From NCBI GenBank assembly GCA_016788115.1, contig JAEURR010000005.1:248001-312000 (forward strand): a DNA stretch of 64,000 nucleotides, in the 5' to 3' direction. This DNA is from Chthonomonas sp. (GTDB lineage: Bacteria; Armatimonadota; Fimbriimonadia; Fimbriimonadales; Fimbriimonadaceae). Made by a program: the position numbers and the translations under genes. The notes under the pieces were generated by a model. The model was not told the DNA's origin, did not search any database, and saw nothing but the letters and a program-made list of their open reading frames with translations. This document shows, piece by piece, positions 1-64,000 of the stretch (positions within the stretch are counted from its first letter, which is position 1; each line of letters begins with the position of its first letter).

Positions 1-18
1 AGGGCAAGCCAGGGACGT

Positions 19-183
19 TCAGCTCAGAGCGATCAGGACCTGGGTGTACGCCATTGTCGTGCGGAAATCCCTGTGCCCAAATGGTTCCTGAACGGTACGG
101 ATTTCGTAGCCGTTTTCCAGCGTGAGGGTTGCGAACGTGTGCCTGAGAATATGGCAACTCAGAGGTTTGGCGAGGTGTGCCAA
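19..183 (-). pseudogene. C-terminal remnant of an integron-integrase-like tyrosine recombinase
   Basis: The minus strand has an open stretch of 54 codons ending in TGA (19-21) that reads as the catalytic C-terminus of a tyrosine recombinase. It shows the HxxR box ([10 protein letters not shown]), the phrase [11 protein letters not shown], a GHRD box and the nucleophile tyrosine in TTMAYTQVL. The order and wording match integron integrases (IntI), whose C-termini read close to ENGYDIRTVQELLGH and TTMIYTHVL. Two in-frame TAG codons lie immediately upstream (first at 184-186), and no homologous sequence follows in any frame, so roughly the first 270 residues are gone. The usual LLGH has become PFGH, another sign of decay. 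Assignment to IntI rather than a general Xer/phage integrase is by pattern memory only. Confidence 0.72.
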
Positions 184-292
184 CTAGCTATGCCGCTAAG
201 TGCAAAGATGGCTAGCGCTAGGAACCTCGAGGAGGGTACCGTGCGAGAGAATAAGAAACTTGGCCTCATATAGGAGGCCTCTTCTGGCATCG

Positions 293-979
293 ATGAAGTT
301 CGAACTTCGAAAGACGGCGCGAGGCCTGAGCGATGATGAGTTGCTGGAAGATCTCCGGCGTGTTGCCCGCAAGCTTGGCCGAGAGACGGTAACTATCTCT
401 GACTACACCGAGCATGGACTCGGTCACGCAACGACCATTCAGCGGCGCTTTCGCTCGTGGTTCAAGGCACTGGAGAATGCTGGCCTTAAGCCCAGTCGAT
501 CCCACATTGGAGTATCTGAGGACGACCTTTTCGAGAACCTTCGGGCTGTTTGGGTGTCACTCGGACGGCAGCCGAGCTACGGTGAAATCAATGCCCCACT
601 GTCGGCGTACTCCGCCGGGACATATGCGAACCGATTCGGCAGCTGGTCACAGGCCCTTCTGCAATTCGTTGAATGGGCCAACGCTGATGAAGCCGCGGAC
701 CAAGATGAATTTCACATCGGAGCAGAAAGCCTGCGGAACGCAAAAGCCCAACCTCGTAGAACCAAACGAGAGATCAGCGAGCGGATGAGATTTCGCATCT
801 TGGTTAGAGACGGCTTCAAATGCAACGCGTGTGGCGCAAGTCCGCTACAGAGCCCTGGCACAGAGCTGCACGTTGACCACATTGTGCCTTGGTCAAAGGG
901 TGGTGAGACAGTTCCAGAGAACTTGGCCACAAAGTGCTCCAGATGCAATCTCGGGAAAGGTAACGCTTTTGAGGTCTAA
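293..979 (+). CDS. HNH endonuclease with two homing-endonuclease-associated repeats
   Basis: The predicted 228-aa nuclease has two similar units of about 54 residues (12-65 and 74-127), each with a LSDDELLEDL/VSEDDLFENL opening and an RFxSWxxAL ending, as in homing-endonuclease-associated repeats that bind DNA. A C-terminal HNH domain follows, with CNAC at 177-180, HVDH at 193-196 and C215/C218 as the second zinc pair. ATG 293 is preferred: AGGAGG lies at 272-277 and the repeats begin just after it; a start at 200 would add an unconvincing tail. Base composition looks less GC-rich than downstream genes, and the gene sits between a recombinase remnant and a tRNA, so transfer is likely. Function as a selfish or defence nuclease cannot be decided from sequence. 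Confidence 0.85.
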   Translation: MKFELRKTARGLSDDELLEDLRRVARKLGRETVTISDYTEHGLGHATTIQRRFRSWFKALENAGLKPSRSHIGVSEDDLFENLRAVWVSLGRQPSYGEINAPLSAYSAGTYANRFGSWSQALLQFVEWANADEAADQDEFHIGAESLRNAKAQPRRTKREISERMRFRILVRDGFKCNACGASPLQSPGTELHVDHIVPWSKGGETVPENLATKCSRCNLGKGNAFEV

Positions 980-1378
980 CAACAGCATGCATCGGTCGGT
1001 GCTACGCGCCGCCGCGGCTGCTGAGCCTCCAGGATGATTCTTCGGCCGATCCACAGCTCCACCTGCCCACCGTCGTGAATCATCAAGGTCTCAGAACAGG
1101 CGCCCTGATCCCATCTAAGGTTCAAAGACGCCGATTTGGGACAAGAGCGCGAGCGGATCAAGGTCATGTACTCGAACTCCTCTTGGGTGGACGGAACGCT
1201 CGAAGTGGAACTCCACGAGTTCTTCGATTTGATGCTGAGTCTCGTAGAATCGGCGTCCCACAACGAAAACGAGACCGTCGATAACGGCCTCGTCACAATC
1301 AAATCTGTACAATGGAGGAGAAGTCTGGACGCGATTCGGAAAAGCGGAGTTGCGAATCCCATCCGGTTATCTTGAATT
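980..1378. other. Gene-poor stretch between the HNH gene and tRNA-Ala
   Basis: No confident gene is seen. Two short overlapping readings compete. On the plus strand, a TTG-started frame at 1136-1375 (79 codons) has moderately GC-rich third positions. On the minus strand, a frame from 1312 to 1115 reads protein-like (IDGLVFVVGRRFYE) and could continue, after a one-base shift near 1115, into another minus frame reading ETLMIHDGGQVELWIG down to about 1020. Neither has a recognisable domain or a good ribosome site. The left edge (974-1045) resembles a decayed integron attC site and is described in the findings. Confidence 0.5.
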
Positions 1379-1454
1379 TGGTGGAGATAACGGGACTCGA
1401 ACCCGTGACCTGTTCGTTGCGAACGAACCGCTCTCCCAGCTGAGCTATATCCCC
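1379..1454 (-). tRNA. tRNA-Ala (anticodon CGC)
   Basis: The reverse complement folds into a full cloverleaf. The acceptor is GGGGATA/TATCTCC with the G3-U70 pair that identifies alanine tRNAs. The D arm is GCTC/GAGC, the anticodon stem GTTCG/CGAAC encloses loop TTCGCAA (anticodon CGC, reading GCG codons), and the T arm is ACGGG/CCCGT. The discriminator is A, and the 3' CCA is encoded (1379-1381). It sits between the recombinase/HNH scar and the amylase gene. Confidence 0.97.
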
Positions 1455-1469
1455 ACGCTTCACTTCACA

Positions 1470-3443
1470 TTACCGCGAGCGAACGAGAATGCGAAAGGCC
1501 CCCGGCTGCAGATCCCCTGACTTGGGGCTCAGGTCGAGGGCACGGAACCCGGGAGCGTCGGGTAGCTCGATCGGATGGTTTCCCACGTTGAAAGCGGCCC
1601 GGACCCGCTGGCGTCCGAGCTGCCGCTCGAAGACGAACAGTCCCGGCCTCGATTCGGCAGCTACCGTGCGGTACGAACCGCGCCGCACCGCTTCGGACCG
1701 AGAGCGGAGCGATATCATTTTTCTGTACAACTTGAAAACGGACATGTCCCACTTACGGCGACTCCAGATCATGCCGCGACGGCAATCCGGGTCATGCCAT
1801 CCCACCATCCCGATCTCATCGCCGTAGTAGATGCTCGGCACTCCGGGATAGAGGAACTGGAACACCACCGCCTGGGCCATCCGTGCCTTGTCGCCGCCCA
1901 TAAGCGTCAGCAGCCGTGGCGTGTCATGACTGCCGAGCAAATTGTACTGTACTGATGTCACCTCTTCCGGAATAAGTTCTCTAAGGTCGCGCAGCCGCGC
2001 ATCAAATTGACGCGCCGTCAGCGTACGATTCCCAAAGAACTGCAGCACAGCTTCGCGCCACTGGTAATTCATGGTCGCATCGTGCTGGTCGCCCTGCACC
2101 CAGGGAGCGGGGTCGTGCCACGCTTCTCCGACAATGTACGCCTCGGGGTTGGCTGACCGCACTGCGATACGGAACTTGCGCCAGCACTCGGGATCGACCT
2201 CGTCGGCCACGTCCAATCGCCACGCATCTGCCCCCATTTCACCCACCCAGAACTGGCCAACCCGCCCAACGAACTCTTGCACCGCTGGATTGCCTGTGTT
2301 AAGCTTTGGCATCCGGTGGACGCCTGCCCATCCCACGTATGTCTGCTGCCCTTCTTTGGTCGAGATCGGAAAACTCAGGGGGAAGTACCACTTGGAGTAC
2401 TCAGATCGCGCCTCGTTTTTTATCAGATCCTTGAAAAATGGGTGGTTAACGCTTGTGTGGTTATAGACCCCATCCAGCATGATCCGAATACCGGTTGCAT
2501 GTGACTGCTTGACGAGCTCGCGGAAATCGGACAGCGAACCAAAATGAGGTTCTATGTCAAGATAATCATCGGTATCGTAGGCGTGGTAACTTCCCGCTGG
2601 AAATATCGGGTTAAGATAGATGGCATTGACTCCCAGCTCCTTCAGGTGGCTCAGATGCCGGGTGATCCCGGCGAGGTTCCCGCCTGCCCACCCCTTCTGC
2701 GCGGGGATAGCGCCCCACATTGTTCTGTCCGCGTCCTCAGTAGCGAAGCGATCCGGGAATATCTGGTAGAAAATCGCGTCCTTGACCCAATTTTGAGGGC
2801 TAGGTAGCGGGATCTTCGCAAAGTTCTGCTCAAACCACTCTCGTGGATAGCGCGCTGTTTCGGATTCGCCTCGGATTTCGAATGCATACCGCACCTCAAG
2901 TTGCGCCAAGGTTACGAGTCCGTACCACTGATCGAATAGGGCGTCTCCGCCGATTCGCCGCATCGTCGCGCTGTTTCCATCTTCCAGTAGGATCCGAATT
3001 GCGCGCGCGTCCCCCTTCCGAGTCCTCAGCTTTAGCCCAAACTCATGCGACGAGCGGCGGACGGTGAACACACGCGTTGGATCATGGAGCAGCGCCGCAT
3101 AGGTAATCCCGGTTCGGTTCTTGAAGAGCGCGGGTTCGACAGTCAGCAGCGAGTTTACGTTGCCATTGAGATCGTTTTTCGTCGGAAGTCCAGGAATTGG
3201 TATCCATTTATCTTCATTGACGACGAAAAGGCACGAGTAAACACCCGGTTTCAGAGGGAACGTTCCTGTCCACTCCCCGCCCTTGCTCTCGGAAAGCGGG
3301 TGCTTCGTCTTGTCCCAGTTGTTGAATGAGCCAACAACCGCCACTGAGCTCAGGTGCGTAGACAGTGCAGGCCGGTACGAGATCTCAACGGCTTGCTCGG
3401 CATCCAAGGGGCTCTGCTTGTCCACGTCTCTATTTTCGCCCAA
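1470..3443 (-). CDS. GH13 alpha-amylase family enzyme with N-terminal glycogen-binding-like domain (neopullulanase/cyclomaltodextrinase type)
   Basis: This predicted 657-aa alpha-glucan hydrolase carries an N-terminal early-set/CBM48-like module (about 18-102, with VVGSFNNWD), a second beta domain (about 115-200), then the GH13 barrel. All catalytic regions are present: DGVYNH at 324-329, WRLDV with nucleophile D411, GEAW with acid/base E440, and GSHD with D507. No signal peptide is seen, so it is likely cytoplasmic and acts on maltodextrins, cyclodextrins or glycogen-derived chains. The start is TTG at 3443; a GTG six codons later is equally possible. It is divergent from glcF, with about 37 bp between starts. 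Substrate preference cannot be read from the motifs. Confidence 0.92.
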   Translation of the reverse strand: MGENRDVDKQSPLDAEQAVEISYRPALSTHLSSVAVVGSFNNWDKTKHPLSESKGGEWTGTFPLKPGVYSCLFVVNEDKWIPIPGLPTKNDLNGNVNSLLTVEPALFKNRTGITYAALLHDPTRVFTVRRSSHEFGLKLRTRKGDARAIRILLEDGNSATMRRIGGDALFDQWYGLVTLAQLEVRYAFEIRGESETARYPREWFEQNFAKIPLPSPQNWVKDAIFYQIFPDRFATEDADRTMWGAIPAQKGWAGGNLAGITRHLSHLKELGVNAIYLNPIFPAGSYHAYDTDDYLDIEPHFGSLSDFRELVKQSHATGIRIMLDGVYNHTSVNHPFFKDLIKNEARSEYSKWYFPLSFPISTKEGQQTYVGWAGVHRMPKLNTGNPAVQEFVGRVGQFWVGEMGADAWRLDVADEVDPECWRKFRIAVRSANPEAYIVGEAWHDPAPWVQGDQHDATMNYQWREAVLQFFGNRTLTARQFDARLRDLRELIPEEVTSVQYNLLGSHDTPRLLTLMGGDKARMAQAVVFQFLYPGVPSIYYGDEIGMVGWHDPDCRRGMIWSRRKWDMSVFKLYRKMISLRSRSEAVRRGSYRTVAAESRPGLFVFERQLGRQRVRAAFNVGNHPIELPDAPGFRALDLSPKSGDLQPGAFRILVRSR

Positions 3444-3480
3444 TTTAAGGGAAGCGGGTGTATGCTACAAGTCACCCACC

Positions 3481-4692
3481 GTGAAGCGCGACCTCCAAGA
3501 CCTGACCGCCCAGTGCATCCGTTGCGGATTCTGCCTGGAGAGCTGTCCCACGTTCACCGCCCATGGCGAAGAGGCCGACTCGCCACGGGGCCGCATCTAT
3601 CTGGTTCGCAGTGCCGCGGAGGGCAAGCTTAGTTGGCAGGACGACGTCCGACCACACCTCGACCAATGCCTCGGTTGCCGCGCGTGCGAGACCGCTTGCC
3701 CAAGTGGAGTTGAGTACGGCGCGATTCTTGAACTTGCACGAGATCGCATAGAGCAAGAAAGTCCACAGCGAGGCAAGGCCCTGTTGCTGAGTGCAGTGAC
3801 CAACCCACAGACCATGCGCATCCAACTTGCGCTCGCCAAGCTTTGGCCGGGCAAGCGGATGCCCGCCGGCATGAGCCGCTGGATCAGCGGTCAACCTGCC
3901 GAAGCCGACCTGCCTCGGGCTGAGCTCGGAGAACCGTGGCCATCCCTGACGTTACCGTCAGCCCAGTCAAAGGCATACCTACTGCAAGGCTGCGCCATGC
4001 GCGTGCTCTTTCCTCGCGTGAACGAGGCGACAGCAAGGCTTGTGCAGCGCGTTGGCGTGCAGATTGTTGATTGCGATTTGGGATGCTGCGGCGCGCTTCA
4101 CGCCCACAATGGTTCCCTCGCCGAAGCGAGGCAAATGGCGCATGCTCTCTGCAAGGAGGTCACCGAGCCGGTTCCCATCGTCGTCAACTCCGCGGGCTGC
4201 GGTTCGACCATGAAGGAGTACGGCCACATGGACACCGAGTTCGACCGCGTGGCCAAGGCAACCGTCGATGCCAGCGAGTTTCTTCTGTCCGCGGGGCTCG
4301 TCGAACTCCTGAAGTCTTCCCTGGGATTCCGCGACTTGACCGTCACCTACCACGATGCCTGCCACCTTGCCCACGGCCAACGGATCAAGGAAGCCCCACG
4401 GCAACTCATCGCGGCGGTGCCCGGCGTCAGCCTCGTCGAGCTGACCGAGTCGGATATGTGCTGTGGGAGCGCGGGCATCTACAACGTCTTGCAGCCGACA
4501 ATGGCGCGCCAACTCCTGGACCGGAAGTTCAAGCACATCCAGGCGACGGGTGCATCGGTCGTGGTCACCGGCAATCCCGGCTGCCACGCATGGATCGGTC
4601 AGGCGGCTCGGGAGAAGGGACAGGAGATCAAGGTAGTGCACACCATGGAGTTTCTGGAGTCTGCCTTCCTTGGGCGGTTCCGCGACGTCTAG
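3481..4692 (+). CDS. glcF: Glycolate oxidase iron-sulfur subunit (GlcF-like)
   Basis: The 403-aa protein has two [4Fe-4S] ferredoxin motifs, C12/C15/C18/C22 and C63/C66/C69/C73, followed by two CCG domains (DLGCCGALHAH with NSAGCGS, then SDMCCGSAG with GNPGCH). This is the GlcF architecture, which passes electrons from the FAD subunit GlcD to the quinone pool during glycolate-to-glyoxylate oxidation. GTG 3481 is chosen because the first cysteine motif begins 11 residues later; an earlier start would overlap the divergent amylase gene. A TATGCT box lies at 3461-3466. The flavin subunits GlcD/GlcE are not adjacent, so a related heterodisulfide-type partner elsewhere in the genome is possible. 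Confidence 0.9.
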   Translation: MKRDLQDLTAQCIRCGFCLESCPTFTAHGEEADSPRGRIYLVRSAAEGKLSWQDDVRPHLDQCLGCRACETACPSGVEYGAILELARDRIEQESPQRGKALLLSAVTNPQTMRIQLALAKLWPGKRMPAGMSRWISGQPAEADLPRAELGEPWPSLTLPSAQSKAYLLQGCAMRVLFPRVNEATARLVQRVGVQIVDCDLGCCGALHAHNGSLAEARQMAHALCKEVTEPVPIVVNSAGCGSTMKEYGHMDTEFDRVAKATVDASEFLLSAGLVELLKSSLGFRDLTVTYHDACHLAHGQRIKEAPRQLIAAVPGVSLVELTESDMCCGSAGIYNVLQPTMARQLLDRKFKHIQATGASVVVTGNPGCHAWIGQAAREKGQEIKVVHTMEFLESAFLGRFRDV

Positions 4693-4717
4693 GCGGCGGT
4701 TCTGTCAAACTCTCTGT

Positions 4718-5272
4718 ATGCCTGAAATGACTCTTTCCGCCACCGCTGCTCCTGGCGCGACTGCGCCTGCGGCCGGTGACACCATCGCCATTGTTGAGAC
4801 GAATCACGGTCGAATCGTCCTTAAGTTCTTCCCCGAGGTCGCTCCTGGCCACGTCGCGAACTTTACGTCGCTGGCGGCAGAGGGCTATTACGACGGGGTT
4901 CGGTTCCACCGCGTCATCCCGGGTTTCATGATTCAGGGCGGCGACCCGAACTCACGCGACATGCCCCGTGGTATGCACGGAACCGGCGGTCCTGAGAAGA
5001 AGCTGAACGCAGAATTCAATCACATCCCCCACACTCCGGGCATCCTTAGCATGGCGCGCACGAGCGATCCGAACTCGGCAGGTAGTCAGTTTTTCATCAT
5101 GCACAACCGCCACGTGGACTCGCTGGACGGACAGTACACCGTCTTCGGTCAGGTGATCGAGGGCATGGACGTCGTGGATGCGATCGCCAACCTTCCTCGC
5201 GATGGTCGCGACAATCCAAACGAGGATAACCCCGCGATCATGGAGTCGGTAACAGTCGGCACCTGGGAGTAA
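4718..5272 (+). CDS. Peptidyl-prolyl cis-trans isomerase, cyclophilin type
   Basis: This 184-aa protein is a single cyclophilin domain from about residue 20. It has the family phrases GYYDGVRFHRVIPGFMIQGG, HTPGILSMAR, AGSQFFIMH and YTVFGQVIEGMDVVDAI, which contain the catalytic Arg (in FHRVI) and the FFI segment of the proline pocket. The first 15 residues are a low-complexity Ala/Thr/Pro stretch without a convincing signal peptide, so it is probably cytoplasmic. ATG 4718 is used because the longer frame would reach back into glcF. It follows glcF by 25 nt and could be co-transcribed. The role is general protein folding. Confidence 0.95.
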   Translation: MPEMTLSATAAPGATAPAAGDTIAIVETNHGRIVLKFFPEVAPGHVANFTSLAAEGYYDGVRFHRVIPGFMIQGGDPNSRDMPRGMHGTGGPEKKLNAEFNHIPHTPGILSMARTSDPNSAGSQFFIMHNRHVDSLDGQYTVFGQVIEGMDVVDAIANLPRDGRDNPNEDNPAIMESVTVGTWE

Positions 5273-5335
5273 CTTAAGGAATCAGCGGGCTCGGTGACAG
5301 AGTAGTCATCGATATGCTGACACCGGGCCAAGACC

Positions 5336-6157
5336 ATGCTTAGTTCTTCGAAGATCGCGATCGTGGGCTCGGGCCAGATGGCCGAGGCCGTGCTGGGTGG
5401 GCTGCTGAGCCAGGGCTCGATCGCGCCGTACCAAGTCATCGGTAGCGGCCCGCGCGCTTCCCGCGGCGACAAGCTCGCCGCGCAGTACGGGATCCGCACC
5501 ACGACCGACAATCGCGCTGCGGTCGAGGGTGCGGACATCGTTCTGCTGGGCATCAAGCCTCAGATGGCCGCACCGGTTCTGCCCGAGCTCGCCCCGGTCA
5601 TCAAAAGGGATGCGCTGGTGGTTTCCATCGCGGCGGGCATCACACTTGCAACGCTGTCCGAGGGCCTGGGACACCCCGCCGTCGTTCGGGCGATGCCGAA
5701 CACCCCTGGCAAGATCAACGCGGGCATTACGGTTTGGACTTGCTCCGAGGCCGTCACTGAGGTTCAGAAGCGGCAGGCGGCGGCCCTCCTGAGCGCGCTT
5801 GGCGATGAAGTTTTCGTCGAGCATGAGCGGTACATCGACATGGCGACCGCGCTGAGCGGAACGGGTCCCATGTACGTGCTCCTGTTCATGGAGTCCCTGG
5901 TGGATGCTGGAGTGCGGATGGGGCTGCCCCGGTACCTGGCCGAGCGGCTGGTGCTCCAAACGGTGAAGGGCTCAGCCGAGTACGCTCAGCTGACCGGCCA
6001 CCATCTGGCGCAATTGCGCAATGATGTGACATCCCCCGGCGGCACTTCCGCCGAGGCGCTCCACGAACTCGACCGGGCAGGTTTTCGGCCCGCCATCGGG
6101 AATGCGGTGATGGCGGCGTTTCGACGGTCAGTCGAGCTAGGCGAACCTAAACGCTGA
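5336..6157 (+). CDS. proC: Pyrroline-5-carboxylate reductase
   Basis: ProC reduces 1-pyrroline-5-carboxylate to proline with NAD(P)H, the last step of proline synthesis. The 273-aa product has the N-terminal Rossmann motif IAIVGSGQMAEAVLGG, the VVRAMPNTP segment and the C-terminal signature DVTSPGGTSAEALHELDR that lines the active site. Length and motif order are normal for the family. A TATGCT box lies at 5313-5318 ahead of the ATG. The 3' end overlaps the convergent VOC gene by 11 bp. Confidence 0.97.
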   Translation: MLSSSKIAIVGSGQMAEAVLGGLLSQGSIAPYQVIGSGPRASRGDKLAAQYGIRTTTDNRAAVEGADIVLLGIKPQMAAPVLPELAPVIKRDALVVSIAAGITLATLSEGLGHPAVVRAMPNTPGKINAGITVWTCSEAVTEVQKRQAAALLSALGDEVFVEHERYIDMATALSGTGPMYVLLFMESLVDAGVRMGLPRYLAERLVLQTVKGSAEYAQLTGHHLAQLRNDVTSPGGTSAEALHELDRAGFRPAIGNAVMAAFRRSVELGEPKR

Positions 6158-6503
6158 GTCCGAGTTGGATGAGCTGCAGAGGATTGCCACTCGGGTCCTT
6201 GATATCGAGGACCGCCCCGGAGGGTGTGCCGTGAAATGCGTCGGCGCACCACGCTCCCACTGCTCTCAGAGCTGCTTGCGCGGCGACCAAGTCGGCCACC
6301 GCCAGACACAGCACAACACCTCCGCGTGGTGTCTCGCCAGGCACAAACGGAGGATGCAGGCCGAGCGTCGTGCCAAAGCAATCGAGACTCGTCCAATAGG
6401 GCGATTCGATTTGTGTTTTCAGCCCGAGGACATCTCGGTAGAAGGTGGTGGCCGCCGCCATGTCGTCAACTTCGATGACGATGGTGTGGAGCGACCGGAC
6501 CAT
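6147..6503 (-). CDS. VOC (glyoxalase/dioxygenase fold) family protein
   Basis: The 118-aa protein is a single vicinal-oxygen-chelate domain: it opens with HTIVIEVDDMAAATTFYRDVLGL, typical of the first beta-alpha-beta unit, and ends with DPSGNPLQLIQL, the usual closing strand. Such domains bind a divalent metal and act as lyases, dioxygenases, epimerases or resistance proteins; nothing here identifies the substrate. Its ATG overlaps the TGA of lexA (TGATG), so it is translationally coupled to lexA and likely SOS-regulated with it. That is an unusual partner for a VOC protein. Confidence 0.85.
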   Translation of the reverse strand: MVRSLHTIVIEVDDMAAATTFYRDVLGLKTQIESPYWTSLDCFGTTLGLHPPFVPGETPRGGVVLCLAVADLVAAQAALRAVGAWCADAFHGTPSGAVLDIKDPSGNPLQLIQLGLSV

Positions 6504-7135
6504 CAGAACGCCATTCCTTCGTAGTCTCGGATCAAGCCAACGACTTTGCCGATCACCCTGGCGTCGTCATCAGGTTGCACGACGATCGGCTCATAAGCTG
6601 GGTTGCTTGGCAAGAGCCGGATCCCATTCTTGTCCTTGCTGAACCGCTTGACGGTGGCGTCATTGTTGAGCAAGAAGGCGACGATATCCCCTTGGTTGGC
6701 GGTGCTTTGAGGCTTGATGACGACCAAATCGCGTGGCATGATTCCTTCATCACGCATCGAGTCGCCCTTGATCCGGAGCATGAACGCACCTTGCATGTTT
6801 CGCACCATATCGCTGGGGACGGGGATCAGGTCATCGATCTGCTCGTCGGCCAGGATAGGCGTGCCAGCGGCGATGGTCCCGACCAATGGCAACATCGTCA
6901 CGCGGCTTTCCGCCTGATAGGCTGGGTGCACTACGCGGATGGACCGAGGGGTCTTGGCTCGGGTGATATAGCCCTTCTTCTCCAAAGCGTCTAGGTGCAC
7001 GGTGACACCTCTCAGCGACCCAATGTCAAACTCGGCGCCGATCTCGCGGATTGAGGGTGGATAGCCATGCCTCTGCACGTATCCCAAGATGTACTGCAGA
7101 ATCCCTTCTTGCCGTGATGTGAGATGTTTCGCCAT
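6503..7135 (-). CDS. lexA: LexA SOS repressor
   Basis: LexA represses DNA-damage genes and cleaves itself when stimulated by RecA filaments. The 210-aa protein has the N-terminal winged helix (about 1-70, with SIREIGAEFDIGS and LDALEKKGYITR), the Ala90-Gly91 cleavage site in TIAAGTP, catalytic Ser126 in GDSM and Lys163 in TVKRF. ATG 7135 is preceded by AGGAG about 8 nt upstream. The promoter region holds a palindrome (7149-7162) overlapping a TAAACT -10 box, as expected for autorepression. A VOC protein gene is coupled downstream. Confidence 0.97.
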   Translation of the reverse strand: MAKHLTSRQEGILQYILGYVQRHGYPPSIREIGAEFDIGSLRGVTVHLDALEKKGYITRAKTPRSIRVVHPAYQAESRVTMLPLVGTIAAGTPILADEQIDDLIPVPSDMVRNMQGAFMLRIKGDSMRDEGIMPRDLVVIKPQSTANQGDIVAFLLNNDATVKRFSKDKNGIRLLPSNPAYEPIVVQPDDDARVIGKVVGLIRDYEGMAF

Positions 7136-7148
7136 GTGTTCGCTCCTG

Positions 7149-7162
7149 GTGAACTAGTTTAC
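7149..7162 (-). promoter_or_regulatory. Candidate LexA operator over the lexA -10 box
   Basis: GTGAACTAGTTTAC contains the perfect 8-bp palindrome AACTAGTT and extends to a 14-bp near-palindrome. Read on the minus strand it includes a TAAACT -10 element and ends 13 nt before the lexA ATG. It resembles the GAAC-N4-GTT class of LexA boxes, but the binding consensus in this lineage is not known to me. Confidence 0.45.
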
Positions 7163-7288
7163 ACGCGTTGCATTCTGATAGCAACATGTCTACTCATTTT
7201 CACCGCTTTTCTCACGAGTTGACTTGACGTGCCATAATTCTTGAGCTTGAGCACGCGTGCGTGCCACCGCTTTTTCCAGGAGACTCGG

Positions 7289-9085
7289 TTGTCCATTACT
7301 TCGATTCGTAACTTCATTGAAAAGTCCGGATGCGGCCTGATCGTCGGCATCGTGATCGCCCTAATGATGGTCGTCGGCATCTGGTCTGGAAGTTGTTCCA
7401 AGAGTAAGCGGATCGAAGACGAAAGAGCCGCTGCCGGGGCGTCTCCCGCCGTAGCGACCATCGGCGAGACAAAGCTCACCCACGTGATGTTTGACGATGC
7501 CATAACGAAGGCGCTTAGTCAGACTGCGAGCATGGGCAACTCCTTGGATACACCGCCCGCCGAGTCAGATGCGATGACCGCCGCCGAAGCAGTCTTCCAA
7601 GAGACCCAGATCCGACTCCTCAATGTGCTGGCATCGGAGCAAGGGATCACAATCTCCGATGACGCGATCAAGACAGCGGTTACGAGCGAGTTCGACATGC
7701 GAGTAAGCCAGTTCCGGCAGTCGCTCGTGGGGTCGAAAAAGCTCGCCGCCACCGCGACGGACGCTCAATTCGCCGAGGTGTTTGCTAAGGAGACCGGAAA
7801 GCCGCTTGCAGACATGAAGGCCGAATTCATCGAGAGCACAATGGGCTCTCCGACTGAGAAAGCGCAGCGAGCAGTCTCCCTGTCCGTTGAAGAGCTTCAA
7901 AAGAAGCTCGTGGCAAAGCTCACCTTCACCGACGAGGACCTCAAGCGCGCCAACGACATGTTCAATGTTCAGCGCATTTTCGTCCCCGGAGACAAGGAGG
8001 TCGTGCTGAAGAAAGCAGCGGCCGACCTCGCCGCGGGCAAAGATTTCGACGCGGTAAGAAAGGAAGTCAACGCACAGGTTCCGCAGCAAGAGCGTCCCGA
8101 GCCCCCGATGTCGTATGCGACTCTGATCGCAAAGAAGGAGCTCGCGTCGCTAAAGACCCTCGCTGCAGGCAAGACAACACCCATTATCGAAATCGATGGA
8201 GGCAGGGCGATCTACAAACTGGTGTCCGTGAAATCGAACCCGCCGAAGGACTTCGCCAAGGAGAAGCCACAGCTACAGTCGTCGGTCGCCGCTCAGGTAG
8301 GGACCCAGCAACTCCTGGCGCAAGTGGATAGCCGAGCCAATACCGACCTCAAGTGGACCGACCGGTCATTCCAATATCTGTACCAAGTCAGGAAGATCAT
8401 GATGAGCGGGGACTTCACCGCCGCCGACCGCGAGACGCTGACCACCATCGCCACAGACTCGGCCAATCCCGAGCCCGGCTCGCAGCGGTACATGGCATTC
8501 GCTCAGCTGCTTGCGAGCAACCAGCTCTGGTCGAAGTACACCGCCGCTGAGAAGCAGCAGAATCGTGACGCACGCATCGAACAGCTCATGCGCGTCCTCG
8601 CAGAACTTGAGGATGTGAGCATCCGTATTGATGTTGCCACCTTGCTCGGCGAGAAAGGGGATGTCGGGATGGGTGATCAGCTGGTACGTGCGGCGAGCGC
8701 GAACGCAGGCAGTATTGGAATCGCGGGTGGCGAGTACTCGCAAAAGCTTCAAGCTCAGTTCGCCATCGCCAAAACCAAAAAGCTCGCGACCCCCGATGAG
8801 GTGAAGCAGATCGAGGCTAGCCTTTCGCAGTTCGTCGCAAACAGGGCAGCCTACGCAGCAGAACAGAAGAGGCAGGCCGAAGAGCAGAAGAAGATCGACG
8901 AAGAGAACAAGAAGGCCGAAGAGGAGAATCGCAAGGCGGAAGAGGCGCGCAAGAAGGCTGCTGGCGCGACTGCACAGCCGAAAACCCCCACCGAAGGCGT
9001 CAATAGCAGCGACCTGACCAAGCCAAGCGGTGGGGTGAGCAGCTCCGATCTGACCAAGCCGCAAACGCCGCCGAGCAAGCCGTAA
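7289..9085 (+). CDS. Membrane-anchored SurA/PpiC-like protein with charged C-terminal tail
   Basis: The predicted 598-aa protein has one N-terminal transmembrane anchor (about 17-34, LIVGIVIALMMVVGIWSG) followed directly by Cys-Ser-Lys. It is then a mostly helical extracytoplasmic region that recalls SurA_N/PpiC chaperones, including a segment (FVPGDKEVVLKKAAADLAAG) like the start of a parvulin domain; a full rotamase domain is not clear. After about residue 515 comes a Glu/Lys/Ala-rich charged helix, then a Pro/Thr tail with two copies of SSDLTKP. TTG 7289 is chosen because AGGAG lies at 7278-7282, six bases upstream. It is divergent from lexA. Role as a periplasmic folding factor is inferred. 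Confidence 0.75.
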   Translation: MSITSIRNFIEKSGCGLIVGIVIALMMVVGIWSGSCSKSKRIEDERAAAGASPAVATIGETKLTHVMFDDAITKALSQTASMGNSLDTPPAESDAMTAAEAVFQETQIRLLNVLASEQGITISDDAIKTAVTSEFDMRVSQFRQSLVGSKKLAATATDAQFAEVFAKETGKPLADMKAEFIESTMGSPTEKAQRAVSLSVEELQKKLVAKLTFTDEDLKRANDMFNVQRIFVPGDKEVVLKKAAADLAAGKDFDAVRKEVNAQVPQQERPEPPMSYATLIAKKELASLKTLAAGKTTPIIEIDGGRAIYKLVSVKSNPPKDFAKEKPQLQSSVAAQVGTQQLLAQVDSRANTDLKWTDRSFQYLYQVRKIMMSGDFTAADRETLTTIATDSANPEPGSQRYMAFAQLLASNQLWSKYTAAEKQQNRDARIEQLMRVLAELEDVSIRIDVATLLGEKGDVGMGDQLVRAASANAGSIGIAGGEYSQKLQAQFAIAKTKKLATPDEVKQIEASLSQFVANRAAYAAEQKRQAEEQKKIDEENKKAEEENRKAEEARKKAAGATAQPKTPTEGVNSSDLTKPSGGVSSSDLTKPQTPPSKP

Positions 9086-9091
9086 TCGATC

Positions 9092-9820
9092 ATGGCCGGA
9101 CGGCTCGTGCTCGTCGCGACTCCCATCGGCAACTTGGGCGATCTCTCGCCCCGAGTGGCGGCGGCATTGCAGGAAGCCGACTTTTGGATCGTTGAGGACT
9201 CGCGCGTCAGCGGCCGATTGGGCGTCCACTTGGGCGTGAAGAAGCCGATGGTCGTGGTCAACGACCACGTTCGTCCCGGCCAAATCCAAGCAATCGTCCA
9301 GCGCCTCGAGTCCGGGGAGTGCGCAGCGCTCATGAGTGATGGCGGTGCGCCGTGCATCAGCGACCCTGGCAGCTTGGTGGTCGATGCCGCAGCGGAAGCA
9401 GGCATCGACATTGACGCGATCCCGGGCCCGAGCGCGCCCATCACCGCACTCATGCTCAGCGGCTTCTTCGCCCAGCGGTTCGCGTTCCTTGGATTCTTGG
9501 GACGCAAAGAAGGCGACATGCGTAAAGAACTCAAGGCGTTCGCCGAGTCACCGCTGACCCTCGTTCTCTTTGAATCACCATTCCGGATCGATACTCTCCT
9601 GCGCGCGGCGGGGGAGGCGCTCGGCCCCCGACGCTATGCCATCACGCGGGAGTTGACCAAAATGCACCAGCAAGTGGTGCGCGGAGTTTTGCCGGTATCG
9701 CCCCCGGATGGCGAAATGCCGCGAAAAGGGGAGTTCACGGTGGTATTCGAAGGACTCCGACGTGCCGATAAGAGAAAAACGCAAGATTCAGCCGCTGAAA
9801 ATCCCTTCGAAGCGTCTTGA
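9092..9820 (+). CDS. rsmI: 16S rRNA 2'-O-ribose methyltransferase RsmI
   Basis: RsmI methylates the 2'-O of C1402 in 16S rRNA. The 242-aa product has the family hallmarks LVATPIGNLGDLSPR at the N-terminus, VVVNDHVRPGQ, the SAM-binding MSDGGAPCISDPG and IPGPSAPITALMLSGF, plus FLGFLGRKEG and LFESPFRI. It starts six bases after the SurA-like gene's stop codon, suggesting co-transcription. Length is slightly shorter than the E. coli protein; the C-terminus is basic. Confidence 0.96.
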   Translation: MAGRLVLVATPIGNLGDLSPRVAAALQEADFWIVEDSRVSGRLGVHLGVKKPMVVVNDHVRPGQIQAIVQRLESGECAALMSDGGAPCISDPGSLVVDAAAEAGIDIDAIPGPSAPITALMLSGFFAQRFAFLGFLGRKEGDMRKELKAFAESPLTLVLFESPFRIDTLLRAAGEALGPRRYAITRELTKMHQQVVRGVLPVSPPDGEMPRKGEFTVVFEGLRRADKRKTQDSAAENPFEAS

Positions 9821-9889
9821 GGATTACACCGGCGGAACTCCGCAGGTAAGATTATCGTTCGAAGCTGGCGGAAGAGTCTGCAAATTCTT

Positions 9890-10822
9890 ATGAAACGGAT
9901 ACTGGGATTGATGGTCATCTTGCTCACGTTGTGCGTGAGCGCATGGGCGCAGGAGACTACCTATCGACTGCAGCCCGAAGACGTAATCCGAATTCAGATC
10001 TACAACGAGAGCCAGGTGAACGCCGAGGTCCAGGTGGGCCGAGACGGGAACATCAGCGCTCCGTTCGTGGGCATCATGCGAGCGGAAGGCAAGACGACGA
10101 CCGAACTGGAAGCCGACCTCGCCCAAGAGTACGTGCGCAAGCTCCGACTTCGCGACCCCCGCGTCTCGGTCACTATCTCGCGCTATCGACCCATTTTTGC
10201 CAGCATCGGCGGTGCAGTGAACCGACCGGGCCGTTACGAAATCCGTCCGACAGATACACTCATTGCGCTCGTCACTCAGGGCGGCGGCGCACTGCTCGAA
10301 GGTCGCAGCGACCTCAAGCGCGCAACGCTCCAGCGTGGCCACAGCAAAGAACTGATCCCGATCGACCTGTACGCACTGCTCGTGAAGGGCGACCGCTCCC
10401 AGGACTACACCCTGGCTGATGGCGACGTCTTGACGATTCCAGAAGAAACACGCAACCGGATCATGGTGCTGGGCGCAGTCCAATCCCCGGGCACGTACGG
10501 CTACCGCGAGCCGATGACGCTGGCCGACGCGATTTCGCTCGCCCGAGGCGACGTACAATTCCGATCCAAGCTCTCCGAGACGCTCATCATTCGCGAGCGC
10601 CAGGGGATGCCGGGAAGCTACGAGCGCATCACCGCCAACTACGTGAACTTCGTCCGCAAAGGCGACGCATCGCAGAACGTGGTCCTGCAGCCGGGCGACA
10701 TCGTCTTCATTCCCGATACCAAGACCCCGAGTGGAGGACGCATCGGTGAAGTCGCTAATGCGGTGGCAAACGCCCTCTTTGTGCTCGACCGGTTCGGCAT
10801 CAACATCCTGGGTCGCCGCTAA
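9890..10822 (+). CDS. Polysaccharide export (Wza-like, SLBB) protein
   Basis: The 310-aa exported protein has a cleavable signal peptide (about 1-21, ending SAWAQ). A Poly_export domain opens with YRLQPEDVIRIQIYNESQVN and VQVGRDGNISAPFVG, and two SLBB-like units follow (IGGAVNRPGRYEIRPTDTL and VLGAVQSPGTYGYREPMTL). Such proteins form or line the exit channel for capsular or exopolysaccharide. The lipobox Cys of Wza is absent and there is no C-terminal amphipathic helix like that of E. coli Wza. Polymerase and kinase genes are not adjacent. A strong terminator follows at 10845-10882. Confidence 0.9.
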   Translation: MKRILGLMVILLTLCVSAWAQETTYRLQPEDVIRIQIYNESQVNAEVQVGRDGNISAPFVGIMRAEGKTTTELEADLAQEYVRKLRLRDPRVSVTISRYRPIFASIGGAVNRPGRYEIRPTDTLIALVTQGGGALLEGRSDLKRATLQRGHSKELIPIDLYALLVKGDRSQDYTLADGDVLTIPEETRNRIMVLGAVQSPGTYGYREPMTLADAISLARGDVQFRSKLSETLIIRERQGMPGSYERITANYVNFVRKGDASQNVVLQPGDIVFIPDTKTPSGGRIGEVANAVANALFVLDRFGINILGRR

Positions 10823-10844
10823 GCACGGACGATCCTCGGCCAAC

Positions 10845-10882
10845 AAGAAAGCCCCTCTGGTTTCCAACGGAGGGGCTTTCTT
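10845..10882. terminator. Bidirectional intrinsic terminator between the SLBB gene and metK
   Basis: A perfect 13-bp stem, AAGAAAGCCCCTC paired with GAGGGGCTTTCTT, encloses a 12-nt loop between two convergent genes. The A/T flanks provide short T-tracts in both directions, so it can serve both transcripts. Confidence 0.9.
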
Positions 10883-10900
10883 CTGAGGTACGCGTTGAGC

Positions 10901-12034
10901 TTACTTCTTGAGGGCTTCGGCTGGCTTGGTCTGCTCCCAAGTGAATGCCGGGTTGCCAAAGTGACCGTTCTTAGCCGTCGGCAGGTAGCGCTGCTTGAGC
11001 AGGTCCAGGTGCTTGGCGATGCCGCGCGGGGACAGGTCGAAGACGTCGCGCACGCGCTTGACGATCTCGTCATTGTCCACATGGTGGGTGCCATACGTCT
11101 CAATCGCGACGGAGACTGGCTGCTCGACGCCGATGGCATAGGCAAGCGCGACCTGAACCTTGTCGGCCAGCCCTGACGCGACGACGCACTTGGCCACGTG
11201 GCGGGCCATGTAGGCCGCAGATCGGTCCACCTTGGTGGGATCCTTGCCACTGAACGCGCCGCCGCCGTGCGGGCACATGCCGCCATAGGTGTCCACGATG
11301 ATCTTGCGACCGGTCACGCCGGTGTCGCCCTGAGGTCCACCTACAATGAACTGCCCGGTGGGGTTGATGTGCATCGTAATGTCGTTGCCCACGTACTCCG
11401 AGTACTCGTTCAGTACCGGCTGAATGATGTACTCGTGAACGATCTGGCGAACCGCTTCTTGGGTGTGCTGCGGGCCGTGCTGCTGCGAAAGGACGACCGT
11501 CTCGATCGCCTTGGGCTTGCCGCTCTCGTACAGCACCGAAACTTGGCTCTTGACGTCCGGTCGCAGGCCCAGAGAGGCGTGCTTGCGTCGCGCTTCGCTT
11601 GCGCGTCGGGTCAAAGCATGCGCGATGGAGATGGGCAGCGGCATCAGCTCGGGAGTCTCGCGCGTCGCCATGCCAAACATCATTCCCTGGTCACCTGCGC
11701 CGCCTCGGTCTACGCCCATGGCGATGTCTCGCGACTGCTCCTGGATGGCGACCATGACGCCACAAGTGTTTCCATCGAAACCGAGGTCGGTATCCGTGTA
11801 GCCGACGTCGTTAATCGTCTTGCGGACAATGTTCGCGATATCCACGTAGCCAGCGGTGGAGACTTCGCCTGCGACGATCGCAAGACCGCGAGTCAAGAGC
11901 GTCTCAATCGCGACCCGCGAGCCGGGGTCCTGGGCGAGAAATTCATCGAGGAGTGCGTCGGAAATCTGGTCCGCAACTTTGTCCGGGTGCCCGTCGCTCA
12001 CACTCTCGGACGTAAAGATCAAACGTTCGCTCAT
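10901..12034 (-). CDS. metK: S-adenosylmethionine synthetase
   Basis: MetK makes SAM from methionine and ATP. The 377-aa protein carries the ATP-binding ESVSDGHPDKVADQISDA, the GAGDQGMMFG hexapeptide region, FIVGGPQGDTGVTGRKII and GGGAFSGKDPTKVDRS signatures, and has normal family length. ATG 12034 is preceded by a TATCCT box about 9 nt upstream and a GGGG tract. No SAM riboswitch is seen in its very short leader, in contrast to ahcY in the same window, which has an SAH riboswitch. Confidence 0.98.
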   Translation of the reverse strand: MSERLIFTSESVSDGHPDKVADQISDALLDEFLAQDPGSRVAIETLLTRGLAIVAGEVSTAGYVDIANIVRKTINDVGYTDTDLGFDGNTCGVMVAIQEQSRDIAMGVDRGGAGDQGMMFGMATRETPELMPLPISIAHALTRRASEARRKHASLGLRPDVKSQVSVLYESGKPKAIETVVLSQQHGPQHTQEAVRQIVHEYIIQPVLNEYSEYVGNDITMHINPTGQFIVGGPQGDTGVTGRKIIVDTYGGMCPHGGGAFSGKDPTKVDRSAAYMARHVAKCVVASGLADKVQVALAYAIGVEQPVSVAIETYGTHHVDNDEIVKRVRDVFDLSPRGIAKHLDLLKQRYLPTAKNGHFGNPAFTWEQTKPAEALKK

Positions 12035-12086
12035 TACCCCGTTAGGATACCTGAGCGCCCCCCTCCGCCCGGCCCGGCGGGTCCGC

Positions 12087-12092
12087 TATACT
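12087..12092 (+). promoter_or_regulatory. -10 box of the HIT-UDG operon, probably leaderless
   Basis: TATACT lies six bases before the ATG at 12099 with no Shine-Dalgarno sequence between, so transcription should begin at or next to the start codon. Confidence 0.55.
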
Positions 12093-12098
12093 GGCCCC

Positions 12099-12593
12099 AT
12101 GGCGGAGCAATTGTGGGCCCCATGGAGGCTGGAGTACATCGAACGGGCGAGTACCGAAGGGAGCAATGGCGGCTGCATCTTCGTCGATCTGCCCGCCGAG
12201 CAGAACGACCGCGAAAACCTCATCTTGCACCGGGGCGAACACGCTTTCGTCATGCTCAATCGCTTCCCCTACACAAGTGGCCACCTGATGGTCGCGCCGT
12301 ATCAGCACACGGCCAACCTGAGCGAGTTGTCTGACGCCGAGCAGCTGGAGATCCAGCAGCTTGTAACCCGCGCCGTGGAGTGGATCACCGCCGCGTATCG
12401 GCCCCAGGGCTTCAATATTGGCGTGAACCTGGGCGAGGCCGGGGGTGCGGGCATCCCGACCCATGTGCACTGGCACATCGTCCCACGGTGGAGCGGCGAT
12501 ACGAACTACATGACCACCGTCGGCGGCGTCCGGGTCCTTCCCCAGAGCCTTGAGGACAGCTATGACCGGCTGCGCGCGGTCATCGGACCATGA
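12099..12593 (+). CDS. HIT-family hydrolase (Ap4A-type)
   Basis: The 164-aa protein has a full HIT domain: WAPWRLEYI at the N-terminus, LNRFPYTSGHLMVAP, and the triad motif HVHWHIVPRW (histidines alternating with hydrophobic residues). The N-terminal WAPWR phrase is typical of the Ap4A hydrolase/phosphorylase-like HIT branch that cleaves dinucleoside polyphosphates and other nucleotidyl compounds. ATG 12099 is chosen from domain alignment and the -10 box just upstream. Its stop codon overlaps the start of the uracil-DNA glycosylase gene (ATGA), so the two are translationally coupled. Confidence 0.93.
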   Translation: MAEQLWAPWRLEYIERASTEGSNGGCIFVDLPAEQNDRENLILHRGEHAFVMLNRFPYTSGHLMVAPYQHTANLSELSDAEQLEIQQLVTRAVEWITAAYRPQGFNIGVNLGEAGGAGIPTHVHWHIVPRWSGDTNYMTTVGGVRVLPQSLEDSYDRLRAVIGP

Positions 12594-13219
12594 CGTTTGA
12601 CGATTTGCGCGTACAGGCTCTGCAATGCGCCGCGTGCGCCCTGTCGGAGCGCCGCACGAACGTCGTCTTTGGCGAAGGGGACCCCCGTTCGCCGCTCGTG
12701 CTGGTGGGCGAGGGGCCAGGCGACCAGGAGGACAAGACCGGTCGACCGTTCGTCGGACGCGCAGGTCAAGTGCTCGATCGAGCGCTGGCGGAAGCAGGGC
12801 TCGCACGCGAACAGGTGTACATCTGCAACACGGTGAAATGCCGCGCCTGCGACTGGAGCACGGGCAAGCCGGTCAACCGGCCGCCCACCGACGCCGAGAC
12901 TCAGGCGTGCCGGCAGTGGCTCGTCCCGCAACTTGGCTTTATCGCGCCCAAAGTGATCCTATGCGTCGGGGCACCCAGTGCCAAGAACCTCATCAAGAAG
13001 GACTTCAAGATCACGCGCGAGCGAGGACTTTACTTCCCGTGCGAGTTTGCGCGTACAGCGATCGCCACGCTGCACCCCGCGTACATCCTTCGACAACAGT
13101 CGCCCACAACTGACGGCGGGTTCTCACTACTGGTCGCCGACATCGTCAAAGCTTGGGACGCCGCACAGAAGCTGGTAGGAAAGGACGCCGCACGCGATCC
13201 CGAGAATTCTTTGGTATAA
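12590..13219 (+). CDS. Family-4 uracil-DNA glycosylase (Fe-S type)
   Basis: This enzyme removes uracil from DNA. The 209-aa protein has motif 1 LVGEGPGDQEDKTGRPFVGR, motif 2 ATLHPAYILR, and the four cysteines expected to ligate a [4Fe-4S] cluster (C13, C16, the Cys of VKC and the Cys of TQAC). There is an insertion of about nine residues with an additional Cys (RACDWSTGKP) between the third and fourth ligands, compared with the common NVVKCRPPGNR form. ATG 12590 overlaps the HIT stop. The TATAAT of the following tRNA-Leu gene includes this gene's TAA. Confidence 0.94.
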   Translation: MTFDDLRVQALQCAACALSERRTNVVFGEGDPRSPLVLVGEGPGDQEDKTGRPFVGRAGQVLDRALAEAGLAREQVYICNTVKCRACDWSTGKPVNRPPTDAETQACRQWLVPQLGFIAPKVILCVGAPSAKNLIKKDFKITRERGLYFPCEFARTAIATLHPAYILRQQSPTTDGGFSLLVADIVKAWDAAQKLVGKDAARDPENSLV

Positions 13220-13220
13220 T
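13215..13220 (+). promoter_or_regulatory. -10 box of tRNA-Leu(GAG)
   Basis: A consensus TATAAT lies 18 bases before the mature 5' end of tRNA-Leu and overlaps the TAA stop of the uracil-DNA glycosylase gene. No clear -35 element is visible. Confidence 0.6.
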
Positions 13221-13238
13221 CTCCCAACTTCCCAGCGT

Positions 13239-13324
13239 GCGCGGGTGGTGAAATTGGTAGACACGCTACCTTGAGGTGGTAGTGCTCACAAGGCGTGAAG
13301 GTTCGAGTCCTTTCCCGCGCACCA
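13239..13324 (+). tRNA. tRNA-Leu (anticodon GAG)
   Basis: This is a class II tRNA with an encoded CCA end. The acceptor GCGCGGG pairs with CCCGCGC. The anticodon stem CTACC/GGTAG encloses loop TTGAGGT (anticodon GAG, codons CTC/CTT). A long variable arm follows, then the T arm GAAGG/CCTTT. The discriminator is A, as in leucine tRNAs. Confidence 0.97.
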
Positions 13325-13349
13325 TGAACTCTCTTCAGTTCAATCCAGA

Positions 13350-14663
13350 CTACATGGTCTCGTGGATCAAGTTGGGCACCGAGACTGGCTCACTCGAGAT
13401 CTGGAACGCCGCGCGCACCTCTTCCGCTACGGCTTCGGCATCAGACTGCCGCTTCGCAAAAATAACCGCCAGCAACTCGTGATCCGTGACCTCGTCGCCG
13501 ACCTCAAGCTCGACTTCGATCCCGACCGAGGTGTCGATGGAGTCTTCCTTGCGCATCCGTCCTCCTCCCAACTTCACCACCGCTGCGCCGATAGCCGCAG
13601 CATCCACACGGCCGACCCAACCCTCTTCATGGGCGAAGATCTTCTGGGTGTACGGGGCCTGCGGGAGCACCGACGTAGGATCGTCGAACACCTTCGCGCT
13701 CGCACCCTGCGCCTCGAACCATTGACGCGCTTTGGCGAGGGCGTGGCCACCCTTGAGCGACTCTTTCGCCTGGGATCGGGCGAGCTCGATGTTGCCCACG
13801 AGCCCGGACGCTTCGAGGGTCATAGCAGTCAGCTCAATGCACAGCCGGGCCAAGCGCGACTCGTGATCCCACGCCAGTGTGTCGATCGCCTCGCGGACTT
13901 CCAGCGCGTTGCCACACGTCTTGCCCAGCGGTTGATCCATGTCGGTGATCGCGATCCGCACGTTCAGACCCACCAAGCTCGCGCACGCTTTCAGTCCGAT
14001 CGCCAGCTCACGCGCCTGGTTCGTCGTATTCATGAACGCGCCACTACCCGCCTTCACGTCCAGCACGACGGTCTCCGCGCCACCCGCGATTTTCTTACTG
14101 AGGACGCTACTGACGATGAGCGGGATCGATTGCACGGTGCCGGTCACGTCGCGCAGCGCATAGAGGACCTTGTCGGCGGGGGCGAGACTGGGAGTTTGCC
14201 CCGTGAGCGCAATGCCGATCTTCGCGGCTTGCTCGAGCATTTCGGTGGGTGAAAGGTCCAACCGGAATCCGGGCACGCTTGCGAGCTTGTCGACTGTCCC
14301 GCCGGTGATGCCCAGACCCCGACCGCTCATCTTCACGACTGTCAGGCCGCAGGCGGCGAGCATCGGCAGGACGACGAGGGTCGTCTTGTCGCCTACTCCG
14401 CCCGTGCTGTGCTTGTCTACCCACGGACGGGGCAACCGTCCGAGGTCGAGCCGCTCGCCGCTGCGCGCCATCGCCAGGGTCAAGTCGGCGGTCTCGCGCG
14501 GAGTCAGCGGGTTCAGGAACGCGGCCATAAGCCACGCTGAGACTTGATAATCCGGCATTTCACCCGAAGTCGCCATCGACACCAAAGCGTGGATTTCGTC
14601 GGTCGTATGCTCGCGCCCGTCACGTTTGGCGGCTATGAGGTCCAGGGGTCGAATCGACTGCAC
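13350..14663 (-). CDS. Thymidine / pyrimidine-nucleoside phosphorylase
   Basis: This enzyme splits thymidine or uridine with phosphate to the base and (deoxy)ribose-1-phosphate. The 437-aa protein has the family layout: an N-terminal helical lobe, the phosphate-binding HSTGGVGDKTTLV, the signature VKMSGRGLGITGGTVDKLAS, VLDVKAGSGAFM, and a C-terminal alpha/beta lobe. In the signature the usual GHTGGT His is replaced by Ile (GITGGT). GTG 14663 is the best in-frame start, although its GGAGG lies only a base or two upstream. deoA and pdp cannot be distinguished here. The gene is convergent with tRNA-Leu. Confidence 0.94.
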   Translation of the reverse strand: MQSIRPLDLIAAKRDGREHTTDEIHALVSMATSGEMPDYQVSAWLMAAFLNPLTPRETADLTLAMARSGERLDLGRLPRPWVDKHSTGGVGDKTTLVVLPMLAACGLTVVKMSGRGLGITGGTVDKLASVPGFRLDLSPTEMLEQAAKIGIALTGQTPSLAPADKVLYALRDVTGTVQSIPLIVSSVLSKKIAGGAETVVLDVKAGSGAFMNTTNQARELAIGLKACASLVGLNVRIAITDMDQPLGKTCGNALEVREAIDTLAWDHESRLARLCIELTAMTLEASGLVGNIELARSQAKESLKGGHALAKARQWFEAQGASAKVFDDPTSVLPQAPYTQKIFAHEEGWVGRVDAAAIGAAVVKLGGGRMRKEDSIDTSVGIEVELEVGDEVTDHELLAVIFAKRQSDAEAVAEEVRAAFQISSEPVSVPNLIHETM

Positions 14664-14753
14664 GCCTCCATTTGGGCACGGACCAGTGCCTCAGGTCAAG
14701 GGGGCTCAGCCAGGAATACAGCTTTCCACCGTGATCCTATCCACAGAAAGTGC

Positions 14754-14759
14754 TATGCT
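14754..14759 (+). promoter_or_regulatory. -10 box of the DUF6265-like gene, probably leaderless
   Basis: TATGCT lies seven bases before ATG 14767, with no Shine-Dalgarno sequence in the gap. Confidence 0.5.
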
Positions 14760-14766
14760 GGGCACA

Positions 14767-15219
14767 ATGTTGAGTCTGCTGCTGATGGCCATGACGACAC
14801 CTACAATCACTGATTTGAGCTGGATGAGCGGAGACTGGACCTGCGAGGTCTGGGGCGGCAAGTTCGAGGAGCGTTGGTCGCTTCCTCGAGACGGCACGAT
14901 GGTCGGCACGGGCCGCCACTTCGTGGATGGGAAGACCAAGACCATCGAACACATGACGATCGAGGCGAACGCCGACGGCACGCTCACCATGTGGGTCCTT
15001 CCTCAGCGGCTCAACCGCACCGACTTGAAGTCCTCCGCGTTCGTGCTCAAAGAGGCAAGCGACAAGAGAGTGTCTTGGGTGTGCGAGGAGAAAGAGTTCC
15101 CCCGCTCGATCACCTACACAAAGCTTGACAAGGACTCCATGACATGCGTTTTGTCGGGCGAACAAGACGGCAAGCAAGTGTCCGTTGACTTCCCATTCAA
15201 GCGAAATGCCGATAAGTAA
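14767..15219 (+). CDS. DUF6265-like small protein
   Basis: The predicted 150-aa protein opens with a short hydrophobic segment (LSLLLMAM) and then the phrase LSWMSGDWTCEVWGGKFEER, typical of DUF6265/lipocalin-like beta-barrel proteins (LxWLxGxW...). A run of alternating strands follows (GTMVGTGRHFVDGKTK, EHMTIEANADGTL, MWVLPQ). Function is unknown in the family. It may be secreted or periplasmic, but the signal sequence is weak. ATG 14767 is chosen because a TATGCT promoter box lies immediately upstream; an ATG four codons earlier would fall inside that box's initiation region. Confidence 0.8.
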   Translation: MLSLLLMAMTTPTITDLSWMSGDWTCEVWGGKFEERWSLPRDGTMVGTGRHFVDGKTKTIEHMTIEANADGTLTMWVLPQRLNRTDLKSSAFVLKEASDKRVSWVCEEKEFPRSITYTKLDKDSMTCVLSGEQDGKQVSVDFPFKRNADK

Positions 15220-15290
15220 CCCCTATTTGTACGGGTCCTTCAATATCGGTTCCCCGAATGGTCTAACTCTGTCCTACAATGACCTAGGCA

Positions 15291-16670
15291 ATGGGCCAAT
15301 CGGATAAGTCTCTGCGAGTCGAATGGGAGCGAGGTTTCCGCGTGCTCCTAAACGGGAAAGAGCGTAAGCTCTCGCCTCGCAAGGCGGTGCCTCTTCTTTC
15401 GAGGTTGGTGTCGACGCCCCGGCACAGTCTATCGCGAAGTCAAACCGCAGCCTGGCTCTGGCCCGAAGCAAGTCCGACCAAGGCCGACGCCAACCTTCGC
15501 CAGCTGCTCGTCCGCATGCGGCGCGACCTCGGCGATCCGGACATCGTGCAACTGGCCGAATCGACGATTCATCTTGGGCCGTACAACGTTTCGAGCGACC
15601 AGGGGGTCGATTGCGCCGGATTCCGAACATTGGTCGAAGAACAGGACTGCGACGGGTCTTTCGACCCTCACGCCTGGGCGGCGGGCCTTGCCGTGGCTGG
15701 TCTTCAAGACTCGCCTAAGCGGGAGCTCGCCAAGCTTATCGACTGGTACTCCGAGCGCGATCCGCTCGCGGGGATGAAGCTCTTGGCCGACGCGTGGCAA
15801 GTCGCCTCCGCGATTGAGGGCGACGTGCTGGTTAACCTCACCAAGCGATTGCTGCGCGTTCAGGGAGGCGGCACAGACCGAGGATGGGTCCTCGCTTTGC
15901 AGGGCGCGGGATTGATGAGTTCGGGGCATGCGGTGCAGGCGAAGCCTGTCCTGCAAGACGCTTTCCATATCGGTCGCCGGGCGAAAGAATTCGCGATGTC
16001 GGCACAGGCGGCGTTTTGGATGACCTTTTCGCTCACCGAGGCGCGCGAGTACCGCTCCGCCGCAAGGATCGTTCGGTGGCTGTTCGATCTGGGAACCGAG
16101 ACCCAAGATCGCCTCACCCTCGGTCGCGCCCACCACTTGCATGGAGCCATCCTTTGGCATCATCGGGAGTTCAAGCAGGCTGAGCTGGAGCTCTGCGCAG
16201 CGATCAAGCATCTTGAATGCTCCGAATCGCCCATCGATCTCGTTCATGCTCGCTCGAACTACGCGGTCATGGCACGGGACCTGGGGTCGCCCGAGATCTA
16301 CGAACAACAGCGGATGCTTTCGGAAGGGCTCCTCGCCGAAGTGGAGGATTGGCGTTTACCGGTCGTGTTTGAATACGCCGGCATGCTCGCCGCCACGCTG
16401 TCGGGCGATCCGTACAAGGCACTCTCTGCGGGCGCAAATCTCGAACAGCGGTTCCGGCAGCATGAGCCGATGCCACTGTGCTTACGCACCATGGTTTTGG
16501 AGGCCGATGCGTTGGCCGCAGAGCAAGCGGGCGAGGAGGAACGCGCCCTCCGAGACTTGAGGCAAGCCAACGATCTACGACGAAAGCTCGGATACGCGCG
16601 AGCTCCCTACGAGGCCGCGCGTATCGTCAGTCTTGAGAACCGTATCGGACGACGTCGCCCCCGCTATTAG
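15291..16670 (+). CDS. BTAD/SARP-like transcriptional regulator with TPR-like C-terminus
   Basis: The 459-aa protein begins with an OmpR-type winged helix (about 8-100). LLNGKERKLSPRKAVPLLS corresponds to the platform, and SQTAAWLWPEASPTKADANL to the recognition region of BTAD regulators, with LGPYNVSSDQGVD as the wing end. The rest is alpha-helical with repeated Ala/Leu-rich pairs typical of TPR or BTAD helices, probably for ligand or partner sensing. No NB-ARC ATPase module is present, unlike large SARPs. TACAAT lies at 15275-15280, ten bases before the ATG. Its 3' end overlaps the convergent ALDH7 by 4 bp (TTAG carries both stop codons). Confidence 0.82.
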   Translation: MGQSDKSLRVEWERGFRVLLNGKERKLSPRKAVPLLSRLVSTPRHSLSRSQTAAWLWPEASPTKADANLRQLLVRMRRDLGDPDIVQLAESTIHLGPYNVSSDQGVDCAGFRTLVEEQDCDGSFDPHAWAAGLAVAGLQDSPKRELAKLIDWYSERDPLAGMKLLADAWQVASAIEGDVLVNLTKRLLRVQGGGTDRGWVLALQGAGLMSSGHAVQAKPVLQDAFHIGRRAKEFAMSAQAAFWMTFSLTEAREYRSAARIVRWLFDLGTETQDRLTLGRAHHLHGAILWHHREFKQAELELCAAIKHLECSESPIDLVHARSNYAVMARDLGSPEIYEQQRMLSEGLLAEVEDWRLPVVFEYAGMLAATLSGDPYKALSAGANLEQRFRQHEPMPLCLRTMVLEADALAAEQAGEEERALRDLRQANDLRRKLGYARAPYEAARIVSLENRIGRRRPRY

Positions 16671-18196
16671 ACGTCGAACCGAATCCCTTGTGCCAGAGCT
16701 GGCTTCTCTCGGCCAAAGTACGTTGTGCTGGTCTGTCGGCGCATGTACGCCTTCCAACTGTCAGAGCCCGACTCGCGGCCACCGCCCGTCTCCTTCTCCC
16801 CGCCAAACGCGCCGCCGATCTCCGCACCGCTCGTGCCGATGTTCACGTTGGCGATGCCGCAATCGCTGTGTCGCTTGAAGTACTCGGCCTCGCGAACGTC
16901 GGTGGTCATGATCGATGAGCTCAGCCCCTGCGGGACCTCGTTATGAAGCTCCATGACCGATTCCAGATCGTCGTAGGGCATTACGTAGGTGATCGGCGCA
17001 AAGGTCTCCGCGTGAATCGTGGCACTGTGCGCCGGCAAGTGCACGAGGGCAGGCTTTACATAGTACGCTTCCGCGCCCATCGTCTCGAGCGTTCGGGTGC
17101 CACCGACGATGTCGAGGGCCTCGCCGCGGACTCGATCCAGCGCCGCCTGCATACCATCGTAAGCCAGACGGTCGATCAGCGGACCGACGAGCGTGGTGGG
17201 CTGGAGCGGGTCACCGACCTTGTTTTCGCCGATGAACTCGTAAGCCGTCTTCAGGTTCGCAACCACTTTCTCGATGAGCGAGCGATGGACAAAAACCCGT
17301 CGCGTGCTCGTGCAGCGCTGACCGGCCGTCCCGACGGACCCAAACAGGATCGACGGGATGGCGATTTCCAGGTCCGCGCTCGGGGTCACGATGATCGCGT
17401 TGTTACCGCCAAGTTCGAGCAGGCTGCGCCCAAACCGCGCTGCGACTTTGGGGCCGACGATGCTACCCATGCGGCTACTTCCCGTGGCGCTGATGAGCGG
17501 GATGCGGTGGTCTTCAACCATCTGACTGCCCTGCTCGACTGCGCCAAGAATAACCTGACTGAGCCCTTCTGGAGCTTGCGGGAAGTCCTTGGCGACCTCG
17601 TCAAAGAGGCTCTGACACGCGAGAGCAGTGAGTGGGGTCTTCTCGCTAGGCTTCCAGAGGCACGAGTCGCCGCAAACCAACGCCAAGCACGCATTCCACG
17701 CCCACACTGCGACCGGAAAATTGAAGGCGCTGATGATGCCGATGGGACCGAGCGGGAGCCAGTTCTCTTGCATCGTGTGGTTCGGTCGCTCGCTTGCGAT
17801 GGTCAATCCGTAAAGCTGGCGGCTGAGACCAACCGCGAAATCGCAGATGTCGATCATCTCCTGAACTTCGCCGCGGCCCTCTTCCAGAATCTTGCCGCAC
17901 TCCAGGGTCACCAGTTGCGCCAGTTCTTCCTTGTGCGCGCGCAGGGCCTCGCCGTAACGCCGGACGAGTTCGCCGCGAATGGGGCCGGGGACTTCGCGCC
18001 AGGAGCGGAACGCTGCGACCGACCGGGCGATCTTGGAATCGACCTCGGCCTTCGAGTCGAACTTGAGCTGAGCGAGCGGCTGCCCGTCCACCGGCGAGTG
18101 GACCGTCAGGTCCGAACCCGCGAAGCGATCAAGGTTGGGGATCAGCCGCCGCACGACTTCGGCGTGGGCAGTCGACAGTGCAGAACTTGGTGTCAT
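16667..18196 (-). CDS. ALDH7-family aldehyde dehydrogenase (aminoadipate-semialdehyde dehydrogenase type)
   Basis: The 509-aa NAD(P)-dependent dehydrogenase has catalytic Cys295 (GQRCTSTRRV), general base Glu261 (LLELGGNNAI) and cofactor Lys182 (WKPSEKTPL). The C-terminal GGAFGGEKETGGGRESGSD and SWKAYMRR are hallmarks of ALDH7 (antiquitin), which oxidises alpha-aminoadipic semialdehyde in lysine catabolism and also betaine aldehyde. ATG 18196 is preferred over the longer frame because a TACACT box lies six bases upstream and the family starts here. The lysine-degradation partners are not adjacent. Confidence 0.93.
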   Translation of the reverse strand: MTPSSALSTAHAEVVRRLIPNLDRFAGSDLTVHSPVDGQPLAQLKFDSKAEVDSKIARSVAAFRSWREVPGPIRGELVRRYGEALRAHKEELAQLVTLECGKILEEGRGEVQEMIDICDFAVGLSRQLYGLTIASERPNHTMQENWLPLGPIGIISAFNFPVAVWAWNACLALVCGDSCLWKPSEKTPLTALACQSLFDEVAKDFPQAPEGLSQVILGAVEQGSQMVEDHRIPLISATGSSRMGSIVGPKVAARFGRSLLELGGNNAIIVTPSADLEIAIPSILFGSVGTAGQRCTSTRRVFVHRSLIEKVVANLKTAYEFIGENKVGDPLQPTTLVGPLIDRLAYDGMQAALDRVRGEALDIVGGTRTLETMGAEAYYVKPALVHLPAHSATIHAETFAPITYVMPYDDLESVMELHNEVPQGLSSSIMTTDVREAEYFKRHSDCGIANVNIGTSGAEIGGAFGGEKETGGGRESGSDSWKAYMRRQTSTTYFGREKPALAQGIRFDV

Positions 18197-18202
18197 GCCC
18201 CT

Positions 18203-18208
18203 AGTGTA
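18203..18208 (-). promoter_or_regulatory. -10 box of the ALDH7 gene, probably leaderless
   Basis: On the minus strand TACACT precedes the ATG by six bases (AGGGGC). It lies in the 31-bp gap after the AAA ATPase gene. Confidence 0.5.
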
Positions 18209-18227
18209 TCTCTTCGACCCCGAACGG

Positions 18228-19733
18228 CTAGGCGTCAGACTGCACGATCGCGCTCGGCCGAGCACGCATGCTCGCCCAAGTCCGTAGTTCGTCGATCTCT
18301 TCCGCCATCATGCGGCTGAGAGGCACCTGGGTCTTGGACTCTTCGAGCAGATCGTCCATGGCAAGTTCCCGGCCGGCATCGAAGGCATGGAACAGCCCGG
18401 CAATCACCACTTGCTCAATCTCGGCCCCCGAGAATCCTTTGGTGGCCGCGCTGAGAGCGGGAAGGTCGTAGCCCTTCGGGTCACGTTTGCGCTTGCTCAG
18501 GTGGATCGCGAAGATCTCTTCGCGCTCCTTTGCCCCCGGAAGGTCCACGAAGAAGATCTCGTCGAAGCGCCCTTTGCGGAGCAACTCGGGAGGGAGTTGA
18601 CTGACGTCATTGGCGGTCGCGATGAGGAAGACCGGTTTCTGCTTCTCCTGCATCCAGGTGAGGAAAGTCGCGAACACACGCTTCGCGGTACCACTGTCTC
18701 CAGAGCCCGAGCCCGCGACTCCGGCAAAACCCTTCTCAAGCTCATCGGCCCACAGACAGCACGGCGCGAGCGACTCAGCGGTCCGGATCGCCTTGCGGAT
18801 GTTCTCTTCGCTCTGTCCGACCAGCGAACCGAAGATACGACCGACGTCCAGCTTCAGCATGGGTAGATTCCACGTCGCTGCGATCGCCTTAGCCACCAGA
18901 GACTTTCCACAACCCTGGACACCCAGGAGCAAGATGCCTTTGGGCGCGGGGATTCCGAACTCCTTAGCTCGGTCAGTGAAACTCTTGGTGCGCTTGTTGA
19001 GCCAGTCCTTGAGCAGGTCGTGGCCGCCTACGTCCGCGAAACTGTGCTCGGCGGGATAGAACTCAAGCAGCCCCGACTTGCGGACGATCTGCTTCTTCTC
19101 TTCGATGATGACGTCGATGTCAATCTTCTTCCTCTCGACCACCGAGCGCATGAACGCGCTCTCGATCTCATCACGCGTCAACCCTTGGGCCGACTTGATG
19201 AGCAACTCGCGCAAGTCGGGTGCGACTTCGGTCGAGACGCCAGCGACGTCCTTCACGTTGTTCAACGTTTCGTCCAACTGCGCTTCAATGTCCTTGCGCT
19301 CGGGGAGCGGAAACTCGATGACGGTGAGGTCCTTCTCCAACTCAGTGGGCAGGACGAGCGTCGGCGCAACGATGACCAGCGTCTGCTTGCGGCTACGCAA
19401 CCCGAATGCCAGGTCCCGCAGCAGGCGTACCACGCGGGGGTCCTTCATGTACGGGTGGAAATCGCGTAGCAAGTAGATCTTTCCGTCCGAACTCTCGCGG
19501 ATCAAGGCCAGCACTTGAAGTTCGCTCGCGAGCGACTTGAGCTTCTCCGCCACCTCGGCGCTGACCGGGCTCGGCGACATCCCCTGCGTGAGCGACCACG
19601 AGTGCAGCGTCCGATCGAGCGTCTTGCACACCTGCTGCAGCGCCTCTTCGACGCGCCTCTCCTCCCAGCTCACCACGTACAGGATCGGGTAGCGCGAACG
19701 GGCCAGGGTCTCAAGTTCTCGTGCGATGTCCAC
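18228..19733 (-). CDS. Ycf46-like AAA+ ATPase
   Basis: The 501-aa protein has an N-terminal region (1-230) starting [20 protein letters not shown], as in chloroplast/cyanobacterial Ycf46. A classic AAA module follows: Walker A GVQGCGKS at 271-278, Walker [11 protein letters not shown] at 325-334, sensor 1 IATAND and arginine finger region [12 protein letters not shown]. In cyanobacteria Ycf46 is linked to regulation of photosynthesis and carbon uptake; in heterotrophs its role is unknown. GTG 19733 follows a TAACTT box by six bases. The ALDH7 gene downstream has its own predicted promoter. Confidence 0.9.
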
Positions 19734-19739
19734 GCCGGA

Positions 19740-19745
19740 AAGTTA
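19740..19745 (-). promoter_or_regulatory. -10 box of the Ycf46-like gene, probably leaderless
   Basis: On the minus strand TAACTT is six bases before GTG 19733, with no ribosome-binding sequence between. Confidence 0.4.
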
Positions 19746-19776
19746 CCCCCGTGCGGCTCCGCGCGGTGGGACCGGC

Positions 19777-20625
19777 CTACCTGCTCGTTCTGACCATGTA
19801 CTCGGCAAGCGCCTTGCCAGCCAGCTGGCCCAAAAGTTCGTGAGCACGCCGAGTGGGATGAACGTCGTCCCAGAACAGGTACGCATCAGGGTTGATTCCG
19901 CTGAGACCCATGGCTTGCGAGGTGACGTTTGTGAACCCATAGGCCTGCGGCGACATCACGATGTCCTTGAGCTTCTGCTCAATGTCGAGGAGCACCATGG
20001 TCGTCGCCGGATACAGGCTCCGGAGCAGAGCAATCCGCGCGGCCAAGGCCGCGTTGTGGCCCGTGGTCAAGTTCGTCATCGCGTTCTGGTTCGCGCCGCC
20101 GACGTAGCGTGGGATCAGTCCGAGGGGAGGCAAATTGGGGACGAGGATCAGACGAGCACCGGCGCTCGCAAGGCGAGTGATGTCCGAGCCGATATTGTTG
20201 ATGGCCGTGGTCCAGTTCGTCGCGCCATCCAGGTAGTCGTTTCCGCCGATCCAAAGAACGAACAGATCAGTCGCAGCCGGGCTGGTACGGCTCAGGTACC
20301 GGCTCACTTGGGTCGCACAGTTAGCGATCACCAGGCTCACGTATCCCGAGCCTGTTTTGGCACCACCGAACGCGTAGTTCCAACCATTCGCCTGACTGCG
20401 GACGACCGACCCAAGGTGAAACCTCGTGGAGAAGCGCTCGATCCATACCGGACCATTCGAGAACCGCCCACTCCAATAGCCCGAACCTGGCGCAAACCCA
20501 AACGTCACCGAGTTCGTATTCCCCACGTCGCTGAGACTATCCCCGAAGATGACGACCTTTTTGATCTGCGCTTGGGAACTGACGGCGGCAACTAAGACCG
20601 CGACGGCAACAAAAATGCGACGCAT
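19777..20625 (-). CDS. Secreted GDSL/SGNH lipase-esterase
   Basis: The 282-aa hydrolase has a signal peptide (1-19, cleavage after SQA). SGNH blocks I (VVIFGDSLSDVGN, nucleophile Ser30), III (WIGGNDYLD) and V (FWDDVHPTRRAH, Asp and His of the triad) are all present. The FGDSLSDVGN form is that of the plant/phospholipase-lecithinase-hemolysin GDSL branch. It follows the outer-membrane barrel gene by 18 nt on the same strand, with its own TAGAGT box five bases before the ATG. Extracytoplasmic esterase; substrate unknown. Confidence 0.93.
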   Translation of the reverse strand: MRRIFVAVAVLVAAVSSQAQIKKVVIFGDSLSDVGNTNSVTFGFAPGSGYWSGRFSNGPVWIERFSTRFHLGSVVRSQANGWNYAFGGAKTGSGYVSLVIANCATQVSRYLSRTSPAATDLFVLWIGGNDYLDGATNWTTAINNIGSDITRLASAGARLILVPNLPPLGLIPRYVGGANQNAMTNLTTGHNAALAARIALLRSLYPATTMVLLDIEQKLKDIVMSPQAYGFTNVTSQAMGLSGINPDAYLFWDDVHPTRRAHELLGQLAGKALAEYMVRTSR

Positions 20626-20630
20626 GTCTT

Positions 20631-20636
20631 ACTCTA
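20631..20636 (-). promoter_or_regulatory. -10 box of the GDSL gene, probably leaderless
   Basis: On the minus strand TAGAGT lies five bases before ATG 20625 in the 18-nt gap after the barrel gene. Confidence 0.4.
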
Positions 20637-20643
20637 ACACGAG

Positions 20644-23247
20644 TCAGCGGGCGAATGAAAACTCAAGCGTTAGATCGAAACCGTTTGAGCGATACGCGCC
20701 GCTCGTGACTTGCGGATCGCGGCTCTGGACGCGCCGCCACCGATAGCCCGCGTTGAGCGCCAGCGTGGACCAGATGCGGTAGCTGTAGGTCAGACCGAGA
20801 TCGCTGCTGGACTGTGGCAGATATCCGCTCGATCGGGCGCCGTAATAGTCAAGACTCATCGAGTGTCGGTCGTTCAGCAGGTAGCGCACATTGCCGAAGA
20901 GCGAGTTGCTGTCTTGACCGAGTGAAGAATTCCCCGAGGCATGGAACAGGCTGCTGCCGAACGTGTACGAAAAGCGGCCTTTGGGGCTGCCGTCCAAGAA
21001 GAAGTTGACGTTGGTCGCCCCGGCGGTGAGCGGCGAGGTGATGTACCTCGTGTTGCTCCGGTCGAGGGTGACGTTGAGTCGGTGGTTTGCAGGAGCGTCG
21101 TAGCTCAGTCCGATGCTTGTGGCCCGGGTCACCGCGTTGGCACTGACGTTCCCGCTTGTGCGAGTGTTCCTGGCAGAAAGGTCGAGCTGCAATCCGGTGG
21201 TAACCAGGTATCGGGCCCCTAGCGACCACAATTCGTAGTTCGATGCTCCGCTGAGGAGGTTGCTTTCGGCCCCGCCGCTGAACCCGTTGCCATCAAACCC
21301 GATGCCCGACCCGCCCTGGTAGCCAAGCAAATTGACTTGGTTGCCAGCATCGGCAAGCGCATAACGTGCTCGAAACTCTAGCCGTTCCGAGGGCTGGAAA
21401 TTGGCCAGCAGTTCGTAGTCCCGGGCCGTCCCGCGCGCTGTGCCAGACTTCACTGCGTTGTATCCAACGTTCGTGCTCACGTTGAACCGATTGCGGTACG
21501 CGTAGCTCGCGCCGAGCTTGGCTCCAAAGACGTTGAACGGGGTTGTAGCTGTTGTGTTGCTCGTGCGGCCACTCGTCCGATTGAGACCCAAGCGCAGGTC
21601 GATGGGACCGAGCCGGTGACTGCCCGTAAGGTCGGTCGCGTCGGACTGTGAGCGGCTGGTCGCCAAGTTTGTGCGAGACCGCGCATGCTGCATCGTCCAG
21701 CGCGTGTCGTCTGTTGGGCGGTAGGTCGCGGTCCCAATGGCGGACGTTACGCGCGCAGCATTGAAAACCGTCTTGCCGGTCGTACTCGTGCTTCGAGTGC
21801 TGATCCGCGCGTTGCTTTCGCTCAGGGCCAGCGTCATCCGATCGCTCGGGCGTAGTTCCACGCGGGCGTCATGCGCCTGCTCGTTGCGGTTGAAACCGGT
21901 GGTCTCGATACCGACGAACCCCGTGGGTACATTGCGGACGCTGGCGGTCCAGATCGCCTTGCCTGACTGGTAGCGCACCTGCGCTCCCCGCGCGGTTCCG
22001 CTGCTCGGAGTGACCGTCTTCATCAAGCGGCCCGTGGCTTGGTAGATCGAGAATTCGCCCTGATTTCCGCGACGTCCCAACGGGATCGAGTAGTCGAGGC
22101 CGAGCACTTGGCGATCCCCGTCAACCGTACTGCGCGGCTTAGGCGTGTAGATCACGTCGATCCGATCCGTCGACGGCATGAATCGCGAGAAGTAGAAGAC
22201 GGCAAGATTGTCCTGGTCAAATCGGTAGTCCAAGCCGAGCGTTTGGATGATGCCGTTCACGCGGATCGTCACGCTCGCCGCGTTGATCGGCTCAAACTGG
22301 AGGAAGTACGGCGTGCTCGGTGCCCCGAACCCCTCGAACTTCTCAAGTCGCTGGCTCGATTGGCTGCCTCCTGCCGCAATCTGCTGGACGATGCTCGCGC
22401 CGATGCGCCCGGCCTTGCCCATCTGGTAGTTCACTGCCCCGCCACGCAGCGTCCCCGCCTTGGTACCGAACCCGAGTGCTTCGTAGGTCGCGACGATCGT
22501 GCTCGTTGGCGCGATGACTCGGTTCACGAATTGGATCGCGCCTGCGTCGTAGTCGATGACGTAGTCCGTGCCCGTGACCTGCGTAACCCCGTCTACTTGG
22601 ATCCGCTCCGTGCCCCGCAAAATCTGGTTGGACTGGAGGTAGTACGGCCCCGCAGAGTTGGCCCCTTGCAGCGAAATCGTCCTCGCGGTGCCCCGCACCT
22701 TGCTCTGAAGGACCTTCGTCGTCAAGTTGCCCGTGCGCACGCTCGCCTGAATCCCGCGCAAGCTCTTGTTCACCGTCGCGAATCGGTTGGTGTTGAGTAG
22801 CGAGGCGTAGATATCACCGGCATTAACGGTAACGCCGCGCTTGATGTAGTCCAGGCTGAAACGCTGGCCCTGCGGATCGTTCAGGCGGGAGTCAAGCAGC
22901 GTCCCCTCAAAGTTGAATAGCCCCAAAACGTTCCGGCCTGTGAAGTCGATCTGCCCAAAGTCGGTAAACCGCTTCTGCCCCTGCCCGAAGTAGTTCAGCG
23001 AGTCATACGCGCCGCGGTCCCCGCTCACTTGGTGGTTGTGGTAGCTCAGCCGGCGGTAGCCGCTCAGCTGGATCCGCTTGACCACTTGGGCTTGAACCTC
23101 TTGGATCAGCGTCCTCTTGGGCTTCTTCTTGACAACAGGCGGGAGCGTTTGAACCGGCGTCTCAGCCGTAGGTGGTGGTGTCTGCGCCAGCGCAACCCCT
23201 GAAGCCAGCAAGATCAGGCACGGGAACGCCGCTCTCAACCAAGGCAC
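20644..23247 (-). CDS. Large outer-membrane beta-barrel protein of unknown function
   Basis: The 867-aa protein has a signal peptide (about 1-21, SGVALAQ), a Pro/Lys-rich linker (TPPPTAETPVQ then VVKKKPKR), and then long alternating amphipathic strands with many Thr/Ser/Asn/Arg and aromatic ends, closing with FDLTLEFSFAR. Around 215-250 is a phrase (IQVDGVTQVTGTDYVIDYDA followed by IQFVNRVI) seen in small domains of predicted outer-membrane or surface proteins; a second near 325-345 reads IRVNGIIQTLGLDYRFDQ. No SLH, TonB plug or POTRA domain is recognised. GTG 23247 overlaps the end of csaB by 13 bp, tying it to cell-wall polymer modification. Confidence 0.75.
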   Translation of the reverse strand: MPWLRAAFPCLILLASGVALAQTPPPTAETPVQTLPPVVKKKPKRTLIQEVQAQVVKRIQLSGYRRLSYHNHQVSGDRGAYDSLNYFGQGQKRFTDFGQIDFTGRNVLGLFNFEGTLLDSRLNDPQGQRFSLDYIKRGVTVNAGDIYASLLNTNRFATVNKSLRGIQASVRTGNLTTKVLQSKVRGTARTISLQGANSAGPYYLQSNQILRGTERIQVDGVTQVTGTDYVIDYDAGAIQFVNRVIAPTSTIVATYEALGFGTKAGTLRGGAVNYQMGKAGRIGASIVQQIAAGGSQSSQRLEKFEGFGAPSTPYFLQFEPINAASVTIRVNGIIQTLGLDYRFDQDNLAVFYFSRFMPSTDRIDVIYTPKPRSTVDGDRQVLGLDYSIPLGRRGNQGEFSIYQATGRLMKTVTPSSGTARGAQVRYQSGKAIWTASVRNVPTGFVGIETTGFNRNEQAHDARVELRPSDRMTLALSESNARISTRSTSTTGKTVFNAARVTSAIGTATYRPTDDTRWTMQHARSRTNLATSRSQSDATDLTGSHRLGPIDLRLGLNRTSGRTSNTTATTPFNVFGAKLGASYAYRNRFNVSTNVGYNAVKSGTARGTARDYELLANFQPSERLEFRARYALADAGNQVNLLGYQGGSGIGFDGNGFSGGAESNLLSGASNYELWSLGARYLVTTGLQLDLSARNTRTSGNVSANAVTRATSIGLSYDAPANHRLNVTLDRSNTRYITSPLTAGATNVNFFLDGSPKGRFSYTFGSSLFHASGNSSLGQDSNSLFGNVRYLLNDRHSMSLDYYGARSSGYLPQSSSDLGLTYSYRIWSTLALNAGYRWRRVQSRDPQVTSGAYRSNGFDLTLEFSFAR

Positions 23248-24299
23248 CCGAGAAGGACGTCGATGTTCTTTTGGGCCTCAACCCGTTGCTTCGCGACCGC
23301 GTTCGTCACGGCGCGCTGCATTTTCTCCCGGGCTTCGTAGAACGACGCGTACGCGTCGAACACACGCTGCGCGCTGATCCCTTTCATCGACATGGCTGCT
23401 GGCAATCCCATCAATTGACTAAACGCCGAAACTTTGGGATCGTAACTAAGCATGAAGGGGGCGGTCCCCGCGCACGCCGCGAGGATCCCCGCGTGCAAGC
23501 GCATCGCGACCAAACCATCCAGTCGCATGATCTGGCGTTGGAAGTCGCCGGGAGTCGTGATGTCCTTCAGCGTGGGAATGCGCCCCCCGCTCTTCTCGCG
23601 GATTGCAGCGATGAGCTTGGCGTCCTCTCCACGGTCCATCGCGATGAGCACGGGCACCATTTTGCCCTTGATGAAGAGCGAGCAGAGATCTGAGAAGAGG
23701 GCAATGGTGGAATCGTCATTGCCAAATGGACGCGGAGAGATGCCGATGGCGGGCATGCCGCCAACGGAAAAGCTCTCTACCGCTCCCCCCGGCTCGGCGT
23801 TCGGCAGCAAGTAAGCCATGTCGGCCCCCACGCGCGGAATCTGCTTGACACCTAGGCTCTTCAGAGTCTGCACTGAACCAGGATCGCGAACGACGATGGC
23901 ATCGGCGGCATTGAAGGCGGCGGTTGCCGCCTTCTTTCCGAGACAGTGGGTCAGCGGGCCGACTCCTTGGCCCAACATCACGACCTTCTTTCCCGCCTTC
24001 TTGGCGACCTTCACGAGGTTCGCGTAGTACAGGGTGCTTCGCCAACTGGTGACGTCCTGGAAGATGCTTCCGCCGCCGAGGACCAGCGCATCGGCGTTTT
24101 GGATCTCCTGCGCGTAGGCGGACATGGTTCGCCGCGGAATGCACCGCACCGCGTACCCCTGGACGGAGCCAGCCTGGCCGCCGTACATGACGACCGGTTC
24201 TATCTGAGCTGCATGCAGGGCTTCGAGACAGCCGCCCATGATGGCGTCATCGCCAAGGTTGCCCTCACCAAAGTAGCCTGCCAAAATGACCTTTCGCAC
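23235..24299 (-). CDS. csaB: Polysaccharide pyruvyl transferase CsaB
   Basis: CsaB adds ketal-linked pyruvate to a cell-wall polysaccharide that SLH-domain proteins bind. The 354-aa protein opens VILAGYFGEGNLGDDAIMGG, has LVLGGGSIFQD, VMLGQGVGPL, VRDPGSV and the C-terminal MRLHAGILAACAG that are characteristic of the family. GTG 24299 is the family start and lies two bases after the DUF5693 stop, so the pair is translationally coupled; the upstream in-frame extension falls inside DUF5693. No SLH-domain protein is seen in this window. Confidence 0.94.
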   Translation of the reverse strand: MRKVILAGYFGEGNLGDDAIMGGCLEALHAAQIEPVVMYGGQAGSVQGYAVRCIPRRTMSAYAQEIQNADALVLGGGSIFQDVTSWRSTLYYANLVKVAKKAGKKVVMLGQGVGPLTHCLGKKAATAAFNAADAIVVRDPGSVQTLKSLGVKQIPRVGADMAYLLPNAEPGGAVESFSVGGMPAIGISPRPFGNDDSTIALFSDLCSLFIKGKMVPVLIAMDRGEDAKLIAAIREKSGGRIPTLKDITTPGDFQRQIMRLDGLVAMRLHAGILAACAGTAPFMLSYDPKVSAFSQLMGLPAAMSMKGISAQRVFDAYASFYEAREKMQRAVTNAVAKQRVEAQKNIDVLLGCLG

Positions 24300-24301
24300 G
24301 G

Positions 24302-26140
24302 CTAGTTCGCCTCCCGTAGAGTTGGCACCAGCCGTCTCAACACAAGCCACAGCGCATATCCAAAGAGCCCGCCGATGACCCACCCGATGCCGATGCGGGC
24401 CAGACCTAGCAAGATCGGAGTGTGCAGATGGCAGAGCGTATTGACGACGCTTGTCAGGGCGATGGTCCCCACGGTGATGCACGCGACCGCCGCCAATTCG
24501 AGGCCTTTGCTTTCGCGCTTGTGGCCAAGAGCCAAGAGCATCAGTCCGACAACCATCGCAGGGTGGCCGATCAGAAACTCCTTAGTGCGAGGCCGGGTGT
24601 AGAGGACCCAGTCGAGCAAGCTTCGGAGTTTGAGCTCCAAACCGCTGACCGCCGCGGGATTGTCGTTCCCGGTGCGGGCGAGCAGCATGCTCACGACGAC
24701 GAGTGCACCCAGGCCAGCTACGATTCCGAGCCACGTCGCGGGTTTGGCAAGAAGAGCACGCATCGAAACGCGCCGCTGCAGCAGATAGACGCCGATGACG
24801 AGGAGCGGCAGGAAGTGCGCCGCCTTGACCCCCGAGAACTCATCTATGTGCAGGAAGTAGGCGCGACCGTTGAGGATCCCCGCGATGCTGAGGCCACCCA
24901 CAAGGCTGATGGCGGTCAAGACGAGGTAGCAGAGCCACGGGCTTACGCGCTCGCGCGACTCCAGCCAAACGATGGCTGCCACCGGGAAAATGAGCGCCGC
25001 GAGGAATGCAGGGACCCACGCCACCGAAGGGACTTGGCTCGCTGCCGCAGCGAGCAGGGCCATGACGCCGATGGCTACTTGTAACGAAAACGATCGGAAC
25101 AGGGTCTGTCCCAGCCACACTGCGACGAGCGCACCCCCGGCAGCGATCAGCAGTTTGAGCACTCGCGGAACTTCTGTTTCGCCGAACGGCTTGGCCGGGC
25201 CGATGGCAACACCTTCTCGACCGAGGCCACTCCGGACCAGTCGTAGCGACTCCAGGATCGGTTCGTCCGATGCCGCGCTCGCGGTGGTGACGGGCCGAAG
25301 GAGCAAAGTCCGAATGTTCCGTTCCCGGGCGGCCTTGCTGTACCGTTCCACGTACTCGGCGGGCGAGGCCTTGTCGACTTCCGCGGACTGCATGCTGTGG
25401 AGCCGGATCAGCCGATCTTCGCACAACTCGGCCATCCAGGTATCCCCAGCGATCTTGGCGAACTCTGGCGAGTAATAGTTCAGCTGAAGCTGCGCGAGCA
25501 ATTCTGCAGTCTCCTTCACAAGCCCCCGCTGGCCCAGCACCTGCTCGCCTTCCGGCAGGTAACCAATCGCTCCGCGCGCTTTCGAAAGTTTCAGCAGCTC
25601 CGCGATCTCGGTCGCATCAAGCCCGAATCCATTCGAATGTCGAGCGATGATCGGAAGTCCGGCAGTGACGATGACGCGCGCACGGTCTGGATCGATCCCC
25701 AGCGAATAGCCGCGAATGGTTTCGAGGGAGACGTTCACCAATTGGAGCCCCTGACTTTGGTCGGGGATGAGGTTGATGTAGCTCTTCGGAGCCCGGCGAT
25801 CCAAAACCACCTTGACACGCGCGACCACCGACGGGATGCCGCGAACAGTGATCCCTGCATCAGTGGGAACTGCCCACAGTTTTCCCTCATCAAGGGCTTC
25901 GCCGATGGTCTCTTCGGACAGCACCACTGCGCCGAGCCCAGCCTGTTTGGCCCGAGCAAGGAGCCCGCCCACATCGCCGGCGGCGGACCCTTCGAGGATT
26001 GACATCTCCATGGCCAGCGTCGTCGCTTCATTGTGCGATTCGACCGAAATGCGTTCCTTGATCGAAAGCAGCGCCGCAAGGGCAGTAACGACCATCACGA
26101 TCGCGACCCAGCGAGGGAATTGAGGACGAGAATCAGTCAT
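24302..26140 (-). CDS. DUF5693 integral membrane protein
   Basis: The predicted 612-aa protein has one N-terminal TM (about 11-27) and a large extracytoplasmic domain (about 30-330, with VVLSEETIGEALDEGKL and LRLVRSGLGREG). A C-terminal block of about eight TM helices starts near KLLIAAGGALVAVWLG. This layout and its position just before csaB match DUF5693, a family found next to csaB in many SLH-bearing bacteria and thought to act in secondary cell-wall polymer assembly. ATG 26140 (with TTG 26146 as alternative) overlaps the rhomboid stop by 8 nt. Confidence 0.88.
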   Translation of the reverse strand: MTDSRPQFPRWVAIVMVVTALAALLSIKERISVESHNEATTLAMEMSILEGSAAGDVGGLLARAKQAGLGAVVLSEETIGEALDEGKLWAVPTDAGITVRGIPSVVARVKVVLDRRAPKSYINLIPDQSQGLQLVNVSLETIRGYSLGIDPDRARVIVTAGLPIIARHSNGFGLDATEIAELLKLSKARGAIGYLPEGEQVLGQRGLVKETAELLAQLQLNYYSPEFAKIAGDTWMAELCEDRLIRLHSMQSAEVDKASPAEYVERYSKAARERNIRTLLLRPVTTASAASDEPILESLRLVRSGLGREGVAIGPAKPFGETEVPRVLKLLIAAGGALVAVWLGQTLFRSFSLQVAIGVMALLAAAASQVPSVAWVPAFLAALIFPVAAIVWLESRERVSPWLCYLVLTAISLVGGLSIAGILNGRAYFLHIDEFSGVKAAHFLPLLVIGVYLLQRRVSMRALLAKPATWLGIVAGLGALVVVSMLLARTGNDNPAAVSGLELKLRSLLDWVLYTRPRTKEFLIGHPAMVVGLMLLALGHKRESKGLELAAVACITVGTIALTSVVNTLCHLHTPILLGLARIGIGWVIGGLFGYALWLVLRRLVPTLREAN

Positions 26141-26810
26141 GGTCAAATGAGAACTGCTTTCCTCTGAGCAATCGCTGAGGTCCCCCTGCGATGATCACGG
26201 TCAGCATGCCAGCGAGGAACCCGCCCGCATGGGCCCAATTGGCTACGCCCTGCTGGGGGAAAATGATCTGCCACAGGAACCAAAGGCTAAGAAGGATCCA
26301 TGCGGCAACTTCGACGGGCCAAAACAGGAACGGAAAGACGATCAGTGTAATGCGGTTTGCGGGGAAAAGCAGGAAGTAGGCTCCAAGAACCCCGCCGATG
26401 GCCCCCGATGCGCCCAAAGTGGGGACGCCCGAGCTTGCCAGAACGAGTACGTGCGCGACCGAGGCAAACAAGCCCCAGAACAAGTACATCACGGTGTAGC
26501 GTGCTGGGCCCATGGCCGCCTCGACGTTCTCGCCAAAGGTCAGCAAGAAGATCAGGTTGCCGATCAGGTGGGTGAGGTTGCCGTGGAGGAACAGCGATGT
26601 GAACAGGGTCGTCATCGCCTTCCAGTCGCCGTGGCCCGTGACGGCGGCGACCACATCGCGCGGCTTCATGGTGAGATCCGAAAAGACGACGCTCGGTCCG
26701 AGCAGCGCACCATTCCGGTCCCACAAGTAAATGATCACGTTGAGCGCGATCAACGTGTACGTCACCACGGGTGTTTGGCGGGAGTGCGCGTTATCGCGGA
26801 CAGGGTACAT
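26133..26810 (-). CDS. Rhomboid-family intramembrane serine protease
   Basis: The 225-aa polytopic protein has the rhomboid catalytic dyad: Ser135 in LGASGAIGG and His194 in WAHAGGF, plus the HGNLTHLIGNLIFL helix that supplies the oxyanion His/Asn. About six or seven membrane helices are visible. Rhomboids cut single-TM substrates within the membrane. Its stop overlaps the DUF5693 start, placing proteolysis in the same translational unit as CsaB. A MarR regulator gene lies 33 nt upstream. Confidence 0.95.
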   Translation of the reverse strand: MYPVRDNAHSRQTPVVTYTLIALNVIIYLWDRNGALLGPSVVFSDLTMKPRDVVAAVTGHGDWKAMTTLFTSLFLHGNLTHLIGNLIFLLTFGENVEAAMGPARYTVMYLFWGLFASVAHVLVLASSGVPTLGASGAIGGVLGAYFLLFPANRITLIVFPFLFWPVEVAAWILLSLWFLWQIIFPQQGVANWAHAGGFLAGMLTVIIAGGPQRLLRGKQFSFDHD

Positions 26811-26843
26811 CGTGCAATGCGGAGTGTACCAACCCCGGTCAAC

Positions 26844-27305
26844 TTACAGGAGCGGGTTCTGAGGATTGCCTAAAGTTCGATGAAGTACTGAGCGCATGCA
26901 CGCGGCCTCATCGGGGCTCATGTGCACTGCGAAATGTTCTTGGATGAGCGCGGCGTAGCACGGCCAAGTCTCCTTGCGCGCTTGCTCTCCTTGCGGGAGG
27001 AGCGCACAGAGGTAGCTGCGACGATCTTGAGGATGGACGATTCGCTGGACAAATCCCTTCCGTTCAAGACGGTCCACCAACCGTGTCAGGCCGCTGGGGC
27101 TGAAAACGACGCGCCGAGCCAGCTCGCTCATCGTCATGCGCTGATCGGGCGCGTCTTCGAGAGCCAGCAACACATCATAGAGCTCCAGTGTCAGGTGCCC
27201 CCGTTGCTCCAGCTCGGCGTTGAACTTGCGCGTGAGCGTGGCATGGCAAAACAGCAGGCTGCCCCAGACTCGTCTTTGAACATCGCCTAGCACCGAATCT
27301 CCCAT
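26844..27305 (-). CDS. MarR-family transcriptional regulator
   Basis: The predicted 153-aa winged-helix protein has recognition helix and wing in MSELARRVVFSPSGLTRLVD and RLERKGFVQRIVHPQDRRSY, as in MarR regulators. ATG 27305 (GDSVLGDVQRRVWGSLL) is preferred by alignment; a longer form from 27347 is possible. A TAAACT box lies nine bases upstream of this ATG. It reads into the rhomboid-DUF5693-csaB-barrel operon and is divergent from the subtilase, so it is positioned to control either. The ligand cannot be inferred. Confidence 0.9.
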   Translation of the reverse strand: MGDSVLGDVQRRVWGSLLFCHATLTRKFNAELEQRGHLTLELYDVLLALEDAPDQRMTMSELARRVVFSPSGLTRLVDRLERKGFVQRIVHPQDRRSYLCALLPQGEQARKETWPCYAALIQEHFAVHMSPDEAACMRSVLHRTLGNPQNPLL

Positions 27306-27461
27306 TGGCGAGTAGTTTACAAGAAACGAGTCCCGATGATTCGACATCTGGGTGACAGGTCCTAGAACAATGCAGACAAGTTCTCAGCGTCGCCGGATAA
27401 AATGCGGTGTAAGATAGCATGTGCTTGCGCCTGACAAGCAGACTGGAGTAAACACGCAAAC

Positions 27462-30134
27462 ATGAAACGGCGAATCCCGATTTTCAACCTGAGGCAGCGC
27501 ACCCGATCCTGCCCACCCATGCTCAGGCTTGGCGCGCTGACCACAGCGTTGCTGGGCGTCATGGCCGTAAGTAACGTTGCGCACGCGCAGACATTCACAA
27601 ACGTTACAGCGCTCAAGCGCATCGAGGCGAGCTCAAAGCGGCAAGCCGATCGCGAGCAGGCGGCGGTCCAGAAATTTGCCGAGCGCACGGGTCTACCCAT
27701 GCGGCAGGTGCTCCCAAACGGGGGAATCAGCATCTTGAGCCGCATCGAAAACAACCGACCGATCTACGTTCAGACTTGGGGCCTCTCGGACGCCAAGACG
27801 GTAGAAGTGGATCGACTGTGGCCTGGCGGTGACTTGGGATTGGGCCTCACGGGTGCGGGTGAAACACTGGGTATCTGGGAAGCAGGTGGAAACCCCGAAA
27901 CGACTCATGTTGAGTTCGGTGGCCGAATCACAATCCGGGATGGAAACGTAACGGTCAGCGACCACGCGACCCACGTCGCGGGCATCATGGCAGCGGGAGG
28001 AATCAATCCGCTGGCAAAGGGGATGTCGTACCAGGCGAACTTGAGCGCGTACGACGCGTTTAATGATGCGAGTGAAGCAGCGATTGAGGCTGCTGGCGGG
28101 CTGGAAATCTCGAACCACTCGTACGGTGCCCGCAGCGGTTTCCAATGGCTCGGTGAGTGGTACTGGTACGGCGACCCGGGCGTTGACGCCTTCTACGACT
28201 ACACGTTTGGACGTTACGATTTCGGTTGCCGCCAGTGGGACGACCTTCTGTACGCCGCACCGTACTACCTGTCGTGCTGGTCCTCGGGTAACCAGCGCTA
28301 TCCCGGCGTTCCGACGACGGCTTTCCAGCACAAGGTGTGGAACGGTACCGCTTGGACCGACGTCACCGCAGCTCGCGATGCGCAGGAGTACTATGACACC
28401 ATTACCGGTGAGCAGTCGTCCAAGAACGTGCTTTCTGTCGGCGCGGTCGAAACGACCGACGGAAACTACCTGAACCCCTCCAGTGTTCGACTCGCCGACT
28501 TTTCGAGCACCGGACCAACCGATGACGGACGCATCAAGCCCGACGTCGTCGGCGTCGGTGTCCAAGTCCTTTCGTCCGTCCCGGGTAACGGCTACGCGCG
28601 ATTTAGCGGCACCAGCATGTCCTCGCCAAACGTGGCCGGTACCGCAGGCTTGGTGAACCAACATTACAAGCAGGTCATCGGCTCGCGACCGCTGGCAGCA
28701 ACCATGAAGGCACTGCTCATCCACACTGCCAAGGAAGCAGGTCGGGTGAATCAGCCGTTCCTCGTTCAGCCTCGCGTCGGTCCCGACTACCTGTTCGGCT
28801 GGGGATTGGTGGATGCGGCAGCTGCTGCCCAGCAGATCAACCGCGCTTCGTTTGATCCGCTAGCGATTCAGGAGTTGGTCCTGAATCAAGGGCAGACGTT
28901 ACAGTTCCCAATCGCAGCAACCAATGCGGGCCCAGTCAAGGTGACGATTGCTTGGACCGACCCCGCGGGTACAAGCGGCCCAATCGCAGCCAATGACCGC
29001 ACTCCGAAGCTGGTCAACGACCTGGATCTCCGAGTCGTTCGAAATTCAGACAACCAGGTGTTCATGCCTTGGGTCCTAGACCCGGCGAACCCGGGCAACC
29101 TTGCGACGTTCGGGGACAACTTCCGCGACAATGTGGAGCAAGTCTACATCTCGGTCCCGACGCCCGGTCTGTACACCGTTGAGATTAGCCACAAGGGTGG
29201 CTCGCTGTTGCCGACGGGTAGCCAAGCGGTTAGCGTCGTCACCACGGCCATCGCTCCTGATGGATATGAGGCACTCACGCTGGCCCCAAGCGCAGCCGTA
29301 GGTGGTGTCGAGAACGCGGCCGCCACGCTGACACTGGTCGACCCTGCCACGGATGATCACGTCGTCAGCCTCACGAGCAGCAATCCGAGCGCAGCGTCGG
29401 TCCCGTCCACCGTGACCGTCCCGCAAGGCCAGTCTTCGGTCACTATTCCGATTACGACCGCGTCGGTACGCCCGGCTCCGGGTCGAAGCTCGGTAGACGT
29501 GACGATCATCGCCGCGAGTAGCCTTGGCAACCGCAGCGTGCTCCTCCACGTTCTCCCGATCGGCATCGGCAGCTTGACGCTCGACCCCGACGCAGTCGTC
29601 GGCGGCAACACCGCGACCGGCTTCGTCACGCTGAACGCTCCCGCGGCTCAGTACGGCGCAGCTGTGGTGATCACGAGCGACCTACCTGGCGTTGCCAAGT
29701 CAACCCGCAACTGGATCCTGATCCCGCCGGGCAAGACGACCGGTGAATTCAAGATCCGCACAAAGCCGGTCACGTCGCAATCGACGGTCATCATCCGAGC
29801 CAGCCGCTTGGGTAGCGAAGCCGAGGCGGATCTGACCGTGCTCCGAACGTCGCTCACTTCGCTGGTCTCGTCGCCGAGCGACCCGGTCGGTGGCCAGACG
29901 CTCAAGCTGACGGTCAGCCTCAACGGCCCGGCACCGACAGGCGGTTCAACCGTGACTCTGTCAAGCAGCAACTCGGCGATAGCGCCAGTCCCTGCTTCGG
30001 TTCAGATCCCGGCGGGACGCAAGACGGTGGTCGTAAACGTACGAACGTCGGCTGTATCTGCAGCCACGAACGTCACGTTCACCGCGGCTCGTTTGGGAAT
30101 CACCAAGACCTCGCAGATCACCGTTCGACCGTAA
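27462..30134 (+). CDS. Secreted subtilisin-like serine protease (S8) with C-terminal Ig-like repeats; Glu at the usual Asp position
   Basis: The 890-aa protein has a long signal peptide (about 1-42, VAHAQ). In the S8 domain, His171 (DHATHVAGIMAA), oxyanion Asn277 (WSSGNQ) and nucleophile Ser385 (SGTSMSSPNVAG) are clear. The catalytic Asp position in the GIWDGG-type motif reads GIWEAGG (Glu140). A beta-sandwich P/propeptide-like domain (about 470-600, LVNDLDLRV) follows. Three repeats of roughly 90 residues, each with VGG and S-S-N-P-type turns (about 600-890), finish the protein, probably as cell-surface or spacer modules. A TAAAAT box lies at 27398-27403. A terminator follows at 30153. Confidence 0.9.
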   Translation: MKRRIPIFNLRQRTRSCPPMLRLGALTTALLGVMAVSNVAHAQTFTNVTALKRIEASSKRQADREQAAVQKFAERTGLPMRQVLPNGGISILSRIENNRPIYVQTWGLSDAKTVEVDRLWPGGDLGLGLTGAGETLGIWEAGGNPETTHVEFGGRITIRDGNVTVSDHATHVAGIMAAGGINPLAKGMSYQANLSAYDAFNDASEAAIEAAGGLEISNHSYGARSGFQWLGEWYWYGDPGVDAFYDYTFGRYDFGCRQWDDLLYAAPYYLSCWSSGNQRYPGVPTTAFQHKVWNGTAWTDVTAARDAQEYYDTITGEQSSKNVLSVGAVETTDGNYLNPSSVRLADFSSTGPTDDGRIKPDVVGVGVQVLSSVPGNGYARFSGTSMSSPNVAGTAGLVNQHYKQVIGSRPLAATMKALLIHTAKEAGRVNQPFLVQPRVGPDYLFGWGLVDAAAAAQQINRASFDPLAIQELVLNQGQTLQFPIAATNAGPVKVTIAWTDPAGTSGPIAANDRTPKLVNDLDLRVVRNSDNQVFMPWVLDPANPGNLATFGDNFRDNVEQVYISVPTPGLYTVEISHKGGSLLPTGSQAVSVVTTAIAPDGYEALTLAPSAAVGGVENAAATLTLVDPATDDHVVSLTSSNPSAASVPSTVTVPQGQSSVTIPITTASVRPAPGRSSVDVTIIAASSLGNRSVLLHVLPIGIGSLTLDPDAVVGGNTATGFVTLNAPAAQYGAAVVITSDLPGVAKSTRNWILIPPGKTTGEFKIRTKPVTSQSTVIIRASRLGSEAEADLTVLRTSLTSLVSSPSDPVGGQTLKLTVSLNGPAPTGGSTVTLSSSNSAIAPVPASVQIPAGRKTVVVNVRTSAVSAATNVTFTAARLGITKTSQITVRP

Positions 30135-30152
30135 GTTCAGAACGAGGATCCC

Positions 30153-30189
30153 ATAGGGTGCTTTCGACTCTGAGTCGGAGGCACCCTAT
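30153..30189. terminator. Bidirectional terminator between the subtilase and the GT4 gene
   Basis: ATAGGGTGC pairs with GCACCCTAT, and an inner CGACTC/GAGTCG stem makes a long two-part hairpin; TTTCTTT follows on the plus strand. It overlaps the last codons and stop of the convergent glycosyltransferase gene. Confidence 0.85.
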
Positions 30190-31421
30190 TTCTTTGCGAG
30201 AGCCTCGAGGTGATCGGCGAATGCCGGGTAGACAATGTCGGCCTTGAACCGGTGATCAAAGAGAGCTGCGGCCGCTTGGCGTGCCGCAGGTCCATCTACG
30301 AACTCGGTGCTCAGAAGACGCTGCGCCGTGCCGTAAACCATCCCGCAGCCGGTCTGGGCGACCATATCCGCCACGAGCCCAGTGCTCAACCGCCACGCGA
30401 CCGGAAGACCGGCGCTGAAGTACTCGATGACCTTGTTCGGAATCGAACTGTGGTACATCGGCTCATCCTGATACGGCGCGAGCCCCATCGAGCTCCGGCG
30501 CATGAGCTCCCAGATCGCTGCTCGGTCTACCCACCCGGGCACCACCAGCGAACCGTCGGCCAAGTCTGCTGCCGCCGCTGCAAGCCCGGCGCGGTTTTCG
30601 CCGTCGCCGCACAGCACCATCTGCACAGACCGCCTGCGCTCGGGGCTCAACGTGCGCAGCGCCATCACCAGCTCGTCAAACTCGAACTGGTGCGAGATCG
30701 CTCCAAAAAAGCAGAGCACCTTGCGATGGGGGTCGGTGCCGACACCTAGGACATCCCAGAACGCCTTGGCCGCCTCAAGCTGCTGCGCGTCGGGCTCTTG
30801 GCTGGTGTAGCCAAACGGAAAGTCCCGATCCCACTTGGTCTTCGCGCGTCCCGCGTATTGCAATCCCCAGTCCACAAACGGCGCGGTGTGCCCGAGCACC
30901 GCATCCGCCTTGCGGAACGCCGCCGTGGTCTCCCTGGCAAGAGGCGACAGGAGCCTCTTGATCGCTGGCCGCGCAATACTCGGCCCCGCATCGGCGAAGA
31001 TATCCGGCCACATGTCGCGGCAGTCCAGGGCCACGGGACATCCGACTTTGAGTGCTTCGGTCGCGAGCTCGACAATGGGAATGCTGCACAGGATGACGTC
31101 GGGCCGAGGGAGCGAAGGCCACAGTCGGGCGAACTCCCGGGCGACGGCACGATGGTCGCGCATCCGGGCCAGCGAGATGTTGCGGCGATATCCCGTGCCC
31201 TTGAGTAGCACCAGCTCGTACGGCGCGGGATCGTGAATCTTCCGGGTCTCAGTTTGCCCAGTCCGCCACTGCTTTCGGACGTGGTCGAATGCGCTAGACC
31301 AAAAGGTCACATCATGGCCACGACGTGCGAGCTCCTGGGCTAACAACCCGCTCCGGAAGAGCCGTTCGTTCGAACCGTCGACCGGGAGCGGTTCTCCGAC
31401 GGTCAGTATCCAAATCCGCAC
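30186..31421 (-). CDS. Glycosyltransferase family 4 (WbuB-like)
   Basis: The 411-aa GT-B glycosyltransferase has an N-terminal lobe MRIWILTVGEPLPVDGSNERL with LLAQELARRGHDVTFW, and a nucleotide-sugar lobe with KVLCFFGAISHQFEFDEL, LCGDGENR and a conserved acidic/Pro region (YHSSIPNKVIEYFSAGLP) that binds the donor. It ends an eight-gene operon, 3 nt after the GHL10 gene. Likely role is assembly of surface polysaccharide; donor and acceptor are unknown. Confidence 0.9.
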   Translation of the reverse strand: MRIWILTVGEPLPVDGSNERLFRSGLLAQELARRGHDVTFWSSAFDHVRKQWRTGQTETRKIHDPAPYELVLLKGTGYRRNISLARMRDHRAVAREFARLWPSLPRPDVILCSIPIVELATEALKVGCPVALDCRDMWPDIFADAGPSIARPAIKRLLSPLARETTAAFRKADAVLGHTAPFVDWGLQYAGRAKTKWDRDFPFGYTSQEPDAQQLEAAKAFWDVLGVGTDPHRKVLCFFGAISHQFEFDELVMALRTLSPERRRSVQMVLCGDGENRAGLAAAAADLADGSLVVPGWVDRAAIWELMRRSSMGLAPYQDEPMYHSSIPNKVIEYFSAGLPVAWRLSTGLVADMVAQTGCGMVYGTAQRLLSTEFVDGPAARQAAAALFDHRFKADIVYPAFADHLEALAKK

Positions 31422-31424
31422 CGA

Positions 31425-33269
31425 CTACATTCCCGTCCCAGCGGCACCTTCTCGGATCACGACGGGATAGTCGCGCACTCTGGTCGCGTCGATGGAGGCC
31501 CGGCGGTGGCGCACCTCGTCCAGCAATCCCGCGACCGAGTGCGGAGCAACCTTGGGTTGGGCGAAGGCCCGCTTGAAGATGGGCCAGAATTGTTCGATAT
31601 CGTGGGACAGGTCGAAGACCATCACCCCTTGGGTCGCTCCACACGCCGCCTGCAAGGCGTCCATGAGAGCGTTGGGGCGCCCCTTAAACTTCATGAGCTC
31701 GATTCCTGCGTAGACCCAGGTCTCATCGCGGACCGCACGATTGCTTAGCTGCCCCGCGGCTTCCACGGTCCGGCCCGCTGGCAAGTTCCGAGAGAGAGCA
31801 TCGTAGACCGTCGCGGTCGGATAGTAGCATCCGGTCATCAAGAAGTCGATGTCCTGGGCGAAACCGGTCTTTCGGTACTGATCGTTCAAGAACGTGAACC
31901 CGGCCTGGAACTGCCGCGAGGCATAGTTGTTGCCGTATCGCCAGTATTCGCCATACCACGACCCCGCGTACACCCCAAGCTGGGTGCCCGGGCGGGCTTT
32001 CGCTACACGCCGCTTGGCCTCGGCGACCCAATCGGTCATCTGCTGAGCCCGCCAAGCCCACCATGCATCGAAGAATCGGCCAGCCCGCATCCCCTTCGTT
32101 AGGTCCAAGTTGAAACTGAGCTCGAAAACGTCGTTTGGCCAGTTGATCTGCTGGCCGACGAAGGCCTCAAATCCCGCACGCGCCTCCGGACTGAAATCGG
32201 CATTGAGGTTGCCGTAGCGCAAGCGATCGTCAAAGACGACCCCTGCCACATCGTAGTTCTCGGCGATCTCTTCAGCGAACGACCACACCCGCTCGCGCAC
32301 GCTCTGCTTGTGCGGATTCAACATGAGTGGGGTCTGTTGGTCCAGTCGCTCGGAGATCTTCACAAACTTCGGAATTGACTTGAACCGGACGCGTGCCCCG
32401 CCGCCGAGGTTCGCACGCAGATAATCCGCGGCTGCACCCTGACCCAGAATGAGGCTCCCCCCCTCGGGGATGCCAGGGAACGACCAGTTCTCACCTGTGA
32501 CCGCCATCAATACGATGCCGTCGCCATCGACGATCACCCCGTATGCTCCGGCAGGGGCCGTGCGTGGCGCGCTAACCCGCGTGAACACCGCAAGCTTCTG
32601 ACCAGAGGGATCGAGCTTGTTCGGTTCAGCCAACACCGGATACTCGGGGCCACCCCAGACGAGCGAAAGCACCGGCTCCGGCTCATACAAAACGGTTTGG
32701 TCCTCAGGGCGCTCGAAACCTGGACCCGGGAGACCGAAAAGGTCGCGCCCATTCGGATCCAATACCACGCTGCGGTGCCCCTCAGAGAAAGTATTCATGC
32801 TCGCGTACAGCGGGATCGCCTCGGCCTTGCACGCGGCGACCATCGCCTTGAGCGGGTCGAAGTCCATGGGCAGGGTTTGTCCCTTCCACTTGGTGAGCTT
32901 GTCGGTGAGCTTGCTCGGATAGAGCGTGTAGCCGACGATCGGCTTGACATCGAAAACGATCGAGTTGAATCCTGCGGATTTGACGGTGCGGACCAGGCTC
33001 TGGATCTTGGCGACCGAGTTGACCCGGTCCAAGTTTGCGGTCGCGTCCACCCACAGAATTCGGGCTTGGACGCCTTTGCTCTTCGCCGTCTGCTGAGCGA
33101 CGCCGATAGCGTTGTATCCCGTTTCAAGCTTGAGCGCGGGCAAGGTGGGCAGTGGGGCGTCGAGATCAAAGCGTCCTTCTAGCGGTTTGATGGGGTTGTC
33201 TGTTTGGGCCATGGCCAAGGTGCTCGCGAAGAGGGCCGCGATGGTCATCAGTCGGTTCATTCTCTGCAT
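31425..33269 (-). CDS. Secreted glycoside-hydrolase-like (GHL10/DUF187-type) protein
   Basis: The 614-aa secreted protein has a signal peptide (about 1-21, TLAMAQ). An N-terminal TIM-barrel half matches GHL10/YddW-like proteins (ILWVDATANLDR, FNSIVFDVKPIVGY, MVAACKAEAIPLYASMNTF), as does a second half with VAGVVFDDRLRYGN and LGVYAGSWYGEYW. About 110 residues of sandwich-like sequence separate the halves, which is unusual. Acidic residues in VFDDR are plausible catalytic groups. It lies between the DNRLRE protein (3-nt gap) and a GT4 (3-nt gap), suggesting action on an envelope glycan. Confidence 0.8.
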   Translation of the reverse strand: MQRMNRLMTIAALFASTLAMAQTDNPIKPLEGRFDLDAPLPTLPALKLETGYNAIGVAQQTAKSKGVQARILWVDATANLDRVNSVAKIQSLVRTVKSAGFNSIVFDVKPIVGYTLYPSKLTDKLTKWKGQTLPMDFDPLKAMVAACKAEAIPLYASMNTFSEGHRSVVLDPNGRDLFGLPGPGFERPEDQTVLYEPEPVLSLVWGGPEYPVLAEPNKLDPSGQKLAVFTRVSAPRTAPAGAYGVIVDGDGIVLMAVTGENWSFPGIPEGGSLILGQGAAADYLRANLGGGARVRFKSIPKFVKISERLDQQTPLMLNPHKQSVRERVWSFAEEIAENYDVAGVVFDDRLRYGNLNADFSPEARAGFEAFVGQQINWPNDVFELSFNLDLTKGMRAGRFFDAWWAWRAQQMTDWVAEAKRRVAKARPGTQLGVYAGSWYGEYWRYGNNYASRQFQAGFTFLNDQYRKTGFAQDIDFLMTGCYYPTATVYDALSRNLPAGRTVEAAGQLSNRAVRDETWVYAGIELMKFKGRPNALMDALQAACGATQGVMVFDLSHDIEQFWPIFKRAFAQPKVAPHSVAGLLDEVRHRRASIDATRVRDYPVVIREGAAGTGM

Positions 33270-33272
33270 GGT

Positions 33273-35378
33273 TTACCTGGTTGGCGCGAGCGGAAGCAGG
33301 CGAACTCCCGCCAGCCTGAGAGTCCCGCCCGTCGGGGAGATCCGGACGGTGCGCGTGGTCTGCGTCGCGAGCGGAATCAAAACCGCGGATCGACCGTCTC
33401 GACTGGTCCCAAAGTTTCGTGCCCACCATACCACGGGTGTCAGTGAGGCAAGCGATGTCGCCTCGCTAGCGCGCATGCCCGTGTTGCGCCCGGAGATTTG
33501 AACGCTTGTCGCAGTCGAAGAGTCGTCAATCTGAAGCTCCACCGCCGAAATTGTCCGGTCCCGGCTCAGATCGATCTCCACCCACTGCCCAGGCGAAACA
33601 TCCAGTGCCGTCTGTGGATTACCGTCCACAAGGGACGCGAGTTCAGCAGGACGACTGCCAGCCGAATCCAGCACCAGTCGGTCGGCCGCCAAGTCCTCGC
33701 CGAGCATCTCGGGCAGGAGCACACGGCGTGTGGCGACGGTCAGGATCGCGAGCGTGCCGCCCGAGCGCTGGACAGAATCAACCGCCTGCCAGGCTTTGAC
33801 CACCCCCGAGCGAAGTCCGTCGCTGGTGCGCGCGCGAATCTCCAGGCAGCCCGCAGCGGCGAATGCCGCAGGGTCTAGCGAAACGAGCCCGCTTGAGGTG
33901 GTGACGGTGACTTGATCGGGCTTCCCCTCGGCACCGATCCCAAAGATCTCGACCTTGGTGTTTCCGAGCGGTGCCCCGCCCTCCGCCAAGATCTTGACCG
34001 CGATGCTCTGCGGCATCAGCTTGGTCCAAGGGAGTCGCGAATTCAACACCGCGACGTCTGTCGCGCTGAGCAACTCGGTGGCGGGCATGTAAGCACCGTC
34101 GATGAGGTTGCTCTGAGCGAAATCGTATGGGATGGACATGAGCGGCGACACCTCGGTGTCGTCGCGCGAATCGCCGCCAGCCAGCCCGGGAAAGACGTCG
34201 GTGGGTCCGCTATGATCGGTGCCAAGAAGCGTCGAGCGCACCATCGCATTCCAATTCGGCAAGGCAAGCGCGGCACGGAGTCCTGCCAGCCCGCTCGCGG
34301 GGTCCCACTTGGGGCCGTTGCTGGACGGAACGAACGATGCCAACGCGCCGTCCGGTGCAAAGCTGAATTGGCTTCGGGGAAACATCGTGGTGTTGGCGTA
34401 CTGGATCATCGCCAAGGGCGCGTTGAGCGGCTTTGGGTCGCCGCGAAACTCAAGCGTGTTATCGCTCCAATCGGTGTCGTCGCCTTCGGGCTCGACTCGC
34501 AGGAAGACGCGCTGGGACACATTCAAGCTGGCGGTTGCCATGCGCACCGAAGCGGTCTCACCGGGCTTGATGGCCGGCAGATTCATTTCGTTCTGAGCGC
34601 GCCCATCGATCCATGCGGTAACTCGGCCCGTTGTCGCCCGATCGCTGAGGTTTCGGACGGTGACTCGCAGTTCGCCCGCAGGCGCGTCGACTTGGTCGAT
34701 GGCCAGGTTGGCCCCGTCGGTCTGGCCCCCGCCAACGCTCAAGGTGAGTCGGGGCTTGCCCGTCCGTCCGTTGCTACTGACAAATGAAACCGGTTTTGCA
34801 AAGCGTAACGCGATGCCCCAGGCGCGAGGGTCGTTGAGGGTTTCGGCGAGGCCGTCGAGCGTGACAACTGGTCCCTCATCCAGGATCGTCAGGCCCTTCA
34901 GCCCCGACGCATCGCTCGGACCGCCTGCGCCAGGTGCCTGCCACGCAGCGGGCGAGGCGCCGCCCCAGCGCGAACTCCAAGTCGCGCCGGATTCTACGCG
35001 CGGCGCGCCGGGACGCGTGAAGCCCATCGTCGCGAAGTTCCTTCGATCGCCCCCTTCCACCCACGGCGAGTTCAGCCCGGCGACACCGAGCAGGCTGAAA
35101 TCGGATCCTTCGACCTTGGTCAGCATGAGGCTCGCGGAGGTCAGCTTCATGGATCCCAGCCGCTGACGGAGGTCATCGAATCGGATCAGGATGACTTTTC
35201 CGGGTCCACCTTCGAGGAGCGGGTCCTTCCCGAAATTTCGGTGTGGCTCAGCTGAGCTCAAGAACGTGTCAGAGACGGCATAGAGCGGTCGCTTGCCCCC
35301 GCCCGAATCGCCCCAAGCGAACGTCATTGAGACTGGCTGTTGGGCGAACGCGAGTCCAGCGAGAAAAGCGAGGCTCAT
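33273..35378 (-). CDS. Secreted DNRLRE / discoidin-like surface protein
   Basis: The predicted 701-aa protein has a signal peptide (about 1-12, MSLAFLAGLAFAQ). A DNRLRE-like domain (SDTFLSSAEPHRNFGKDPLL then VILIRFDDL) comes next, followed by CARDB-like sandwich segments (LRVTVRNLSD). An F5/8-type-C-like C-terminal sandwich (ASLVDGNPQTALDVSPGQWV, EIDLSRDRTISAVELQID) ends the protein. It is probably an adhesive or structural cell-surface protein. ATG 35378 overlaps the ATPase stop (ATGA); the longer frame would lie inside the ATPase gene. An internal TACAAT box lies six bases upstream. Confidence 0.75.
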   Translation of the reverse strand: MSLAFLAGLAFAQQPVSMTFAWGDSGGGKRPLYAVSDTFLSSAEPHRNFGKDPLLEGGPGKVILIRFDDLRQRLGSMKLTSASLMLTKVEGSDFSLLGVAGLNSPWVEGGDRRNFATMGFTRPGAPRVESGATWSSRWGGASPAAWQAPGAGGPSDASGLKGLTILDEGPVVTLDGLAETLNDPRAWGIALRFAKPVSFVSSNGRTGKPRLTLSVGGGQTDGANLAIDQVDAPAGELRVTVRNLSDRATTGRVTAWIDGRAQNEMNLPAIKPGETASVRMATASLNVSQRVFLRVEPEGDDTDWSDNTLEFRGDPKPLNAPLAMIQYANTTMFPRSQFSFAPDGALASFVPSSNGPKWDPASGLAGLRAALALPNWNAMVRSTLLGTDHSGPTDVFPGLAGGDSRDDTEVSPLMSIPYDFAQSNLIDGAYMPATELLSATDVAVLNSRLPWTKLMPQSIAVKILAEGGAPLGNTKVEIFGIGAEGKPDQVTVTTSSGLVSLDPAAFAAAGCLEIRARTSDGLRSGVVKAWQAVDSVQRSGGTLAILTVATRRVLLPEMLGEDLAADRLVLDSAGSRPAELASLVDGNPQTALDVSPGQWVEIDLSRDRTISAVELQIDDSSTATSVQISGRNTGMRASEATSLASLTPVVWWARNFGTSRDGRSAVLIPLATQTTRTVRISPTGGTLRLAGVRLLPLAPTR

Positions 35379-36217
35379 CGCACCATTGTATCTCGGTCTA
35401 GCTGGCTCAGAATCTCGGCGAACGACCGCTGGCGGGTCGTCACCGACTGGACGACGCCGTACCCGTCTCGGAGCAGTGACGCCACCACTGCTTGGCCCGC
35501 CTCGGCTTCGAACCGGACGGTGCCTTCCGCCTGGGTCACGGCCCGTACCTGGAATGGGCGCACTGCTTGGCGCACAAGCGCGGAATCGTTCGTCTGGACC
35601 TCTACGACGATCGGCCCAAACCGAGCGTTGAGTTCCGCATGCGTGCCACAGAAAACCACCCTCTGGCTGGCGAGAACCAGCAAACGCTCGCACCTTTCGG
35701 CGATGTCCGGACGCGCGGTCGTCAGCACTAGGCTGGAACCGCGTTGGCAACGCATGGCCAAGCCTTCGAGGACCGATTCGAGGTTCCACGGATCAAGCAA
35801 GTCCAGGTGCCCGTCGATGACGAGCACGCCGGGGTCGGCCAAGAAGATCGCAAGCAGATCGGCTGCTGCGCGAAATCCGGGGCTCAGCCCAGTCACTGAG
35901 GAACGGCGCACCTCCCAAAGCCCGAGCCGGGTGAGGGCTTCGGCGATTTTCTCGGTCGCACGCCGACCGACCAGCTCAGTCGCAATCGACTGGGGTGTGG
36001 AGCGCCGATCCATCGCGACATTGCCTGCGGTGCAAACCGGCGCATCGAGTCGAACCGCGCCCCGCGGCGCACGCTTCCGTCGCACGAGGACCTCAAGGAA
36101 GTGCGTCTTGCCGCTGCCAGGACGTCCCATGATCGCAAGACTCCCGCCCGCCGAGAGCGTGAGGCTCAACGGGGACGCCTGTGTGCTCAGGGCAACCGAG
36201 TCAAGCAAGACGTGCAT
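35375..36217 (-). CDS. Orphan ABC-type ATPase domain with degenerate catalytic motifs
   Basis: The 280-aa protein has Walker A GRPGSGKT (31-38), a degraded ABC signature LSPGF (111-115 instead of LSGGQ) and Walker B VLVID (131-135). Gly136 takes the place of the catalytic Glu, and TTARPD replaces the usual TH switch histidine. The C-terminal 80 residues resemble the regulatory extension of export ATPases (VTTRQRSFAEIL). No permease gene is adjacent. It could bind ATP without efficient hydrolysis, perhaps as a structural or regulatory subunit. Its ends overlap or abut neighbouring genes (2 nt after the peptidase). Confidence 0.82.
   Translation of the reverse strand: MHVLLDSVALSTQASPLSLTLSAGGSLAIMGRPGSGKTHFLEVLVRRKRAPRGAVRLDAPVCTAGNVAMDRRSTPQSIATELVGRRATEKIAEALTRLGLWEVRRSSVTGLSPGFRAAADLLAIFLADPGVLVIDGHLDLLDPWNLESVLEGLAMRCQRGSSLVLTTARPDIAERCERLLVLASQRVVFCGTHAELNARFGPIVVEVQTNDSALVRQAVRPFQVRAVTQAEGTVRFEAEAGQAVVASLLRDGYGVVQSVTTRQRSFAEILSQLDRDTMVR
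35385..35390 (-). promoter_or_regulatory. -10 box before the DNRLRE gene, probably an internal leaderless promoter
   Basis: On the minus strand TACAAT is six bases before ATG 35378 and lies inside the end of the ATPase gene. Confidence 0.45.
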
Positions 36218-36219
36218 TT

Positions 36220-37287
36220 CTAGCTGCAGACAATGAGCTCTTTGGGGCTATGGGTGAGTACCCGGCACCCCTCGGGGGTAACGACCACGTCGTCCTCGAT
36301 CCGAACACCGCCGAACCCTTCGATGTACACGCCGGGTTCGACCGTCCACACCTGTCCCACCTCGATGGGCTGATCGCGAGTCATGCTGAGCGCGCCTGGG
36401 TCGTGGACCCGCCGCCCCAGGCCGTGCCCGAGACCGTGCCCGAAGTACTTGGCAAAGTCGTCCTTGTCGAGGATCGTCCGCACCAATCCATCCACCTCCT
36501 TACCGTTTGCGCCCGGGGCGATCGCCTCGATCGCCGCGACCTGCGATTCAAGCACGCGATTGTAGATTTGGAGGTGCCTTGGCGTCGGCTCGCCGATCAT
36601 GAGCGTTCGCGTCATATCGCTGCAATAGTTCTGAACCATCGCGCCGAAATCGAGGGTTAGGAAGTCGCCGGGTTGAAGCTTGCGCTCTGTTGGTTTGCCG
36701 TGCGGTTTTGCGCTGTTCGGTCCGCTCACTGCAATCGTCTCAAATGAGCTCCTTGCACCCTGCCGGCGCATGTAGAAGTCGATGTCTATGGCGATGTCGA
36801 TCTCGCTGACTCCAACTTGGATCATGCGGCGAACGTGGTCGAAGCACGCGTCGGCGACTTTGCAAGCCTCCTCAATGATCGCGACCTCCTCCGAGGTCTT
36901 GATCATCGCCAGCGGAGCGAGCATGTCTTTGGTCGGGGTGAGCTCGACGCCCTGCAGCGCGTTCTGCCAACCGTACAGGGCCGCCAAGGACATCGAATCC
37001 TCCACGATCAGCGCGGAGACGCCAAGCGATTTGAGTTCGTCCGCGACAACTTGGTAGAGCGTCTTTGGCGTTTGGAAGATCGTGATAGAGCAACCGGTCA
37101 CTTCCTCGTGCGCCTGAACCCCGTACCGGCTGTCGGTCACGAACGCCGAGCCCGCCTCGCTCACGATCACGGCACCGGACGAGCCCGAAAATCCGGTGGC
37201 CCATTGCACGTGGACTGGATCGACAATCAGGGCCGCGGGCGCATCGAGATCGAGCAGTCGTCGTTGGATACGGTCGATTTGATTCAC
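36220..37287 (-). CDS. Xaa-Pro aminopeptidase / M24 dipeptidase
   Basis: The 355-aa M24 metallopeptidase has an N-terminal creatinase-like domain (about 1-125). The pita-bread domain carries all five metal ligands: the two Asp in [18 protein letters not shown], His in [10 protein letters not shown], and the two Glu in [18 protein letters not shown]. Such enzymes release N-terminal residues before proline or cleave X-Pro dipeptides in the cytoplasm. GTG 37287 overlaps the aroQ stop (TAGTG). pepP and pepQ cannot be separated on these motifs. Confidence 0.93.
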
Positions 37288-37742
37288 TAGACGACTCCCG
37301 CAATGTGGTCTTTCGCCGCTTCGAGGGCGAGCACGTAGCCGATGGCACCGCACCCGACAATGACGCCCGCTGCGATCGGCGCGACTACCGAGTGGTGTCG
37401 AAACTCTTCGCGCGCGAACGTGTTACTGAGATGGACTTCGAAGACAGGAATGCGCACGCTGGCAAGCGCATCGCGCAAGGCGATGGAGTAGTGGGTCAGG
37501 CCGCCGGGATTGATGACGATGGCATTCGCCCACTTGCGCTGATCCTGAATGGTGTCGATCAGGGTGCCTTCGTGATTCGATTGGACGATCCGGACCTGAA
37601 TGTCGAGCGTGGCTGCCGCCGCTTGGATCCGGCTGTCAATTTTGTCCAGAGGCTCCTTGCCGTACAGGTCGGGCTCACGAAATCCGGTGAGATTCAGGTT
37701 CGGCCCGTGCAGGACGAGCACCTTCAGAGATTCATTGGTCAC
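37287..37742 (-). CDS. aroQ: Type II 3-dehydroquinate dehydratase
   Basis: AroQ converts 3-dehydroquinate to 3-dehydroshikimate in the shikimate pathway. The 151-aa protein shows LVLHGPNLNLTGFREPDLYG (with the catalytic-loop Arg and Tyr), QSNHEGTLIDTIQ, INPGGLTHYSIALRDAL and EVHLSN with the catalytic His, all family signatures. It usually clusters with an Xaa-Pro peptidase and efp, and the peptidase is indeed downstream and overlapping. Its start overlaps the Trm112-like gene by 11 nt. Confidence 0.95.
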   Translation of the reverse strand: MTNESLKVLVLHGPNLNLTGFREPDLYGKEPLDKIDSRIQAAAATLDIQVRIVQSNHEGTLIDTIQDQRKWANAIVINPGGLTHYSIALRDALASVRIPVFEVHLSNTFAREEFRHHSVVAPIAAGVIVGCGAIGYVLALEAAKDHIAGVV

Positions 37743-37923
37743 GCAGCAACTCCTTCAGCGATTCGGATTCGATCGCGTCCTCCGGCAAAAGATGAGGGAT
37801 CCCATTCACGACTCGATAACCGCATCCGCACTCGGTGCAGACAAGCAGGTCGCTCCGCAACTCCAGTGCCGGGCGAGTGGCACATCGGGGGCAAGCGAGC
37901 AGTTCGAGAAAGTCGGGTTCCAT
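37732..37923 (-). CDS. Trm112-like (UPF0434/YcaR-type) small zinc-ribbon protein
   Basis: The 63-aa protein has LLACPRCATRPALEL and LLVCTECGCGYRVVNGIPHL, i.e. two CxxC pairs and the Gly-Ile-Pro motif of Trm112-like proteins. In eukaryotes Trm112 activates methyltransferases; bacterial YcaR-type proteins have unclear roles. The start overlaps the stop of the upstream GT4 (ATGA). Small Trm112-like genes often sit beside glycosyltransferases or methyltransferases. ATG 37923 is chosen because the longer frame only re-reads GT4 sequence. Confidence 0.88.
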   Translation of the reverse strand: MEPDFLELLACPRCATRPALELRSDLLVCTECGCGYRVVNGIPHLLPEDAIESESLKELLRDQ

Positions 37924-38999
37924 CACGGTACAAGCGCGGCGTACACCGCAGCGGTCGCCTCGGCAGTTCGCTGCCACGAGAACTCTCGCAGCCGCTCCGT
38001 GCCAAGCGATTTCAGACGCTCTATTTTAGTCGAATCGGACAGCAGTGAGGTGATCGCCTGAGCCCACGCCTCGGCCTCCCAACTGGGAACGATAACCGCC
38101 GCCTCGCCTGCAACCTCAGAAAACGCCCCGCCCGAGCTCGCAATCACCGGGGTACGAGCCGCCCAAGACTCAAGCAAAGGTATGCCGAACCCTTCGTGGC
38201 GACTCGGAGCGAGATACACCTCGGCGGCAGCATAGAGTGCTGCCAACTGGGCATCGGAAACGTACCCCACTCGGCGGATCCGCGGGTGCGAAAGCTCCGG
38301 GCCCCAGCCGGGCTTGCCGGTAACCACGAGTTCCAGGTCTATCTCAAGTTTCAAGACCGCCTGGACCGCAAGGTCCATGTTCTTGCGCGGCCACCGAGTC
38401 CCGACCGTGAGGGCATAGGGGAGATCTATCCCGAAGTCGGCCTGGACCTGGGTCCGAGCGACTTCCCGGCTCGGAGGCGCGAATCCGTCGTCGAGAGCGT
38501 TCGGAATGGCCACCGTCTTCCCAATCGCCGCGGGGATAAAGTGCTCGATCTCGCGTCGGCTCGTTTCGGAGACGGTGATGACCCTTGCTGCGCGACGGAC
38601 AGTGCTCGGGATGGAGCGGGTCAGCAGCAGCCGATCGCGGGGCCGAAACCATTCCGGCCCGACAAAGAAGGAAACGTCGTGGATGGTGGTAACCCCACCG
38701 TGGTCGATCAGCGGCGAGAGCGAGTACTGCGTGTGGAACACCTCGGCCCTCGCACGCTTGGCGGCGAGGGGCCAGCCGATAAGGCTGTACCAACGGGGCG
38801 AGGCGGCGGGAAGCGCGACCACCCGAGCATGCGGACCCGGCAGTTCGAAGTGCGGTTCGCCATTGGTTAAGAGCACAATATCCAGCCCCGTATCGAGTTG
38901 GCTTAGCGCACGGATGAGCCCGGTCCAGTAGCGCGAGTCACCGGTGGAAGTGCCGCCTGCGAGCGAAGCGTCGAGCGCGACGACCGGTTTATGCTCCAT
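37923..38999 (-). CDS. Glycosyltransferase family 4
   Basis: The 358-aa GT4 enzyme has N-terminal VVALDASLAGGTSTGDSRY, a middle segment TTIHDVSFFVGPEWF, and donor-lobe motifs LPYALTVGTRWPRKNMDL and YLAPSRHEGFGIPLLESWAA (the E-x7-E signature) followed by PVIASSGGAFSEV. It begins the eight-gene operon. ATG 38999 fits the family; ATG 39023 eight codons earlier, with GGAAG just upstream, is an alternative. The promoter is the palindromic element at 39045-39059 shared with the divergent 99-aa gene. Confidence 0.92.
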   Translation of the reverse strand: MEHKPVVALDASLAGGTSTGDSRYWTGLIRALSQLDTGLDIVLLTNGEPHFELPGPHARVVALPAASPRWYSLIGWPLAAKRARAEVFHTQYSLSPLIDHGGVTTIHDVSFFVGPEWFRPRDRLLLTRSIPSTVRRAARVITVSETSRREIEHFIPAAIGKTVAIPNALDDGFAPPSREVARTQVQADFGIDLPYALTVGTRWPRKNMDLAVQAVLKLEIDLELVVTGKPGWGPELSHPRIRRVGYVSDAQLAALYAAAEVYLAPSRHEGFGIPLLESWAARTPVIASSGGAFSEVAGEAAVIVPSWEAEAWAQAITSLLSDSTKIERLKSLGTERLREFSWQRTAEATAAVYAALVP

Positions 39000-39044
39000 T
39001 TCGCGACCTGCGCCCGGGAACATCCGACTTCCGGATTCCGTTGT

Positions 39045-39059
39045 AACCTATAATAGGTT
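39045..39059. promoter_or_regulatory. Palindromic divergent -10 region
   Basis: AACCTATAATAGGTT is a perfect 15-bp palindrome (7-bp arms around a central A). On the plus strand it contains TATAAT, ending 16 nt before ATG 39071. On the minus strand it gives TATTAT upstream of the GT4 operon. One element could therefore place both -10 boxes and also be a repressor site. Confidence 0.6.
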
Positions 39060-39070
39060 CTGGTGCGTGC

Positions 39071-39370
39071 ATGAGAAAACGAAAAGTCCCTGTGTTTCTG
39101 GTTGTTGCCGCGGTGATTCTCGCTTCGGTCGGAATCTTCATTAACTTGGCAAGCAGCGGATTGTGGGAACAGATGAGGCTAAACAACCGCACAGCTGAGA
39201 CCAACGCATCGGATCCTAAAGGGCTTGGCCGGGAAATGAAAGCGAATCTTCGCGAGCGGGGTGGGAGCGTCGCCCCTTCCGATCCTAGTCGACCCAAGGT
39301 TGAAGTGGAGCGCCCGCAAAAGTACAAACCTCAGAAGTCCGAGACTGCGACCTCATCGCAGTGGTACTAA
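39071..39370 (+). CDS. Small single-pass membrane protein, unknown
   Basis: The 99-aa protein has a basic N-terminus (MRKRK), one TM helix (VPVFLVVAAVILASVGIFI, about 6-24), then a soluble, highly charged Lys/Arg/Glu/Pro-rich tail without a recognised domain. It is expressed from the palindromic divergent promoter opposite the GT4 operon and is convergent with infA. By topology it is an inner-membrane anchor with an extracytoplasmic tail. No family is recognised. Confidence 0.65.
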   Translation: MRKRKVPVFLVVAAVILASVGIFINLASSGLWEQMRLNNRTAETNASDPKGLGREMKANLRERGGSVAPSDPSRPKVEVERPQKYKPQKSETATSSQWY

Positions 39371-39382
39371 ACGTGCTCTCGA

Positions 39383-39634
39383 TTATTTGAATCGATAAAC
39401 AATTCGGCCTCGGGTCAGGTCGTACGGTGAAACTTCGACTTTCACTCGGTCGCCGGGCAGGATGCGGATCCAGTGCATGCGCATCTTGCCGCTCACGTGA
39501 GCGAGGAGTTCAAATCCACCGTCGTCCACCTTTACACGGAACCGGGCGTTGGGCAGGTTCTCCAGAACCACACCTTCCATTTCAATCCCTTCTTCCTTGT
39601 CAGACTGTTCCTTCGGTTTCTTGTACTTTCGCAT
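39383..39634 (-). CDS. infA: Translation initiation factor IF-1
   Basis: The 83-aa protein has the S1/OB fold of IF-1: [40 protein letters not shown] and [20 protein letters not shown] are near-canonical. It has about 11 additional charged residues at the N-terminus ([16 protein letters not shown]) before the usual EMEG. It ends the ribosomal cluster; rpmJ, rpsM and rpsK, which normally follow infA, are absent. Confidence 0.95.
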
Positions 39635-39696
39635 AAGTTCTTTGACGCGAGTGCCCCTGGCGCATCGCTTGACTCCATTATGACCGAATAGGCCGC

Positions 39697-40446
39697 CTAC
39701 TCAACGGTCAGGATGTCCGCGCCGTCCTTCGTCACGACGATGGTGTGCTCAAAGTGCGCAGATCGCTTCCCGTCCGCGGTGACGATCGTCCACTTATCGG
39801 CGAGCTCTCGTACCCGCCCGGTGCCTTCGTTCACCATCGGTTCGATGCAGAATGTCATTCCTGCGCGCATCACCGGGCCGTCCTTGGGCCGACCAAAGTT
39901 CGGGACGCTGGGCTCTTCGTGGAGCGACTTGCCGATCCCGTGCCCGACCAGTTCGCGCACGATGCCGTAGCCGTTCGATTCGACGTACTTCTGTACTGCG
40001 GCAGAAATCTCGCCGATGCGGGCTCCGGGCTTCACCTTGGCGATCCCTTGGTTGAGCGATTCGTGGGTGACATTCAGCAGCCGCTGGGCCTCGGGCGCGA
40101 TGGTGCCGACCGGGTAGGTCCACGCGCTATCGGCATGGAACCCCTTCAGGTGCACGCCCAGATCCAATCCAACGATGTCTCCCTCCTGGAGAGGGACTTC
40201 GTTGGGGATTCCGTGTACCACCGCTTCGTTCACGCTGATGCAAACCGAGTTGGGAAAGTTGCGATAGCCGAGGAAGCTGGGCCGCGCGCCCGCTTCAGTG
40301 ATGAGTCGATACGCGATGCCATCAAGGTCCAGGGGCGTCGTCTTGCCGGGGACGATCGCTTCGTTCATTGCGCGCAGGGTGCGGGCGAGAATCCGACCTG
40401 CTTCGCGCATCGTTTGGATTTCGGGGGCCGACTTCAGCAGGATCAA
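39697..40446 (-). CDS. map: Methionine aminopeptidase type I
   Basis: Map removes initiator methionine. The 249-aa protein has substrate-loop and metal ligands in order: [20 protein letters not shown] (Asp), [13 protein letters not shown] (Asp), [13 protein letters not shown] (His), [12 protein letters not shown] (Glu) and [11 protein letters not shown] (Glu). TTG 40446 overlaps the adk TGA (TTGA), showing translational coupling. No N-terminal zinc-finger or SH3 extension is present. Confidence 0.97.
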
Positions 40447-41090
40447 GAACCAAGACCTCCGATGACCTGATGATAGACGTCCTCGGGGTCCTGCCGACCG
40501 TCGATATGCAGCACATTGCGTGTCCGCTCGTAATACTCGATGATCGGTTGAGTTTGATCGTGGAAGACTTGCAGGCGCGACCTGATCGCTTCGGGCTGGT
40601 CGTCGCTGCGGACAAACAATTCGCTGTTACACACATCGCACACCCAGTCCCGCTTGGGCGGTTTGTTGTCGCGATGGTAAATCGCACCGCAACGAGTGCA
40701 ACCCATCCGTCCGCTGAGCCGCTTCACGAGAGTCTCATCGGGGACTTCGAAGCTGATCACACGGGTGATCTCAACCCCCATCTCGTCGAGCATGGTGTCG
40801 AGTTTCTCCGCTTGTGGAAGCGTCCTCGGGAATCCGTCCAGGGCAAACCCCTTCCGTTGCAGGTCCGGGCTACGCATGCGCTTGGCCATCATTTCGATGG
40901 TCACGTGGTCTGGGACGAGGCGCCCCTGGTCGATGTAGCGCTTTGCCAATCGACCAAGGTCGGTTTCCGCTTCAATTTCCTGTCGAAAGATGACGCCAGA
41001 CGAAATCGGCTTGATCCCGAGTCGCAAGTCCAGCAGTTCGGATTGCGTGCCTTTGCCTACGCCAGGCGGGCCGAACAAGATTAGGTTCAT
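40443..41090 (-). CDS. adk: Adenylate kinase, zinc-LID type
   Basis: Adk interconverts ATP+AMP and 2 ADP. The 215-aa protein has the P-loop LILFGPPGVGKGTQ, AMP site FALDGFPRTLPQAE, and a long LID with four Cys (CTRCGAIYHR and CDVC), implying structural zinc. ATG 41090 is used; a TTG directly before it is also in frame. It lies between secY (54-nt gap) and map (overlap) in the classic spc order. Confidence 0.97.
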   Translation of the reverse strand: MNLILFGPPGVGKGTQSELLDLRLGIKPISSGVIFRQEIEAETDLGRLAKRYIDQGRLVPDHVTIEMMAKRMRSPDLQRKGFALDGFPRTLPQAEKLDTMLDEMGVEITRVISFEVPDETLVKRLSGRMGCTRCGAIYHRDNKPPKRDWVCDVCNSELFVRSDDQPEAIRSRLQVFHDQTQPIIEYYERTRNVLHIDGRQDPEDVYHQVIGGLGS

Positions 41091-41144
41091 CAATAGTTAC
41101 CTCGATCTTGCTGCACCGCAAACTGCAGGCCAACCGTCACCGTG

Positions 41145-42506
41145 TTACTGCCCGTACTGCTTCATCAGCAGGTTTGCCTCGATCTGACGCATAGTCTCCA
41201 GGGCGACGCTGACCATGATGAGCAGCGAGGTACCGAAGATCAGCTGAATCTGCTGAATATTGATCAGCAGGGGAACGAGGTACTGGTTCACCGAGACGAT
41301 CGAGAGGAACAACGCACCGATAAAGGTGATGCGGGAGATGACGGAGTCCAGGAAGTCCTTCGTCTGCTTACCCGGGCGGATGCCCGGTATGAACGAGCCG
41401 CCACGCTTCAAGTTGTCGGCGATGTCCTCCACGTTGAACTGAATCGCGGTGTAGAAGTATGTGAAGAAGAAGATCAGCGCCATGTAGAAGAAGACACCGG
41501 CCACACCTGTCCAGGTGTGGAGGTTCGGAGTCGTGAACTTGGCGAGGCCTTCGAAGAAGTTATGCATCGGTGCGCCCACCGGGATCATGCTTGCAAACTG
41601 CTGAGGCATGTAAACCAATGACACCGCGAAGATGATCGGAATGACGCCGACCATGTTGAGCGAGAACGGCAGGTAGCTGGTTTGACCACCCAACGCCTTG
41701 GTGCCCATTTGTCGGCGCATGTGTTGAATCGGGATTCGTCGCTGTGCGATGGTGAAAAGCACGACGAACCAAGTCATGAGCGCGAACATCAGCATAACCA
41801 GCACGACTTGGAAAATCGATGTCGTACCCGTCTGGACGCCAAAAGCGACCTGCCCGGCATAGTACGGGAACGAGATGATAATGCCCGCGAAGATGAGGAT
41901 CGAGACGCCATTGCCGATGCCTCGCTCGCTCACTTGCTCGCCAAGCCATAGCAAGAACATGCTTCCTGCCGTCCAAAACGCGATGACCATCAGGAACATC
42001 GGGACTGTTTGGCTAGAGGCAGGGATGGAACCGGTCTGCTTGATGAGTTGCAGAAGTCCCCAGCCCTGGAATCCACACAGAAGCAGCGCGAGCATGCGAG
42101 TTCGCTTGTTCATCTGTTTCCGCGCGTACTCGCCGCCTTCCTTCATTTCCTGCTTGAACGCAGGGAAGGCCGACTGAAGCACCTGCATGATGATGCTGGC
42201 CGTGATGTAAGGGTTCAAGGCGAGCGCAAAGATCGAAATCTTTCGCAGACCGCCACCGCCCATCGCGTTGACCAGATTCAAAAACTGGTTGCTTTGGAGC
42301 AACCGCTCCAACTGAGCGGGATCCACGCCCGGAATCGGCACTTGAATGTGGATTCCGAGCGCGTACACCGCAAAGATGAAGAACACGAACTTGAGCCGGG
42401 AGCGAAGATCAGGATCGGCCCACGCAAGACGGACTGTATCCGCCAAGCTCATCTTGAGGCTTTTGTCGCCTCCGCCCGAAAAATCTCCGCCACCCATGAA
42501 GCTCAT
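41145..42506 (-). CDS. secY: Protein translocase subunit SecY
   Basis: SecY is the central channel of the Sec translocon. The 453-aa protein has ten predicted TM helices. Its signatures are FFIFAVYALGIHIQVPIPG, ALNPYITASIIMQVLQ, the plug/loop region GEQVSERGIGNGVS, and the cytosolic C-terminal RGGSFIPGIRPG. A Gly/Ser-rich N-terminus (MGGGDFSGGGDKS) is longer than usual. Its ATG overlaps the rplO stop by 4 nt (ATGA). Confidence 0.98.
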   Translation of the reverse strand: MSFMGGGDFSGGGDKSLKMSLADTVRLAWADPDLRSRLKFVFFIFAVYALGIHIQVPIPGVDPAQLERLLQSNQFLNLVNAMGGGGLRKISIFALALNPYITASIIMQVLQSAFPAFKQEMKEGGEYARKQMNKRTRMLALLLCGFQGWGLLQLIKQTGSIPASSQTVPMFLMVIAFWTAGSMFLLWLGEQVSERGIGNGVSILIFAGIIISFPYYAGQVAFGVQTGTTSIFQVVLVMLMFALMTWFVVLFTIAQRRIPIQHMRRQMGTKALGGQTSYLPFSLNMVGVIPIIFAVSLVYMPQQFASMIPVGAPMHNFFEGLAKFTTPNLHTWTGVAGVFFYMALIFFFTYFYTAIQFNVEDIADNLKRGGSFIPGIRPGKQTKDFLDSVISRITFIGALFLSIVSVNQYLVPLLINIQQIQLIFGTSLLIMVSVALETMRQIEANLLMKQYGQ

Positions 42507-42943
42507 AGTTTCGTGATACCTCCGCCGGCCTTGGTAATCTTCTCTTCCGCGACCGCGCTGAACTTATGTGCGCTTACCTTAAGCGCCTTGGTGATCTCGC
42601 CGAACGCCAAAATCTTGACGCCGTCCTTGATCGCACCGATGATGCCCTTCTCCTGGAGCGTTTCCGGGGTGACCGTCGCGCCCTTCTCGAAGTGCTTCTC
42701 AAGGTCGTCCAGGTTCACGATGGTGTATTCCTTGTGGTTTACATTTCGGAAACCCTTCTTGACCGGAAGTCGGCGTGAGATGGGGGTCTGTCCACCTTCG
42801 AACCAGGGCTTGATTTGGCGTCGTGCCTTCTGACCCTTGGTACCGCGGGTGGCGGTTTTGCCCATGCCGCTGCCGATGCCGCGAGCGACACGGCGCTTGC
42901 GCTTCGTGCTGCCCTTGGGGGATCGCAATTTCTCGAGTGCCAT
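42503..42943 (-). CDS. rplO: 50S ribosomal protein L15
   Basis: The 146-aa protein shows the L15 N-terminus LRSPKGSTKRKRRVARGIGS, GMGKTATRGTKGQKAR and GGQTPISRRLPVKKGF, and the C-terminal domain ILAFGEITKALKVSAHKFS. It sits 2 nt after rpmD and overlaps secY, in canonical order. Confidence 0.97.
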   Translation of the reverse strand: MALEKLRSPKGSTKRKRRVARGIGSGMGKTATRGTKGQKARRQIKPWFEGGQTPISRRLPVKKGFRNVNHKEYTIVNLDDLEKHFEKGATVTPETLQEKGIIGAIKDGVKILAFGEITKALKVSAHKFSAVAEEKITKAGGGITKL

Positions 42944-42945
42944 GG

Positions 42946-43239
42946 TTATTCGGCCTCCTCAGACTTCTTCTTCGTCGTGCGCTTTGCCTTCGCCGGAGCT
43001 GCGGCCGCCGCCGACTTCGCCGCCATCGGCCCCTTCTTGGGACCTTGCGACTTGGTGACGGTACCTTCGACTTCTTCGACGTGAAGCAGGTGCTTGACGT
43101 GGTGGATCATGCCGCGAATTTCCGGGGTGTCGTTGTGCTCAACGACCGAACCGGTCTTTCGCAGGCCGAGGCCAGCCACCGTCGCACGGTTGCGCGGGGT
43201 GTTGCCAATGGTGCTCTTGATCAGCTTAATGCGCAGCAT
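42946..43239 (-). CDS. rpmD: 50S ribosomal protein L30 with a basic C-terminal extension
   Basis: Residues 1-60 are an ordinary L30 (MLRIKLIKSTIGNTPRNRAT, GLGLRKTGSVVEHNDTPEIR, MIHHVKHLLHVEEV). About 37 further residues follow, rich in Lys and Ala (MAAKSAAAAAPAKAKRTTKK), making 97 aa where bacterial L30 is usually near 60. ATG 43239 overlaps rpsE by 14 nt. The tail could contact rRNA or be disordered. Confidence 0.95.
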   Translation of the reverse strand: MLRIKLIKSTIGNTPRNRATVAGLGLRKTGSVVEHNDTPEIRGMIHHVKHLLHVEEVEGTVTKSQGPKKGPMAAKSAAAAAPAKAKRTTKKKSEEAE

Positions 43240-43801
43240 CCTCTTCCTCCTTGCGGGCCTTGGCGAGCCAGGGCACGAGTCGCTTGGCTTCGATACCGCG
43301 AGCAGCGGCCGCCTCTTCGGGCACCTGAAGTGCCTTGAATGCGGCGATCGTGGCATAGGCCATGTTGATCGAGTTTCGGCTGCCGATCGATTTGGCGAGC
43401 ACGTTGTGCACACCCGCCGCTTCGAGGCAAGCTCGAACGGCGCTGCCTGCCTTGACCCCGGTACCGGGCGAAGCCGGGCGGAGCATGACCTGCGCGGAGC
43501 CGTGGCTCGCGGTGATCTCGTGCGGGATCGTCGATCCGATCATCGGGATCTTGAACATCGACTTTCGGGCGGCTTCCTCGGCCTTACGGATGGCATCCGG
43601 GATGCCACGCGCCTTACCGAGACCGACGCCGACGCTCCCCTTGTTGTCGCCTACGACGACGAGGATGCTCCAGCTAGCTGTCTTACCACCCTTGTGGGTC
43701 TTGAACACCTTGTTTGACCGGACGACACGCACATCAAGCTGCGGGCCTTCTTGGTTGCGGCTGCTTTCGCGGCGACCGGTCATTCTGTTAGCCATTTTCA
43801 T
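43226..43801 (-). CDS. rpsE: 30S ribosomal protein S5
   Basis: The 191-aa S5 has RVVRSNKVFKTHKGGKTASW, LVVVGDNKGSVGVGLGKARG, SHGSAQVMLRPASPGTGVKA and LEAAGVHNVLAKSIGSRN, all canonical. ATG 43801 is preferred because GGAG within the end of rplR lies about nine bases upstream; a second ATG at 43795 is possible. The C-terminus (LAKARKEEEDAA) is acidic/basic and slightly long. Confidence 0.97.
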   Translation of the reverse strand: MKMANRMTGRRESSRNQEGPQLDVRVVRSNKVFKTHKGGKTASWSILVVVGDNKGSVGVGLGKARGIPDAIRKAEEAARKSMFKIPMIGSTIPHEITASHGSAQVMLRPASPGTGVKAGSAVRACLEAAGVHNVLAKSIGSRNSINMAYATIAAFKALQVPEEAAAARGIEAKRLVPWLAKARKEEEDAAH

Positions 43802-43802
43802 A

Positions 43803-44156
43803 TTAGAACTCCAGGCCTCCGTCGCGGGCACCCTTGGCCAGCTCTTCGACTCGGCCGTGGTACTGGAAACCACCGCGGTCGAAGACCACTGCCTGAATGC
43901 CCTTTGCCTTCGCACGTGCGGCGAGGGTTTCGCCGACCTTCTTAGCACCACCGACGTTGCCGGGGGTCTTCAGGTCCTTCTCTAGGCTGCTGGCGGCCAC
44001 CAGGGTCGTCCCCGTGGTGTCGTCGATGACCTGAGCAGAGATGTGCTTCAGACTGCGGAACACGGCCAGTCGCGGGCGCTCGGCGGTACCGAGGACTTTC
44101 TTGCGCACACGAGCGTGGCGAACGATGCGTAGCTCTCGTCGAGTTTGCTTTGCCAT
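43803..44156 (-). CDS. rplR: 50S ribosomal protein L18
   Basis: The 117-aa protein has the L18 signatures [40 protein letters not shown], and [20 protein letters not shown] at the C-terminus. It lies 14 nt after rplF and 1 nt before rpsE. L18 binds 5S rRNA. Confidence 0.97.
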
Positions 44157-44170
44157 TCTCAGTTACCTCC

Positions 44171-44734
44171 TTACTTCTTCGCGGCCGCTCGCTTACCGGC
44201 CTTGAGCTTGATGACTTCACCCTGGTAGCGGATACCCTTACCCTTGTATGGGTCGGGCTTGCGCACCTTACGGATGTCGGCGGCGATTTGGCCAACCATG
44301 GCCTTATCGATGCCAGAAACTTTGATCATCTGCAGACGGCCCTTTTCCTCTTGCACGATCTCGAAGTTGATGCCGGGGGTAGCCGGGATCTCGACCGGGT
44401 GAGAGTAGCCCATGTTCAGCAGAAGGCCTTGGCCCTGAGCCTGAACACGGTAGCCGACGCCCTGAATCACCAGAGTCTTGGCGTGGCCGTTGGTAACCCC
44501 ATCGACCATGTTCTGGATGAGCGTTCGAGCCAAGCCGTGCTGTCCGCGCAAGCGGTACTGGTTGTTGGGTCGGTCCACGGTGAGCGTGTTGCCTTCCTGC
44601 GTCAAGTTCAGCTCGCGTGCGATCTGCATCTTCAGCTCGCCCTTGGGGCCCTTGACGGTGACCAGATTGTCCGCCGCGATGTCTACGGTGACCTTGTCCG
44701 GGATGGTGATGGGTAATCGTCCAATTCGTGACAT
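44171..44734 (-). CDS. rplF: 50S ribosomal protein L6
   Basis: The 187-aa L6 has SRIGRLPITIPDKVTVDI, the central duplicated fold, and the C-terminal rRNA-binding phrase VRKPDPYKGKGIRYQGEVIK followed by a short basic tail. Order rpsH-rplF-rplR is canonical; spacing to both neighbours is 14 nt. Confidence 0.97.
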   Translation of the reverse strand: MSRIGRLPITIPDKVTVDIAADNLVTVKGPKGELKMQIARELNLTQEGNTLTVDRPNNQYRLRGQHGLARTLIQNMVDGVTNGHAKTLVIQGVGYRVQAQGQGLLLNMGYSHPVEIPATPGINFEIVQEEKGRLQMIKVSGIDKAMVGQIAADIRKVRKPDPYKGKGIRYQGEVIKLKAGKRAAAKK

Positions 44735-44748
44735 TGTGCTTGGCCTCC

Positions 44749-45144
44749 TTAGTAGATTTCGCAGAGGACTTCACCGCCCACGCCGCGCTTGCGCGCTTCG
44801 CGGTCGGTCATGACTCCCTGGCTGGTCGTGAGGACTCGGGTGGCCAAACCGATTCGCATCGGCTTGAGCTCCTTTGAGCCCTGGTAAACGCGCAGGCCCG
44901 GCGTGCTGACGCGGCGAAGCTTTCGGAAAATGGGCTTGCGCTTGGCGTCGTACGCGATGTGGACCTTGATCACCGGGAACTTGCTCTCGGTGGTGATCTC
45001 GTGACTCTTCAAGAAGCCTTCTTGCTCAAGGATTTTCACGACTTCAAGTTTGATTTTGCTGTGAGGTATCTCGACCGTGGTCAGCTTGGCCATAGCGCCG
45101 TTGCGAATACGGGTCAAGAGGTCCGCAATAGGATCGGAATGCAT
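44749..45144 (-). CDS. rpsH: 30S ribosomal protein S8
   Basis: The 131-aa S8 opens HSDPIADLLTRIRNG and ends with the signature STPGLRVYQGSKELKP, RIGLATRVLTTSQGVMTDRE and GGEVLCEIY. ATG 45144 has AGGAGG about eight bases upstream. It lies 34 nt after rpsN. Confidence 0.97.
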   Translation of the reverse strand: MHSDPIADLLTRIRNGAMAKLTTVEIPHSKIKLEVVKILEQEGFLKSHEITTESKFPVIKVHIAYDAKRKPIFRKLRRVSTPGLRVYQGSKELKPMRIGLATRVLTTSQGVMTDREARKRGVGGEVLCEIY

Positions 45145-45178
45145 ACAGAAATCCTCCTAAGGATCGGTTCGCGTCGGC

Positions 45179-45472
45179 TTACCAGCTCGACTTGGTTATG
45201 CCGGGTAGAAGGCCTCGGTGGGCCATCTCTCGGAAAACCTGACGACAAACTCCGAAGTAGCGGATGTTGCCCTTGGCGCGGCCCGTAACCACGCATCGGT
45301 TGTACACGCGCGTCTTGAAGAGTCGGTTCTTGATCCGGCGAGCTTCGATGACCTTCATGGCCTCGTCGCGCTCAGCCTTAGGAAGCTTCTCAGCTTCGGC
45401 GACCTCAGCAAGGTAGCGATCGTAACGCGCCTGCAGGCGCTTCTGCTTCTCAATCAGGCATTGTTTTGCCAT
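45179..45472 (-). CDS. rpsN: 30S ribosomal protein S14, long zinc-free form
   Basis: The 97-aa protein ends [20 protein letters not shown] and [15 protein letters not shown], the S14 core. It lacks the CxxC-x(n)-CxxC zinc knuckle of the short form (only two of the Cys positions are occupied) and has the N-terminal insert (about 20-50) of the long zinc-independent type. ATG 45472 matches the family start MAKQ. It is the first gene of the cluster here: rplE, which normally precedes it, is absent. Confidence 0.95.
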
Positions 45473-45633
45473 TTCGTACTGTTTCTCCCGCCGTTGTCCA
45501 ACGGTTTGCGGCTTGGTGTCCGCACTGCGTTGGTGGCTAAGTTGTTTGAATTTTGAGGCGCAAGGACGCACCCGAATCACTGAGGATACCTTCTCAGCCC
45601 CGCGAAGCGCAACCAGTCGGCACCCCAAAGATA

Positions 45634-45668
45634 GCATCCCGGTCAGGCCTGACGGCCGCCCGGGATGC
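45634..45668 (-). terminator. Terminator after the PEP-CTERM gene
   Basis: GCATCCCGG pairs with CCGGGATGC, and a 12-bp palindrome GTCAGGCCTGAC forms part of the inner loop. On the minus strand TATCTTT follows. It separates the PEP-CTERM gene from the rpsN operon, so rpsN needs its own promoter between about 45473 and 45633. Confidence 0.7.
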
Positions 45669-45691
45669 ACTTGTTGCTATGGAGATGGGGA

Positions 45692-46534
45692 TTATCGTTT
45701 ACGTCGCAACAGCATGGCCGCAGCTCCGATGCCGAGCGCGACGAAGGTCGCGGGCTCTGGAACCACCTTTGCGGCGATGCCGGTGATCGGAACGGCCAAA
45801 CCAGCAGTGCCGTAGAAGCCGATCGGAGTGATGACCGTGCTAGCGGCGTTCACTTCTGCCAGGTTAAAGCCCTGAGTGAGGAACAGTCGACCCTCATCAG
45901 ACTTCCACGCCAGGTCGGAGTCACCCGCGCTGAACATATTCGCGCCATAACCGGTTGCGGTGGGCGACCCGAAGAGGCCACCGAGCTTGTTGCGCATGAA
46001 TCCGCCGGTAGGGTTGTTCGTGTCAAGCGAATTCAGCGCGCCGGTTCCATCCATAAACAGGGTGTCGCCGTCGGCAAGGAGGGGGCTCGTCGTATTGAGC
46101 AATCCGTAGCCAACCGGATTCAACAGACCGATGGTGCCCGTATAGAAGCCGCCAGGGCCGTACGAGATCGCCACGCCACCGAGCGAGGCCATGTACTCGA
46201 TGCCCTCAAAGTAGGGAGTGCTCATGCTGTTGTTGGGGACACCGGTCGAGACCAAAGTCGCCGTAGACGCACCCAAGTCAAGCTCAACGAGCTGCGAGCT
46301 GAATGCAGAGTACTGAGCAATGGTCAGGAACTTGTTGGTCGTCGGTACGTAAGTGAGGTGAGCAACGTTTATGGAGTTCGGTACCACGAAGTTGAACAGG
46401 CCAGTGGCCGCACCGGTCGTGGTGTTGATTTGGTAGAAGGTGTAGCCTGCAGTGGATGCCCCAACACCGTAGAGCTGGGCATTCGACATCGCAGCGGCTG
46501 AAGTGGCGAGCAAGAGTACAAGCAATTTCTTCAT
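45692..46534 (-). CDS. PEP-CTERM-anchored secreted protein
   Basis: The 280-aa exported protein has a signal peptide (about 1-19, AAAMSNAQ). A body of beta-rich, Gly/Thr/Asn sequence recalls a propeller-like surface protein (LTYVPTTNKFLTIAQYSAFS, DLAWKSDEGRLFLTQGF). The C-terminal sorting tag is VPEPATFVALGIGAAAMLLR followed by RKR. PEP-CTERM tags are recognised by exosortase and imply surface display linked to exopolysaccharide. ATG 46534 has AGGGGG just upstream; GTG 46540 is an alternative. No exosortase gene is in this window. Confidence 0.9.
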   Translation of the reverse strand: MKKLLVLLLATSAAAMSNAQLYGVGASTAGYTFYQINTTTGAATGLFNFVVPNSINVAHLTYVPTTNKFLTIAQYSAFSSQLVELDLGASTATLVSTGVPNNSMSTPYFEGIEYMASLGGVAISYGPGGFYTGTIGLLNPVGYGLLNTTSPLLADGDTLFMDGTGALNSLDTNNPTGGFMRNKLGGLFGSPTATGYGANMFSAGDSDLAWKSDEGRLFLTQGFNLAEVNAASTVITPIGFYGTAGLAVPITGIAAKVVPEPATFVALGIGAAAMLLRRKR

Positions 46535-46565
46535 GATCACCCCCTATCGGTGCCGGCCCTGGAAA

Positions 46566-46612
46566 TTGTGACGAAGCTTTCGGCCAAAAAATACAACTTT
46601 TGCGCGTCACAA
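46566..46612. promoter_or_regulatory. Inverted repeat in the PEP-CTERM upstream region
   Basis: TTGTGACG (46566-46573) and CGTCACAA (46605-46612) form a perfect 8-bp inverted repeat 31 bases apart, flanking an A/T-rich stretch that could hold the promoter. The half-sites resemble CRP/FNR-family TGTGA sites but are spaced too far apart for a single dimer site. Confidence 0.35.
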
Positions 46613-46614
46613 AT

Positions 46615-46654
46615 CAACATCCCCGCGGTCCAAGATTTGGATGCGGGGATGTTG
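46615..46654 (-). terminator. Terminator after ahcY
   Basis: CAACATCCCCGC and GCGGGGATGTTG form a perfect 12-bp stem with a 16-nt loop nine bases beyond the ahcY stop codon; a short T-rich stretch follows on the minus strand. Confidence 0.8.
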
Positions 46655-46662
46655 AGCTTCGA

Positions 46663-48078
46663 TTAGTAGCGGTACGAGTCGGGCTTGTACGGCCCCTCGA
46701 CCGGGGTGCCGATATAGTCCGCCTGATCGGGGCGAAGGGTCGTGAGCGTCGCGGCGAGCTTGGTCAGCTGCATGCGTGCGACCTTCTCGTCCAGCTGCTT
46801 GGGCAGGACGTACACGCCGGGGGCGTACTCACCGCGCTTGGTCCACAACTCGATCTGCGCCATCACCTGGTTTGTGAAGCTGGAGCTCATGACGTACGAA
46901 GGGTGACCGGTACCACAGCCGAGGTTCACCAGTCGACCCTTGGCGAGCAGGATGATCCGCTTACCGTCGGGGAAGATCACGTGATCGACCTGCGGCTTGA
47001 TCTCTTCCCACTGGTACTTCTCCAGCGAGGCGACATCGATTTCGTTGTCAAAGTGGCCGATGTTGCACACGATCGCCTGATCCTTCATGCGCGCCATATG
47101 GTCGTGGGTGATGACGTGGTAGTTGCCGGTCGCGGTCACGAAGATATCGGCTTCGTTGCACGCCTGGTCCATGGTCACGACGCGATAGCCTTCCATCGCC
47201 GCCTGCAAGGCACAGATCGGATCGATCTCGGTCACCCAGACTTGGGCGCTGAGCGCACGCAGCGCTTGGGCACTGCCCTTACCGACGTCGCCATAGCCGC
47301 ACACGACGGCGATCTTGCCCGCGATCATCACGTCGGTCGCGCGTTTGATGCCATCCACGAGCGATTCGCGGCAACCGTACAGGTTGTCAAACTTGCTCTT
47401 GGTCACCGAGTCGTTCACGTTGAACGCGGCGAACGGAAGCTTGCCTTCCTTCTGCAGTTGATAGAGGCGGTGGACGCCGGTGGTCGTCTCTTCACTCACC
47501 CCTTGGATCGCCGCCTTGGTGCGGCTGTAGAAAGTGGGATCGACGGCCAGCTTTCGCTTGATCGACGCGAACAGTGCTTCGGCTTCTTCGCTCGTCGGCT
47601 TGTCTAGGACGTGAATGTCCTTCTCTGCGTCGCTGCCGAGGAGCACTAACATCGTCGCGTCGCCACCATCGTCGAGGATCATGTTGGGTGTGCCGCCGTC
47701 CGACCACTCCAAGATTCGGTGGGTGAACTCCCAGTACTCGTCGAGCGTTTCGCCCTTGAACGCAAAAACCGGTGTACCACCCGCTGCGATGGCCGCGGCA
47801 GCGTGGTCTTGCGTCGAAAAAATGTTGCAGCTGGCCCACCGAACGTCGGCACCAAGGGCACGAAGCGTCTCGATGAGAACAGCGGTTTGGATGGTCATGT
47901 GGAGCGAACCGGCGATGCGCGCGCCCTTTAGCGGCTGGCTCGCGGCAAACTCATTGCGGATAGCCATGAGGCCGGGCATCTCAGTCTCGGCGATGCGCAT
48001 TTCCTTTGCGCCCCACTCGGAGAGACCTAGGTCGGCGACGTAAAAATCGGTCTTGATCGGGTTTTCGGTGCTGTTCAT
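46663..48078 (-). CDS. ahcY: S-adenosylhomocysteine hydrolase
   Basis: AhcY hydrolyses SAH to adenosine and homocysteine, relieving methyltransferase inhibition. The 471-aa protein has [20 protein letters not shown], the catalytic-site Asp/Lys/Asn segment [20 protein letters not shown], the NAD site [17 protein letters not shown], and the C-terminal PDSYRY whose Lys/Tyr contact NAD of the neighbouring subunit. ATG 48078 has AGGAG six bases upstream. The leader contains an SAH riboswitch and an SD-pairing hairpin, so expression should rise with SAH. Confidence 0.98.
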
Positions 48079-48082
48079 TCGT

Positions 48083-48104
48083 GGCTCCTGTGAGAGTTTG
48101 AGCC
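48083..48104 (-). promoter_or_regulatory. SD-sequestering hairpin in the ahcY leader
   Basis: GGCTC (48100-48104, minus sense) can pair with GAGCC (48083-48087), which includes part of the AGGAG ribosome site. Together with the riboswitch upstream it is the likely expression platform, acting at translation initiation. Confidence 0.6.
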
Positions 48105-48140
48105 CCGAACGGAAAACGCCCGCAAGGCCCAAAAGGTCTT

Positions 48141-48202
48141 GCGAGCGCCGTTTCTGTAGCTGAGCCTGGTTCCACGCATGAATCGCAGCGCTCCTCAGCG
48201 GT
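48141..48202 (-). promoter_or_regulatory. SAH riboswitch aptamer
   Basis: On the minus strand the leader contains CCGCTGAGGAGCGCTGCG, then a small variable hairpin (GATTCATGCGTGG), then AACCAGGCTCAGC and the downstream CGGCGCTC that forms the pseudoknot. This is the ordered consensus of the SAH riboswitch, with GAGGAGCGCTGC and CCAGGCTC as the conserved core. It lies about 60 nt before ahcY, which such riboswitches activate. Confidence 0.93.
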
Positions 48203-48362
48203 TCTATTATTCCATAACCTGGTCGGCGGGCCCCACCCCCACGGAGCAAGAGCACAATTTCCCCCGTATCATCGACGTACTTTCTGAACCTAGTAATTCA
48301 ATCAGCTTTGCAGAGAATCCCGGCATTGGGGCACAAGACTAGGCCAAAATAACGAGGCCCCG

Positions 48363-50675
48363 ATGTACTTCACCAAGACTCCTCACCCAGCCAATTTTGA
48401 GTTCGCAGACGCGTACGACGCAAAGCGATCCACCGTCCGCGTCGGGGACGCCCAGTGTACTGCGCAGATCGACGCCTACGAGGGCGACATCTGGAATGTA
48501 CAGCTCGCGCACTCCGACCTCTGGACTGAGAACCTTTGCCTCGCGCCGCTCGACCTGCCTAACGCGGGCACAGGCACCGCGTCCCTGAGCATCGACTCGG
48601 AGTTCAAGCTCACGCTGACGAATGCCCACGGCGAAGTTGTATTGAAGTCCGATCGTCGGGGCGGATTCGGACTCATGGGCAAGGCCTCGTGCTTCTGCTT
48701 CGCCTACGATGCCAAGCAGCGTTACTTCGGTCTGGGTGAGAAGACATTCCCAACCCTGGACCACCGTCACCGTCGCACGCGGTTTTGGAATACTGATGCA
48801 CTCGGCGATTTCAACCATGCCCAGTGGGACGAGCAGCCGCTCGATCCTTACTATGTGTCGGTCCCGTACCTGATCGTTCAATCGGGCGACAACTTCGTGG
48901 GTCTGCTCTACCACAACCCGTACGCCACGTTCGCGGACTGCGGTTCGGACGCCAGTTTCTTCAACGACCAGGATGACAACCGCCGGGTCGTCATCGGCAG
49001 CGAAGACGGATTGCCATCGCTTTGGATTCTGCTCGGGCCGTCTCTCCAAGAGCTCACCCGCAAGCTTCAGACCTTGGTGGGTCGTACGCCACTGCCGCCG
49101 ACCTGGGCGCTGGGTTACCACCAATGCAAGTGGGGTTACAAAGGCGAAGAGGACCTGACCTGGCTCGACGCGAAAATGGACGAGCACGCGATCCCCAACG
49201 ACGGCCTGTGGCTCGACATCGATTACATGGACGGCTACCGGGTGTTCACGTATGCCAAGGAGCACTGGCCCCAAGGGGTTCAAAAGGGACTCGCCGCGCT
49301 GGTCAAGAAGGGTCGCCGTATCGTGCCGATCCTCGACCCGGGCGTGAAGCAAGATCCCGGATACGGCGTCTACGACAGCGGACTGAAAGCCGACGTTTTC
49401 TGCAAGAACCCTCAAGGAAAGGACTACATCGGTTTCGTGTGGCCTGGCCTGACCGTTTTCCCCGATTTCACCATGCCCGAGGGCCGCTCTTGGTGGGCTG
49501 GACATGCCGCCGAGTGCAAGAAGCTTGGATTCGCGGGCGCTTGGCTGGACATGAACGACCCAAGCACGGGCGCGATTGATCCGATGGCGATGCGCTTCCG
49601 CAGGGGAACGCTCCCCCATGAGGCGATGCACAACCAGTACGCTCTCGGCATGCAGATGGCTACACGAGAGGCGTTCCAGTCTGCGAGTCCAGACGAGCGC
49701 GTATTCCTGCTGAGCCGCTCGGGATTCATCGGCACGAGTCGGTACGCTGCCATTTGGACCGGCGACAACCTTTCGACCCGCTGGTACTTGCGGGGCTCGA
49801 TTCCTTGCACACTGAATCTGGGGCTAAGCGGTATTCCGTTCAATGGACCTGACGTCGGCGGGTTCATGCACGATACCAACGAGGCGCTCATGGTCGATTG
49901 GGTCAAAGCCGGATTCCTCTTCCCGTTCTTCCGCATCCACTCGGTCGCGTTCAACCGCCCCCAGGAGCCTTGGGTCTTCCGCAAGCCAGCGCTGGAAACG
50001 ATCCGGCACTACATACGGCTGCGATACAAACTCTTGCCGTATCTGTACAACGTCTTTGTGAATCACACCGAGACGGGTGACCCGGTCTTGCGACCCGTGA
50101 TCTATCACTTCACCGAACGCGTGATCTCGGACGACGCGTTCCTGGTCGGCGACGCGATCCTGCAGGCACCGTGCATGGACGAGAACTTCGGACGCTCCGT
50201 GGCCCTGCCCGGGAAGAAGGCTTGGTTCGATGCCCGCAATGGAGAGTGGGTGAACCCCGGTCGCGTGAAGCTGCCGAAGCAGGGGGGGCGGTTGAGCCCG
50301 CTCTACTTCCGCCATGGGGCCATCATTCCTTGTCTGCCGGGTATGCGCACGACTGCCGAGAAGGACCTGCGTGACGTCGAATTCCACGTGTTCATCAAGT
50401 CGGGCAGTTCTGAAATCACTTACACGTTCGACGATGGCGAGACTTTGGCGTATGAAAGAGGTGAGCGTAGCCGGGTGCAGGTGCGAGCCACTGCCCGCGG
50501 CAAGACGCTCGAGCTGACCACTGAGCTCGTGGACGACGGCTACGGCCCGCTGAGAGTCCAGTTCGTGGTGTACGGAAGTTTTGAGAAGGTGATCCTCAAC
50601 GGCATCAAGATGAAAACAAAGAGCGTGACTCAGGTTTGGACGGGTGAGCCCATCCGCGCCCGGGCGACCCTATGA
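48363..50675 (+). CDS. GH31 alpha-glucosidase
   Basis: The 770-aa enzyme has the GH31 fold: N-terminal sandwich to about residue 250, then a barrel. Nucleophile Asp396 lies in GAWLDMNDP and acid/base Asp468 in AIWTGDNLS; GLWLDIDYMDGYRVF and LGLSGIPFNGPDVGGF are further signatures. The residue after WLDMN is Asp, where most family members have Glu (DMNEP). No signal peptide is seen, so it is likely cytoplasmic and releases glucose from alpha-glucosides. The next gene overlaps its stop (ATGA). The preceding region carries GAGG six bases before the ATG. Confidence 0.95.
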   Translation: MYFTKTPHPANFEFADAYDAKRSTVRVGDAQCTAQIDAYEGDIWNVQLAHSDLWTENLCLAPLDLPNAGTGTASLSIDSEFKLTLTNAHGEVVLKSDRRGGFGLMGKASCFCFAYDAKQRYFGLGEKTFPTLDHRHRRTRFWNTDALGDFNHAQWDEQPLDPYYVSVPYLIVQSGDNFVGLLYHNPYATFADCGSDASFFNDQDDNRRVVIGSEDGLPSLWILLGPSLQELTRKLQTLVGRTPLPPTWALGYHQCKWGYKGEEDLTWLDAKMDEHAIPNDGLWLDIDYMDGYRVFTYAKEHWPQGVQKGLAALVKKGRRIVPILDPGVKQDPGYGVYDSGLKADVFCKNPQGKDYIGFVWPGLTVFPDFTMPEGRSWWAGHAAECKKLGFAGAWLDMNDPSTGAIDPMAMRFRRGTLPHEAMHNQYALGMQMATREAFQSASPDERVFLLSRSGFIGTSRYAAIWTGDNLSTRWYLRGSIPCTLNLGLSGIPFNGPDVGGFMHDTNEALMVDWVKAGFLFPFFRIHSVAFNRPQEPWVFRKPALETIRHYIRLRYKLLPYLYNVFVNHTETGDPVLRPVIYHFTERVISDDAFLVGDAILQAPCMDENFGRSVALPGKKAWFDARNGEWVNPGRVKLPKQGGRLSPLYFRHGAIIPCLPGMRTTAEKDLRDVEFHVFIKSGSSEITYTFDDGETLAYERGERSRVQVRATARGKTLELTTELVDDGYGPLRVQFVVYGSFEKVILNGIKMKTKSVTQVWTGEPIRARATL

Positions 50676-51526
50676 TCCGCATCATCGAAGTCGGCCCGCG
50701 AGACGGCTTGCAAAATGAGGCGACCCCGATCTCGACTGAATTAAAACTGACATTTATTCGCGGGTTGCGGGATGCCGGACTGACCGAGATCGAGGCAACG
50801 AGTTTTGTGTCGCCCAAGTGGGTCCCTCAGCTCGGCGATGCCGAGGTGCTGTGGCCCCAGCTTCCGCCGGGCGGCAAGTACTCGGCGCTCATCCCAAATG
50901 CCAGGGGACTGCAGCGTGCGCTGGAACTCGGAGTCGATCGGATCGCCGTGTTCACCGCCGCCAGCGACGCCTTTACGCAGAAGAACATCAACATGACGGT
51001 TGCAGAGTCGCTCGCGGTCTTTGCAGATGTGATCCAGGAGTTTCGGGCGGCGATACCGGGAGGTTGGGTGCGCGGTTATGTCAGCACCGCGTTCGAGTGC
51101 CCATTCGCGGGCAGAATTGCACCTTCGGCCGTGGTTGATGTCAGTGAAAAGCTCATGGCAATGGGGGTCGATGAGATCTCCATCGGCGACACCATCGGCG
51201 TGGCCGCGCCCGCCGAGGTGCGGGCGCTGAACGATGCGCTCCTTCCCTCGATCCCGTTTGACCGCGTGGCTTATCACTTCCACAACACGCGCGGGACGGC
51301 GATCGCGAACGTGGCGCAGGCGCTCGAGATGGGTGTTCGGGCATTTGACAGCAGTGCCGCCGGTTTGGGCGGCTGCCCCTACGCCCCTGGTGCGAGTGGA
51401 AACGTGTCCACCGAGGACCTCGTTTACTTTCTCGAACGGTCCGGATTCCCGACCGGGGTCGATCTCGAAAAGTTGCGCCAAGCCAGCCAGCCGGTGCTCG
51501 CCGCTTTGGCCTCATCCCCGCTATAA
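50672..51526 (+). CDS. Hydroxymethylglutaryl-CoA lyase
   Basis: HMG-CoA lyase splits HMG-CoA to acetoacetate and acetyl-CoA at the end of leucine degradation. The 284-aa TIM-barrel protein has RIIEVGPRDGLQNEATPIST, EATSFVSPKWVPQLGDAE, ISIGDTIGVAAPAEV, the metal-ligand His pair in YHFHNTRG, and the active-site Cys loop GLGGCPYAPGASGN. It overlaps GH31 by 4 nt although the two functions are unrelated. Other leucine-pathway candidates (biotinyl carrier, acyl-CoA dehydrogenase) lie at 60 kb. Confidence 0.94.
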   Translation: MIRIIEVGPRDGLQNEATPISTELKLTFIRGLRDAGLTEIEATSFVSPKWVPQLGDAEVLWPQLPPGGKYSALIPNARGLQRALELGVDRIAVFTAASDAFTQKNINMTVAESLAVFADVIQEFRAAIPGGWVRGYVSTAFECPFAGRIAPSAVVDVSEKLMAMGVDEISIGDTIGVAAPAEVRALNDALLPSIPFDRVAYHFHNTRGTAIANVAQALEMGVRAFDSSAAGLGGCPYAPGASGNVSTEDLVYFLERSGFPTGVDLEKLRQASQPVLAALASSPL

Positions 51527-51527
51527 T
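51522..51527 (+). promoter_or_regulatory. -10 box of the PcrA/UvrD gene
   Basis: A consensus TATAAT spans the TAA stop of the HMG-CoA lyase gene. It is five bases before GTG 51533 and eleven before ATG 51539, so the transcript is leaderless or nearly so. Confidence 0.55.
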
Positions 51528-51538
51528 CTGGGGTGCCC

Positions 51539-53755
51539 ATGACCGCCCCCTTTGATGTCGATACGTTGAATCCTCAGCAGAGGGAGGCCGTGGAGCACAG
51601 CAGTGGCCCGCTGATGATCTTCGCGGGAGCGGGCTCGGGAAAAACTCGCGTCATCACTTGCCGCATCGCACGGCTCATCCACGAGGGCATTCCGCCCAAC
51701 CGTATCCTGAGCGTGACCTTCACCAACAAGGCGGCCCGCGAGATGCGCGAGCGGATCGACGGCATGCTCGGCGAAGGGATGGCCCGGCAGATGTGGCTCG
51801 GGACTTTCCACTCCACCTGCGCGAAACTGCTGCGGATCGAATGCGCGCACATTGACCTCGACCCAAACTTCGTCATCTACGACGACGGCGATCAGCTCAG
51901 CCTCGTCCGCGAGATTCTCAAGCAGAAAAACCTCGATGAGAAATCGATCCAGCCGCGCGCAATCCTCAGCGAGATCAGCCGCGCCAAAGAAAAACTCCAG
52001 ACGCCCGAGATGTACGAGCGCGAGGCGACCGGATTCTTTGAGCGGATCGTTGCTTCGATCTACCCAACCTACAATTCGCTGCTCAAGAAGTCAAACGCCC
52101 TCGACTTTGACGATATCCTCATGCTCGCCGTCAAGCTGCTGGAACAGCGACCCTCCGTGCTAGAGAAGTACCAAGAACGGTTTTTGCACGTGCTGATCGA
52201 CGAGTATCAAGACGTGAACTTCAGTCAGTACCGACTGGCCTCGCTCCTCGCCGCCCGGCACCGAAACATCACGATCGTCGGAGACGATGATCAGTCGATC
52301 TATGCCTGGCGCGGAGCAGATGTTTCGCTCATGATGCGCTTCAGCAGCGACAACCCGGACGCCAAGGTCATCATGCTGGTCCAGAATTACCGCAGCACGA
52401 AGAAGATCCTCGATGCGGCGTACTCTGTGATCAAGCACAACCGGGGCCGCGCCGAAAAGCGCCTCTGGACGGATAACAGCGACGGTGTTGACATCGCCCT
52501 GCGCGAGGCGGGCACGGAGCAGGACGAGGCGATGATGGTCGCCGACATGATCCTGAAGGACGTGCGTACCGGTCGCCGGAAGTTCTCGGACTTCGCGGTT
52601 CTTTACCGGACGAACGCACAGTCCCGTGTCATGGAAGAGGCGTTCCTCACCATGCGGGTGCCGCACATCCTCGTGGGGGGTCAGCGATTCTATGAACGCA
52701 AGGAAATCAAGGACGCACTCGCCTATCTTCGACTGATCTTAAACCCCAACGATCAGATCTCGATGCTTCGCGTGATCAATACCCCCACTCGCGGACTCGG
52801 ACCGAAGACGCTGGAGCCACTGCTCGATTGGGCCAATGAACGGGGGCTCTCTCTGGTGGATGCCTTGCGTGACCAAGAGAATCAGCACCACATGCGCCCC
52901 GCCGTGCTCAAATCGGTCAAGACTTTCTTGGGCATGATCGAAGATGGACGGACGCTCATGGAGCAGGGGCCCATCACCCCGATTCTCAAGCACCTCTTAG
53001 CCGCGAGCGGGATGCAGGACGAACTCAAAGCGCAGCGGAATGACGAGAGCATTGCGCGGTTGGAGAACCTGCAAGAGCTCGTCAACGTCACGACGCAATA
53101 TGACTTTTCGAACGACGAGCCCTCGCTCAGCGCGTTCTTGGAGAGCGTGGCCCTGATTGCGGACGTCGACAGTTTGCAGGAAGGCGGCGAGGCGGTGACG
53201 CTGATGACGCTGCACAGTTCCAAGGGGTTGGAGTATCCAGGAGTGTTCCTGGTCGGGATGGAAGAAGGGGTCTTCCCGCACTCGCGTTCGCTGAATAATG
53301 ACAAAGAGCTCGAAGAGGAACGGCGACTGGCGTACGTCGGCATGACCCGCGCGCGCGAAGAACTAACCCTGATGCACGCGCGTCGACGCTCCATGTACGG
53401 TCAACCGAACTTCAACCGTCGTTCGCGGTTTATCGACGATATCCCGGAAACGTTGCTCGACTCGGTGACGAGCACAGGCTTTGGCGGCAGCGCGCCGACC
53501 CAGGCCGCCGTCCGGAGTGACCGCTCGGGCCAGTACTCGGTGACGACACCCGCTGAGCGCGAACTTAAGAAGCCAGATTGGACTCCGCCCTTCCAAGTGG
53601 GACAGAAGGTGCGCCACGCCAAGTTTGGCATCGGGGTCGTGATCGCCTGCAGCCCACTCAAGACCGACGCCGAAGTGACCGTCGCATTCCCGGGAGTCGT
53701 CGGAGTCAAGAAGCTGGTACAGAGTTTCGCCAAGCTTGAGGCGGTGAGTGAATAA
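51539..53755 (+). CDS. pcrA: UvrD/PcrA-type superfamily 1 DNA helicase
   Basis: The 738-aa helicase has all SF1A motifs: Q motif LNPQQREAVEH, Walker A GAGSGKTRVI, VTFTNKAAREMRERI, LIDEYQDVNFSQY (motif II), VGDDDQSIYAWRGAD (III), QNYRSTKKIL (IV), LMTLHSSKGLEYPGVFLVGM (V) and RRLAYVGMTRAREELTL (VI). A C-terminal Tudor-like segment (GQKVRHAKFGIGVVI) is typical of PcrA/UvrD and binds RNA polymerase. Functions in repair and replication-conflict resolution. The start is ATG 51539, with GTG 51533 as alternative. Confidence 0.97.
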   Translation: MTAPFDVDTLNPQQREAVEHSSGPLMIFAGAGSGKTRVITCRIARLIHEGIPPNRILSVTFTNKAAREMRERIDGMLGEGMARQMWLGTFHSTCAKLLRIECAHIDLDPNFVIYDDGDQLSLVREILKQKNLDEKSIQPRAILSEISRAKEKLQTPEMYEREATGFFERIVASIYPTYNSLLKKSNALDFDDILMLAVKLLEQRPSVLEKYQERFLHVLIDEYQDVNFSQYRLASLLAARHRNITIVGDDDQSIYAWRGADVSLMMRFSSDNPDAKVIMLVQNYRSTKKILDAAYSVIKHNRGRAEKRLWTDNSDGVDIALREAGTEQDEAMMVADMILKDVRTGRRKFSDFAVLYRTNAQSRVMEEAFLTMRVPHILVGGQRFYERKEIKDALAYLRLILNPNDQISMLRVINTPTRGLGPKTLEPLLDWANERGLSLVDALRDQENQHHMRPAVLKSVKTFLGMIEDGRTLMEQGPITPILKHLLAASGMQDELKAQRNDESIARLENLQELVNVTTQYDFSNDEPSLSAFLESVALIADVDSLQEGGEAVTLMTLHSSKGLEYPGVFLVGMEEGVFPHSRSLNNDKELEEERRLAYVGMTRAREELTLMHARRRSMYGQPNFNRRSRFIDDIPETLLDSVTSTGFGGSAPTQAAVRSDRSGQYSVTTPAERELKKPDWTPPFQVGQKVRHAKFGIGVVIACSPLKTDAEVTVAFPGVVGVKKLVQSFAKLEAVSE

Positions 53756-54320
53756 GCGCATTGCCGGGGCCGCGTTGACCGCGATCGTCGTCGCCGGTTG
53801 TTCGCAGCCCAAGACGAGCTACCTACCGCTCGAGGTTGGATACGAGTGGAAATACACCGTGACCGCCGGGCTGCAGTCCTCAGTCGAGACCCTGAAGTGC
53901 GTTCAGAACGACTCGGTCGCTGGGACCTCGGGATTCCGCCTGCAGGGCCCCGCGGGACAAAGTCGTTACGCTTGGAAGGCGGGCGTGCTCGTTGCGGAAG
54001 AACTTGCCGGAACTCGCTACGCCCCCGAGTTGCCGATCTTTGCTCCGGGCCTGGCCAAAGGCAAGAATATGACCTGGAAGGGTCAGATCACAATTGCCCA
54101 TCGCACGTTTACCGCATCGGGAGTGCTGATGACCGAGAGCGGCAAGATTTCGTTCGGCGGACGCGAGACCAACTCGCTCCGATCCGAGCTCACACTGACT
54201 CTAAAGGACCAGCCGTTCAAGATCGTGACGTGGTACGTCGATCGCGTCGGGATGGTTCGCCAAGAGGAGCGTGCCGGCGACCGCCTCATGCGTAGCGTCG
54301 AGTACATCAGCGGACCGTAG
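53748..54320 (+). CDS. Putative lipoprotein, unknown
   Basis: The 190-aa protein begins MNKRIAGAALTAIVVAGCSQ, a clear lipobox (VAGC, Cys18). A globular beta-rich domain follows (YLPLEVGYEWKYTVTA, YAWKAGVLVAEELAGTRY, FKIVTWYVDRVGMVRQE). Its phrase LEVGYEWKYTV recalls small lipoproteins with a duplicated WxY-strand pattern, but no family is named with confidence. GTG 53748 overlaps the pcrA stop. It precedes the ECF sigma factor, but a promoter-like GATACT at 54348 suggests a separate start for that pair. Confidence 0.75.
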   Translation: MNKRIAGAALTAIVVAGCSQPKTSYLPLEVGYEWKYTVTAGLQSSVETLKCVQNDSVAGTSGFRLQGPAGQSRYAWKAGVLVAEELAGTRYAPELPIFAPGLAKGKNMTWKGQITIAHRTFTASGVLMTESGKISFGGRETNSLRSELTLTLKDQPFKIVTWYVDRVGMVRQEERAGDRLMRSVEYISGP

Positions 54321-54347
54321 GAACTCTGGCGGTCGTGTGCGCATTCT

Positions 54348-54353
54348 GATACT
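54348..54353 (+). promoter_or_regulatory. Candidate promoter of the sigma/anti-sigma pair
   Basis: An extended -10-like TGATACT (GATACT at 54348-54353) lies after the lipoprotein stop and 88 bases before ATG 54442. No -35 is evident; autoregulation by the ECF sigma would use a different consensus. Confidence 0.3.
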
Positions 54354-54441
54354 CGAAGGTGCCCGTGGGTGCCGGAGCAAAAACAAACAACTTCGGATGG
54401 ACATCATCGGTACCACTCAAGCGGGATCGGGAGCCGGCTTC

Positions 54442-55014
54442 ATGTTGAGCCTGGCGCCTTTCGTTGCGCTTTTGATGGGTATCGGATTCCTGGGTGGCCG
54501 CGGTCGCCAACCCGACTTTGAACGCAGCTTCGAACCCATACTGTCGAGTCTGTACCGCGTCGCGCGAAGACTGACGCGCACCGCCGAAGAGGCGGAGGAC
54601 TTGGTGGGTCAGACGCTGTACAAGGCGTTCCGGGCATGGGACTCCTTCGATGGCGAGCACCTGAGTGGGTGGGCGATGCGAATCCTGCGGAACGAATTCG
54701 CGATGACACTGCGTGCGGCATCAAGCCGCCCAGAACTGGTGCTATCCGAAGACGAAATTGACGAAGAGGCAAAGACGAACGTGTGGAACGAAGTGAGTTG
54801 GCGTGCGGATGCCGCGAGAGTTTTGCAAGAACTCGATGCGCTCCCAGAAGAGTATCGGCTCGCGATCCAGTGCTGTGACGTCGAGGAGATGTCTTACGAG
54901 GAAGCAGCCGTCGCGATGAGCTGCCCCGTGGGGACGGTTCGCTCCCGAGTCTCTCGGGGCCGAGAGATGCTGCGCCGAAGGCTTGCGCCCGCTGCGGTGG
55001 GAGGGCAGCTGTGA
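54442..55014 (+). CDS. ECF sigma factor with an apparent N-terminal membrane segment
   Basis: The predicted 190-aa protein has ECF region 2 (FEPILSSLYRVARRLTRTAE, EAEDLVGQTLYKAFRAWDSF, WAMRILRNEF) and region 4 (LPEEYRLAIQCCDVEEMSYE, EAAVAMSCPVGTVRSRVSRG). Immediately before region 2 is a hydrophobic stretch LSLAPFVALLMGIGFLGG long enough to span a membrane. ATG 54442 has GGAG eight bases upstream; ATG 54397 would keep the hydrophobic stretch, and ATG 54475 would remove most of it but has no ribosome site. The gene overlaps the anti-sigma gene (GTGA). Confidence 0.85.
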   Translation: MLSLAPFVALLMGIGFLGGRGRQPDFERSFEPILSSLYRVARRLTRTAEEAEDLVGQTLYKAFRAWDSFDGEHLSGWAMRILRNEFAMTLRAASSRPELVLSEDEIDEEAKTNVWNEVSWRADAARVLQELDALPEEYRLAIQCCDVEEMSYEEAAVAMSCPVGTVRSRVSRGREMLRRRLAPAAVGGQL

Positions 55015-55733
55015 GCAACATCGATTGGCAAGCCTATCTCGACGGCAGCCTCAGCCAAGAGGAACGTGCGGCGGCAGAAGTGCAGCTCGAGACCGACCCC
55101 GCAGCGCGTGCCGAGTTGGACGGCCTCCGAGCGTTCATCGCGCTGGTTCGTAAGGCTGGCCGGTCGCAGCATGTACCCATTGATCGCCTTCGAGCAAGAT
55201 TGAGCGCAGTCGCGCGTCCGAGTCGCGTCCACTGGATTCAACGGAGTGCGGTTGCAGTCGTGGCCGCAGCCGTGTTGGTTTTTGCATTTTTCTACGCACG
55301 AGTCGATCCCGACAGGCTGAATCAGACGGCAATGCAGGCATCGTTCTCCACCGCGAATCCGCTGGCGGCCGCAGAGTGGCTTCGAAAACACGGGCAGAAG
55401 ATGGCACCCGTCATCGATCTCGGCACAACCGCCGTCGTGCAAACAACCAGCTACGGACAAGACTGGGGGTGCTACGAGTTCCTAGTCGATGGAGTGCCGT
55501 ACCGGATCTACATGACCACCAAGGAAGCTTCGTTTACACAACGCCCGCAGAAGGTCTTGCCGTGCGGGACGTTGACTTACTCCGCGCGGGGGACGGGCTT
55601 TTGCGCCCAGGGCTGCAACTTCTATGTGGTGGGCCCGGATCAAGCAACTCGGGAACATCTGGCCTCGGTGGCCACGCGGTACATGCACGAGCACTGCAAA
55701 GACAACCAGAACAAGACAGAGCAGAGTCTTTGA
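55011..55733 (+). CDS. Putative anti-sigma factor with Cys-rich extracytoplasmic domain
   Basis: The 240-aa protein has a short cytoplasmic N-terminus (1-77, with WQAYLDGSLSQEERAAAE, the usual helix of anti-sigma domains but without the HxxxCxxC zinc motif). One TM helix (about 79-96) and an outer domain with Cys154, Cys185, Cys198, Cys202 and Cys229 follow (GFCAQGCNFYVVG). GTG 55011 overlaps the sigma stop, the standard arrangement for a cognate pair. The Cys-rich outer domain suggests redox or metal sensing, which is inferred. Confidence 0.8.
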   Translation: MSNIDWQAYLDGSLSQEERAAAEVQLETDPAARAELDGLRAFIALVRKAGRSQHVPIDRLRARLSAVARPSRVHWIQRSAVAVVAAAVLVFAFFYARVDPDRLNQTAMQASFSTANPLAAAEWLRKHGQKMAPVIDLGTTAVVQTTSYGQDWGCYEFLVDGVPYRIYMTTKEASFTQRPQKVLPCGTLTYSARGTGFCAQGCNFYVVGPDQATREHLASVATRYMHEHCKDNQNKTEQSL

Positions 55734-55737
55734 GTAA

Positions 55738-55767
55738 ACTCTCCTTAGATTCGAACTTAAGGAGAGT
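55738..55767 (+). promoter_or_regulatory. Hairpin covering the hmgA ribosome-binding site
   Basis: ACTCTCCTTA (55738-55747) and TAAGGAGAGT (55758-55767) form a perfect 10-bp stem with a 10-nt loop. The right arm contains AAGGAG, the only Shine-Dalgarno candidate of hmgA (ATG 55776). It may mask translation, or serve as a weak terminator for the anti-sigma transcript. Confidence 0.5.
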
Positions 55768-55775
55768 GGGCAACG

Positions 55776-56939
55776 ATGCCTCGATATCACCGACTCGGAC
55801 AGCTTCCGCCCCAGCGGCACACACAGTTTCGCAAACCTGACGGCGGCCTCTACGCAGAGCAGCTGATCAGCACCCACGGGTTCTCGGGCCCGATGGCGCT
55901 CACGTACCACATCAACTTGCCGACTGAGGTTGCGGGGTGGGAGGACGCCGGGAGCTGCGAAGTTAAGTTCCTGAAAGACGAAGCGCTGCGGCATCGCCAC
56001 CTCATCACCGGCAACATGCCTGCTCATGGCGATATGATCACGGGTCGCGTACCCTTGATGGGCAACAACGACGTCATCTGGAATCAACTCAACGTCGCAG
56101 AACCGATGGAGACTTTCTTCAAGAACGCCGAAGCGGACGAGATCACGTTCATCCACGATGGATCCGGGGTCCTGGAGACGATGCTCGGCGACGTCCCGTT
56201 TCAGCCCGGTGACTACCTTATCATCCCGCGAGGCACGATCTGGAAGATTCGGTTTGATTCGTACCCCGTACGCGTGCTGACCTTTGAGAGCCACGGCGAA
56301 GTCACGATTCCCAAGCGATACCGAAACGACTACGGCCAACTCCAAGAGCACGCTCCCTTCCACGAGCGCGATATCCGCCCTCCGGTCGAACTGAAAACGT
56401 ACGACGAGAAAGGCGAATTCTGGGTGACGGTCAAAGCTCGGAAGCGGTACACGCGCTACCTGTACAATTTCCACCCCTTCGATATCGTGGGGTGGGACGG
56501 CTTCGTCTTCCCATACGCGTTCAGCATTCACGCGTTTGGCCCCATCGTCGGCAAGCTCCATATGCCGCCGCCGATCCACCAGAACTTCCAGGGGCACAAC
56601 TTTGTGGTGTGCAGCTTCTGCCCGCGTGTGCTGGACTTCCACCCCGAGGCGATCGTGATCCCGTACAACCACTCGAACGTTGACAGCGATGAGGTCTTGT
56701 ACTATTGCAACGACAAGTTCGGTTCACGCAAGGGGATCCAGGAGGGATCGATCACGATCCATCCGCTCGGGATCCCGCACGGACCGCAGCCCGGCGCGGT
56801 CGAAGCCTCGATCGGAGCGACGAAGACCGAAGAGCTCGCCGTTATGCTCGATACTTACTACCCGCTCTATCTCACTGAGGAAGCACTCAAGATTGAGGAC
56901 GCTGACTACTGGAAGAGCTGGCAACCCCGAGGCCGCTAA
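55776..56939 (+). CDS. hmgA: Homogentisate 1,2-dioxygenase
   Basis: HmgA opens the ring of homogentisate to maleylacetoacetate in tyrosine/phenylalanine degradation. The 387-aa protein has the family phrases MPPPIHQNFQGHNFVVCSF and VIPYNHSNVDSDEVLYYC (Fe ligands His and Glu) and HPLGIPHGPQPGAVEASIG (third ligand His). No hppD, maleylacetoacetate isomerase or fumarylacetoacetase gene is nearby. Its leader has a hairpin over the ribosome site. An AraC regulator follows on the same strand. Confidence 0.95.
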   Translation: MPRYHRLGQLPPQRHTQFRKPDGGLYAEQLISTHGFSGPMALTYHINLPTEVAGWEDAGSCEVKFLKDEALRHRHLITGNMPAHGDMITGRVPLMGNNDVIWNQLNVAEPMETFFKNAEADEITFIHDGSGVLETMLGDVPFQPGDYLIIPRGTIWKIRFDSYPVRVLTFESHGEVTIPKRYRNDYGQLQEHAPFHERDIRPPVELKTYDEKGEFWVTVKARKRYTRYLYNFHPFDIVGWDGFVFPYAFSIHAFGPIVGKLHMPPPIHQNFQGHNFVVCSFCPRVLDFHPEAIVIPYNHSNVDSDEVLYYCNDKFGSRKGIQEGSITIHPLGIPHGPQPGAVEASIGATKTEELAVMLDTYYPLYLTEEALKIEDADYWKSWQPRGR

Positions 56940-56995
56940 AAGCGAGGGTTACTGACGCAGTCAAATCTTAAGAAAGTTCATATCGCGCACCATTT

Positions 56996-57018
56996 GCATA
57001 GTTTTATCGTGACTATGC
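56996..57018. promoter_or_regulatory. Inverted repeat between hmgA and the AraC gene
   Basis: GCATAGT (56996-57002) and ACTATGC (57012-57018) form 7-bp arms around a 9-nt spacer in an A/T-rich region. It may be an operator or a weak terminator for hmgA. Confidence 0.35.
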
Positions 57019-57078
57019 GTGGTTTCTATTCAACTTTGCGAAGGTGGGAACAAAGCGCATTGGCGTCCCGATAGTGAC

Positions 57079-57096
57079 TTCTCGGGAATCCGAGAA
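57079..57096. promoter_or_regulatory. Perfect palindrome abutting the AraC start codon
   Basis: TTCTCGG and CCGAGAA flank GAAT as an 18-bp inverted repeat whose last base is the A of the AraC-gene ATG. It is well placed for autoregulation, or it could be an RNA hairpin blocking initiation. Confidence 0.45.
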
Positions 57097-57914
57097 TGTG
57101 TCAGAAGTTTGAAAAAGGTAAGTTCCACGGCAAAATCGAGCACCTCTTAGAGGCAGACGGTTTGGTCGCGGCGATCACGCATCGCAGAAAGGGTCGCATG
57201 ATCCCGGAGCACATGCATGACTTCGGGGTGTTTGTAACCCTCCTGAGCGGACGCCATCACTGGGTCGACGAGTCCGGAGGGATTCACTGGTCGCTCCCCG
57301 GGGCGTGGTACTACTACCCGGCTAACGTCGTGCATAGCCATTCCGCCCCCAAGAGCAACATCATCTCGCTGGGGATCCAGTTCGATCCAAACCTCTTCGG
57401 GATCGGCGAAAGCATCCCTGCCGGTGCTTCGGTCGATTGCCCGGAAGCGCGACGCCTCACAGAGGCCCTGCGCAAGGAGCTTGAGCATCCTGACTTGGCA
57501 TCGTCCCACATGGTGCGAGCAGCGTTCTTCGAACTGGTCGGCTACTTCCTGCGTAGTCCCGAGACGACGGCTCACTTCGAGGCGCCGCAGTGGGTGGAGC
57601 AAGCGCGAAGCATTCTCGACTCGAAATTCCGCATGCCGGTGTCGCTGTACAGCCTCGCGCAAGAAGTCTCGATGCATCCCGCGCACCTTGCTCGTAGCTT
57701 CAAGAAGCATTTCGGGATGTCGGTCGGCGAGTACGTCCGCGATCGCCGGCTCGAATGGGCCTATAAGAAGCTCGCCAGCTCGCAGTTCAAGCTCTCAGAG
57801 ATTGCGCTCGCCGCGGGGTTTGCCGACCACGCCCACTTCTCTCGCGCGTTTCGCGCCCGCTATGCGATGACCCCCAGCGAGTGCCGAATTCGCCTGCGCA
57901 ATCGGGCTGGCTAA
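57096..57914 (+). CDS. AraC-family transcriptional regulator
   Basis: The 272-aa protein has an N-terminal cupin ligand-binding domain (about 10-105, HMHDFGVFVTLLSGRHHW) and a C-terminal pair of helix-turn-helices (VSLYSLAQEVSMHPAHLARS, SFKKHFGMSVGEYVRDRRLE and FKLSEIALAAGFADHAHFSR) typical of AraC/XylS. A perfect palindrome at 57079-57096 abuts its ATG. It follows hmgA on the same strand and could control it; the ligand is unknown. Confidence 0.94.
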   Translation: MCQKFEKGKFHGKIEHLLEADGLVAAITHRRKGRMIPEHMHDFGVFVTLLSGRHHWVDESGGIHWSLPGAWYYYPANVVHSHSAPKSNIISLGIQFDPNLFGIGESIPAGASVDCPEARRLTEALRKELEHPDLASSHMVRAAFFELVGYFLRSPETTAHFEAPQWVEQARSILDSKFRMPVSLYSLAQEVSMHPAHLARSFKKHFGMSVGEYVRDRRLEWAYKKLASSQFKLSEIALAAGFADHAHFSRAFRARYAMTPSECRIRLRNRAG

Positions 57915-57939
57915 CCACCCCACGCCATAATGGGGTGGC

Positions 57940-58686
57940 ATGGCTAGCTTCGGACCCATTGCGCCTTTTTATGATCAGCTCATGTCGAGCGTGCCCTACG
58001 ACATGTGGGTTTCGTACTATGAGCTGCTGCTGCTCCAGCAAGAGGTGAAGCCACGGCGTCTGCTCGATGTCTGCTGCGGCACCGGAGTCGTCACCCAGAT
58101 GCTCGCCGAGAAGGGGTACGCCATGGCAGGCGTAGACCTAAGCGCGCCGATGATTCAAGTCGCCAAGCAGAAGTGCGCCGATGCGGGACTGAACATTCGT
58201 TACGAGGCCATGGACGCAGCCGAGTTCGACCTCGGGATGAAGTTCCACGCCGCATACTCATTTTTCGACAGCTTCAACTACATAACCGATCTCGGTCACC
58301 TTCGCAAGGCGTTCCATCGGGTAGCGGCGCATCTGATGCCAGGCGGCTCGTTTGTCTTCGATGTGAACACGGATTACGCATTCGAGGCCGAGATGTTCAA
58401 CCAGTCGGACACCCGCAAGAAGTCGGCGGTGAAGTACGACTGGAAGGGCGAATACGATGCCGGGACTCGCATCATTCGAGTCAACATGGACTTCTGGGTG
58501 GACGGTCAGCCGTATCAGGAAGTCCACATCCAACGGGCACATCGGCACGAGGAACTGATTGAGCTGCTGCGAGACGCTGGCTTCGAAGACCTGATGGCGT
58601 ACGACTCGTACACGCTCGACCGACCTCGGAAACGGAGCGATCGGATCCACTACACGGCGCGAAAGCCCGGAACCCTATCGCCATAA
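57940..58686 (+). CDS. SAM-dependent methyltransferase
   Basis: The 248-aa class I methyltransferase has motif I LLDVCCGTGVVTQMLAEKG, post-I VDLSAPMIQVAKQ and a motif-IV-like FFDSFNYI. The motif GTGVVTQ and downstream MDFWVDGQPYQE and HEELIELLRDAGFEDLMAY match small-molecule methyltransferases of the Methyltransf_25 type. The substrate is unknown. A CATAAT box lies eight bases before the ATG. Its stop is part of the next gene's -10 region. Confidence 0.88.
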   Translation: MASFGPIAPFYDQLMSSVPYDMWVSYYELLLLQQEVKPRRLLDVCCGTGVVTQMLAEKGYAMAGVDLSAPMIQVAKQKCADAGLNIRYEAMDAAEFDLGMKFHAAYSFFDSFNYITDLGHLRKAFHRVAAHLMPGGSFVFDVNTDYAFEAEMFNQSDTRKKSAVKYDWKGEYDAGTRIIRVNMDFWVDGQPYQEVHIQRAHRHEELIELLRDAGFEDLMAYDSYTLDRPRKRSDRIHYTARKPGTLSP

Positions 58687-58687
58687 T
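58682..58687 (+). promoter_or_regulatory. -10 box of mtaB, probably leaderless
   Basis: CATAAT overlaps the TAA of the methyltransferase gene and is six bases before the mtaB GTG at 58694. Confidence 0.4.
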
Positions 58688-58693
58688 AAGGCC

Positions 58694-59995
58694 GTGCCGA
58701 CCGCCGCATTCACGACTTTGGGCTGCAAGGTCAACCAGTACGAGACCCAGAAGATACTGGAGGGTTTCGAGGCGCTGGGGTTTGAGATCGTCCCTTTCGA
58801 AGGGCCGAGCGACGTCTACGTCGTGAACACATGCTCGGTCACCAGCGACGCGGAGCGTAAAAGTCGCTACGTGATCCGTCGGGCGAATCGACACAACCCC
58901 AACGCCAAGGTGGTGGTCACCGGCTGCGCGGCGCAGATGGCGTTGAACAAGAGTGAGACCATGCTCGGAGCGGACCTGGTCGTCCCCAACCCCGTGAAAG
59001 AGACCTCGGCCACGCTGTTCGCGCGACATTTCCCGGATCTGCTGCCGCCGATCCACCCCGTCGCCGAACCGACCCATGCCCACAACTTTGCGGGCCGTAC
59101 ACGCGCCACGCTCAAGCTGCAGGACGGATGCAGTGTCTATTGTAGCTACTGCAGCATCCCGTACACTCGGCCCAGGATGGTCTCGCGACCTGCGGACGAG
59201 GTCCTCGCCGAGGCCAAGAAGCTCGCGCAGATGGGGTACCTGGAGATCGTGCTGACGGGGGTGCTCATTGGCAGCTTTGGGCCGGAGACCGGCAGCGGCG
59301 GGCCGAACTTCGTGAGCATGGTCCGGCAGATTGCCGAAGAGAGTGGGATCCCGCGCGTCCGCATCAGCAGCATCGAGATGCAGCAGGTGAGCGATGAACT
59401 TATCGATTTGATCTCGGACGGGTTGGTGGTTCCGCACTTGCACATCCCGCTGCAGAGCGGCGACACCCACGTCCTGCGCGACATGAATCGACCGTACGAT
59501 CAGGACGACTACTTGCGCTTGTGCGAGCGGATCCAGCAGCGCGTCCCGGGGATCAGCCTGACCACCGACATCATGGTTGGATTTCCGACCGAGGATGCTC
59601 CTCGATTCGAATCGAGCGTGGAAGTCTGCCGACGGGTCGGATTCCTGAAGGCGCACGTCTTTAGCTTCAGCCCGCGCTACGGCACCGCCGCCGACGCTTG
59701 GGGCGATCCCATCCCGCCGGAGGAGAAGGCTCGTCGGCGCGAAGTGCTGATGACCGAAACGAAGACCACCGCCGAGACGCATGCTCAGCACAGCGTCGGA
59801 CGAACCCTGCGCGTGCTGGTCGAAGGGAAAACCCGCTCCGACGGCGTACTCGAAGGACTCTCGGACCACTACCTCACCGTTCGGTTCGTCGGACCCGCCG
59901 CGCTGAGCCGAACCCTGCAATGGGTGCGGATCGACGAAGTGCGCAATGGGGTCGCTTTGGGCGAACGCGTCGGCGCACCGCTGGGCCATAGGTAG
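58694..59995 (+). CDS. mtaB: tRNA t6A37 methylthiotransferase MtaB
   Basis: MtaB converts t6A37 to ms2t6A37 in ANN-decoding tRNAs. The 433-aa radical-SAM protein has the MTTase Fe-S ligands C11 (TLGCKVNQYE), C47 (NTCSVTS) and C78 (TGCAA), the radical cluster C146/C150/C153 (DGCSVYCSYCSIPYTR), and HIPLQSGDTHVLRDMNR. The final 60 residues form the TRAM domain (GRTLRVLVEG). The TLGCKVNQ N-terminus favours MtaB over MiaB or RimO. It starts at GTG 58694 with CATAAT six bases upstream. Confidence 0.95.
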   Translation: MPTAAFTTLGCKVNQYETQKILEGFEALGFEIVPFEGPSDVYVVNTCSVTSDAERKSRYVIRRANRHNPNAKVVVTGCAAQMALNKSETMLGADLVVPNPVKETSATLFARHFPDLLPPIHPVAEPTHAHNFAGRTRATLKLQDGCSVYCSYCSIPYTRPRMVSRPADEVLAEAKKLAQMGYLEIVLTGVLIGSFGPETGSGGPNFVSMVRQIAEESGIPRVRISSIEMQQVSDELIDLISDGLVVPHLHIPLQSGDTHVLRDMNRPYDQDDYLRLCERIQQRVPGISLTTDIMVGFPTEDAPRFESSVEVCRRVGFLKAHVFSFSPRYGTAADAWGDPIPPEEKARRREVLMTETKTTAETHAQHSVGRTLRVLVEGKTRSDGVLEGLSDHYLTVRFVGPAALSRTLQWVRIDEVRNGVALGERVGAPLGHR

Positions 59996-59998
59996 ACT
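59993..59998 (+). promoter_or_regulatory. -10 box of the biotinyl-carrier gene, probably leaderless
   Basis: TAGACT overlaps the mtaB TAG stop and is seven bases before ATG 60006, with no ribosome site between. Confidence 0.5.
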
Positions 59999-60005
59999 GA
60001 TCCCG

Positions 60006-60437
60006 ATGAAGGTTCGCATCGACGGCAATGAAGCCGAACTGCACCCGGTACCCGACGTCCATGTGGCGGAGGTCGGCGATCGGTTGATGGTCCGAACCGC
60101 AGAGGGCTCGTTCACGGCTCTGGCCGTTCGCAGCGGTGGCAAGACGTACGTCAGCTACCGTGGTCGAACCTATCTGATCGAGAAAGCCCTACCCGGAAAG
60201 CTCAAAGCTGGCGGCGAAGTCAGCGGCGAGCAACGCGCGCCGATGCCCGGCCTGGTGGTGGAAGTCCATGCTCGCGTGGGTGCCACCGTCGAGAAGGGTG
60301 AACGGCTGCTGATTGTCGAGGCCATGAAGATGCAACAGTCCATCGTCGCGCCATTTGCAGGGACGGTGAGCGCGCTTCCGGTGGAGAAGGGTCAGCAGGT
60401 CGCCGAGGGCGATTTGCTCGTGCGCGTCGACCCCTAG
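60006..60437 (+). CDS. Biotin carboxyl carrier protein, stand-alone
   Basis: The 143-aa protein ends with a complete biotinyl domain: APMPGLVVEVHARVGATVEK then EAMKMQQSIVAPFAGTVSAL, biotin on Lys108. The first 70 residues are a small beta-rich domain (VAEVGDRLMVRTAEGSFTAL) as in carriers of acyl-CoA or oxaloacetate carboxylases. No biotin carboxylase or carboxyltransferase gene is adjacent. ATG 60006 is chosen because the longer frame re-reads mtaB and TAGACT lies seven bases upstream. The stop shares a CTAG with the convergent dehydrogenase stop. Confidence 0.9.
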   Translation: MKVRIDGNEAELHPVPDVHVAEVGDRLMVRTAEGSFTALAVRSGGKTYVSYRGRTYLIEKALPGKLKAGGEVSGEQRAPMPGLVVEVHARVGATVEKGERLLIVEAMKMQQSIVAPFAGTVSALPVEKGQQVAEGDLLVRVDP

Positions 60438-61495
60438 CGCGCAGCCAAGCGCGAGAGCGTCGCAAGCATGATCTGGGTAGTCTGCGCCGATACGGCGAAG
60501 ACCATCGCCTCTCGATACACCCGCTGCGCCGCATGGTCCGTGCTGTTCGCCGCGCCGCCGGTAGCGACGATAGCAGCCGAAGTACACCGCAGCATCAGGT
60601 CGATGGCCCAAGCGCGTAGTTGCAACCGCTCGTCGGTCGTCTCGTCGCCCAGGGCCTGCGACCGTCCAAGTTGATCTCGGCATTGGGCCATTTCGCCTTC
60701 GAGGGAGGCGAGGTCGCGCAACGCATCGGTCGATTTTCGGCGCGATGCACCGCCGATCGCTAATTCGAGTCCCGCACGTGCGCAGCCGATGGCGAAGAAA
60801 CCTTGCAGCGTCACGTTGATCATGTCGTTGCGGTGGATCCAGTTCGGTTCGCGCAGAAACAGCACCTTGCTTGCGTCGAGCTGGTAACCGTCGAATTCGG
60901 CAGTGACCGTTTGGGCGGCTTGCATGGCGGCCAAACGCATGGGCTCGGAGTATTGGACGCCCGGGGCGGACTCAAAGGGGATGACGCCGAAGACCGCAGT
61001 TCCATCGGGCAGGGCCGCGGCCAAAAGAAGGTGTCGAAACATACCGAACCCCGTCGCCCATGGCAGATGCCCGTCGATCCGGTAGCCACCCGCGGTCGCC
61101 TCGGCGCGCAGTACCGGCGGGCCAGCCCGCCGTAGCTGACTGAAGCCGATCCCAATCAGTTCGTCCGGCTGGTGCGCCTGGTGCAGGAGCTGGTCACGCA
61201 AAGGGGACGGCTCGCCCTTGCTCAGCAACGAGACCGCGCTTTGATGCTGAGTTTGAAGGAATGCGAGCGCCCCGGAGTGACGCGCCACCAGTTCCTGGAA
61301 GTCCCGAAAATCGCGGTCAACAAACCCAGGACCGCCGAATTCTGCGGGCCGGCGCAGGCAGATCAGTCCGGCTTCACACAAACCGTTCAGCGCGCCGTGG
61401 AGTAGCCCCGAGTCCGTGTCCATGGCGTTCGCCAGCGGCGAAACCTGGTTTGTGAGGAACTCCTCGGCACCTTTCATCAAGCGCGAGACCGGCAT
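60434..61495 (-). CDS. Acyl-CoA dehydrogenase family protein
   Basis: The 353-aa flavoprotein follows the ACAD layout: N-terminal helical domain (FLTNQVSPLANAMDTDSGLL, CEAGLICLRRPAEFGGPGF), a beta domain (IGIGFSQLRRAGPPVLRAEA, ATAGGYRIDGHLPWATGFGM) and a C-terminal helical domain (LQGFFAIGCARAGLELAIGG). It is a little short. The C-terminal phrase CTSAAIVATGGAANSTDHAA aligns with the ACAD C-terminus, but the usual catalytic Glu position is not obvious. A CACAAT box lies five bases before ATG 61495. The substrate is unknown. Confidence 0.85.
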   Translation of the reverse strand: MPVSRLMKGAEEFLTNQVSPLANAMDTDSGLLHGALNGLCEAGLICLRRPAEFGGPGFVDRDFRDFQELVARHSGALAFLQTQHQSAVSLLSKGEPSPLRDQLLHQAHQPDELIGIGFSQLRRAGPPVLRAEATAGGYRIDGHLPWATGFGMFRHLLLAAALPDGTAVFGVIPFESAPGVQYSEPMRLAAMQAAQTVTAEFDGYQLDASKVLFLREPNWIHRNDMINVTLQGFFAIGCARAGLELAIGGASRRKSTDALRDLASLEGEMAQCRDQLGRSQALGDETTDERLQLRAWAIDLMLRCTSAAIVATGGAANSTDHAAQRVYREAMVFAVSAQTTQIMLATLSRLAAR

Positions 61496-61523
61496 GGTCC
61501 ATTGTGACCTGCGGACAGCTGGC

Positions 61524-61553
61524 TTGACCGCTGGACCGCCAAGAAGCTATACT
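61524..61553 (+). promoter_or_regulatory. Promoter of tRNA-Ala(GGC)
   Basis: TTGACC (61524-61529) and TATACT (61548-61553) are 18 bp apart, a near-consensus sigma-70 promoter ending 14 bases before the tRNA. Confidence 0.75.
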
Positions 61554-61567
61554 GAAAGTCTTCTCGT

Positions 61568-61643
<76 letters not shown>

Positions 61644-61731
61644 TAGAATTACCCCTTTTGAACCTGCAAAAGTGTTCAAATTCCAGATTCAGGTTCGTGA
61701 AATTCCGAATCATAAGCACCCAAACAGGCAC

Positions 61732-61842
61732 CTAGCGGACTGCTTCTGTCCTTGCTTCTGGTTGGGATTGCGCGTACACCTCAACGAGCATCTCTAACGA
61801 GTCACCCATGATTCGGGCCGCGACGTTGAAGGGCACTCCGGA
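61732..61842 (-). pseudogene. C-terminal remnant of a second tyrosine recombinase beside tRNA-Ala
   Basis: The minus strand has a 36-codon reading, bounded upstream by an in-frame TAG (61843-61845), that reads SGVPFNVAARIMGDSLEMLV then EVYAQSQ and ends at TAG (61732-61734). This is the closing box of phage/ICE integrases: GVP-x-x-V-A-x-x-M/LGHSS, then the tyrosine nucleophile in T/L-x-x-Y-x-x. The usual GHSS is GDSL here. About 90 bases separate it from the tRNA 3' end, the classic position of an integrase gene beside its attachment site. The rest of the element is gone. Confidence 0.6.
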
Positions 61843-61903
61843 CTACCCGAACGGCTCAAGGCATCGCGCAGCAGGGCGTGAGGATCGTCCCCCAGCCCTG
61901 GCT

Positions 61904-64000
61904 TTACTTCGCTCCGCTGAATCGCTTCAATTCATTCAGCAAGAAGTCGATGTTCATAAACGGCGCACCGCCCGTTCGCTTCCAACGCACCTTGCCGTTT
62001 TTATCGATGAGGATCGTCGAGTGCAGCTCCATGTCCTCAAAGTCATCGAACGACGAGAACTTGCGCGCGTTCTCGTGGGCATTGTCCGATAGGAACTTGA
62101 TCGCGGACTGATCCAGCGTCGTCGATTGCTTCAGCTGGGCCGGAGTCGCACTGCAAACCGCGAGCATCACCGTATTCAGGTTCTCAAATTCCGGCGCCCG
62201 ATCGTTGATCGACTTCAGCTGACCCACGCAGTGGACGCACGCTTCGCCGAGGAAGAAGACCAAGAGAACGTTCTTGCCGCGGAAGTCGCTGAGGCGTACC
62301 GGCTTGCCGTTTCGGTCCTTCACTAGCAGGTCGGGTGCAGCAAACGGTTCCCAGTTCATCGGTCCGATCCAGTCGAGCTGCTTGGGTTGGTACACGCGCT
62401 CGGGTCGCAGCGTTTCCGCGATGGGCTTCGCATTCAGCCCGAGTTTGGTCACTTCGTCAATCCACTTCAGATTCGGGTCCGCTTGGGACCAGACGTAGGC
62501 GAGTCGTCCAGCATAGTAGGTCGCCCTTTCCACCTCACCTAGAGCATGGTGGGCGAGCGCTAGCCCCGAGAGCGAAAACCCGTCGTTCTGTTCTGTCTGT
62601 AGGGCCTCTTCATAGCACTGGATCGCGAGTCGATTTTCACCCTGCTTTCGGTAGTGGTCTCCCAGCACCCGCATCACCGGCCAGGGCAACGCAGGCGGAT
62701 CGTTCGTGTACTCTCCTCGGCTACGCAACTGACGTTCCAGCTCCGCCGCATTCAGCATCTTGCGCTGGCCCTCGAGCGTCTTGCCCTCGCCCAAAGTGAC
62801 GATCGCGTCGATCACGTCAAGCATCAGATCTTGCTCGCTTGCGGGCGCGTCCTTGGGTTTCATCTCCGCGACGATCGCTTTGATATTGTTCACGCGCACC
62901 CGCGCCTCGAATGATTTGCCAGTTCCGTTATAGGCAAACGCCTCTGCGAGGTTGCGGAAGGCACCCACAATCGGCCCTTCCCCGCCCCAGTCCACACCAT
63001 TCGGGGCTAGAATCCGGTCCCACTGTTCGTACTTGACCAGCGCGCGAACGGTGGCCATGAGGCCCTCCATTCGGATCCCACCCGAATCGTCCGAGTTGTA
63101 TTCCGGATCGCGAGGGGCGGCCAGCATGTCCGCCGATCCCTGGAACGAGGCCTTGGCCATGCCGAGCTGCTCCTGGATGTAGCAAAGGTAGTTGCGGTTG
63201 TGCGGATAGTTCCAAGTCTCAAACGGCAACGCAAGCCGCTCGTTCATGTACCGCAATTCGGTTCGGGTCGCCGAATCCATGGCGATCGCCGCCTCGTGCC
63301 ACATGCCGATCTTGCTATAGATATGGCCGGGCATATGCATGGCGTGGCCGACCCCAGGGGCCGCCTTGCCGTACAGATTGCAGCTCAGCAGTGCCTGCTC
63401 GGGCGAGACGCCGTCCCAATTGTGAATGCTGGCGTGGTGCGCCCCGGGGTGCATCGGATTCTTATCGAGGACTTGCTGGATCAGCAGTTGATTGGCAAAT
63501 GCGCTCCCCTGACCGATGTTGTACAGGGCGAGCATACTCTTGGCTTCGATGTCTTCGGGGTACTTGACGACGATCTTCTGAAGCGCAGCGACCATCGTCT
63601 TAGCCCGCTCCTTGACGTCCGGCGCGTAAGTCTGCTCCCACGCCTCGATGTACATCCGCTCGCGCTCGGTGACCTGCGACTTGCGGCGCACCGCCTCGCT
63701 CAAGAAGGTTGTGTATCGGCCAAACGACTTCTCATCATAGGTCGGGACCCTTACCGAGAACCAATTGAACCCGCAGCGGGCCAGTCCCCAGTACGCCATC
63801 GCGTTCTCGGGCTCAAGTTTCAGGCACCAACGGAACGACCGCTCGGCCTCCTCGAACCAGAACGAATGGAGTAGAGCTGTCCCCTGGCTAAACCACTTTT
63901 GCACCTCCGGGCTCTTAGTGGTGATCGGGAATGGCGTATCGCCAATCCCCTGCATGACCCACGGCCGGGTCCGCATGCCGGAGTCAAACGCTGAACCGTG
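61904..64000 (-). CDS. TPR protein with C-terminal thioredoxin-fold (redoxin) domain, 5' end outside window
   Basis: The frame is open to the right edge (at least 698 codons; ATG 63974-63976 is internal and the residues upstream, reading HGSAFDSG, look coding). The N-terminal 500 residues are TPR-like helices (QKWFSQGTALLHSFWFEEAE, RSFRWCLKLEPENAMAYWGL, NLYGKAAPGVGHAMHMPGHI, LAIQCYEEALQTEQNDGFSL). The C-terminal 150 residues are an AhpC/TSA-type domain (APDLLVKDRNGKPVRLSDFR, LVFFLGEACVHCVGQL) with a CVHC redox pair. This fusion is known in secreted proteins of several phyla; a signal peptide would lie beyond the edge. Likely an extracytoplasmic redox or scaffold protein. Confidence 0.85.
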   Translation of the reverse strand, partial: HGSAFDSGMRTRPWVMQGIGDTPFPITTKSPEVQKWFSQGTALLHSFWFEEAERSFRWCLKLEPENAMAYWGLARCGFNWFSVRVPTYDEKSFGRYTTFLSEAVRRKSQVTERERMYIEAWEQTYAPDVKERAKTMVAALQKIVVKYPEDIEAKSMLALYNIGQGSAFANQLLIQQVLDKNPMHPGAHHASIHNWDGVSPEQALLSCNLYGKAAPGVGHAMHMPGHIYSKIGMWHEAAIAMDSATRTELRYMNERLALPFETWNYPHNRNYLCYIQEQLGMAKASFQGSADMLAAPRDPEYNSDDSGGIRMEGLMATVRALVKYEQWDRILAPNGVDWGGEGPIVGAFRNLAEAFAYNGTGKSFEARVRVNNIKAIVAEMKPKDAPASEQDLMLDVIDAIVTLGEGKTLEGQRKMLNAAELERQLRSRGEYTNDPPALPWPVMRVLGDHYRKQGENRLAIQCYEEALQTEQNDGFSLSGLALAHHALGEVERATYYAGRLAYVWSQADPNLKWIDEVTKLGLNAKPIAETLRPERVYQPKQLDWIGPMNWEPFAAPDLLVKDRNGKPVRLSDFRGKNVLLVFFLGEACVHCVGQLKSINDRAPEFENLNTVMLAVCSATPAQLKQSTTLDQSAIKFLSDNAHENARKFSSFDDFEDMELHSTILIDKNGKVRWKRTGGAPFMNIDFLLNELKRFSGAK

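Follow-up and report, generated by a model that had tools for sequence, protein, structure and literature searches.

Two questions are still open: how the chains of the secondary cell wall polymer (SCWP) are completed and attached to the wall, and how diderms of the SLH type came to build their outer membrane. Here, we asked what a gene for the pyruvyl transferase CsaB does in one operon with an intramembrane protease, a DUF5693 membrane protein, and a giant beta-barrel. The operon lies in a 64,000-nucleotide stretch of a Chthonomonas sp. genome of 2.4 Mb (G000:C5:248001-312000, hereafter the window), whose named relatives are Fimbriimonadales of the phylum Armatimonadota. A preliminary description had read the locus as a single envelope-anchoring unit under a MarR regulator.

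Layout and conservation of the operon

All five genes lie on the minus strand of the window:

26844..27305, minus strand: MarR-family regulator gene (PF12802 MarR_2, 52 bits), flanking and not a conserved operon member
26133..26810, minus strand: rhomboid intramembrane serine protease of 225 aa, at the head of the conserved genes (PF01694, 106 bits, E 2e-30)
24302..26140, minus strand: DUF5693 membrane protein of 612 aa, a candidate for SCWP assembly (polymerase/ligase) (PF18949, 365 bits)
23235..24299, minus strand: CsaB polysaccharide pyruvyl transferase, GTG start (PS_pyruv_trans PF04230, 124 bits; TIGR03609, 227.2 bits)
20644..23247, minus strand: predicted SprA-like giant outer-membrane beta-barrel, 867 aa, signal peptide, GTG start (AF2 model, PDB structure matches, partial TIGR04189 match)

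The tight packing of these genes was confirmed. The rhomboid and DUF5693 genes overlap by 8 nt, CsaB starts 2 nt past the DUF5693 stop, and the CsaB and barrel genes overlap by 13 nt. A promoter scan of the region found none, and the number of terminator-like signals was within chance expectation. A GDSL lipase/esterase gene (window 19777-20625, minus strand) begins 18 nt past the barrel stop on the same strand; its nearest relatives are PlaA-type lysophospholipases, but below cut-off, and it is not conserved beside the operon. Farther on is an aldehyde dehydrogenase gene (window 16667-18265, minus strand), which scores as L-piperidine-6-carboxylate dehydrogenase at 737 bits against a cut-off of 730.

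The MarR gene does lead the run, 33 nt upstream of the rhomboid gene. However, it stands beside the operon in the window only, as no relative had a counterpart there at the 39 DUF5693 loci or the 77 barrel loci compared. Because the gene is not conserved beside the operon, its proposed role as operon regulator was rejected. A large secreted S8 subtilase gene (window 27462-30134, plus strand) is divergent from the MarR gene and is a possible MarR target.

Gene order was compared across relatives. Around DUF5693, the rhomboid, DUF5693, CsaB, and barrel genes occur in the same order and on the same strand at 28 of 39 loci besides the window. An alignment-based search with the barrel retrieved 77 loci, all from Armatimonadota or unnamed bacteria, and among these the full four-gene set is present in most Fimbriimonadaceae. 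All four genes are also found at L140 and in the Armatimonadaceae genome L147, with barrels ~22% identical to that of the window. Searches of 131 genomes spread over Armatimonadota detected DUF5693 in 127 of them, CsaB in 130, and a full-length relative of the barrel in 93. DUF5693 was also detected in the control genome, Thermus composti. In 107 of the 125 genomes having both, DUF5693 is the gene immediately before CsaB; for CsaB immediately before the barrel, the corresponding count is 51 of 92 (11 families); with many assemblies fragmented and the sampled genomes not independent, these adjacency counts are lower bounds.

Since the same order and strand recur in most relatives, the rhomboid-DUF5693-CsaB-barrel arrangement is far beyond chance, and the linkage is ancient within the phylum. 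The preliminary description held that absence of the barrel and rhomboid from the csaB-DUF5693 neighborhood of relatives would count against it. They co-occur there, and because the linkage is real and ancient, this comparison came out in its favor. It had also called CsaB and DUF5693 a known pair, which is true of genomes, although a literature search gave no paper naming DUF5693. A search pairing Armatimonad with CsaB likewise found no paper. The operon is real and conserved, and apparently undescribed.

The conserved neighborhood often extends beyond the barrel. Many loci carry downstream of it c5 and c6 (CarboxypepD_reg, lipoprotein-like), c4, and c7 (LptC and LptA/LptD_N domains). The c4 product is a secreted protein of about 900-1,050 aa whose C terminus is a FlgD_ig domain only in deep lineages, and its gene lies downstream of the barrel on the same strand at 29 of the 52 loci with room for it. 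In the window's genome, a c5-c4-c6-c7 run is found instead at L152:3219-9575 (G000:C5, about 217-224 kb), 45 kb from the barrel. This run adjoins a gene for a secretin-like protein of the PilQ/GspD type.

In 41 of 92 genomes there is no linkage between CsaB and barrel, partly through fragmented assemblies, and the barrel lies apart from the operon in G013 and G016. DUF5693, CsaB, and SLH proteins are kept in the nearly complete genome G027, in G030 (same family; a reduced genome of 1.5 Mb), and in G010, and no full-length barrel match was found in these three; G027 and G030 gave no match to the barrel of any kind. In G010, c5 and c7 occupy the place after CsaB, in a stretch without barrel, c4, or c6, a single hint that barrel and c4 were perhaps lost jointly. 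These separations argue against the four genes forming one anchoring unit.

CsaB, DUF5693, rhomboid, and the separately encoded SLH porin

CsaB passes the TIGR03609 equivalog cut-off (227.2 vs 213.1 bits). In Paenibacillus alvei CsaB, R148, R306, H308, and K328 bind PEP (PMC10435577); by motif and spacing, their counterparts here are R136, R265, H267, and K287. Among 49 sequences, at least 95% conserve these PEP-site residues. At the level of the family, ketal-pyruvyl transfer to ManNAc is the candidate activity.

The genome encodes a single SLH protein (616 aa, L033:3476-5326, G000:C3), unlinked to the operon. Its architecture is that of the OmpM type: signal peptide, SLH domain, a helical stretch or coiled coil, and a porin-like barrel. 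Its SLH domain carries the Trp, the Gly, and the TRYE of the W...G...TRYE motif, which in SLH domains contacts ketal-pyruvate (PMC10628300). SLH is present in 58 of 61 relatives, and SlpA/OmpM proteins have been reported from Armatimonadetes (PMC9388160). Thermus csaB mutants are described, in secondary citation, as defective in outer-membrane attachment or as having lost it (cited in PMC6282519). By eye, a gene for a caspase-like (metacaspase-type) protein of 1000 aa (L033:5625-8627) is divergent from the OmpM-type gene.

The diderm envelope attachment proposed earlier stands in part: the PEP-binding residues of CsaB are retained and an SLH porin is encoded in the genome, but that porin is unlinked and the operon barrel is not the tether. 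The anchoring half is ordinary chemistry, for which analogy gives good support, with the tether itself encoded elsewhere.

The DUF5693 protein matches its Pfam family at 365 bits against a gathering cut-off of 29. In its AF2 model (pLDDT 91.7), a (beta/alpha) barrel domain lies between a single helix and a set of nine. Three parts are referred to below:

25166..26032, minus strand: predicted periplasmic (beta/alpha) barrel domain, residues 37-325 (AF2 and VIA-align)
24560..24676, minus strand: invariant loop predicted to face the periplasm, R489-TGN ... E502 ... R506 ... R516-P-R-T-K520-EFLIGHP (alignment A3)
24416..24430, minus strand: second predicted periplasmic motif, invariant H571-L-H573-T-P575 (alignment)

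The best VIA-align matches of the barrel domain are LamB/YcsF (2dfa, Z 13.8; 1v6t, 13.7) and a divergent polysaccharide deacetylase (2nly, 13.1), which barely exceed TIM barrels (12.5) and are not discriminating. A sequence-profile search of the PDB gave nothing useful for DUF5693, and comparison of its membrane half with known transferases in Pfam gave nothing significant, with O-antigen ligase best at 15.4 vs 31 bits in one of ten sequences. The residues of the loop at 24560..24676 are invariant or near-invariant in alignment A3 and are kept in Pontibacillus. R489, E502, R506, R516, R518, K520, H571, and H573 are invariant, lie in loops or at helix ends, and are predicted to be periplasmic, the side being assigned from the alternation of helices in the AF2 model. 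The invariant membrane-domain residues, from R489 to H573, persist in Pontibacillus as well.

In Pontibacillus and Paenibacillus, the DUF5693 gene is clustered with csaB and with genes for transferases of the TagA/WecG and TagO/MraY types. Both genera lack an outer membrane. As it occurs in the SCWP clusters of such bacteria, with its residues kept in Pontibacillus, DUF5693 is a general SCWP gene and not an outer-membrane gene, and we infer that it is a candidate SCWP polymerase or ligase.

The window rhomboid has its Ser (GxSG) and His dyad. By pattern search, GxSG is present in 75 of 75 operon rhomboids, and 71 or more have the His motif. An identity as rhombosortase was considered and rejected (TIGR03902, 19.1 bits vs a cut-off of 84).

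Fold and role of the giant barrel

In a Pfam scan the barrel protein matched zero families; its signal peptide was seen by eye. A single-sequence search gave zero matches, as did a search among plasmids, and a sequence-profile search of the PDB did not find SprA. The AF2 model, built from 57 sequences (pLDDT 86.5, pTM 0.72), has ~36 long strands (34-38 by DSSP) and two short inserts. VIA-align places SprA at all of ranks 1-3 (6h3i, Z 19.6 over 510 residues; 8gl6, Z 19.2 over 630; 6h3j, Z 17.5), followed by maltoporin (Z 17.1 over 271 residues), with porins in the lower ranks. By E-value in Foldseek, Mtr, SlpA, and TonB receptors rank above SprA.

The SprA family model TIGR04189 matches 50 of 57 barrel family members, weakly and partially. 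The window barrel scores 34.4 bits against a cut-off of 200, over residues 197-289 only, which comprise the first insert and its flank. The two inserts are:

22477..22659, minus strand: first SprA-type insert, residues 197-257, GPYYL...VDG...DYxIDYxxGxIxF (TIGR04189 positions 592-686, E 3.5e-9; invariant G-P-Y)
22138..22332, minus strand: second, similar insert, residues 306-370, GFGAPSTPYFLQFEP...VNG...DYRFD (conserved in alignments A1/A2; short strands outside the modelled barrel)

The predicted fold is thus closest to SprA, yet the protein is outside the SprA family as defined. The carrier PorV was found in none of 21 relatives, a search in which the positive controls were equally silent. 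Elsewhere in the genome, L150:2084-5560 (G000:C4, minus strand) encodes a secreted protein of 1158 aa with one SprA-type motif in its N-terminal region and a barrel-like C-terminal end; relatives of ~1,170 aa with the same weak SprA-type match occur in most Fimbriimonadales.

Could the barrel itself anchor the outer membrane by engaging the pyruvylated polymer, with the four genes making one attachment machine? Its close linkage with CsaB and DUF5693 over the phylum fits this idea. Furthermore, Deinococcus tethers are also giant barrels (SlpA, 28-30 strands; PMC10628300), and SlpA structures are among the Foldseek hits. However, the barrel lacks both an SLH domain, as had been described, and a coiled-coil stalk; the SLH porin is a separate gene; and G027, G030, and G010 keep CsaB, DUF5693, and SLH without a detected full barrel. 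The missing SLH domain led us to reject the barrel as an SLH/OmpM protein. With its fold closest to that of SprA, a secretion translocon, we regard its use as the anchor as improbable.

A channel that exports or assembles a glycan or glycolipid (the SCWP itself or an LPS-like molecule) rather than proteins would suit the linkage with polysaccharide genes, the LptC and LptA/LptD_N domains of downstream c7, and the AlgE match given by VIA-align (Z 14.8). That match does not surpass those of ordinary porins, though, and the best match, SprA, transports folded proteins. SCWP-type polymers bound by SLH stay in the periplasm and need no export. We consider such a channel unlikely.

A further improbable reading makes the barrel a large porin or uptake channel of general function in a convenient envelope operon, with DUF5693 and CsaB as the sole functional pair. 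Adjacency of CsaB and barrel is looser than that of DUF5693 and CsaB, and porins do fill the lower VIA-align ranks. Nevertheless, the linkage is kept in 11 families, down to ~22% barrel identity, and SprA covers 510-630 residues of the model, about twice the coverage of porins.

A proposed envelope module and its relation to known systems

Our preferred reading, to which we give a probability of about 0.5, is of an envelope module, conserved in Armatimonadota and combining SCWP pyruvylation by CsaB, SCWP assembly by DUF5693, a SprA-like export pore, and clipping or quality control by the rhomboid. From the computed gene identities, conserved order, catalytic residues, predicted folds, and OmpM gene, we infer the biochemical steps, the export role, and the rhomboid substrate as follows. 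CsaB would pyruvylate lipid-linked SCWP in the cytoplasm. DUF5693 would act on SCWP on the periplasmic side of the inner membrane, and its most likely task is polymer joining or transfer to peptidoglycan. The finished pyruvylated polymer would be the ligand of the separately encoded OmpM-type SLH porin, which would hold the outer membrane. The compact SprA-like barrel of ~36 strands would most likely be a pore through which large surface proteins are exported in folded form, and the best candidate for its cargo or partner is c4, the large secreted protein whose gene frequently lies right after that of the barrel. The rhomboid would probably cleave or quality-control a membrane protein of the module.

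The anchoring chemistry is already known; what would be new is a barrel resembling SprA and, in DUF5693, a candidate SCWP transferase. A wider proposal, which is possible but doubtful, is that a minimal SprA-type translocon exists outside Bacteroidota, in much of Armatimonadota, inherited together with SCWP synthesis, so that the machinery to export surface proteins and the means to attach the outer membrane would be made jointly, and that DUF5693 is a new SCWP polymerase/ligase family common to Gram-positive bacteria and SLH-type diderms. The phylum-wide operon supplies a testable candidate, DUF5693, for SCWP finishing and joining to the wall. It also ties a SprA-like giant barrel, a kind described until now as a secretion pore of Bacteroidota, to the building of the outer membrane in SLH-type diderms.

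Like the CsaB/SLH system of Bacillus anthracis, Paenibacillus alvei, and Thermus thermophilus, this one has a CsaB above its family cut-off with PEP-site residues and an SLH porin in the genome. Here, however, the operon of CsaB also includes a rhomboid and a SprA-like barrel but not the SLH protein, whose gene is unlinked. The operon barrel resembles OmpM/SlpA tethers as an outer-membrane barrel in a diderm, Terrabacteria-type envelope, but it has neither the SLH domain nor the coiled coil, and the OmpM-type protein is encoded elsewhere. DUF5693 resembles O-antigen ligase and Wzy-type membrane transferases in being polytopic, with invariant Arg and His predicted to be periplasmic, and in belonging to a polymer pathway. 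Unlike them, it has an extra predicted periplasmic (beta/alpha) barrel domain and ten predicted helices, and no significant sequence match joins it to them. Finally, the barrel resembles SprA, the type 9 secretion translocon and a giant single-chain barrel of 36 strands, in its predicted ~36 strands, its top structural matches, and a common short insert motif. Type 9 secretion is described in papers as a system of Bacteroidota, or of Bacteroidota-Chlorobi-Fibrobacteres. In contrast to SprA, the barrel has 867 aa against roughly 2,000-2,400, scores far under the SprA family cut-off, goes with no PorV match in the 21 relatives (controls silent), and belongs to Armatimonadota, where it is tied to SCWP genes.

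Follow-up and report, generated by a model that had tools for sequence, protein, structure and literature searches.

The window analysed here, a 64,000-nucleotide stretch of Chthonomonas sp. DNA, carries on its plus strand a gene for an ECF sigma factor overlapped by a gene for a membrane-bound anti-sigma factor. The open frame of the sigma gene extends from 54271 to 55014, with in-frame ATGs at 54397, 54442 and 54475. Its longest form by codon usage (54397..55014, 205 aa) matches Pfam Sigma70_r2 (51 bits) and r4_2 (52.3 bits), both above cut-off and listed without a region 1 or 3 model, as well as the NCBIfam sigma70-ECF superfamily (79.7 bits), and the nearest solved chains are ECF sigmas of the SigH/SigE type. 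With regions 2 and 4 and no other sigma domains, the protein has the domain composition of an ECF (group 4) sigma factor. The anti-sigma gene (55011..55733, plus strand, 240 aa), assigned from homology and its structural model, opens with a GTG and shares 4 nt (GTGA) with the end of the sigma gene, and both frames lie where the first-pass annotation had placed them. Upstream, a lipoprotein gene (53748-54320) overlaps the end of pcrA; its best Pfam match is DUF3108_like, below cut-off, and no Pfam family exceeds its cut-off. Homologues of this lipoprotein occur in 81/85 family genomes. Its suggested link to the sigma/anti-sigma pair is contradicted by gene order elsewhere: in the 26 other genomes where an anti-sigma locus (from L046-L074) and a match to the lipoprotein both occur (G065, G080 and G088 lack the latter), it lies on another contig or hundreds of kb from the anti-sigma gene. 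A divergent homogentisate-dioxygenase-like cupin gene (55776-56939), above Pfam cut-offs and far below the NCBIfam hmgA cut-off, begins 42 nt after the anti-sigma gene.

The anti-sigma factor appears to combine a helical N-terminal domain, a single membrane-spanning segment and an outer domain. In the structural model (mean pLDDT 78) the N-terminal helices cover residues 6-11, 16-28, 30-52 and 57-68, and VIA-align superposes the protein on RslA (3hug_D) with Z 5.0 and rmsd 4.9 over 58 residues. The predicted transmembrane helix (about residues 79-95; 55245..55295, plus strand) is read from the sequence and appears in the model as a low-confidence helix at 79-96. It is followed by a putative alpha/beta sensor domain with five cysteines (55326..55730, plus strand), most blocks of which are modelled at pLDDT 84-95. 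Matches to NCBIfam anti-sigma models all fall below cut-off (antisigma, 34 bits against a cut-off of 100), and searching PDB sequences with a profile of the anti-sigma returns nothing under E 0.08. For the outer domain we find no Pfam family over cut-off and no Foldseek match at E 0.001; the best VIA-align score is Z 7.3, and the C-terminal part of RseB reaches Z 7.2, a middling value not used for membership. The single transmembrane segment, the confinement of all five cysteines to the last 140 residues and the lack of an Hx3Cx2C motif agree with the earlier description. This zinc motif, which about half of the class I anti-sigma domains carry and which the class does not demand, is found in 0/30 aligned anti-sigma rows, that of the window included. 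The cysteine-richness pointed out there does not carry over to the family, since the outer cysteines are mostly unconserved across the 30 rows: Cys 154, 185, 198, 202 and 229 of the window protein are found in 18, 4, 2, 1 and 1 of them. Cysteine-based sensing is accordingly rejected as a family feature, only Cys154 being common.

Homologues of the anti-sigma factor are present in 51/85 family genomes, and the sigma gene lies directly upstream in 28 of 30 loci, the remaining two (L055, L068) having it beyond the contig end; the proposed pairing of a sigma factor with a membrane anti-sigma is thus right and recurs across the family. The same-genus genomes G001 and G002 give no match to the anti-sigma, while named matches include Armatimonadetes bacterium 55-13 and Fimbriimonadaceae bacterium TGS_ARM4. 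A contig search of named genomes with the anti-sigma sequence alone returns no match, and the same search with the anti-sigma alignment returns eight loci, which share with the window no flanking gene in common place except the pair itself. In three named genomes (L097, L098, L100), the anti-sigma gene is immediately followed by a conserved gene coding for about 450 aa (67-78% identity).

A paralogous sigma gene (L031/L185; G000:C5:315207-315686) is located about 3.2 kb past the window end. It belongs to a sister clade (among L167-L190) that recurs in many family genomes and that resembles the window pair in having a sigma factor about 48% identical and a small adjacent anti-sigma. The sister-clade anti-sigma differs from that of the window in being a soluble protein of about 90 aa with an Hx3Cx2C motif and no transmembrane run.

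Upstream of the sigma gene lies a predicted ECF-type autoregulatory promoter, GGAAC-N17-CATT (54320..54345, plus strand), which starts on the final base of the lipoprotein gene's stop codon. The motif GGAAC-N17-CRTT (R being A or G), at this one spacing, precedes 18 of the 28 paired sigma genes that are left once 8 duplicates are dropped, against a mean of 0.14 and a maximum of 2 in shuffled sequences and 2 on the reverse strand. A relaxed pattern, chosen after seeing the data, is found at 31 of 36 paired sigma genes (L053 dropped as a duplicate). L055 and L068, with no sigma gene in reach, were left out of these counts and of the start-distance and hydrophobicity comparisons below. Promoters of SigH/SigE-type ECF sigmas typically combine GGAAC with a CGTT-like -10 element, and transcription begins about 7 nt past that element. 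A transcript start near 54352 is therefore predicted, with ATG 54397, the first in-frame start, about 45 nt after it and 51 nt after the -10 element. Conservation of the motif suggests that the sigma factor probably transcribes its own operon. Of the 31 sigma genes with the promoter, 14 have an ATG or GTG in frame 5-14 nt past the -10 element, against 6 and 2 in the control frames. This pattern suggests leaderless translation of sigma factors extended at the N-terminus by about 22-48 residues, at loci among L047-L069 and L148-L159. The motif does not reveal the regulon, because its 39 sites in the genome barely exceed the 31 of the reversed control. The search for sigma-70-like promoters found 1 against 0.9 expected, and a structured leader was likewise rejected (folding z -0.56; no Rfam match).

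The sigma factor was initially singled out for an 18-residue hydrophobic run directly before region 2, and this run is indeed present: FMLSLAPFVALLMGIGFL (54439..54492, plus strand), residues 15-32, KD18 2.24. On hydrophobicity alone it is unremarkable and not beyond chance: of the 927 stop-free 38-codon stretches that open with ATG in the window, 1.6% reach KD18 2.06, and among all 62163 stop-free window stretches 0.49% reach 2.24, set against 58 called genes. AlphaFold2 gives pLDDT mostly below 50 over the run, with no confident helix. In this genome the run may contact or span the membrane and might anchor the sigma factor, with the N-terminus out because basic residues come after it.

Comparison with homologues offers no support for a membrane-bound sigma factor as a shared mechanism. 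Among 36 distinct paired sigma genes, with KD18 taken from any upstream start, only that of the window reaches 1.6, the next values being 1.46, 1.22 and 1.21; the segment is thus absent from all 35 paired homologues, the very result that the first-pass annotation had named as refuting its proposal. With residues 1-92 as query against 113 order-level genomes, the matches listed, that of the window aside, start at residue 10 at the earliest, most of them at 26-49. Among the matches starting at residues 10-21 that were read (G100, G091, G092, G050, G072, G056, G005, G007 and G068; G059, starting at 20, was left out), a comparable run occurs in G050 only. The sigma factor concerned, L151, is the sole other homologue with a strong run (KD18 2.66) among 79 distinct sequences, a set in which duplicates are folded, own paralogues and other ECFs are included and L044 is dropped for its low score; L157, which may contain an indel, lacks an in-frame start. 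At this locus (L151/L166/L167, G050:C18) a sister-clade sigma factor with a strongly hydrophobic N-terminus is followed by a soluble anti-sigma with the zinc motif. Relatives 85% and 79% identical to L151 are without the run, so hydrophobic runs can come and go in these 5' regions. The run of the window is probably a lineage-specific extension rather than a family mechanism.

Whether this segment enters the protein depends on the start codon. Codons 54397-54474, which form an N-terminal extension absent from homologues, score 0.375 per codon, with a coding mean of 0.277 and an intergenic mean of -0.219 (1.4% reach 0.375). Synonymous choice alone, a measure that hydrophobicity cannot inflate, gives 0.153, with 0.139 for coding and -0.184 for intergenic frames (2.1% reach 0.153; both percentages are rough, as the null comprises 3118 frames that overlap one another and come from 17 stretches at most). 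The preceding 75 bases (54322-54396) are not coding-like. The gene caller selects starts by codon score, and its pick of 54397 is therefore not independent. The best ribosome site had been taken to place the run within the protein; a GGAG does precede ATG 54442 (54442..54444, plus strand) at spacing 8, a start whose product keeps most of the run, and ATGs 54397 and 54475 have no such site. However, only 15 of the 58 called window genes have a Shine-Dalgarno 4-mer, so that the missing site at 54397 says little. The coding-like codons, together with the promoter placing ATG 54397 shortly after the predicted transcript start, incline us towards translation of the run in this organism; codon usage lends the idea moderate support without proving it.

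The foremost alternative, which we rate a real possibility yet do not favor, is that translation begins at ATG 54475 (54475..54477, plus strand), leaving the run outside a protein that would be soluble and making approximately 54352-54474 a 5' leader. The extension may be untranslated because this ATG matches the short-start position of homologues (M, hydrophobic, basic, DFE), where short starts recur 5-12 residues before DFE and are the sole start in L054, L070 and L073; in the comparison of L067 with L070, coding-like conservation is found only from the short ATG onward. In L047, L048, L050 and L061 the only start lies 18-23 residues upstream, and between L047 and L048 and between L059 and L065 the changes in the extension are of coding type or keep the frame. 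A start at 54475 has against it the change in codon character at 54397 and its distance of 129 nt from the -10 element. Of the other promoter-bearing homologues, 26 have an in-frame ATG or GTG, and the first of these codons lies 0-54 nt past that element in 25 of them and at 116 nt in L066.

That the autoregulatory transcript in this lineage yields a sigma factor with its own N-out anchor, such that both partners are tethered and activation would require cutting the sigma too, or that the anchor marks a long isoform limiting the response beside a short transcribing one from 54475, seems unlikely to us. For a true anchor (N-out, C-in, with the basic side cytoplasmic), whose release would require cleavage of both partners, one can cite the codons from 54397, the ribosome site at 54442, the KD18 value and the encoded proteases; the lack of a run in any paired homologue, its loss among the close relatives of L151, the near-chance hydrophobicity and the lack of a confident model helix make this no more probable. 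Also unlikely are two isoforms after the manner of Streptomyces SigR/SigR', a long one from the autoregulatory transcript, possibly membrane-bound or unstable, and a short soluble one from 54475, which would suit the predicted promoter upstream of the long start, the SigR' precedent (as described in PMC5472188) and the homologues that start 5-14 nt past the -10 element, several of which also have a short internal start, but only one promoter motif is found, alongside several in-frame starts.

The best explanation, and in our judgment the likely one, is a canonical autoregulated ECF sigma factor with a membrane-bound, class-I-like anti-sigma. The non-zinc helical N-terminal domain of the anti-sigma would keep the sigma factor at the inner face of the membrane while the outer domain would read an envelope signal. 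Upon this signal the anti-sigma would be lost, probably by proteolysis; the genome encodes M50 and rhomboid proteases, including the rhomboid gene correctly noted earlier in the window (26187-26615, minus strand; G000:C5:274187-274615). The freed sigma factor would then transcribe its own operon from GGAAC-N17-CRTT. Under this explanation the sigma factor here probably starts at ATG 54397 with a lineage-specific 38-residue extension, without which the rest of the family would operate. A common stress-signaling pair in the family thus appears self-activating, and the hydrophobic start is probably peculiar to this genome and not a mechanism that the family shares. The analysis yields a map of promoter and start sites, open to testing, for this widespread sigma/anti-sigma pair of Armatimonadota. 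Were the hydrophobic start to act as an anchor, both partners of this ECF system would be tethered; as matters stand, it cautions that choice of start site can create apparent membrane segments.

Literature searches on this Armatimonadota pair found no paper, and none came up that uses the verbatim term "membrane-anchored sigma factor" alongside ECF; a review, in the part available, describes N-terminal ECF extensions as lacking mechanistic data (PMC8103513). ECF36 members, as described in PMC8999054, share a membrane segment N-terminal to the ECF sigma, but they have three to four transmembrane helices, DUF2275 and a fused anti-sigma, whereas the window has one short run and a separate anti-sigma; the window sigma shows no DUF2275 match and one hydrophobic run at most. 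In the account of PMC5472188, SigR' offers the closest parallel to an autoregulatory transcript encoding an added N-terminal extension, and the window resembles it in a predicted autoregulatory promoter upstream of the extension-adding start. The SigR' extension, 58 residues long, turns the protein into a Clp target, with no membrane role told in the available part of that account; SigR/SigR' has two promoters where the window has one promoter motif, and its anti-sigma, RsrA, is zinc-containing and cytoplasmic where that of the window is non-zinc and membrane-bound. From the canonical class I systems (RseA, RskA, RsiW), as presented in PMC7406223, the window pair differs in the possible hydrophobic N-terminus of its sigma factor and in an outer domain without a Pfam match over cut-off. 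It shares with them adjacent genes, a predicted N-terminal helical domain, one transmembrane segment, an outer domain and a putative self-activation motif, and non-zinc anti-sigma domains such as its own are common, making up about 44% of ASDIs according to the same source.
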